Source of the DNA: Streptococcaceae bacterium
GTDB lineage: Bacteria > Bacillota > Bacilli > Lactobacillales > Streptococcaceae
Assembly (NCBI GenBank): GCA_031270215.1
Contig: JAISYB010000042.1
Coordinates: forward strand, 1 to 36,534
Length of the DNA stretch: 36,534 nt
Direction: 5' to 3'
Position 1 is the first letter of the stretch. The number at the start of each line of letters is the position of its first letter. The position numbers and the translations under genes are program-made. This document shows positions 1-36,534 of the stretch, one piece after another. A model generated the notes under the pieces. That model saw only the letters and a program-made list of their open reading frames with translations, ran no database searches and had not been told where the DNA came from.

Positions 1-588
1 AAAGCTATCGCCACGCATTGCATTGACACCTTTTGATACAACTTTTAATGCATCGATATCAAGTCCTGAGTCAATTTCATCTAAAATAGCAAACGTTGGC
101 TCTAGCATTAGGAGCTGCAAAATCTCATTACGCTTTTTTTCTCCCCCGGAAAACCCTTCATTTAAATAACGCTCTGCCATTTCCTCTGGCATATTTAACA
201 AATCCATCTTTTCATCGAGCTTAGTGATAAAATCAATGACTGAAATTTTATCATCTTCACCACGCTTAGCATTAATCGCTGCCCGCATAAATTCAGCATT
301 GGTAATCCCTGGAATTTCTGATGGGTATTGCATTGCCAAAAACAACCCTAAACGCGCACGCTCATCAACTTCAAGCTCTAAGATGTTTTCGCCATCTAAA
401 AGAACTTCACCACGAGTCACCTCGTAATTGGGATTTCCCATAATTGCCGCTGACAGGGTTGACTTCCCAGTACCATTTGGCCCCATAATCGCATGGATTT
501 CTCCAGTTTTCATGGTTAAATTAACACCCTTTAAAATTTCCTTTTCCTCAATTTTGACGTGCAAATCTTTGATTTCTAAAACAGACAT
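1..588 (-). CDS. sufC: Fe-S cluster assembly ATPase SufC, 3' end truncated by the window edge
   Basis: Reverse-strand translation from the ATG at 588: MSVLEIKDLHVKIEEKEILKGVNLTMKTGEIHAIMGPNGTGKSTLSAAIMG...YLNEGFSGGEKKRNEILQLLMLEPTFAILDEIDSGLDIDALK. Walker A, SGGEKKR signature and Walker B are all visible. Not in the ORF track because no stop lies inside the window. Confidence 0.95.
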   Translation of the reverse strand, partial: MSVLEIKDLHVKIEEKEILKGVNLTMKTGEIHAIMGPNGTGKSTLSAAIMGNPNYEVTRGEVLLDGENILELEVDERARLGLFLAMQYPSEIPGITNAEFMRAAINAKRGEDDKISVIDFITKLDEKMDLLNMPEEMAERYLNEGFSGGEKKRNEILQLLMLEPTFAILDEIDSGLDIDALKVVSKGVNAMRGDSF

Positions 589-699
589 AACTCCTCCTAT
601 AATCGCAAAGGCGGCTTTCTTGTACCGCTTGCCAGATAATCGCTAAATTCATCATATCACTTATTGAAAATCGATTTCAAGGTTGATGCTCCATACATT

Positions 700-730
700 T
701 GATATTATTGTATATCAGCCTGTCAATCAA
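700..730 (-). promoter_or_regulatory. Putative sufC promoter with an inverted repeat over the -10
   Basis: Minus strand TTGATT (725-730), 17-bp spacer, TAATAT (702-707); TGATAT-N6-ATATCA at 700-717. Confidence 0.45.
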
Positions 731-846
731 TACTGATTAGTTAAGTATAAAGGTTAAAGTTGGATAAAAAAGAACCTGTAAATCAACAAAAGTGACTGAG
801 CCAGCTAATAAAATGAAAATGAAACAGCGGCGTAGAAAAGACAAAA

Positions 847-879
847 TACCCCGTCACCTGAAGCGACCGAGTATTTAAT
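847..879 (-). terminator. Terminator-like hairpin downstream of the 90-aa gene
   Basis: Minus strand AATACTCGGTCGCTTCAGGTGACGGGGTATTTTG: stem AATACTC-G-GTC / GAC-G-GGGTATT with one G-G mismatch. Confidence 0.55.
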
Positions 880-883
880 CATT

Positions 884-1156
884 TTAGTAGCCCTTTGCAC
901 GCCATTTAATGGTGTGACGCGTTGGTCGATTTGTAGCTAATTTTTTACGTACACCATTCTTGTCAATTCTAACTTCAACTCGATAATGCTCGTTTTGGCT
1001 AATGTCGTAAATCTTCTCCGCAGAAGATGTCACCGTTGTCTTGGTTTTATTTGCCAAATCCTTAGCCAAATCAGGAACATCCTTAGCTTTCTGGGCAACA
1101 TCACTGGCGATTGCTTTCGCTTTTTGGGCAACTTCATTCAACTTATCTAATGGCAT
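884..1156 (-). CDS. Small hypothetical protein with an Ala/Lys-rich amphipathic N-terminal half (LEA-like) and a basic C-terminus
   Basis: 90-aa ORF with an upstream RBS (AAGGAGGC) and a downstream terminator-like hairpin. Confidence 0.7.
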   Translation of the reverse strand: MPLDKLNEVAQKAKAIASDVAQKAKDVPDLAKDLANKTKTTVTSSAEKIYDISQNEHYRVEVRIDKNGVRKKLATNRPTRHTIKWRAKGY

Positions 1157-1237
1157 TGCAAGCCTCCTTATCCTTGATACCTTTTATCATACGCCAAAAC
1201 ATCAGCTTTGACAAAAGATAGCACTGCTGTGAAACGA

Positions 1238-1954
1238 TTATCGTTGCGCCATCATAGCACTTGCGATATTATACTTTTTCTTAAGATACCAGCGGACAGC
1301 TAGCGAGATTGCACCAATAGCTAGCGCCAAAACAGCGTTTAGATTAGGATTAATTGCCTTTGGTAATAATGAAACCAGACCAAACAACAACATCCACACA
1401 AACATTGCAAATATCAGGATAACAATCGCCTTAATCCACTCCTTTCGTGTTTTCTTTGTCATCTCAACACGATAAAAATATTGATACATCAGATAAAAGA
1501 CAAAGCCGCCTGATGCCGCCATCACAACTATTGACAAAAGTCCGTAGTTTGCTTTTTGAGCATTTTTAGAAAACATCATCATTGCGCCATTCATAATCGT
1601 TAAAAGCCCAAGTAAAAGCAACGAGCTATCAAGCCACATCAACCACATCGTTGTGTTTTCAGCGCCTCGCACCTGTGATGTGGTGCTGCTACTTGAAGCC
1701 GCATATTCGCTAACCGTGCCAAAAATTTTCCGAGCTGAGATTCCTTTCTTTTGATTCTCAACAATCACTGGCAAAATTTCCCTTAATATTTCCGTAATCT
1801 CCAATTCTGTTTTTCCAGAAGATTGCAGCTTTCTCTTCAAATCAAAGATATAATCATCATTCTTTTTTGTCAATTTAGACAATAATTCGTCGACATTAAC
1901 TACTTCGGGCTGGTTTTCCACTTCTTTTTTACTCAATTTACGCTCCTTAAACAT
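1238..1954 (-). CDS. DUF1129-family integral membrane protein
   Basis: ORF with several hydrophobic segments. Likely start [12 protein letters not shown] at 1954, overlapping the ychF stop (ATGTTTAA), which suggests translational coupling. Confidence 0.75.
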   Translation of the reverse strand: MFKERKLSKKEVENQPEVVNVDELLSKLTKKNDDYIFDLKRKLQSSGKTELEITEILREILPVIVENQKKGISARKIFGTVSEYAASSSSTTSQVRGAENTTMWLMWLDSSLLLLGLLTIMNGAMMMFSKNAQKANYGLLSIVVMAASGGFVFYLMYQYFYRVEMTKKTRKEWIKAIVILIFAMFVWMLLFGLVSLLPKAINPNLNAVLALAIGAISLAVRWYLKKKYNIASAMMAQR

Positions 1955-3047
1955 TAAATCTAAATTCCATGATATCGCCATCTTGCACCAGATACTCTTT
2001 CCCCTCTAAACGAACACGTCCAGCTTCCTTAGCTGCCTGCATACTACCATAATGACTTAAATCGTCAAATGATACCGTTTCAGCACGAATAAAGCCACGT
2101 TCAAAATCCGAATGAATAATGCCAGCCGTTTCCGGCGCTTTCATTCCCTGCTTAAACGTCCAAGCACGCACTTCTTTTTCCCCTGCGGTAAAGTATGTCG
2201 CTAATCCGAGTAAATGATACGCCGCACGTGTTAATTGATCAACACCACTTTCTTTGAGTCCCATTGCCTCTAGGAACTCTTTGCGCTCATCATCTTCAAG
2301 CTCGGCAATCTCTTCTTCTGCACGTGCCGAGATAACGACAACTTCTGCGTTTTCCGTATCTGCGAATTGACGGATTTGCTTAACATAATCAATCGCATCA
2401 GGACTAGCGACCTCGTCCTCTGCGACATTTGCCACATATAACACCGGCTTTGTCGTGAGCAAAAAGAAAGTCTTGGCAATCTTTCGCTCGTCATCAGTCA
2501 ATTCAACCGTCCTTGCTGAAAGTCCTTCTTCCAACGCCTGCTTCAGCTTAGTCATCACATGAAGCTCAGCGACAGCAGTCTTTTCCTTTGTTCGTGCAAT
2601 TTTCTCGACACGTGTGTAACGCTTGTTAATTGAATCAAGGTCAGCCAAGATTAATTCCAGATTAATCACCTCAATGTCGTCCAGCGGATTAATCCGCCCC
2701 TCAACGTGAGTGATATTTTCATCATCAAAAGCACGAACAACATGAACAATCGCATCTACCTCACGAATATTCGCCAAGAATTTATTGCCCAGTCCCTCAC
2801 CCTTACTGGCACCCTTAACAATTCCGGCAATATCTGTAAATTCAAAGGTTGTCGGCACCGTTTTCTTCGGTTTAACCAGCTCGGTCAAACGATTTAAACG
2901 TGCATCTGGCACTTCAACCATGCCAACATTCGGATCAATTGTTGCAAAAGGATAATTGGCAGCCTCTGCACCCGCCTTAGTAATTGCATTAAATAACGTT
3001 GATTTCCCAACATTTGGCAAACCAACAATTCCAGCTGTTAAAGCCAT
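1947..3047 (-). CDS. ychF: Redox-regulated ATPase YchF (OLA1-type GTPase)
   Basis: [44 protein letters not shown]...; complete 366 aa with TGS-like C-terminus. Confidence 0.97.
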
Positions 3048-3080
3048 AATTCCTCCTATTTATAACACTTAATCAAAGAT

Positions 3081-3293
3081 TTAACGACCATCGGTCGCCT
3101 TGAGCAGCACTTTTTTCAGCTTCTTGTTAAAATCATGCCGCCCCATCATCACTACGTGTTGACAATTTGTGCAGCGAATTTTGATGTCTGCTCCTAGTCT
3201 AATGACCTCCCAGGCATTTGCTTTTTTGCCTGTTTGCTTGACGACACAGGCATGCGCCTTCTTCATTTCGACAATATCACCTAATTCGTACAT
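3081..3293 (-). CDS. DUF951 family protein
   Basis: MYELGDIVEMKKAHACVVKQTGKKANAWEVIRLGADIKIRCTNCQHVVMMGRHDFNKKLKKVL. AGGAGGAAT RBS supports the start at 3293 rather than the longer ORF. Confidence 0.88.
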   Translation of the reverse strand: MYELGDIVEMKKAHACVVKQTGKKANAWEVIRLGADIKIRCTNCQHVVMMGRHDFNKKLKKVLLKATDGR

Positions 3294-3326
3294 GATTCCT
3301 CCTAAAAACTCTACTCTCAACTTCTT

Positions 3327-3355
3327 ATTTTACGTTGTAACGTAAAGTAAGTCAA
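3327..3355 (-). promoter_or_regulatory. Promoter of the DUF951-ychF-DUF1129 operon with an overlapping operator-like palindrome
   Basis: Minus strand TTGACT (3350-3355), 17-bp spacer, TAAAAT (3327-3332). TTTACGTT-AC-AACGTAAA (3329-3346) overlaps the -10 and most of the spacer. Confidence 0.65.
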
Positions 3356-3486
3356 ACGCCCTATTTAAAGCACCCTCAGCCATTTTATTAAATAATTTTA
3401 GCCTATTAGAAAAATATTTTGATGTTTTTTTTGAAAAATTTGAGCATTATGCTTTAAATTATTAATCAATTTGGTATAATGGTGTT

Positions 3487-3641
3487 AGTCAGTAAAGTAA
3501 TTTACTGTTAGATGATTGGGTTACTCCCCTTTCCCTTTCATTTTACCCTTTTTTGACTACTGATATTGACCTAGTAGCATACAAAGTTCCCCTCATAACG
3601 CTTTGTATATTACGCGGACGGCAATATTGGTAGTTTTTTTA
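3487..3641 (+). ncRNA. Putative stand-alone small RNA with C-rich single-stranded segments
   Basis: Extended -10 TGGTATAAT (3472-3480); hairpin CAGTAAA-GTAA-TTTACTG (3490-3507); pyrimidine-rich CTCCCCTTTCCCTTTCATTTTACCCTTTTTT; nested terminator CTACTGATATTG (3557-3568) / CAATATTGGTAG (3622-3633), 12 bp, followed by T7; inner hairpin ATACAAAG/CTTTGTAT with loop TTCCCCTCATAACG. No plus-strand ORF follows. Confidence 0.6.
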
Positions 3642-3674
3642 TTGCTCAATAGCGTTTCTTAAAACATTTAAGTT

Positions 3675-3709
3675 AAAACACTCCGCCTAAAAAATATCGG
3701 AGTGTTTTT
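3675..3709 (-). terminator. Terminator of the ecfA1-ecfA2-ecfT operon, probably bidirectional
   Basis: AAAACACTCCG / CGGAGTGTTTT, 11-bp stem with A and T flanks. Confidence 0.85.
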
Positions 3710-3726
3710 AGATTTTCAACTTATTT

Positions 3727-4524
3727 TTACTTTCTAACCAGAATGAGTAGCACGGTAACCACCGCTAAAATGAGCAGCACAGCCGTATCACGCAATTTCC
3801 ATTCCAATTTGCGATAGCGTGTTCTTCCTTCGCCACCTTGGTAGCCTCTTGCTTCCATTGCTGTTGCTAATTCATCAGCACGCTTAAAGCTGCTGACAAA
3901 CAAAGGGATAAGTAACGGAATAATCGCTTTGACCTTTTGAATTAAACTGCCTTCCCCAAAATCAACACCGCGCGAGCGTTGAGCATTCATAATCTTCTCT
4001 GTTTCATCCATTAAGGTTGGCACAAAGCGTAGTGAGATTGATAACATCAGACTAATCTCATGCACTGGTACTTTAAATCTTTTCAATGGATTCATCAAGC
4101 TTTCAAACGCATCAGACATCTCAAGCGGAGCCGTTGTCAAGGTTAACAAGGTCGAAAAGAAGATGATTAGGATAAAGCGTAGAAAAATTAGCGCTGAATT
4201 TTCTAATCCAAACTGTGTAATCTGGATAAAGCCAAATTTGAAATAAACCTTGCCACCGACAGTAAAAATCATTTGCAAACCAACAGTCAGCAAAATTAAA
4301 AGCAGCATCGGCTTCACACCCCGCAAAAAGAATGAAAAGCTAATCCTTGAAGCGATAATTGCAGTCAAGGTCAAAACAGTTAAAACAAAGAAAGCCGCGA
4401 AATTATTTGCTAAAAATATAATCACAATAAAGAAAAACGTCGCTAACATTTTAGCTCTTGGATCCATCCGGTGAATAAGAGAGTCAATCGGAATGTAACG
4501 CCCAAGGATTAATTTATCCATCAT
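3727..4524 (-). CDS. ecfT: ECF transporter transmembrane protein EcfT
   Basis: [33 protein letters not shown]...; ARG motifs ([22 protein letters not shown]). Confidence 0.95.
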
Positions 4525-5374
4525 GGTGCATACCTCCCTTTAATTCTGCGATTAACTCTGGTAAAGTAACCGGTAAAATATCAAACTTAAAGCCTTTGTC
4601 TTGCAAACCTTTGGCAAAGTCGGTCACTTGTGGCACTCCGAGTTGCTTTTCTTTTAGCCAAGCAACCTCCTGAAAAACCGCCTTAGGCTTACCGGATTTA
4701 ATCACGCGCCCCTGCTCCAAGACATAAAGATAATCTGCAAAGTCTGCTACATCGTCCATCAGATGTGTGACTAAAACAACACTAAGCCCCGTTTTCTTGT
4801 ATAGCTGATAAAACATTGTCATCATTTCATGACGTCCTTTTGGGTCAAGTCCTGCAGTCGGCTCGTCCAAGACCAATACTTCTGGATTCATTGCTAAAAC
4901 TCCGGCAATCGCCACACGGCGCATTTGACCACCAGAGAGTTCAAATGGCGAACGTTCAAATAAATCCTTTGAAATGCCGACAATTTCCAATTTTTCAGCC
5001 GCAATCCGCAACGCGTCCTCTTTAGAAACTCCGAAATTTTGCGGCCCAAAGGCAACATCTTTTAACACAGTTTCATCAAATAACTGCGCTTCTGGAAATT
5101 GAAAAACAATTCCCACTTTTTTACGAATCGCTTTGAGTTTGCGGTTGTCAACGTCAGTCGTAATCGTGAAATCGCCAATCACTACTCTGCCAGCATTTGG
5201 CTTTAAAAGACCATTTAAATGTTGTAGCAAAGTCGATTTGCCAGAACCAGTATGTCCAACAATTGCTGTATAGCTCTCGTCTGGAATGGCTAAATCAATA
5301 CCAAACAACGCTTTACTTTCAAATGGTGTCCCCGGCTGATAAGTAAAATCTACTTGTTCAAACTGAATTGCCAT
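4514..5374 (-). CDS. ecfA2: ECF transporter ATP-binding protein EcfA2
   Basis: Walker [10 protein letters not shown], signature [24 protein letters not shown]; overlaps ecfT and ecfA1. Confidence 0.94.
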
Positions 5375-6180
5375 AAAAAATCCACCATCTCTTCCTCTGT
5401 CAAATAACCAGCTGGTACGGGTAAGCCAGCTTTTTGCAACTCCCGCTTAATCTTTTCTGTTAATGGAATATCTAAACCTAAACTAATCAATGATTCTCCC
5501 TGCACAAAAATCTCAGCGGGCGTCCCGCTCGTCAAGATTTTCCCTTCCTTCATGACAATAATTTTGTCCGCAAGGGCTGCCTCATCAATATCATGCGTAA
5601 TTGAAATGACCGTCAAATCCCGCTCTGCTTTAATCTCACGAACGATTTGGACGACTTCCTTTCTCCCTTTGGGATCAAGCATACTGGTTGCTTCATCTAA
5701 GATGATAACCTTTGGCGCAAGCGCCACAACACCGGCAATTGCCACACGCTGTTTTTGCCCTCCAGAAAGACGTGCAGGCTCCTTTTTCTTAAAATCCTGC
5801 ATACCAACTCTTTGTAAAGCACTTGCCACACGCACTAGCATTTCTTCACGTGGAATCCCTTGATTTTCCAATCCAAATGCGACATCGTCTTCGACCGTTG
5901 AGCCAACAAATTGATTATCCGGATTTTGAAAAACCATACCGATCTTTTTGCGCAGCTCCCAGACATTTTCATGTGTCATAACATCTCCATCGATGATGAC
6001 ATTGCCTTCCTCAGCTTCTATTAAACCGTCAATGATTTTAGCAGCCGTTGATTTACCCGATCCATTATGACCGATAATTGCGACCCACTCACCTGCTGCA
6101 ATCGAGATAGAAACATCTTTTAACGCATAGCTTGCCGAGTCATTACTGTATTTAAACGAAATATTTTTTAATTTTATCAT
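5350..6180 (-). CDS. ecfA1: ECF transporter ATP-binding protein EcfA1
   Basis: [45 protein letters not shown] at 6180 preferred over the TTG at 6186. Confidence 0.94.
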
Positions 6181-6387
6181 ACGCAACCTCTATCTTTTTA
6201 TCTTTGAAAATTATAACATAAAGGCGCCCAATCGTCTTAAAAGGATGACATTAAAGCTTATTTTTTGACTACAGCTGCGACCTCTTACGGAATTTTCGGC
6301 ATTTCCATGTTAAATTACCCTGATAAATGAAGAATGTTACCGCAATACTTGACTTGTACTTCAATTACTCAAGCTGCTAAATCCAAA

Positions 6388-6414
6388 AGAACGCCCTCAC
6401 GAGAGGCGCGTTCT
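6388..6414 (-). terminator. Terminator downstream of pcsB
   Basis: AGAACGC-CCTC-ACGA-GAGG-C-GCGTTCT, then TTTT on the minus strand. Confidence 0.75.
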
Positions 6415-6426
6415 GACGTTTTATTA

Positions 6427-7596
6427 TTATCTTGGGTAGATATAGGTTACAACACCTTGACAATTTGTTGGGTTAAACCAACCGCGATAATTACCAATCG
6501 TTACATAACCTGCATAGTTTGACTCTTTAACCTGAATACTCTCACTACTCTGAACAGCAACAACGACTGCGACATGTCCCCAGCCACCATCATTCCATGA
6601 TGCGATAGCGCCAACCATTGGCTCACTACCGGTTCTAAAACCATCGCTTCTTGCGTTTGCTGCCCATTGTCCACCATTACCCCAGTTATTACCAGCCCAC
6701 GGTGCTAGCTCTTTAGCGCCCCATGTACATTGCCCAACTGGATAGGAATTACCAGGAGACGGCGTTGGTGTTGGAGTGGGGGTCGGTGTTGGCGTTGGTG
6801 TTCCTCCGCCACTATCCGGAGTGTTGCTGCTACTTCCTCCACCACTATTATTATCATTGCCTGTATCTGGTATAACATTTTGCTGTCTTGCTGCTTCTTC
6901 TTGAGCTGCTTGTTGTGCTTCTGCCTCAGCTTCTGCCTTTTGAGCCAATAAGGCTGCCTTATCACCCTCAGCAGTCGCTTTCTCAGCCGCAAGATTTAAT
7001 TGTGCTGCTTTTAATTCAGCCTGCTTTGTTTTTAGGCTCGCTGATTGTTCAGCAAGTTTTTGTTGATTTTCAAAGTTTTTAGCATCCTTTTCCTGTGCAG
7101 CCTTAGCTTTGGCTTGGATTGCTTCTTTATCCTTTTTCTGACGCTCAACCATTTCTTTATTGGCTGATACGATTTTATTAACTGCTTGGATACGCGTAAT
7201 CGCATCTGAAATCGAGCTTGAAGACAGCATCACATCAACATAGTTCGTTGCCGATTTATTAGTTTGAACTGAACGTGCTTGCTTTTCTAAGACCTTAGAG
7301 CGCTCAACGATTTTTGAAGAAAGCTTGAATACTTCCTCGTTTAGCTTTTTAGTTTCAGCAGCTAATTTTTCGCTCTCAGCCTTTAATGCTGTTGATTGTG
7401 ATTCGATATTTAAAATTTGTGTTTCTAATGTATCAACTTGTGTTTGTGCTTCTGCCTGCTGCGCAGTTAGACCACTAATCTTGCTATTTTGTGCTGCAAT
7501 CTTCTGATCTGTATCATTAGCGCTGGCTGTAATCGGTGCTGCTGCTGATAACACTAATGTGCTAAGAAGCGCAACCGACAAAATCTTCTTCTTCAT
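6427..7596 (-). CDS. pcsB: PcsB-like secreted peptidoglycan hydrolase / Usp45-type protein: signal peptide, coiled coil, Pro/Thr linker, CHAP domain
   Basis: MKKKILSVALLSTLVLSAAAPITASA signal peptide; long coiled coil; TPTPTPTPTPTPTP linker; CHAP domain YPVGQCTWGAKELAPWAGNNWG...GHVAVVVAV. Confidence 0.92.
   Translation of the reverse strand: MKKKILSVALLSTLVLSAAAPITASANDTDQKIAAQNSKISGLTAQQAEAQTQVDTLETQILNIESQSTALKAESEKLAAETKKLNEEVFKLSSKIVERSKVLEKQARSVQTNKSATNYVDVMLSSSSISDAITRIQAVNKIVSANKEMVERQKKDKEAIQAKAKAAQEKDAKNFENQQKLAEQSASLKTKQAELKAAQLNLAAEKATAEGDKAALLAQKAEAEAEAQQAAQEEAARQQNVIPDTGNDNNSGGGSSSNTPDSGGGTPTPTPTPTPTPTPSPGNSYPVGQCTWGAKELAPWAGNNWGNGGQWAANARSDGFRTGSEPMVGAIASWNDGGWGHVAVVVAVQSSESIQVKESNYAGYVTIGNYRGWFNPTNCQGVVTYIYPR
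6757..6804 (-). repeat. Degenerate hexanucleotide coding repeat for the (TP)n linker of PcsB
   Basis: Tandem GGTGTT/GGAGTG/GGGGTC/GGTGTT/GGCGTT-type units on the plus strand, encoding alternating Thr-Pro. Confidence 0.75.
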
Positions 7597-7695
7597 ATCT
7601 ATCTATAACCTCCGTCAAATTATTCACGAATTATTTTTTCCTCAATACCCTTTTTCGTTAGCATAACAATATTAACACAATAATATCTCATTTCA

Positions 7696-7723
7696 TGTCA
7701 ATATGGATTACAATTACATTTCA
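7696..7723 (-). promoter_or_regulatory. Putative WalR/VicR box upstream of the pcsB -35
   Basis: Minus strand TGAAAT-N5-TGTAAT (7707-7723), one mismatch to TGTWAH-N5-TGTWAH, 5 bp upstream of TTGACA (7696-7701). Confidence 0.5.
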
Positions 7724-7770
7724 AAAGTTACTTTTCCCGAAACATATCGTATTATTTTATTTTAACAAAG

Positions 7771-8304
7771 CTAAGATTTAATCCGCCGTTGCCGCTTAGC
7801 AGGGGCATTAAAGACGAATTGATAGCCACGATAGAAAATAATAAAGAATAGCGAATTTAAAAATAATGTTGGCGCTAAAAGGCTGCCAATAAAATCAATA
7901 AAGTTAAATTGTGCAAGCTTAAATATCAACTGAATCGCTAAAATTGCAACTTCATAGCCTGTGATAAAAATAACGGCACTGAAATACTCTGTTATAGGAT
8001 TTTCATGAATCGTATCAAGGATTGAGCCGGATAAGTAGACAATCAGCGGCAGAACAGTTAAGTTAATCCCTAAAATGCCGATATAATACGAGTCCATAAT
8101 CAAGCCAATCGCAGCTGAAACAATCAGTAAATAACGCATGGAGAGCTTTTGATTAGCAAATAAAAGTGCTAAAATGAGCAAATGACTGCTCGCTAAAGCC
8201 ACGCCATCCGACCATATTTTCATCAAAGTTGAAAGCTGTCCATCCAAAAGTGCTAATAGCAAAAAAATAACTGGAGTGAATAGTAATAATTGTTGTTTCC
8301 GCAT
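7771..8304 (-). CDS. mreD: Rod shape-determining protein MreD
   Basis: 177-aa hydrophobic protein immediately downstream of mreC and upstream of pcsB. Confidence 0.88.
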   Translation of the reverse strand: MRKQQLLLFTPVIFLLLALLDGQLSTLMKIWSDGVALASSHLLILALLFANQKLSMRYLLIVSAAIGLIMDSYYIGILGINLTVLPLIVYLSGSILDTIHENPITEYFSAVIFITGYEVAILAIQLIFKLAQFNFIDFIGSLLAPTLFLNSLFFIIFYRGYQFVFNAPAKRQRRIKS

Positions 8305-8306
8305 CG

Positions 8307-9167
8307 CTACTCCCCATCTACTGCAAGACGCTTAATTACCGTCACTAATTGAATATCATACATCTGTGTTGCAGGCTTTACATAAACCTCTCTGCCTGTG
8401 CTTTGACCATTCTTTTTCTCTGAGATAACCTTGCCAACCAAAAGATTTGCAGGAGAATTCCCTCCCAAACCAGAGGTTTGTACAATATCACCAGCTTTAA
8501 AGCTTTCGCCTTCTGTGACCTGTGCCACAACAAACGCCTGCTTTTTCTCGTCATAACCTTGTAAAAGACCGTATAAATCACCACCGTCAGCTGAAATTTT
8601 AACAGGGAAACGGTTGACCGACTGATTAGTTGAGGTTAAAAGCTCAACCTTTGAAGTTGTATGATTAACCTGCGTCACACGACCGACTAATCCTTTTGCA
8701 CTCATTACTGCCATATTAACTTCGATGCCATCCTTTGTTCCTCGGTCAATAATTAGCATATCCTGCCAGGTATTTGGTGAACGGGTAATAACATTGGCAG
8801 AAATATGCGAATAGCTCGTTAAAGTACTATTTAAATCAATCTCTGACTTGAGTGCATCTATCTCCTTTTGCAGATTATCGCTTTTGATAATTGCTTCATC
8901 GTAGGATTTCAATTTCTTCTTTAATGCTTGATTTTCCTTATAGGTTGACATTAAATTTTCAAATGCTTCAACGCTGTTCGCAAAAAATTTAGCAGGTGCT
9001 GCTAGCATTTTATCAACCAATCCAACCGAGTCATTGGTAATCGATGTTGCACTTGACACTTTTTCTTGATTTTTAAGCTTGCCAGCGGTAAAACCAACAA
9101 TGGCAACAATAATAATAAATAGAATAATTGCAACAATAATTTTCTTGTTTGGATTAAATTTTTTCAA
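8307..9167 (-). CDS. mreC: Cell shape-determining protein MreC
   Basis: One N-terminal TM, coiled coil, and DRGTKDGIEVNMAVMSAKGLVGRVTQV beta-domain motif. Confidence 0.95.
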   Translation of the reverse strand: MKKFNPNKKIIVAIILFIIIVAIVGFTAGKLKNQEKVSSATSITNDSVGLVDKMLAAPAKFFANSVEAFENLMSTYKENQALKKKLKSYDEAIIKSDNLQKEIDALKSEIDLNSTLTSYSHISANVITRSPNTWQDMLIIDRGTKDGIEVNMAVMSAKGLVGRVTQVNHTTSKVELLTSTNQSVNRFPVKISADGGDLYGLLQGYDEKKQAFVVAQVTEGESFKAGDIVQTSGLGGNSPANLLVGKVISEKKNGQSTGREVYVKPATQMYDIQLVTVIKRLAVDGE

Positions 9168-9240
9168 CAGTTTATCCCCTAATAATTTGCAGTTTAATTG
9201 TATCAGACAACGACGTTATTTCAATTTTAGCACGGTTGGT

Positions 9241-9252
9241 AAAAAAAAAAAA
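9241..9252. repeat. A12/T12 homopolymer upstream of the mreC promoter
   Basis: Uninterrupted 12-A run on the plus strand. Confidence 0.9.
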
Positions 9253-9395
9253 CGTGTTTGGCTGATAAAATTTCTTAAATGCCAATTAATGCAAGATAGC
9301 AGCGTTTAGTAATGTCAAAATTGAGGAGATTGGCTTCACAAATCTTCGGGAATCATCTATTCTCCTAGTCAATGCCGTCTATTGCGAAAAATAAT

Positions 9396-9425
9396 TTGAG
9401 ACTGAGACATAAGTCCCAGCCTCCT
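9396..9425 (-). terminator. Terminator of acnA-icd
   Basis: Minus strand GGCTGGGAC-TTAT-GTCTCAGTC stem followed by AAATTATTTTT. Confidence 0.8.
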
Positions 9426-9430
9426 GTTGC

Positions 9431-10696
9431 TTATAAATTTTCGATTAACAAATCAGCAAATGTCGAGGTTTTAACTTCTGTTGCCCCAGTCATAAGCCGC
9501 GCAAAGTCATAGGTGACCGTTTTGTTAGCAATTGTTTTCTCCAATGCTGCAACAATCCGATCAGCAACCTCACTCCAACCAAGGTGCTCAAACATCAATG
9601 CCCCTGACAAGATAACCGATGACGGATTAACCTTATCTAAGTTAGTATATTTCGGCGCTGTGCCATGTGTTGCCTCAAAGATTGCATGACCGGTTAAGTA
9701 ATTGATATTTGCCCCTGGTGCAATCCCAATGCCGCCAACCTGTGCCGCTAGTGCGTCAGAAATATAATCTCCATTGAGATTAAGCGTCGCAACAACATCA
9801 AATTCCTTTGGACGTGTTAAGATTTGTTGTAAGAAAATGTCCGCAATTGCATCCTTAACTAAAATTTTGCCCTCAGAAAGTGCTGTTGCCTGCGCTTTTT
9901 CTGCCGCTAAATCCCCTTGTTCTTCCTTGATTTTATCGAATTGATTCCACGTAAAGACGAACTCTGAAAACTCTTCTTCTGCAACTTCATAGCCCCATTT
10001 TTTGAAGTAACCTTCGGTAAATTTCATAATATTTCCTTTATGAACAAAGGTAACAGTCGGTTTATTATGCTTGATTGCATACTCTATTGCCGAGCGAACC
10101 AAGCGCTTTGTTCCTTCCTTAGAAACAGGCTTAATCCCGATTGAGCTTGTTTCTGGGAAACGAATTTTATCAACACCGAACTCTTTTTGCAAAATTTGAA
10201 TTAGCTTTTTAGCCTCTGCCCCTTCTGCCGGAAATTCAATCCCTGCGTAAATATCCTCTGTATTTTCGCGGAAAATCGTCATATCTACGTACTCCGGATG
10301 TTTTACTGGGCTAGGTACACCAGTAAAATGTCGCACCGGTCGCAAGCAGGCAAATAAATCAAGCTCTTGGCGCAAGGCAACGTTTAGTGAACGAATTCCT
10401 CCGCCAATCGGTGTCGTTAAAGGTCCTTTAATCGCAATCAAGTATTCTTCTATCGCTTCAAGCGTCGCCTTTGGCAGCCACTCTCCTGTTTCATCAAAAG
10501 CCTTCTCTCCGGCTAAAACTTCCTTCCAAGCAATTTTTTTCTTCCCATCAAACACCTTAGCAACTGCCGCATCAAAAACACGAACACTCGCCCGCCAAAT
10601 ATCAGGACCAATTCCATCACCGATAATGAAAGGTATAATCGGTTCATCTGGAGTGACTATTCTACCATCTACTAACCTAATCTTCTCTGCTGTCAT
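9431..10696 (-). CDS. icd: NADP-dependent isocitrate dehydrogenase
   Basis: 421 aa; [72 protein letters not shown]. Confidence 0.97.
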
Positions 10697-10739
10697 ACGT
10701 TCTCCTTATCAATCTAAGCATTAGATGTAATGAAACTTT

Positions 10740-13424
10740 TTACGATTCCTTTTTCTCGTGCGCCAGTAATGCACACTTCTTCCGAATAACCATTGGTAAA
10801 ATACCGCCATTTTGATAATAACGAATATCCGCCTTAGCATCAAATCTCAAAATCGCTTTAAATACCTTGACATCGCCTTTGGCATTTACTGCCTGAACAC
10901 TTAACTCATCACGAAGTCCAAAAGTCGCTGGCAGTTGAATACTAAAGGACTCCGTTCCGGTTAGTCCAAGTTTTTTTGCATTATCCTCTGGTAAATATTG
11001 CAGTGGCAAGATACCCATCATCACCAAATTTGACCGATGAATCCGCTCGTAGCTTTCAGCGATTACTGCCTTGACACCTAAGAGATTTGCCCCTTTTGCC
11101 GCCCAATCGCGGGATGAACCCATGCCATAGTCTTTGCCTGCTAAAATAATCAGCCCTGTCCCATCAGCTTTATACTTCATCGCAGCGTCGTAAATACTCG
11201 TTATTTCTCCAGTTGGGAGATAAGTTGTATAGCCGCCCTCTGTTCCTGTAGCAATCTGATTACGAATACGAATATTACCAAATGTCCCACGCATCATGAC
11301 ATGATGATTTCCACGCCTTGAACCAAATGAATTAAAGTCTTTTGGCTGAACGTTTTTCTCAAGTAAATACTCCCCTGCCGGCGATTTAATTCCAATAGCT
11401 CCTGCTGGCGAAATATGGTCTGTCGTTACCGAGTCCCCAAGCTTTGCTAAAACGCGGAGATTGTCAAGACTTGCTTGTTCTGGCAAATCAATCGTCATTT
11501 CATCAAAATACGGTGGATTAGCAATATAGGTTGAGTCGTCCTGCCAGTTGAAAACCTCACTTGTTGCTGTCGTAATCTCATTCCAACTTTCATTAGCGTC
11601 AAAGACCTTTGCATAATATTCCTTAAACAGCTCTGGTGTTACATGTTCTGCTACCGCTTGATTAATCTCAGCGTCATCAGGCCAGACATCTTTGAGATAA
11701 ATCGCGCGCCCTTGTTGATTGTGTCCAAGCGGCTCATTAACTAAGTCAATTCCTACATTACCTGCGATTGCATAGGCAACAACTAATGGCGGAGATGCCA
11801 AGTAATTTGCCTTAACCAATGGGTGAATTCGTCCCTCAAAGTTACGATTTCCAGATAAAACTGAAGTCAATAGAAGGTCATTTGCTTTAACAGCTGCCTC
11901 AAGTTCCACCTCAAGTGGTCCAGAATTACCAATACAAGTCGTACAACCATAGCCTACAACGTCAAAGCCCAGTTCATCTAGTGATTCAAGCACCCCGGCA
12001 TTTTCCAAATAAGCTGAAACAACCTTAGAGCCCGGCGCAAGCGAAGTCTTAACCGTTGGCTTGACAGTCAGCCCTAATTTAACAGCATTTCGAGCTAGTA
12101 GCCCCGCTGCCATCATCACATATGGATTGGAGGTATTTGTACAACTCGTAATCGCTGCAATTCCAATATCTCCAGTTTTTAAGACTGCCTCTTGACCTTT
12201 AATCTCAAACGTCACGGATTTTTCAAGCTCTGATTTGTCCAAGCCAAAGCCTTGATTACCTGCTGGTGCAGTCAATGCTTGATGAAATGCAGATTTCATC
12301 TGTGATAATGGAATTAAATCCTGTGGGCGCTTTGGTCCGGACAGGTTCGTTTCGATACTTGATAGGTCAATTTCAACGATTTTAGTGTATGCTGCTTGAT
12401 TTGTTTCATCATAAAATAAATGATTTGCCTTAACATAGTCCTCAGTCAGCTGGATAACTTCCTCATCTCGTCCGGTTAATCTCATATAGCTGAGCGTTTC
12501 CTCATCAATCGGGAAATACCCGCAGGTTGCACCATACTCTGGCGCCATATTTGCAATAGTCGCACGGTCTGCAAGCGAAAGAGTTTTCAAGCCATCTCCG
12601 AAGTACTCGACAAATTTTCCAACAACGTTTTCCGTGCGCAATACTTGAGTAATTTTTAACGCTAAGTCAGTTGCTGTCGCAGACCTTGGCAAGCTACCAA
12701 TAAGTCTGACACCAATCACCTCAGGCAATGGGAAATATGACGCTTCCCCCAACATGCCAGCCTCAGCTTCAATACCGCCAACGCCCCAACCCAAGACGCC
12801 AATCCCATTAATCATCGTGGTGTGAGAGTCTGTTCCAACTAGGGTATCCGGAAAAACAAGGCTGTCCTTAACGGTTACAACGTCTGATAAATACTCAATG
12901 TTTACTTGATGGATAATTCCCGTTGCTGGCGGAACGACACGGAAGTTGTCAAAGCTCTCCTGTGCCCATTTCAAAAACTCATAACGCTCATAGTTGCGCT
13001 CAAATTCACGCTTGCTATTAAATTGCAAAGCTTCCCTGCTAGCATAAGCATCAACTTGTACAGAATGGTCAATCACCAAGTCAACGGGCACCTCCGGATT
13101 AATCGCGTTTGTATTGCCGCCCAAGCTTTTCATCGCATCTCGCATTGCCGCAAGGTCAACAACTGTCGGAACACCGGTAAAGTCCTGCAAAACAACACGT
13201 GCAGGCTTAAAGGGAACTTCCCCCTTTGGTCCCAAATCCACCCAAGACAGAAGCCCTTGGATATGTTCTGCCGTAATATCCTCGCCGTCATACTGTCTAA
13301 TCAAGGACTCTAGCAAGATCCGAAGTGCATACGGCAAGCGGAAGATTCGCTCTCCTGCAACATCTTTGATGTCAAAATACTGGTAGTTTTTTCCATTACT
13401 CGTCAATAATTTCGTCTGATACAC
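10740..13424 (-). CDS. acnA: Aconitate hydratase, probably with a GTG start at 13424
   Basis: [67 protein letters not shown] precedes GTG TAT CAG rather than the longer ORF start. Confidence 0.96.
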
Positions 13425-13491
13425 AAAAAACACCCTCCCTATCTGAAACAATTTCATTGTCCTTATCCTATCACAATTTTGAATTTTTTAA

Positions 13492-13506
13492 AATATTCAG
13501 ATAAAT
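13492..13506 (-). promoter_or_regulatory. Putative CodY box in the acnA leader/promoter
   Basis: Minus strand ATTTATCTGAATATT, 12/15 match to AATTTTCWGAAAATT. Confidence 0.45.
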
Positions 13507-13523
13507 TTTCATCGCTTTTATCT

Positions 13524-13544
13524 CGTGATTGTTAGCAAATCACG
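13524..13544. promoter_or_regulatory. Inverted repeat upstream of acnA
   Basis: CGTGATT-N7-AATCACG, perfect 7-bp arms. Confidence 0.5.
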
Positions 13545-13610
13545 TGTCAACTTTTGGGGATATTTAAATTTTTTGGGCGTTTTTAAATCGTTTCACTAAT
13601 ACACCAAAAA

Positions 13611-13638
13611 GAGCAAAAATCAACTTAGCTTTTTGCCC
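13611..13638 (-). terminator. Terminator of the PuuD-like gene
   Basis: Minus strand GGGCAAAAA-N10-TTTTTGCTC then TTTTT. Confidence 0.75.
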
Positions 13639-13683
13639 TAAAACATTTTTGGATTGACTAACAAGTGATTTAAAAGCCGGATT

Positions 13684-14403
13684 TTATAACTTTTCTACGA
13701 TATATTTAAACAAAGTCATCTCCTCATCATAGCTAGCCCAAAGTGTTTCCGGATGCCACTGAACGCCTAAAATTCGCCGTACTTTATCCTCAAAGCCCTC
13801 AATCAAATCATCCGGACTAACCGCCGTCACATGCAAACCGTCAGCTAATTGCTTGACCGCCTGATGATGATAGGAGTTGACTGTATAGCTGCTTGGCAAA
13901 AATTCCCGCATCATCGCTTCATCCTTGACTGTAATATGATGTGTTTTGAAGCATTCCTTAGTCGGCGCTTGGAGGTGCTTAAGGTGCGTTGTCTTTAGCT
14001 GATTGACATCTTGCACCAGAGTTCCACCAAGTGCGACATTGATGATTTGCATGCCTCGACAAAGACCAAAGACCGCTTTGCCTTGTCTAATCGCTTCCTT
14101 AACCAAGGCAATCTCAAAAGCGTCACGAATCGGTAAAAGTCCTTCTAGAGTTGGAATTGGCTCCTCACCGTAAAACAATGGATCAATATCCTGTCCGCCA
14201 GCCAGCGCAAGCACATCAATCTGTTCAATATATAATGAGGCACGCTTGGGATCATCAATAGGCAAAATCAGCGGTATTGCGCCACATTTTTGAAATGCTA
14301 AAACCAATTCCGTCTGCGTATAATCAGCCGGATTACCATGCAAATAGTCAATTGCTTCAATTAGACGATTGCCTGCAATACCAATCACTTTACTCATCTT
14401 CAC
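13684..14403 (-). CDS. Class-I glutamine amidotransferase / gamma-glutamyl-gamma-aminobutyrate hydrolase family (PuuD-like)
   Basis: VFGLCRGMQIINVALGGTLVQDV nucleophile elbow, SYHHQAV, GVQWHPE. Confidence 0.88.
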   Translation of the reverse strand: MKMSKVIGIAGNRLIEAIDYLHGNPADYTQTELVLAFQKCGAIPLILPIDDPKRASLYIEQIDVLALAGGQDIDPLFYGEEPIPTLEGLLPIRDAFEIALVKEAIRQGKAVFGLCRGMQIINVALGGTLVQDVNQLKTTHLKHLQAPTKECFKTHHITVKDEAMMREFLPSSYTVNSYHHQAVKQLADGLHVTAVSPDDLIEGFEDKVRRILGVQWHPETLWASYDEEMTLFKYIVEKL

Positions 14404-14483
14404 TCCTCATTTCCATTATTATTTAAAATTTCTTAGCTTCTTTTTCTATTATACCTAAAGAGTCAAAACTTAGACACAAAAAA

Positions 14484-14518
14484 CGTGCGAAAGCTGGTGA
14501 AGTCCAACCTTACGCACG
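14484..14518 (-). terminator. Terminator of nagB
   Basis: Minus strand CGTGCG...CGCACG with inner AAGGTTGG/CCAGCTTT, then TTTTTT. Confidence 0.85.
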
Positions 14519-14524
14519 ATATTT

Positions 14525-15226
14525 TTAAAGTAATTTTGCTGCTGCCTTATCAACAATAACTGTAACATTTGGATGTTTTTGTAGGATACTTGCTGGCAGC
14601 TCTTCTGTGATTGGTCCGTTAACCATTGCAGAAACAGCGTCCGCCTTCTTATCTCCCCAAGCCATTAATACAATCTCTTTTGCCTGCATCACAGAGTGAA
14701 TACCCATTGACACAGCTTGTGTTGGCACATCCGCCTTCTTGTCGAAGTAGATACTATTTGCTTCAATCGTTGAAGCAGTTAAATCAACGATATGAGTTGT
14801 CTGCTCAAATGAGCTACCCGGCTCATTGAAACCAATATGTCCATTTTGACCCAAACCTAGTATTTGAAAATCAATTGGGTTTTCAGCAATTGTCTGGTCA
14901 TATTTCTTAGCCTCAGCTTCTAAATCAGACGCTTTCCCATTTGGCACATATGACTTAGCAAATGGTTTTTTGTTAAACAAATGTTCTTTCATGAATGTAT
15001 CATAGCTTTGCGCATCTGACTCGCCTAAGCCAACGTATTCATCTAAGTTAATTGATACCTTGTCGGTTAAATCTAAGTCACTTGCAATGATTTTTTTGTA
15101 AAATGTCTCTGGCGTTGATCCTGTTGCCAAGCCAAATACCTTAGCACCTCTACTGATTGCCTCCTTTATCAGCTTAAATGCTAGCTCGGAACCTTCTTCA
15201 ACTGTTTCTACCTTAACAACTTTCAT
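14525..15226 (-). CDS. nagB: Glucosamine-6-phosphate deaminase
   Basis: [20 protein letters not shown]..., [40 protein letters not shown]. Confidence 0.97.
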
Positions 15227-15445
15227 CGGTAAACTCTCCTTTTTCTTTCTAAATGGTATGCACCAATAATAACATAATCTGCCTTGTTTGAAAAGAAGAA
15301 ATGTTCATCAACGGCGTCTTTCCGTAAATTATGAATAAGCAAAAGTCCCTCTTTTTGATACCCTTTCAAACCTTGCCACGTCTAGCTTTATGGGTATTTA
15401 AGCTGACATTTTCAAAAAATTGTCAGGCTATTAACCACAACAAAA

Positions 15446-15486
15446 ACGATTAGCTTTGTTGCGCAATCACAACCCTAATCGCTTTT
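15446..15486 (-). terminator. Terminator-like hairpin between sstT and nagB
   Basis: Minus strand GCGATTAG...CTAATCG TTTTT with inner GTTGTG/CGCAAC. Confidence 0.65.
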
Positions 15487-15639
15487 GTTATCTTTAAATA
15501 TCTCATTACATGCTTTTCACATGACCACTTTTCTTTTGCTTGCCCTCATGGAACTTAGAACAATTCTCAACATATCTATTAGTCAAAGCTATCAACTGGG
15601 ATATTAAATTACCTAAATATCCACTTTTTCTCGACCGTT

Positions 15640-16890
15640 TTATTTCAATTTTGCCTCTCTGACACGTTCTACCATATTTACCGCTTTACCTTCACGCTTT
15701 AAGTCATAGAACTCCGCTGTTGCAGCAAATAATAAATCACTCGCAGAATTAACTGCCGTTTCAACGGAATCTTGAATTACTCCGATAATGAAACCAATTC
15801 CCACAACCTGCATTGCCACATCATTTGAAATATTAAATAAGCTACATGCTAACGGAATCAGCAACAAGCTACCGCCTGCAATACCGGAAACTCCTGTCGC
15901 CGAGATGGCTGACAAAAGACAAAGCAAGAATGCTAAGGTAATCGGTATGCTCATTCCTAGAGTATGTGCAGCCGATAACGTCATAATCGAAATCGTCATT
16001 GCAGCACCACCGCTGTTTGCCGTTGCACCAAGCGGAATAGAAATCGAATAAGATTCCTTATTCAGCCCAAGCTTTTCACACAATGCCATATTAATCGGGA
16101 TATTGACCGCAGAGCTTCTAGTAAAGAATGCCGGAATACCACTTTCTTTCATTGTATAAAAGGTCAATGGGAATGGATTCTGCCGTAGCAATAAGAAAAC
16201 CATTAGTGGATAGACAACAAAGGAAACAAAGAACATTGTGCCAACCACTAAAGCAATAATCTTCCCATACTCAGCAACGCCGGCAAGCCCGACATCAACC
16301 ATTGAACGATAGACTAAGCCAGCAATCCCAAGGGGTGCAAAGCGGATAATCACTTGAACGACATTAGAAATCGTATCGGATAAGTCAGAAATGACCTGCT
16401 TTGTCACATCCCCTGCTTGGCGTAGACATAAACCAAGTAAGCTACCCCAGAAAAGTAAGGCGAGATAATCTCCTTTGATGATCGCTTGAATCGGATTTGT
16501 GACGGCATCAAGTAAAATATTCGTCAAAATATCGCGCAAATTATCCGGTGCCGTTTGATTAGTTAGCGCATCTGGTAAGACGAGCTTAACAGGAAAGAGA
16601 TAACATGCCACAACAGCAACCAAGGCTGCCACGAAGGTCGCCAAGCCGTAGAGAACAATGACTGACTTCATATGCGTTTTTGCACCCTTTTTATGCTTAG
16701 AAAGTGATGCAATAATCAATAAAAAAACCAAAAGCGGCGCAATTGCTTTAAGGGCACCAATGAACAAATCGCCAAAAATAGAAATGGCGGTCCATTTTGG
16801 CAAAGCAAGACCAAGGATTACTCCTAAAATAATTCCACACATAATTTGCTGAATCAACGACAGGCGACACCATAATTTAAATAATTTCAA
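15640..16890 (-). CDS. sstT: Serine/threonine:Na+ symporter SstT
   Basis: MKLFKLWCRLSLIQQIMCGIILGVILGLALPKW...; TRSSAVNIPINMALCEKLGLNKESYSISIPLGATANSGGAAMTI. Confidence 0.95.
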   Translation of the reverse strand: MKLFKLWCRLSLIQQIMCGIILGVILGLALPKWTAISIFGDLFIGALKAIAPLLVFLLIIASLSKHKKGAKTHMKSVIVLYGLATFVAALVAVVACYLFPVKLVLPDALTNQTAPDNLRDILTNILLDAVTNPIQAIIKGDYLALLFWGSLLGLCLRQAGDVTKQVISDLSDTISNVVQVIIRFAPLGIAGLVYRSMVDVGLAGVAEYGKIIALVVGTMFFVSFVVYPLMVFLLLRQNPFPLTFYTMKESGIPAFFTRSSAVNIPINMALCEKLGLNKESYSISIPLGATANSGGAAMTISIMTLSAAHTLGMSIPITLAFLLCLLSAISATGVSGIAGGSLLLIPLACSLFNISNDVAMQVVGIGFIIGVIQDSVETAVNSASDLLFAATAEFYDLKREGKAVNMVERVREAKLK

Positions 16891-17000
16891 AATCTCCTCC
16901 TTTTATTTACCGATGTAACAGCCTTAACTTTACAAGACTGCCACATCTATCTGCTTAGTTTCTAACTCCATCAAGCTTATAAGTATCTAGTAAAGCTCTA

Positions 17001-18350
17001 TTAGCGGTAATACGCCTCATACAATGCTTCAACGGCATCATGCTCGTTTTCCTTTTTAATTCCAAACATGACTGAAACCTCTGAGGAGCCTTGATTGATA
17101 ATCTCCAGATTAATCCCTTTCTTAGAAAGGGCGGTCGTACCGACAGCAGTCACTCCGATATGTCTTTTCATTCCCTCACCAACAATCATGATAATTGATA
17201 AACCATGCTCAATATCTATTTCGTCAGGATCTAGGATTTCAGTCAAGCGCTCAAGCAAGGTCCTTTCAATCTCTGGGCTTAATTCGTGCTCACGGACAAT
17301 GACTGACAAATCGTCAATCCCTGAGGGCATGTGCTCGAAGCGAATACCCAAACGCTCAAGCTCGCTTAATAGCTTCCGCCCAAAGCCGACCTCGCGGTTC
17401 ATCAGATACTTGGTAATATTAATACTCGCAAAGCCATCATCACTAGCAATTCCAATCACCGGTCCAGCCTTTTCAGTATGTTTGAGGTTAATCCGCGTTC
17501 CTGGATGTGTTGGGTTATTAGTATTTTTAATGACAACCGGCACCTTTGCGCGATAAGCTGGGATTAATGCCTCATCATGCAGCACAGAAAAGCCGGCATA
17601 AGCAAGCTCACGCATCTCACGATAAGTCAACTCGCCAATCGTATGCGGATTGTCGACAATCCCCGGATGTGCAGCAAAAATTCCGTCAACATCAGTAAAG
17701 TTCTCGTAGAGATTTGCTCTAACGCCTGCGGCAATAATCGAGCCTGTAATATCTGAGCCTCCGCGAGAAAAAGTACAAACCTCCCCAGCTGATGTCACAC
17801 CAAAGAAGCCCGGAATGACAATCACTCCGTCAACATCGTTTAGATAATTGATTTTTTCATAAGATTCCGGTAGAATTCGTGCATTTCCCGGTTCATCAGT
17901 GACAATAATGCCTGCATCCTTTGGATGTAGATAGCGGGCAGCTAAGCCTTCCGCCTGAAAATATGCGGCAATCAGCTTCGCATTATTATTCTCTCCTGAG
18001 GCTAGAAAGGTATCATAGAGATATTGATTACCCTCAATCGGCAGGGTAGCCAGCGCCTTGATATTTTGCGCAATTTCAAACATCACTGGCGTGTTTAACC
18101 CCAGCTCACTTGCCATATCCTCATATCGCTTGATAATACTCGTCTGGAAATACTCATAGTCCTCTCCCTTGCGATAAGCATTATAATAGGCGATTAGTGA
18201 ATCTGTCACCTTAACATCCTTGGCAGAACGCTTGCCAGGAGCTGAAACCACGATAAATTTGCGCGCTTCATCACTTCTGACAATCTCTAAAACTTTTTTA
18301 AACTGCTTGGTACTGGCAAGAGAGCTCCCACCAAACTTAGTAACCTTCAT
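17001..18350 (-). CDS. lysC: Aspartate kinase with C-terminal ACT domains
   Basis: MKVTKFGGSSLAS, FSRGGSDITGSIIAAG, ACT region IMIVGEGMKRHIGVTAVGTTALSKKGINLEIINQGSSEVSVMFGI. Confidence 0.94.
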   Translation of the reverse strand: MKVTKFGGSSLASTKQFKKVLEIVRSDEARKFIVVSAPGKRSAKDVKVTDSLIAYYNAYRKGEDYEYFQTSIIKRYEDMASELGLNTPVMFEIAQNIKALATLPIEGNQYLYDTFLASGENNNAKLIAAYFQAEGLAARYLHPKDAGIIVTDEPGNARILPESYEKINYLNDVDGVIVIPGFFGVTSAGEVCTFSRGGSDITGSIIAAGVRANLYENFTDVDGIFAAHPGIVDNPHTIGELTYREMRELAYAGFSVLHDEALIPAYRAKVPVVIKNTNNPTHPGTRINLKHTEKAGPVIGIASDDGFASINITKYLMNREVGFGRKLLSELERLGIRFEHMPSGIDDLSVIVREHELSPEIERTLLERLTEILDPDEIDIEHGLSIIMIVGEGMKRHIGVTAVGTTALSKKGINLEIINQGSSEVSVMFGIKKENEHDAVEALYEAYYR

Positions 18351-18694
18351 TTTACACACTCCTTTTTAGGCTGACAACTTAAATTGTCTTAATTTTATCA
18401 GAGAATAGGCAAAGGTGCAAAAAACGTTTCGAGATAAAAGCGAAAAATTTGTTTATTCTTCAGGTTTTATGGCTGTTTTCCAACTCTTTTTGCGTAAATT
18501 CTGCTTAAATTAAAGCAGAAAATGCCTTAATATTCGGAATTTCCCTAGGAAAACACACTGCAACTCTAAACATTCGGACAATGTTCAAGCTTTTTGTTCA
18601 ATTTCTATAATATTTTTTAAAATGGCTAAAGGCTATTAAAATTCTCAAAAACACAAAATTTTAGAGATAGCACACCTTAATATCTAAATCAAAA

Positions 18695-18731
18695 AATCCC
18701 ACATGACTTCAAAACGGTATCATGTGGGATT
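18695..18731. terminator. Bidirectional terminator downstream of copZ
   Basis: AATCCCACATGA / TCATGTGGGATT, 12-bp stem flanked by A and T runs. Confidence 0.85.
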
Positions 18732-18753
18732 ATTTTTTTAATGAATCGTCAGC

Positions 18754-18960
18754 TTATTTTATATCATAGCCTCTCAGCTCGATTGTCTCCTTTATTGCCG
18801 CTGGTGTCGTTACCTCTGCATTGTAATCAATCTCTGCGCTACTTTGCTCAAGCAAGACGATAGCTGAGATGACGCCTGCAAGCTCCGCTAATCCAGCTTC
18901 GATATTCTTTTTACAGCCGTCACAGCTCATGCCACCGATATTTAGACTTAAATGTGCCAT
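18754..18960 (-). CDS. copZ: CopZ-like heavy-metal-associated (HMA) copper chaperone
   Basis: 68 aa with the GGMSCDGCKKNIEAGL metal-binding motif, directly downstream of copA. Confidence 0.85.
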   Translation of the reverse strand: MAHLSLNIGGMSCDGCKKNIEAGLAELAGVISAIVLLEQSSAEIDYNAEVTTPAAIKETIELRGYDIK

Positions 18961-18979
18961 TTCCCATTCCTTTCATTCC

Positions 18980-21138
18980 TTAAATTCTTCGCCATTTGAG
19001 GCGCAAACTATTTAAAACAACTGAAATCGAGCTAAATGCCATTGCAGCGCCTGCAATCCATGGCAAAAGCAAACCAAATGCCGCAATTGGAATACCGACT
19101 AAATTATAAATCAGCGCCCAAAATAAGTTTTCGCGAATTGTTTGCATTGTCTTGCGTGAAATATCAATGCTTTTGGCGACATTTGTCACATCTCCTGTCA
19201 TTAATGTCACGTCAGCACTCTCGATTGCCACATCGCTGCCTGTTCCGATTGCGATCCCAACATCACTTACAACCAAGGCTGGCGCATCATTGACCCCATC
19301 TCCGACCATTGCAACACGCCCATTTGCTTGAAGTGCTTTGATTTTCTCCGCCTTCTCACTCGGAAAAACCTCCGCTAATACCTCGGTAATCCCGATTTTT
19401 ACTGCAATTGCTTGAGCGGTTTGCTGATTATCACCTGAGAGCATGATGACCCGCTTATTCATTTGGTGCAAACGAGCGACTGCCTGCTTACTTTCTACCT
19501 TAATCGTATCCTCGATTCCGATTGTCGCAATCAATTGATTGTCTACTGCTGCAAAGACAACTGTTTGCCCTTGATTTGCCATCATCGATGTATCCTGATT
19601 GGCAAGGTCAACTCCGTACTGCTGCATGAGCTGGCGATTACCGATGACAACTTCCTGTCCCTCAACGACAGCCTTTAGACCAGCTCCCAGTAAAGCGGTG
19701 AAATGCTCTAAAGTAAGTGTGGCTAGCTGTTCTTTTTTGCCGAAGCGGACAATAGCCTGCGACAAAGGGTGCTCAGACCCCGTTTCTGCTGTGATAATCA
19801 ACGGTAGCTTAGATTGGTCGATGACATCAATCTGCACAACCTCTGGGCGACCTGTCGTCAAGGTGCCTGTTTTGTCAAAAACGACCGTATCAACCTTTTG
19901 CAGAATTTCCAAAAACTGCCCACCCTTAAAGAGAATTCCCGACTTTGCCGAAACGCCACTGCCAACCATAATGGCGGTCGGTGTCGCAAGACCTAGCGCA
20001 CATGGACAAGCAATCACGAGAACAGAAACCCCCGCATTAAGCGCTGTGTAGAAGTTCCTTGTGATAATCAACCAAACGACAAAGGCGACTAGCGAAATCC
20101 CAATAACAATCGGCACAAAAACTGAGGAAATCTTATCTGCCAAACGCTGAATCGGCACCTTTTCCCCTTGCGCATTTTCGATAATCTTGATAATTTGCGC
20201 CAAGGTCGTATCTTGACCAATCTTAGTTACACGAATCAATACCAAGCCATTTTGATTAACCGACCCAGCAATGACTGCATCCGCTTCTCCCTATCAATCG
20301 GTAAGCTCTCACCAGTTAACAGCGACTCATCTACCGTAGTACTACCCTTAATAATCACACCGTCCACCGGTATCTTAGCACCCGGTAAAACCTTAACGAC
20401 ATCATCAAGACGAATATCTTTTATTGCTACCTTTTTCTCCACATCACCCTCAATGATTATTGCTTCGTTTGGCTGTAATTTAACAAGACTAGTAATCGCT
20501 GCAGTCGTCTGAGCCTTCGCTCGCTTTTCAAGATGTTTGCCAAGCAGGACAAAGGTAATCAAAATTGCGCTCGTTTCAAAATAAAGCATGGGGTGATGTA
20601 AATGTGCGAATTGGAAACGGAAGGTATTGACCACGCTAACCAGATAGGCAACCGTTGTCCCTAAAACAACCAAAACGTCCATATTAGCAATCCCGCCACG
20701 AATAGCACGATACGCCGATAGGTAAAAAGGAGCTGCAATAACAAACTGGACAATCCCCGCCAAGACTAGCTGCACCCAAGGATTGATAGTCAAATGACTG
20801 CCCGCCAAAAATGGCAAATGCTCTAGCATTGTAGCAAGCAGTGGCACAGATAATACAATCGCAACAATTAGCCTGATTCTATCTCGGCGATAAATAGCTT
20901 TGGCGATTGCTTCTTGGTCTGCTTTTGCCTTAACCGGTTGATAACCTATACTTTTAATTTTGGCAAAGATGTCAGCTTCACTCAATTTACTCGAATCAAA
21001 AGCGATTTGCCCTGTTTCTGTCGCTAGGTTAATGACCGCTTCGGTAATATTTGGATCCTTATTTAAGACTTTTTCGATTCTCTGCGCACATGCAGCACAG
21101 GTCATTCCTTCAATTCCAATGTTAATTGTTTGAACCAT
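18980..21138 (-). pseudogene. copA: Cu+ P-type ATPase CopA, split into two ORFs by a frameshift near 20284
   Basis: N-part (20236-21138) has GMTCAACAQRIEKV and TGESLPIDREK. C-part (18980-20245) has CPCALGLATPT, DKTGTLTTGRPEV and GDGVNDAPAL. Restoring one base (GAGAA[A]GCGGAT) gives TGESLPIDREKADAVIAGSVNQNGLVLIRVTKIGQDTTLAQ. Confidence 0.85.
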
Positions 21139-21187
21139 AGCTTGCCTCCTTCACTATGACGCGACATGCTCTAATTTCTGTAACACC

Positions 21188-21242
21188 ATTCTAACTGCTC
21201 AAAGAATGATTGGCAAGATAAGCGCATGTAATCTTTGATTAC
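21188..21242 (-). promoter_or_regulatory. Putative copA promoter with an upstream palindrome
   Basis: Minus strand TTGCCA (21211-21216), N17, TAGAAT (21188-21193). Palindrome GTAATC-AAA-GATTAC (21228-21242) lies 11 bp upstream of the -35. Confidence 0.5.
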
Positions 21243-21357
21243 CACCGTAAATAACTAGAAGATTTTGCGCAAACACTGGAGGGATTTAGTAAAATGTAGC
21301 GCTAGCTTCGACAAAAATCAGAAGCATGTCAGCTCATTTTTATTCCCCAAAAACAAG

Positions 21358-21388
21358 ATAAGGCTGAGTATAGCTACCCAAGCCTTAT
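21358..21388 (-). terminator. Terminator of metQNI
   Basis: Minus strand ATAAGGCTTGGGTA...TACTCAGCCTTAT then CTTGTTTTT. Confidence 0.8.
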
Positions 21389-21391
21389 TAA

Positions 21392-22075
21392 TCATCTTGT
21401 TCTTCCTTTACCTGCTATTTTTGCAGCAATGTTTCCTAGAATTTGTGTGAGAAAAACGATAACAAGGACAAATACTAGAGATAGAAATGTCACATCTCCT
21501 CTACCACGTTGATAGCCCTGTTGCAATGCCATCGCACCAAGTCCGCCACCGCCAACTGCTCCCGCCATCGCAGTTAAACCAATCAGATTAATTACCGTAA
21601 AACTTGACGCACGAATGATTGACACCAATCCCTCTTTCAGATAAACACGAATGATAATGTCAAGATTACTTGAACCCATTGCTTTTGCTGCTTCGACAAC
21701 TCCTGGATCAACCTCTAGTAAGGCATTTTCGATTTGTCTTGCAAAAAAAGGAATCGTTCCAATAACAATCGGCACTGTCACAGCTGCCGTTCCGACAGAT
21801 GTCCCAACCACAAGGCGCGTAAAAGGCATGATAATTGCCAGTAAAATGATAAATGGAATTGAGCGTCCGATATTAACCACTTTATCTAATAGCCAGTAAA
21901 CGGGCGCTTTCGGCAAAAGTCCCTTAGTATCAGTAATCAACAAGGCGATTCCTAAAAACAAGCCAATAAGACCTGCGATAAGAGCTGCAATCAAGATCAT
22001 CTGTAAGGTTTCAAGTGTTGCCTGCCAAAAATCTGTTCCTAAAAGCACTGCATTAGGGAATAATTTTTCAAACAT
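21392..22075 (-). CDS. metI: Methionine ABC transporter permease (MetI/MetP)
   Basis: Permease with EAAKAMGSSNLDIIIRVYLKE (EAA loop), next to metN and metQ. Confidence 0.92.
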   Translation of the reverse strand: MFEKLFPNAVLLGTDFWQATLETLQMILIAALIAGLIGLFLGIALLITDTKGLLPKAPVYWLLDKVVNIGRSIPFIILLAIIMPFTRLVVGTSVGTAAVTVPIVIGTIPFFARQIENALLEVDPGVVEAAKAMGSSNLDIIIRVYLKEGLVSIIRASSFTVINLIGLTAMAGAVGGGGLGAMALQQGYQRGRGDVTFLSLVFVLVIVFLTQILGNIAAKIAGKGRTR

Positions 22076-23087
22076 TTCGCTCACCTCCAACCACTGTAAT
22101 CACTACATCCTGCGTCTTAAGATATTGCTTGAGTGCTGCAAAGTCAGAAATATTCTCCAAAGTAACCAATAAGCTACCTATCGGCGTGTTCTGCACAAAG
22201 TCCAAATCTCCATAAAAAATATTCGCAACAATCCCAAATTCCTTATAAAGATTAATAATAATCGGCTCGGTGGTCTTTTTTCCTGAAAATTTTAGCTCAT
22301 AAAGTATCTTATCAGTGCGGGAGGTAATGTTTTTTTCGGCTTGTTCAATATGTGTCGCCGTTCGGATAAAGTCAATCGTCAATGGATTTTGAGGATTTTG
22401 GAAAATATCAATAATCTGACCTTTTTCAATAACTTTGCCGTTTTCCATTACCGCAACCTGATTGCAAATCTCTTTAACAACCTGCATTTCATGCGTGATA
22501 ATGACAATCGTAATACCTAGCTTTTCATTGATTGATTTTAATAATTCAAGAACTGCTAGAGTTGTTTTTGGATCAAGCGCACTGGTCGCTTCATCACAAA
22601 GTAGGATTTTCGGATCATTAGCTAATGCACGGGCAATCGCTACCCGCTGCTTTTGACCACCTGAGAGTTGAAGCGGATAAGCTTCTTTTTTATCTAAGAT
22701 ACCTACCAAATCAAGCAAGTTGTCAACCTTTTCTATGGTTTCTGCCTTGGATAATTTGCTACCCTTTAGGGGAAAAGCGACATTATCAAAAACTGTCCTA
22801 CTTTCCATCAAATTAAAATGTTGGAAAATCATTCCGATATTCTTGCGTGCTTGACGTAAGTCGTGGCTGCTTAGTGACAGCAAGTCCGTTCCATCAACGA
22901 TTACCTCACCACGAGTCGGTGCTTGGAGCAAGTTAATTACCCGTACCAGCGTTGATTTTCCTGCACCACTATAACCAACAATCCCGTAAATATCTCCTTT
23001 TTCAATTTCTAAGGAAACGTCACTGACTGCGACAACCGTCTTATCCTTTGCAGTAAATTTCACATCAATATCTTTTAAGCTAATCAT
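22068..23087 (-). CDS. metN: Methionine ABC transporter ATP-binding protein MetN (with C-terminal NIL-type domain)
   Basis: [61 protein letters not shown]. Confidence 0.94.
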   Translation of the reverse strand: MISLKDIDVKFTAKDKTVVAVSDVSLEIEKGDIYGIVGYSGAGKSTLVRVINLLQAPTRGEVIVDGTDLLSLSSHDLRQARKNIGMIFQHFNLMESRTVFDNVAFPLKGSKLSKAETIEKVDNLLDLVGILDKKEAYPLQLSGGQKQRVAIARALANDPKILLCDEATSALDPKTTLAVLELLKSINEKLGITIVIITHEMQVVKEICNQVAVMENGKVIEKGQIIDIFQNPQNPLTIDFIRTATHIEQAEKNITSRTDKILYELKFSGKKTTEPIIINLYKEFGIVANIFYGDLDFVQNTPIGSLLVTLENISDFAALKQYLKTQDVVITVVGGERNV

Positions 23088-23171
23088 ATGCACTACCTTT
23101 ACTCTACTCTTTATACAACAATACAAAGCGGTCGCTTCCATTAAGGAAACAACCCCTTCATTAATTTCAAA

Positions 23172-24002
23172 CTACTTATCTGCATCTTCCCATGCTGGAA
23201 TGTCGCCCGTCTTTTCAATCATCTCTGCAGTATGTTTAGTTTGATAAGCTTTCACAATCTTTTTGAAGTCTGCTTTATTCTTATCTTTCTTACGCACTGC
23301 AATCACATTTTTATAAAGCTCAGATACCTTAGATAAATGGTCGGTATCAATATAAATTGCTGATTCCTGAGGTGTTGTGTGTAACTGGTCAATCACGAAA
23401 TTCGTGTTTATCGTTGCTGCTGTTACATCTGGCAATACTGAGGTCAACTGATCAGCCTGGATTTCTTGAATCTTGATTTTCTTGTTGTAATTTTTAATAT
23501 CCTTAACTGTCGGCGAAGATGGTGCATCCTTTTTCAACTCAATGACATCAATTGCTTCTAGCAATTGCAACGCACGACCACCATTTGTGACGTCATTAGG
23601 AATTGCAACTGTATCGCCGTCCTTTAAATCAGCATAATTTTTGATTTTTTCAGAATACAAACCAAATGGTGATACTAATGTATAAGCAATATGCACTAAG
23701 TTTTGTTTGTTTTCTTCATTGTAGTTATTCAAATATGCCACGTGCTGGAATGAATTTAAATCAAGCGACCCATCTGCCAATGCAGGATTTTCTTCTGTAT
23801 ATCCCGAAAATAGCTTAACATCAAGCGTAATGCCTTCTTTTTTCAGCGACTCTCCAACATGCTCCCAAATTTCTTTTTGCGAGTCACTCGCAACACCAAC
23901 CACGTATTTATGGTCTTCCTTAGATTCCTTTTTGCTTGACCCACATGCAGTTAAGCTAATCACTGCAACAACTGCAACAAGCGCTGTAATTAATTTTTTC
24001 AT
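23172..24002 (-). CDS. metQ: Methionine-binding lipoprotein, NlpA/MetQ family
   Basis: MKKLITALVAVVAVISLTACGSSKKE lipobox; GVASDSQKEIWEHV...ENPALADGSLDLNSFQHVAYL. RBS GTAGGAGGAG before the ATG at 24002. Confidence 0.93.
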   Translation of the reverse strand: MKKLITALVAVVAVISLTACGSSKKESKEDHKYVVGVASDSQKEIWEHVGESLKKEGITLDVKLFSGYTEENPALADGSLDLNSFQHVAYLNNYNEENKQNLVHIAYTLVSPFGLYSEKIKNYADLKDGDTVAIPNDVTNGGRALQLLEAIDVIELKKDAPSSPTVKDIKNYNKKIKIQEIQADQLTSVLPDVTAATINTNFVIDQLHTTPQESAIYIDTDHLSKVSELYKNVIAVRKKDKNKADFKKIVKAYQTKHTAEMIEKTGDIPAWEDADK

Positions 24003-24333
24003 ATAAACTCCTCCTACTTCTTTTTCAAATGTTACATCTTCAATCATATTACAAAATAAGATAAATGGGTAATACAGCTTTTCTATCACAGCTTAATACT
24101 TTCTTTATCAGTAAACTTAAAAGTAAATAAATGAACCTTTCTAATCGTAACAATACTCAAGGGGAAATTCAAGTCACAAATACCGAACATCTACGGATAA
24201 TATTTAGTAATTAAGAGCTCCCCAGATTAGCCTATTTAGCTATAATCACGTATTAGCTGTTTTGCTCATTTCAGATTGATAGATTATTGATCCTTATTTT
24301 AGGAGATAAATCCACACCGCTGTTTTAGCTTCA

Positions 24334-24349
24334 TGTTTCACGGGAAACA
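24334..24349. promoter_or_regulatory. parS-like site, one mismatch to consensus
   Basis: TGTTTCACGGGAAACA versus TGTTTCACGTGAAACA (15/16). Confidence 0.6.
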
Positions 24350-24390
24350 ATTAGCGCCGACTAGTCAGCACCTAAGTAAAACCCGCTAAG

Positions 24391-24527
24391 GCACGTTCAC
24401 TAGCTTTTCCGTAATCTGTCCAGTTTGATAAAGCTTTTCAATCATTTCATCAATGACTGAGGCTTTGTCAGTTGCTTGAAGGTCTAAAATCGTTGCTTCT
24501 TTAACTAAATAAATCAGTAATTTTCAT
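24391..24527 (-). pseudogene. fruA: Remnant of the PTS fructose transporter fruA (N-terminal EIIA part only)
   Basis: AAAGGAG RBS, then MKITDLFS* with a frameshift into KEATILDLQATDKASVIDEMIEKLYQTGQITEKLVN..., which resembles the N-terminus of PTS EIIA(Fru) proteins; ends after ~45 codons. Confidence 0.7.
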
Positions 24528-24591
24528 CTGTTTTCTCCTTTAGGATAAATATTCTTGAAACCACAATAACGGCTGAAATGGCTTGTTCTGA

Positions 24592-25509
24592 TTAGTGTTT
24601 TAACTGCTCAATTGATACCTGCTGCAATATTTCTTTAATAAAATCAGCAGTTGCTAAATCAACAGAAAATGCAGTTGCCGTGCCACATGCTACACCATAT
24701 TTAAAGCTTTCAATTGCGTCCTGCGTTTGATGGAAAGTCCCAACAAAACCGGCAATCATCGAGTCGCCCGCACCAACTGAATTTTTAACCTTGCCAATAA
24801 TCGGTTTGGCGAAGTAATTACCGTCTTTGGTAAAGAGTAATGCACCGTCACCTGCCATTGAAATTAAAACGTGCTTAGCACCGTCCTCCAAAAGACGTTC
24901 ACCATAAGGAATAATTTCTTCAATCGTTTTTAAGGTGACATTATAAATATCGCCAAGCTCATGATTGTTTGGTTTAATCACTAAAGGCTGCTTGGGTAGG
25001 GCATGAAGTAGAGTTTTGCCTTCAATGTCAATCACAAAATCAGCACCACTTTCGGTGACAATCGCAATTAACTCTTCGTAAACCGTGTTACCAAGACTTT
25101 TTGGTGCGCTACCAGCAAAAACTACAATATCTTCGGCGGTCAGCTGTTTTAGTTTTGCTTTTAAATCAGCTAACTCGGCATTAGAAATCTGAGGTCCTGT
25201 GCCATTAATTTCCGTTTCTAAATCGCTCTTCACCTTAACATTAATTCGAGTATCCTCAGAAACATCAGTAAAATTCGTTTGAATTGCCTCGTTTTTTAAA
25301 GCTTCTGTAATGAATTTACCTGTAAAGCCACCGACAAAGCCTAGAGCAGTCGACTCTGCGCCGATTTGTTTTAACACTCGTGAAACATTAATTCCTTTGC
25401 CGCCAGCAAATTTATCATCACTCGTCATGCGATTAACCGCTCCGAGCTTTAAGCTTTCCAGTCTAACGATAAAATCAATCGACGGATTAAGGGTCACTGT
25501 ATAAATCAT
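24592..25509 (-). CDS. fruK: 1-phosphofructokinase (PfkB family)
   Basis: MIYTVTLNPSIDFIVRLE, GGKGINVSRVLKQIG, VGAGDSMIAGFVG. Confidence 0.95.
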   Translation of the reverse strand: MIYTVTLNPSIDFIVRLESLKLGAVNRMTSDDKFAGGKGINVSRVLKQIGAESTALGFVGGFTGKFITEALKNEAIQTNFTDVSEDTRINVKVKSDLETEINGTGPQISNAELADLKAKLKQLTAEDIVVFAGSAPKSLGNTVYEELIAIVTESGADFVIDIEGKTLLHALPKQPLVIKPNNHELGDIYNVTLKTIEEIIPYGERLLEDGAKHVLISMAGDGALLFTKDGNYFAKPIIGKVKNSVGAGDSMIAGFVGTFHQTQDAIESFKYGVACGTATAFSVDLATADFIKEILQQVSIEQLKH

Positions 25510-25521
25510 TTTTCCTCCTAT

Positions 25522-25685
25522 ACTAAAATGCTGAATGAACTAGTTCTGACACATGCGAACGGTAGACGATTCTAATTTCAAGATAAGTGAAACTGGGCGC
25601 TTTAGCGCCGTAGTTGAACTATTGAAAGAAATTAAGCGACTCGAAAGCACGTGGCAAGCTCACGAAGCTGGATTAACTAAAATGC
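25522..25685. repeat. ~150-bp insert flanked by a 10-bp direct repeat (ACTAAAATGC) between fruR and fruK
   Basis: ACTAAAATGC at 25522-25531 and 25676-25685 (14 bp with one mismatch when extended to ACTAAAATGCyGAA); internal GGCGC-TTTA-GCGCC hairpin. Confidence 0.45.
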
Positions 25686-25711
25686 CGAAACAAATATACT
25701 TGACGCCTTGT

Positions 25712-26398
25712 CTAATTCGTAATCAACTTTGCAGCAGTTAAGTCGGCAATTTTACAAAAAGTTACCTTATCAAGCTTCGTTTTATCAGTCAAAATATAAG
25801 CATGCTCGGCTTGCTCAATCGCCGCTCGTTTAATCATCGCTTCTAAGTTGTCTGGCGTTGAATAACCAAAATGATCATGGACACCATTCACACCAATAAA
25901 TGCTCGGTTAATCTGATACGACTTCAGCTGCTCAACCGCCTGCATTCCAATAATAGCATCGGTGGTCGTCTTAATCTGCCCACCTAAAACAATTGTTTCA
26001 ACACCTGAATTGACCAAATTGGTCGCATGGTGCAAGGAATTAGTCACCACCTTGATTGATTTATTCTTGAGCAAGGGCACCAAAAAACTAGTCGTTGTCC
26101 CTGCGTCCAGATAAATGACTTCATTATCCAAAACAAATTGCGCAGCCTTCTGAGCTATTTTTTGCTTTTCTTGCGTGTTTTTGCTCGTTTTTTCCAAATA
26201 AGTCGGTTCATCAATCGGCGAAATTTTTTCTGCACCACCGTGAATTCTAAGTAGCTTTCCCTGCGTTTCCAAACGCGCTAAATCCCTGCGAATTGTTGCC
26301 TTAGACGTTTGAAATTTCTCAGCCAATTCAATGGTTGACACACGCTCATGTCGTTCAAGATATTTTTGAATTTGCTCTTCTCTTTCCTTTGTAAGCAT
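25712..26398 (-). CDS. fruR: DeoR-family transcriptional repressor of the fructose operon
   Basis: MLTKEREEQIQKYLERHERVSTIELAEKFQTSKATIRRDLARLETQGKLLRIHGGA; YLDAGTTTSFLVPLL sensor domain. Confidence 0.92.
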   Translation of the reverse strand: MLTKEREEQIQKYLERHERVSTIELAEKFQTSKATIRRDLARLETQGKLLRIHGGAEKISPIDEPTYLEKTSKNTQEKQKIAQKAAQFVLDNEVIYLDAGTTTSFLVPLLKNKSIKVVTNSLHHATNLVNSGVETIVLGGQIKTTTDAIIGMQAVEQLKSYQINRAFIGVNGVHDHFGYSTPDNLEAMIKRAAIEQAEHAYILTDKTKLDKVTFCKIADLTAAKLITN

Positions 26399-26415
26399 TC
26401 CGATCAACTCCTTAA

Positions 26416-26455
26416 AATTATAATAACATCATTTTTGAATCAAAATCAATCAAAA
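26416..26455 (-). promoter_or_regulatory. fruR promoter with DeoR-type direct repeats
   Basis: AATCAAAA at 26438-26445 and 26448-26455 (TTTTGATT on the minus strand, 10-bp period) next to the -35; -10 TATAAT at 26416-26421. Confidence 0.5.
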
Positions 26456-26617
26456 GTACGCAATCATATCTTAAAATTAAACACTTTGAAAATCCCTTGT
26501 GGCAAATACCAACTTGATGAAAAGCAAAAAAGCCCAACCAGATTATACCGAACAAATCTAGCAAAGCTTTAAGTGGGTCAAAAAAAGTTATAAATTTTTA
26601 GGTCTTAAGAAAAATAA

Positions 26618-26643
26618 AAAAAGAATAGTCTAAGACTATCCCA
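26618..26643 (-). terminator. Terminator of the ribosomal protein operon
   Basis: Minus strand GATAGTC-TTA-GACTATTCTTTTTTTATTTTT. Confidence 0.8.
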
Positions 26644-26644
26644 G

Positions 26645-26765
26645 AAATTGATTCAACTGAGCGTCCCCGCAGCACTTAGCTGCGGGAGCTTAATAGAGCT
26701 AGACTAAGCATTTCGCCATCATCATAACACTCAAATTTGACTCTAGCAAGGTAGGTCTTGCTAGA
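26645..26765 (-). ncRNA. L17 downstream element-like structured 3' UTR
   Basis: Immediately downstream of rplQ: hairpins CTAGCAAG/CTTGCTAG (8 bp) and CCCGCAG/CTGCGGG (7 bp) before the terminator. Matches the known position of the L17DE motif in lactic acid bacteria; assignment rests on position and structure only. Confidence 0.6.
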
Positions 26766-26777
26766 AAAACATTTTAA

Positions 26778-27158
26778 TTAAACAAATTCGATGATTGCCA
26801 TTGGTGCAGCATCACCACGACGTGGTTCAGTTTTTAGAATACGTGTGTAGCCGCCGTTACGCTCTTTAAAGCGTTCAGCTAACTCGCCAAATAACTTTTG
26901 TAATGCATATTCGATTTGAACATCATCATCAACCTCTTTAATCGAAGCGACTTCATGACGAACATATGCAGCTGCTTGACGGCGTGCATGTAAATCTCCG
27001 CGCTTGCCTAATGTAATCATTTTTTCAACAGATTTACGCACTTCTTTTGCACGTGTTTCTGTTGTCACGATTGCTTCGTTAATGATTAAATCAGTCGTTA
27101 AATCACGGAGCATTGCTTTACGTTGTGAACTTGTACGTCCTAATTTACGATAAGACAC
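26778..27158 (-). CDS. rplQ: 50S ribosomal protein L17
   Basis: [25 protein letters not shown]... Confidence 0.98.
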
Positions 27159-27176
27159 TTGTTTTCCCTCCTTGAA

Positions 27177-28115
27177 CTAATCTTCTGGACGAAGTCCTAA
27201 ATCTAACTCGTGTAGTTTAGCTTTCACTTCTTCGAGTGATTTACGTCCTAAATTGCGTACTTTAATCATTTCTGGTTCAGTTTTGATTGTTAATTCTTGA
27301 ATTGTGTTAATACCCGCACGCTTTAAGCAATTGTAAGAACGAACAGATAAGTCCATTTCTTCAATCGTCATCTCTAACACTTTTTCTTTTTTGGTTTCTT
27401 CTTTCTCAACCATTACCTCAACCTTTTGGCCAAGATCGGTTAAATCAACAAAAATACCTAGATGTTCGGTCAATATCTTAGCTGATAAGCTCAATGCATC
27501 CTGCGGAATGATTGAACCATTAGTCCAAATCTCCATTGTCAATTTGTCGTAGTTATCATCCTTACCAACACGTGTTTGCTCTACTTGGTAGTTAACACGG
27601 CTAACCGGTGTATAGTTTGAATCTACTGCTAAAAATCCAATAGGTTGACCTTCTTTTTTGTTTTCCTCTGCTTGAACATAGCCTCTGCCTGTATTAACAG
27701 TCAAGGTTGCTCGCAAGCTTTTGCCCTCAGCGATTTCAAATAATTGATGATCCTTATTTAAAATTTCAACATCGCTATCAGTTAAAATATCACCAGCAGT
27801 AACAATCTGCGGACCAACTGCATCAATTTCAATTGTTCTTTCTTCATCGGTAAACATTTTGACAGCTAAGCCTTTGATGTTCAAGAGAATTTGTGTTACA
27901 TCTTCTCTTACGCCATCTACTGTTCCAAACTCATGTAAGACACCATCAATTTGAACATTAGTAACTGCTGCACCTGATAAAGAAGAAAGCAGGATACGAC
28001 GTAATGAATTACCTAACGTTGTTCCATAGCCTCTTTCCAGAGGTTCTACGACAAATTTGCCATAGTTGATAGCTTCATCAATTTTTTCAATTCTTGGTTT
28101 TTCAAACTCAATCAT
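27177..28115 (-). CDS. rpoA: DNA-directed RNA polymerase subunit alpha
   Basis: [13 protein letters not shown]...[24 protein letters not shown]; alpha-CTD at the C-terminus. Confidence 0.98.
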
Positions 28116-28168
28116 TTATTAGTTACTCCTTTCAAAACGAGAAGTGTCAGTCATTCTACAGTAAATTA

Positions 28169-28555
28169 CTATACACGACGACGTTTTGGAGGACGAGCAC
28201 CATTATGTGGAACTGGAGTGACGTCACGAATCGCTGTTACTTCAAGACCTGTTGCTTGTAAAGCACGAATTGCTGCCTCACGACCACTTCCTGGTCCTTT
28301 AACTGTCACATCAACTGATTTTAAACCATGTTCCATAGCTGATTTAGCCGCTGTTTCTGAAGCCATTTGTGCAGCAAATGGAGTTGATTTTTTAGAACCT
28401 TTAAATCCTAGAGCGCCTGCTGAAGACCATGCTAACGCATTGCCATGAACATCAGTAATCATTACGATTGTGTTATTGAATGTTGAATGAATATGTGCAA
28501 TACCTGATTCAATATTCTTTTTCACACGGCGTTTCCGAGTTGGTTTTTTTGCCAC
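28169..28555 (-). CDS. rpsK: 30S ribosomal protein S11
   Basis: [30 protein letters not shown]. Confidence 0.98.
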
Positions 28556-28577
28556 GTTTCACTACCTCCTTAAACTA

Positions 28578-28943
28578 TTATTTTTTCTTACCTGCAACTG
28601 TCTTAGAAGGACCTTTGCGAGTACGTGCATTATTCTTTGTATTTTGTCCGCGAGTAGGTAAACCACGACGATGACGCATGCCACGATATGAACCGATTTC
28701 CATTAAGCGTTTAATGTTTAAGTTCACTTCACGGCGAAGATCACCCTCAACCTTAAGCTTATCAACTTCACGACGGATTGCATCCTCTTGTTCATTTGTT
28801 AAATCTTTTACACGAATATCCTCTGCAACGCCTGCATCTTTTAAGATTTGTTGCGCAGTCGTTTTCCCGATACCATAAACATATGTTAATGAAATAACAA
28901 CGTGTTTATCACGAGGAATATCAACACCTGCAATACGAGCCAT
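28578..28943 (-). CDS. rpsM: 30S ribosomal protein S13
   Basis: [31 protein letters not shown]. Confidence 0.98.
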
Positions 28944-28960
28944 TTATCTTTTCACCTCCA

Positions 28961-29077
28961 TTATCCTTGACGTTGTTTATGTTTAGGATTTGCTGGGCAA
29001 ATCACCATAACACGACCATTACGACGAATCACTTTACAATGTTCGCACATTGGTTTTACTGATGGTCTAACTTTCAT
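28961..29077 (-). CDS. rpmJ: 50S ribosomal protein L36, 38 aa (not in ORF track)
   Basis: Translated by hand: [38 protein letters not shown]; zinc-ribbon form. Confidence 0.97.
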
Positions 29078-29111
29078 TTTTTAATACCTCCATGTTAATT
29101 TGAAAGTACAA

Positions 29112-29330
29112 TTATTTAAAGCGGTATGTAATACGACCACGTGTCAAATCATAGGGTGACATTTCAACTGTCACTCTATCTCCTGTTAAAATACGAATAT
29201 AATTTTTACGGATTTTTCCAGAAATAGTAGCTAAAATTTGATGACCGTTTTCAAGTTCCACTGTAAACATTGCATTCGGCATTGTATCAACGACTTTGCC
29301 TTCAATTTCAATCATATCTTCTTTTGCCAA
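29112..29330 (-). CDS. infA: Translation initiation factor IF-1 with a TTG start codon
   Basis: AGGAGG-TTACACTTA-TTG GCA AAA GAA GAT ATG ATT GAA: (M)[30 protein letters not shown]...; 72 aa. Confidence 0.93.
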
Positions 29331-29394
29331 TAAGTGTAACCTCCTAAAATCTACGAGACACCAGACACTTACGTCTGTGGTCAAAGTCGGACTA

Positions 29395-29430
29395 TGGTAT
29401 TATACCACCCAAGTCCCTCCATTGCAATCA
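29395..29430 (-). promoter_or_regulatory. Internal promoter upstream of infA
   Basis: Minus strand TTGCAA-N17-TATAAT in the adk-infA gap; palindrome TGGTAT-A-ATACCA (29395-29407) over the -10. Confidence 0.6.
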
Positions 29431-29432
29431 AA

Positions 29433-30080
29433 TTAGTTATCTAAAACCGCCTTGACCTCTTTAAATACTTGGTCAATCTCTTGATCGCCTTCAATATCGG
29501 AAACAAGATTTTGTTTTCGATAATATTCTAAAATCGGTGCACTTTGTTTAATGTTGATTTCTAAACGATTTTTAACCGACTCAGGCTTATCATCTTCTCT
29601 TTGGAAGAAGTTATGTCCGCCACAACGATCACAAGTGCCCTCAACCTTTGGCGGATTGAAGAGTTTATGATAGGTTGCCCCACAGTCTTTGCAAATGAAG
29701 CGACCAGACAAACGATCTACTAAGATTTCTGGATTGACAGCAATATTAATCACATAATCAATCTTTTTGTTAAGCGACTCTAAAATTTCCTTTAAGCTAT
29801 AGGCTTGCTCAATCGTTCTTGGAAAACCATCCAGCAAAAAGCCGTTTGCGACGTCTTGATGTGCCAAGCGATCTTTAACGATACCGTTAGTTACCTCATC
29901 AGGTACTAAATTACCGTCATCCATATAGCTCTTGGCTAATTTCCCCATTTCAGTGCCTTGGGTGATTGCTTCACGAAACATATCCCCCGTTGAAATGTGT
30001 GGAATTTGATAGGTATCAATAATTCGTTCAGCCTGAGTTCCTTTTCCGGCTCCGGGAAGCCCCATTATTAAGATGTTCAT
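29433..30080 (-). CDS. adk: Adenylate kinase (zinc-binding LID)
   Basis: [25 protein letters not shown]...CDRCGG. Confidence 0.98.
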
Positions 30081-30123
30081 TTTATCTCCTTGTTCATTTT
30101 ACGATGACACCTTACAGCTAAAA

Positions 30124-30146
30124 CGGAATAGCTTGAAACTATTCCG
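30124..30146 (-). terminator. Terminator-like hairpin at the secY stop codon (possible attenuator)
   Basis: Minus strand CGGAATAG-TTTCAAG-CTATTCCG-TTTT; the TAG in the 5' arm is the secY stop. Confidence 0.5.
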
Positions 30147-31443
30147 CATTATCCATAAATCCAACATACTTTTTCTTCAGCATAAGTCCTTCTAGTTGCT
30201 TTGCTGCTTCAAGCGCAACTGAAATCACGATTAGAAGTGACGTCCCACCAAGACCGATTGATTTTGGTAAGTCCCAGATTGCTGCTGCGATAATTGGTAA
30301 TAACGCAATCAAGCCTAGGAAAACTGAACCAACTGTTGAAAGCCGCATTAGCAAGTGTGATACATACTCCTCTGTGCCACGTCCCGGACGTACACGCGGA
30401 ATATAACTCCCTTGTTTTTGCAGATTTTCAGCCATTTTTTCTGGATTGACCTGAACGAAAGCATAGAAGAAAGTAAAGGCGACAATTAATACTGCGTAGA
30501 AAGTTCCACCGACTAACGTATTGTAATTGAAGATTTCCGATAATACTTTAAACCAACTTTCAGTCGCATGGCTTTCCCTGAAAAATTGTAAAATTGCTTG
30601 TGGTGTTGAGATAATAGAACTTGCGAAGATAACTGGAATAACGCCTGCCGCATTTACCTTTAACGGTAAATATGAGCTTGTTGGCGCCCCGGTAACTCGT
30701 TTTGTATACTGAATTGGAATCTTTCTTTCCGCTTGTTGTACGAAGGTCGTCAAAGTTACAATTAGAATCACTGCAATCACAAGGAGTGCAATGAAAACAA
30801 CTGAGAACGGAATTCGACTCGAATCAACATTGACGAAATGATCAACAAAGATTTCCTTAATCGCACTTGGTAATCCTGAGATGATACCTGCGAAGATAAT
30901 CATTGACACACCGTTACCAAAGCCTTTTTCGGTAATCTGCTCACCTAGCCAAGTCACTATAAAGCTACCTGTCGTTAAGATAATCCCGATAGCGACATAA
31001 GACCAGACGCTCGGATTGTTAACCAGTCCTAAACTCGCATAGCGGTTAAAACCGGCTGTAATTCCGACAGATTGTACGAAACCTAAAATCAAAGTTAGAT
31101 AACGCGTTACTTGATTGAGCTTTCTGCGTCCTACTTCACCCTGCTTACTCCATTCAACAAATTTCGGTACAATATCCATCTGCAGTAACTGCACAACGAT
31201 AGAAGCCGTAATATATGGAGAAACCCCCATTGCGAAAATAGAGAAATTCTGCATCGCACTACCCGAAACCATATTGAACATACTCATAAATGGTAGCTCA
31301 GCCACAGATTCAAGCGCCTTTGCATTCACGCCAGGCACGGTAATATGCGCACCTAAACGGAATACAAGCAAAATAAACATTGTGAAATAAATTTTGTTGC
31401 GAATTTCTTTAACTTTAAACGAATTTTTTAGCAGTTTAAACAT
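30139..31443 (-). CDS. secY: Preprotein translocase subunit SecY
   Basis: [40 protein letters not shown]... Confidence 0.98.
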   Translation of the reverse strand: MFKLLKNSFKVKEIRNKIYFTMFILLVFRLGAHITVPGVNAKALESVAELPFMSMFNMVSGSAMQNFSIFAMGVSPYITASIVVQLLQMDIVPKFVEWSKQGEVGRRKLNQVTRYLTLILGFVQSVGITAGFNRYASLGLVNNPSVWSYVAIGIILTTGSFIVTWLGEQITEKGFGNGVSMIIFAGIISGLPSAIKEIFVDHFVNVDSSRIPFSVVFIALLVIAVILIVTLTTFVQQAERKIPIQYTKRVTGAPTSSYLPLKVNAAGVIPVIFASSIISTPQAILQFFRESHATESWFKVLSEIFNYNTLVGGTFYAVLIVAFTFFYAFVQVNPEKMAENLQKQGSYIPRVRPGRGTEEYVSHLLMRLSTVGSVFLGLIALLPIIAAAIWDLPKSIGLGGTSLLIVISVALEAAKQLEGLMLKKKYVGFMDNAE

Positions 31444-31883
31444 TAAAGCACCTCGATTGATCCACCTTTAGAAGTAATTGCTTCTTCAGCAGTTTTTGAG
31501 AATTTTGAAGCTTTGACTGTTACCTTTTTAGTCAATTCACCGTTGCCTAAAATTTTAATGCCAGATTTAACATCTTTCACAATTTTAGCTTCGACCAATG
31601 CTTCTGGTGTAACAGTTGCGCCATCTTCAAAATGATTTAATACATCCAAATTCACTAACGCATAATCTTTTGAATTAATATTTTTAAACCCACGTTTTGG
31701 CATACGACGGAATAAAGGTGTTTGACCCCCTTCAAATCCTAAACGAACGCCTCCACCTGAACGAGATTTTTGACCTTTTTGTCCACGTCCTGATGTTTTA
31801 CCATTACCAGATGAAGTTCCGCGTCCAACACGATTGCGAACTTTGCGGCTACCTTCTACTGGTTTTAATTCATGAAGTTTCAT
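31443..31883 (-). CDS. rplO: 50S ribosomal protein L15
   Basis: [44 protein letters not shown]. Confidence 0.97.
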
Positions 31884-31917
31884 AGTCTTGAGCACCTCCT
31901 TAGACAAGATAATTTAA

Positions 31918-32097
31918 TTAAATTTCTTCAACGCTAACTAAATGTGAAACGGTGTTAATCATTCCACGAATCGCTACGTTATCAGGTTTTATTACTGTAC
32001 TTTGCAATTTAGTAAGTCCTAACGCTTTAACTGTGTCACGTTGATTTTGTTTACGTCCAATTACAGAGCGTTTTAAAGTAATTTTTAATTCAGCCAT
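31918..32097 (-). CDS. rpmD: 50S ribosomal protein L30, 59 aa (not in ORF track)
   Basis: Translated by hand: [59 protein letters not shown]. Confidence 0.97.
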
Positions 32098-32108
32098 CGT
32101 AATCCTCC

Positions 32109-32606
32109 TTAACCAACTAAATCTTCAACAGATTTGCCACGTAACTCAGCAACTTCGTTTGCACGTTTTAATTGCTTCAAGCCTTCAACAGTTGCACGAA
32201 CAACGTTGATTGGTGTGTTTGAACCTAATGATTTACTTGTCACATCTGCGACACCTGCAAGTTCAAGTACGGCACGAACTGGTCCGCCTGCTGCAACTCC
32301 AGAACCTTCTACGGCAGGTTTCATTAAAATACGTCCGCCTGAAAATTGACCAATAACTTCGTGAGGAAGTGTTGTGCCAACCATAGGAACTTCAATTAAA
32401 TTTTTCTTTGCATCTTCAATTGCTTTACGAATTGCTTCAGGTACTTCTTGAGCTTTACCGGTACCAAAGCCAACGTGACCATTTTTATCACCAACAACTA
32501 CCAGAGCCGCAAAGCGTAGACGACGCCCACCTTTAACAACTTTAGTAACACGATTAATCGAAACAACACGTTCTTCTAAAGATTTAGCATCAATATTGAA
32601 TACCAT
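32109..32606 (-). CDS. rpsE: 30S ribosomal protein S5
   Basis: [43 protein letters not shown]. Confidence 0.98.
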
Positions 32607-32627
32607 GTGTGGTTTTCCTCCTTCTTA

Positions 32628-32993
32628 TTAAAATTCTAATCCATTTTCGCGCGCTGCTTGAGCAAGTTCTGCGACACGTCCATGATAAAGGTATCCTCCA
32701 CGGTCGAAGACCACTACTTTGATACCTTTTTCTTTCGCACGTTCTGCTACTAACTTACCAACAAGCTTAGCTTGTTCTGTTTTTGTTCCACCTGAAATTT
32801 CTTTATCCAAGGTAGAGGCACTTGCTAGCGTCACACCCGCTACGTCATCAATAACTTGCGCGTAGATGTGTTGGTTTGAACGAAAAACATTCAAGCGTGG
32901 GCGCTCAGCAGTACCAGAGATACGGTTACGAACACGATTATGACGTTTCTTACGTGTCTTATTTTTATCTGGTTTTGTAATCACAATTTTCAC
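32628..32993 (-). CDS. rplR: 50S ribosomal protein L18
   Basis: [31 protein letters not shown]. Confidence 0.98.
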
Positions 32994-33175
32994 CTCTTAT
33001 AATTTTCGTACTAAATCTTGCTTGTCAGCTAATTTAGTACTCTTTACACAATAAATTGTTTAACACACTTTCATTGCTCTACTCGGGATTTTTAAAGTAT
33101 CCCAGAAACTTTTAGGTAATGTCGAATAACTCGTTTTATAACTAGTAGATAGTCAAGCAAAAATATTGCTAGTGA

Positions 33176-33712
33176 CTATTTACCAGTCTTACCTTCTTTA
33201 CGACGAACATATTCCCCAACATAGCGAACACCTTTTCCTTTATAAGGTTCTGGTGGACGTAGTGAGCGAATGAAAGCTGCAACTTCGCCGACAACCTCTT
33301 TGTTAATTCCTTTTACTGAAATTTGTGTAGCGGCCGGTACTTCAAATTCAATACCAACTGGCGCTTCAACTTCATCAGGATGAGATTTTCCTAAGCTCAA
33401 TACCAATTTTTTACCTTTTAATTGTGCCCGGTAACCTACCCCGATCATTTCAAGATCCTTTTTAAATCCTTCGGTAACACCGACAACCATATTGTTGAAG
33501 TTTGCACGTGTTGTTCCGTGGATTGTCTTCATCTCTTTGCTATCGTTAGGGCGAACAAATGTAACTTCGTTGCCTTCGATTTTCAATTCAATGTCACTAC
33601 TAAAAGCACGAGTTAATTCCCCTTTAGGACCTTTTACAGTAATTGTATTGTCTTTATTTTCAATGGTTACACCTGCAGGTAAAATAACTACTTTATTACC
33701 AATACGACTCAA
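33176..33712 (-). CDS. rplF: 50S ribosomal protein L6
   Basis: [33 protein letters not shown]. Confidence 0.98.
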
Positions 33713-33739
33713 TTTGGCACCTCCTTTATTTAAAAATTC

Positions 33740-34138
33740 TTACCATACGTAAGCAATTACTTCGCCACCAATGTTGCGCTCGCGTGCTTCTTTATCTGTC
33801 AACAAGCCCTCAGAAGTAGAGATAATTGAAATACCTAAACCATTTAATACTTTAGGCACATCATCTGCCTTCACATAGGCACGCAAACCTGGTTTTGAAA
33901 TACGTTTGATGTTAGTGATAACACGTTCACCATCGCGACTATATTTTAAAAATACTCGGATGATGCCTTGTTTATCATCTTCTATATACTGAGCATCCTT
34001 GATGAAACCTTCTTTTTTCAAGATTTCAGCGATGTCACGTTTGATTTTAGATGCTGGAACTTCTAACACATCATGCTTTACTTGATTCGCATTACGGATG
34101 CGAGTTAGAAAATCTGCAATTGGATCTGTCATGACCAT
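33740..34138 (-). CDS. rpsH: 30S ribosomal protein S8
   Basis: [33 protein letters not shown]. Confidence 0.98.
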
Positions 34139-34210
34139 TTGAGTGATAACCTCCTTTATTTTTTCAATCTTCTTTGCTACATAATCACAAAAGTGACTGC
34201 AAATATTGTC

Positions 34211-34480
34211 TTACCAGCTTGCTTTCTTCACACCTGGAATTTGACCTTTATGTGCTAATCGACGGAAATTAATCCGGCTCATACCAAATTTACGCATATA
34301 TGCATGCGGACGTCCGTCAATCAAATCACGATTTTTAACGCGGTTTGGATTGGAGTCTACAGGTAATTTGGCTAAGGCAGCGTAATCACCCTTCGCTTTT
34401 AACTCACGTCGTAAATCTGCATATTTTGCAACTAATGCTTTTTGTTTTTCAAATTTTGCGATTTTAGATTTTTTCGCCAT
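34211..34480 (-). CDS. rpsN: 30S ribosomal protein S14, 89-aa cysteine-free (C-) form
   Basis: [33 protein letters not shown]...[34 protein letters not shown]; no CxxC motifs. Confidence 0.97.
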
Positions 34481-34498
34481 TAAGTTTTGCCTCCTATT

Positions 34499-35041
34499 TT
34501 ACTTTTGGAATGGCATACCTAACCCTGCTAATAATTCGCGAGCTTCCTCATCTGAATTAGCAGTAGTTACGATAACAATATCCAAACCACGAACTTTATC
34601 AACCAAATCATAATCAATTTCAGGGAAAATCAATTGTTCCTTCACACCCAAAGTGTAGTTCCCACGTCCATCGAAAGCTTTTTTGCTCACGCCATGAAAA
34701 TCACGTACACGGGGCAAAGAAACAGATACTAACTTATCTAAGAATTCATACATTCTCACGCCGCGCAAGGTAACTTTTGCACCGATAGGCATCCCTTCAC
34801 GCAAACGGAAGCCAGCGATTGATTTCTTAGCTTTTGTAATTAAAGGTTTTTGACCTGAAATTAGACTTAATTCATTAACAGCTTTTTCTAAGTTCTTAGA
34901 GTTAGATACGGCATCCCCGACACCCATATTAAGTACAATCTTTTCTACTTTAGGAACTTGCATGACTGAAGTATAATTAAACTTTTCAATCAAAGACTTT
35001 GTTACTTCGTTTTTATATTTTTCTTTTAAGCGATTAGCCAA
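34499..35041 (-). CDS. rplE: 50S ribosomal protein L5
   Basis: [52 protein letters not shown]. Confidence 0.98.
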
Positions 35042-35062
35042 CTCTTTTGCCTCCTTTCTGAA

Positions 35063-35371
35063 TTACTTATCTAAATTTTCACCAGATTTTCTGTTAAAGC
35101 GAACCTTTTTATCATCTTCAACTTTATAACCAACACGGCCTGCAACTCCATTTTTATCTAACACTTGCACGTTAGAGGCATGGATAGGTGCTTCTTTTTC
35201 AACGATACCACCTTGAGGACTTTGAGCATTGGGTTTTTGATGTTTTTTAACGATATTAACGCCTTCGACAACAACTTTGTTTTGTTTCACTAAAACTTCT
35301 AAAACAACACCTTCTTTGTTTTTGTCTTTTCCAGCGATGATTTTAACTTTATCGTTTTTCTTGACAAACAT
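35063..35371 (-). CDS. rplX: 50S ribosomal protein L24
   Basis: [58 protein letters not shown] before the ATG at 35371. Confidence 0.97.
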
Positions 35372-35462
35372 GAATGAATAACCTCCTTTAAGCTCAATGA
35401 CAACCATCATCTGATCTCTTAAACATCAGTCTAATTAGATAAATGATTAATTGTACATCTAT

Positions 35463-35831
35463 TTATAATACTTCTGGTGCAAGCGAAACAATTTTCATGA
35501 AGTTTCCTTCACGTAATTCACGAGCAACAGGGCCGAAAATACGTGTCCCACGTGGACTCTTATCATCACGAATGATGACTGCTGCATTTTCATCAAATTT
35601 GATATATGAACCGTCTGGACGACGAGCGCCAGATTTCGTACGTACGATTACAGCTTTAACGACATCACCTTTTTTAACTGCTCCACCAGGAATAGCTTGT
35701 TTCACTGTTGCAACAATAATATCCCCAATATTTGCAGTTTTACGACCTGAGCCACCCAAAACTTTAATGGTTAAAATTTCACGCGCACCAGAATTATCGG
35801 CAATTTTCAAACGACTTTCTGCTTGGATCAC
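35463..35831 (-). CDS. rplN: 50S ribosomal protein L14
   Basis: [44 protein letters not shown]. Confidence 0.98.
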
Positions 35832-35869
35832 TAGTGTGTCCTCCTTTCATTTCAACTGTATTGTTTAAA

Positions 35870-36133
35870 TTAGATAATTACCGCTTTTTCAACGATTTCT
35901 AATAAGCGAAAACGTTTTGTAGCAGATAATGGACGAGTTTCCATGATACGCACGATGTCACCAGTTTTTGCTTCATTGTTTTCATCATGTGCTTTGTATT
36001 TTTTAGAATAGTTTAATCGTTTACCGTAGATTGGGTGGTTTTTCTTAGTTTCAACGACAACTGTGATTGTCTTATCCATTTTGTCAGAAACAACACGGCC
36101 TTGGTAAACTTTACGTTGATTACGTTCAGTCAT
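35870..36133 (-). CDS. rpsQ: 30S ribosomal protein S17
   Basis: [39 protein letters not shown]. Confidence 0.98.
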
Positions 36134-36159
36134 ACTAAATGAATTCTCCTTCCATTACC

Positions 36160-36357
36160 TTATTTTGCTTCGCGCAAAACAGTTTTTACGCGCGCAATTG
36201 TTTTACGTACAGTTTGAATACGTGCAGTATTTTCTAATTGACCTGTTGCCAATTGGAACCGTAAGTTGAACAATTCTTGTTTTAATTCAGCTTCTTTGCC
36301 GACAAGCTCTTCAGTAGATAAACCACGAAGTTCTGTTACAGTATCTTTAGCCTTCAT
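36160..36357 (-). CDS. rpmC: 50S ribosomal protein L29
   Basis: [47 protein letters not shown]. Confidence 0.97.
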
Positions 36358-36534
36358 TTGATTCACCTGACCTCTCACGTTTTACAAATTTAGTTTTGAC
36401 GGGTAATTTGTGAGATGCAAGACGAAGCGCTTCGCGCGCAATTTCTTCTGAAACTCCTGCAATTTCAAACATAATCTTACCACGTTTAACTGGTGCTACC
36501 CAGCCTTCAGGGGCGCCTTTACCAGAACCCATAC
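36347..36534 (-). CDS. rplP: 50S ribosomal protein L16, 5' end truncated by the window edge
   Basis: [52 protein letters not shown] is the L16 C-terminus. Confidence 0.95.

Follow-up and report, generated by a model that had tools for sequence, protein, structure and literature searches.

The locus considered here raises two questions: whether a short region at the ecfT-DUF951 junction of a 36,534-nucleotide stretch of Streptococcaceae DNA (the whole stretch analysed, hereafter the window) carries a small RNA gene of its own and, if so, whether the C-rich segments of that RNA serve as seeds for pairing with messenger RNAs. With respect to the first question, sequence inspection and fold modelling support a stand-alone, plus-strand gene for a predicted structured RNA of ~155 nt in the region 3472-3641 (Table 1). 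An extended -10 element, a GUAA-capped hairpin, C-rich motifs (CUCCCCUUUCCCUUU and UACCCUUUUUU), a terminator ending in U7, and a second terminator all lie where the original prediction had placed them, and two of its structural details are refined. The nested terminator stem is present, but its outer stem, reported as 12 bp, consists of 14 pairs with 2 further pairs across a bulged A. Similarly, the C-rich stretch is present but probably not fully unpaired: in the predicted fold, CUCCCC lies within a weak second hairpin, in a loop of 12 nt.

Table 1. Features of the small RNA locus, in window coordinates.
Feature	Position	Strand	Details
Small RNA gene	3487..3641	+	~155 nt; putative start 7 nt past the -10, end at the U-run
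Promoter, sigma-70 type, TTTAAA-N16-TATAAT with TG extension	3453..3480	+	Extended -10 TGGTATAAT at 3472-3480, TTTAAA 16 nt upstream; also in relatives
5' hairpin CAGUAAA-GUAA-UUUACUG	3490..3507	+	7 bp, GUAA (GNRA) tetraloop; GCAA in relatives
Weak second hairpin, UUACUCCCCUUU in 12-nt loop (first C-rich site)	3510..3543	+	Predicted; relatives fold alike
Mostly single-stranded UUUUACCCUUUUUU (second C-rich site)	3541..3554	+	Predicted folds
Terminator domain	3555..3638	+	14-bp outer stem, internal loop AUUGACCUAGUA / GGACGGCAAU, inner hairpin ACAAAG..CUUUGU
Apical loop region of terminator domain, GUUCCCCUCAUAA (third C-rich site)	3586..3598	+	CCCCCCUUCAUAA in relatives
U7 run of intrinsic terminator	3634..3640	+	Read from the sequence
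Second terminator hairpin AACACTCCG..CGGAGTGTT	3675..3709	.	z -4.7
DUF951-ychF promoter (divergent unit), TTGACT-N17-TAAAAT	3327..3355	-	Kept in relatives

The predicted fold of the entire RNA is far more stable than expected from its composition (-41.3 vs -25.4 +/- 3.4 kcal/mol for shuffles; z -4.65), and none of 200 shuffles equals it. The 5' hairpin (z -4.1 for 3486-3511 against shuffles) and the terminator domain (z -4.5) also stand out individually, and the homologues in two related genomes, G001 and G002, adopt the same predicted architecture with z-scores of -4.8 and -6.5. Within the second C-rich site, the ACCCUUUUU portion is unpaired in all three predicted folds (window, G001 and G002), and a CAU precedes UUUUACCCUUUUUU, so that the order is anti-AUG followed by anti-Shine-Dalgarno (anti-SD). 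We count in favour of a small RNA (sRNA) the folds beyond all shuffles in three species, the conserved promoter, and the lack of a downstream plus-strand ORF.

The two homologues were the only clear matches in a DNA search of 61 genomes (E 4.7e-19 for G001 and 3.7e-18 for G002); they are 78% and 77% identical to the window RNA, respectively, and both belong to the window's genus. A pattern scan across named genomes located the MAG contig JAKVKP010000017.1 (Streptococcaceae) and a contig that carries the label Enterococcus sp. MMGLQ5-1, NZ_JABJXU010000005.1. The latter contig (locus L032 of G002) is assigned to Enterococcaceae by NCBI taxonomy and to the window's genus by the genome collection, which groups G002 in one family with genomes carrying CiaR-type csRNAs; the Enterococcus sp. 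MMGLQ5-1 label looks wrong. A covariance model built from the three sequences (window, G001 and G002) scores 106-182 bits on those sequences. By comparison, any other genome in a 248-genome family sample reached at most 27 bits, and the best other match in an overlapping 400-genome order sample reached 25 bits, with strict filters in both searches that distant relatives could escape. The weak matches that were inspected (L036, L039, L042 and L043) appear to be the antisense of promoter or ribosome-binding-site sequences belonging to ordinary genes, and were attributed to chance. Beside DUF951 in other genera the neighbours are different, and reverse-strand loci were unusable in this synteny comparison, so the range there is set by the covariance search alone; plasmids and phages yielded no match to the RNA. 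Judging from these sequence searches, there is apparently no convincing relative beyond the window's genus, and the conservation anticipated at the ecfT-DUF951 junction is found in relatives but appears restricted to that genus. Because the family search returned one match each in the window's genome (G000), G001 and G002, no second copy was seen and the gene is considered single copy.

Comparison of the three species tells scaffold from putative seed. In a structure-guided alignment made by hand, from which two bulged bases of the relatives were left out, the arms of the outer stem are only 20-40% identical between the window and its relatives, yet all 21 stem pairs are kept, 12 of them changed on both sides. 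All 7 pairs of the 5' hairpin persist, 5 of them through two-sided changes, as do all 14 of the outer terminator stem, 7 of them changed in this way; only 1.7% and 0.4%, respectively, of letter shuffles of the variable 3' positions achieve as much. Since G001 and G002 are close kin, these counts represent effectively one evolutionary comparison and not two. The C-rich segments, on the other hand, are identical at 37/37 positions across the window and its relatives (GGGUUACUCCCCUUUCCCUUUCAU, 24/24; UUUUACCCUUUUU, 13/13), and the relatives carry 8 additional bases, a repeat of CUUUCAUA. The stems, whose conservation in related genomes was a stake of the original prediction, are kept in G001 and G002 together with the C-rich segments. 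Stems that have diverged and still pair, combined with identical C-rich segments, make up the pattern that sequence comparison would be expected to reveal if a structural scaffold carried seeds for base pairing. The predicted folds of these three species also share conserved, accessible C-rich segments, a property of the functional class of C-rich, SD-pairing sRNAs.

A genome-wide signature of such pairing is not seen. Targets were ranked in G002 only, whose 2.57 Mb were read in pieces and yielded 2460 genes called by a simple script. In that genome the C-rich region matches start regions better than it matches coding control windows, but shuffled or reversed seeds do equally well or better, and pairing to start regions shows no genome-wide enrichment beyond pyrimidine content. 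Long exact matches at G002 start regions somewhat outnumber those of the reversed seed, but the excess is unconvincing, with many arising via ATGAAAG at gene starts, and whole-genome matches are no longer than those of shuffled RNAs. Among the genes followed into the relatives, none pairs strongly in all three species, relA and sufS each doing so in two. The relA pairing amounts to -31.1 kcal/mol in the window's genome, a value that none of the 2251 G002 start regions reaches with the same seed, to -30.0 in G002 (rank 12 of 2251, the reason for its follow-up), and to a weak -19.6 in G001; since four genes were followed in this way, the relA pairing speaks for the seed model only as a lead. For sufS, the values are -36.3 in G002 (the best), -34.0 in G001 (over a longer stretch) and -16.0 in G000 (27th percentile, ordinary). 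The acnA gene, put forward as a local target, proves unremarkable, at the 53rd percentile for the longest-ORF start in the window and the 16th in the relative; the acnA leader does read GATAGGGAGGGTG ahead of a likely later start.

An iron-sparing role, suggested by the sufS and pflA matches, was considered and rejected: the best Fur-box match at the promoter covers 12/19 positions and does not exceed shuffles, sufS is ordinary in G000, and no close pflA orthologue was found in that genome. As a separate observation, sufC, sufD and sufS are adjacent in G002 (compare window 1-588; L229, G000:C44), and the window's genome has sufS on a separate contig, preceded by a different upstream sequence; the suf order in the window's genome differs from that of G002 or is broken.

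We consider it probable, by analogy and from the conservation pattern, that the RNA acts by blocking translation through pairing at ribosome-binding sites. This action is judged likeliest in view of the LhrC-like layout, the multiple C-rich regions shared with IsrR and RoxS, and the csRNA-like placement of a CAU before the anti-SD run. According to this model, a single-copy, trans-acting sRNA of ~155 nt would be transcribed independently, with protection and structure provided by the 5' hairpin and the strong stem of the terminator. Its candidate seeds, CUCCCCUUUCCC in the hairpin loop, UACCCUUUUU in the single-stranded stretch and CCCCUCAU in the terminator-domain loop, would anneal to the G-rich ribosome-binding sites of a limited number of mRNAs, whose translation would be blocked as it is by LhrC, IsrR and the csRNAs. 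Besides the lack of target enrichment and of a candidate target strong in all three species, the internal loop of the terminator domain counts against the seed model, as its invariance is not explained by seed pairing. This loop is identical at 22/22 positions, despite a near-complete change of the surrounding stem.

The same invariance, along with the absent target enrichment, favours an RNA that functions as a protein-binding sponge or scaffold, whose C-rich and internal-loop sequences would be protein sites and not mRNA seeds. We regard this as unlikely, as C-rich loops of sRNAs in low-GC Gram-positive bacteria have repeatedly turned out to serve as mRNA seeds (PMC4132741, PMC9410917, PMC5419742) and no protein-binding RNA in Rfam matches. 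A bolder proposal, in which the fixed internal loop, alongside the C-rich seeds, would recruit a dedicated RNA chaperone and the stringent-response gene relA would be tuned by the RNA, is a long shot. The loop supplies a concrete bait for an sRNA-binding protein in bacteria for which Hfq is reported missing (PMC3091779).

There is very little chance that the locus specifies a dual-function RNA or a small messenger. Both relatives have an open frame that starts with MLGLLPFPFH (55 and 49 codons), and its first codons agree in the window, but there it extends for 14 codons and is broken by the 8-base length difference. Furthermore, no Shine-Dalgarno sequence precedes the ATG in any species, in the relatives the frame continues across the terminator stem, and identity within the conserved block extends to all codon positions, as if selection acted on the nucleotides. 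Translation of this frame is unlikely.

A further explanation is that the RNA has drifted past recognition from a known type, be it the CiaRH-regulated csRNAs, 6S, RsaE/RoxS or LhrC. In favour of the csRNAs, genomes bearing them occur in the same taxonomic family and the layouts are similar, including the CAU before the anti-SD run. However, csRNAs are defined by an NTTAAG-N5-TTTAAG repeat ~10 nt before the -10 (PMC3091779), and no such CiaR repeat exists at the promoter of the window RNA. An exact CiaR-type promoter is found nowhere in G000, G001 or G002, and the same pattern finds csRNA-like genes in control genomes. Additionally, no Fur, PerR, CodY, cre, CiaR or Rex site rises above shuffles in the promoter region. 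At curated thresholds Rfam has no match to the RNA, and at permissive thresholds the matches score less than half of the gathering threshold and are either adjacent to the RNA or from unrelated families, which bears out the view that it belongs to no named family; for LhrC, RsaE/RoxS and the other Rfam sRNA families there is no covariance-model match even under permissive settings. 6S RNA (RF00013), a potential refutation, has no match at the RNA and is located elsewhere in all three genomes (G000:C28, G001:C11 and G002:C5). Membership in LhrC, csRNA, IsrR or 6S is not supported, and we find unrecognized drift from a csRNA or another named family highly improbable. The sole window match at curated Rfam thresholds is the L17 ribosomal protein downstream element RF01708 (26665-26733, minus strand).

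Least credible is a minus-strand element, either a DUF951-ychF 5' leader or the 3'-terminal part of the ecfT transcript. Although the genes on both sides are read from the minus strand, a conserved DUF951 promoter lies between DUF951 and the region (which for this reason is not a DUF951-ychF leader), a terminator hairpin follows ecfT, and the promoter, GNRA-capped hairpin and U-run are all in plus-strand order. The hairpin at 3675-3709 likely serves ecfT on the minus strand and backs up the sRNA terminator. The expectation that no plus-strand ORF follows the RNA held on inspection of the window and also of the G001 and G002 loci. In both relatives the RNA and DUF951 are divergently oriented, with the RNA on the upstream side of DUF951, and an extra ORF of ~146 codons separates the RNA from ecfT. 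The encoded ~146-aa protein (L003 1811-2251 and L002 2057-2500, both minus strand) is missing from the equivalent site in the window, and the L003 copy has no Pfam match. Elsewhere in the window, a 90-aa protein without a Pfam match (884-1156, minus strand), with a G002 counterpart of ~50% identity, adjoins a DUF1129 protein (1238-1981).

The RNA gene appears to be undescribed, and of a kind already known from other Gram-positive bacteria; it adds to the Streptococcaceae a probably base-pairing, apparently genus-restricted sRNA outside the CiaRH-controlled csRNAs. Among known systems, LhrC of Listeria monocytogenes resembles it in carrying C-rich (UCCC) sites in a hairpin loop, a single-stranded stretch and the terminator loop, and the three LhrC sites bind a G-rich sequence upstream of the start codon (PMC4132741). 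This likeness is one of layout only: LhrC is multicopy and under LisRK two-component control, whereas the window RNA is single copy, has no Rfam match, and differs in that a GNRA loop caps its 5' hairpin and its terminator domain contains an invariant internal loop. IsrR of Staphylococcus is also conserved within one genus (PMC9410917) and, like RoxS, acts through several C-rich sites (PMC9410917; PMC5419742), but it has two Fur boxes, none being detectable at the window RNA, and a different order of stems. RoxS/RsaE and FsrA of Bacillus and Staphylococcus likewise use C-rich regions to bind G-rich targets, often Shine-Dalgarno sequences (PMC5419742; PMC4132741), but lack Rfam similarity to the window RNA. 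Finally, the csRNAs of Streptococcus, from the same taxonomic family, share the succession of a 5' hairpin, an unpaired CAU followed by an anti-SD run, and a terminator (PMC3091779); compared with them, the window RNA is without CiaR repeats, shares no sequence block that we could see, and has a longer and more structured terminator domain.
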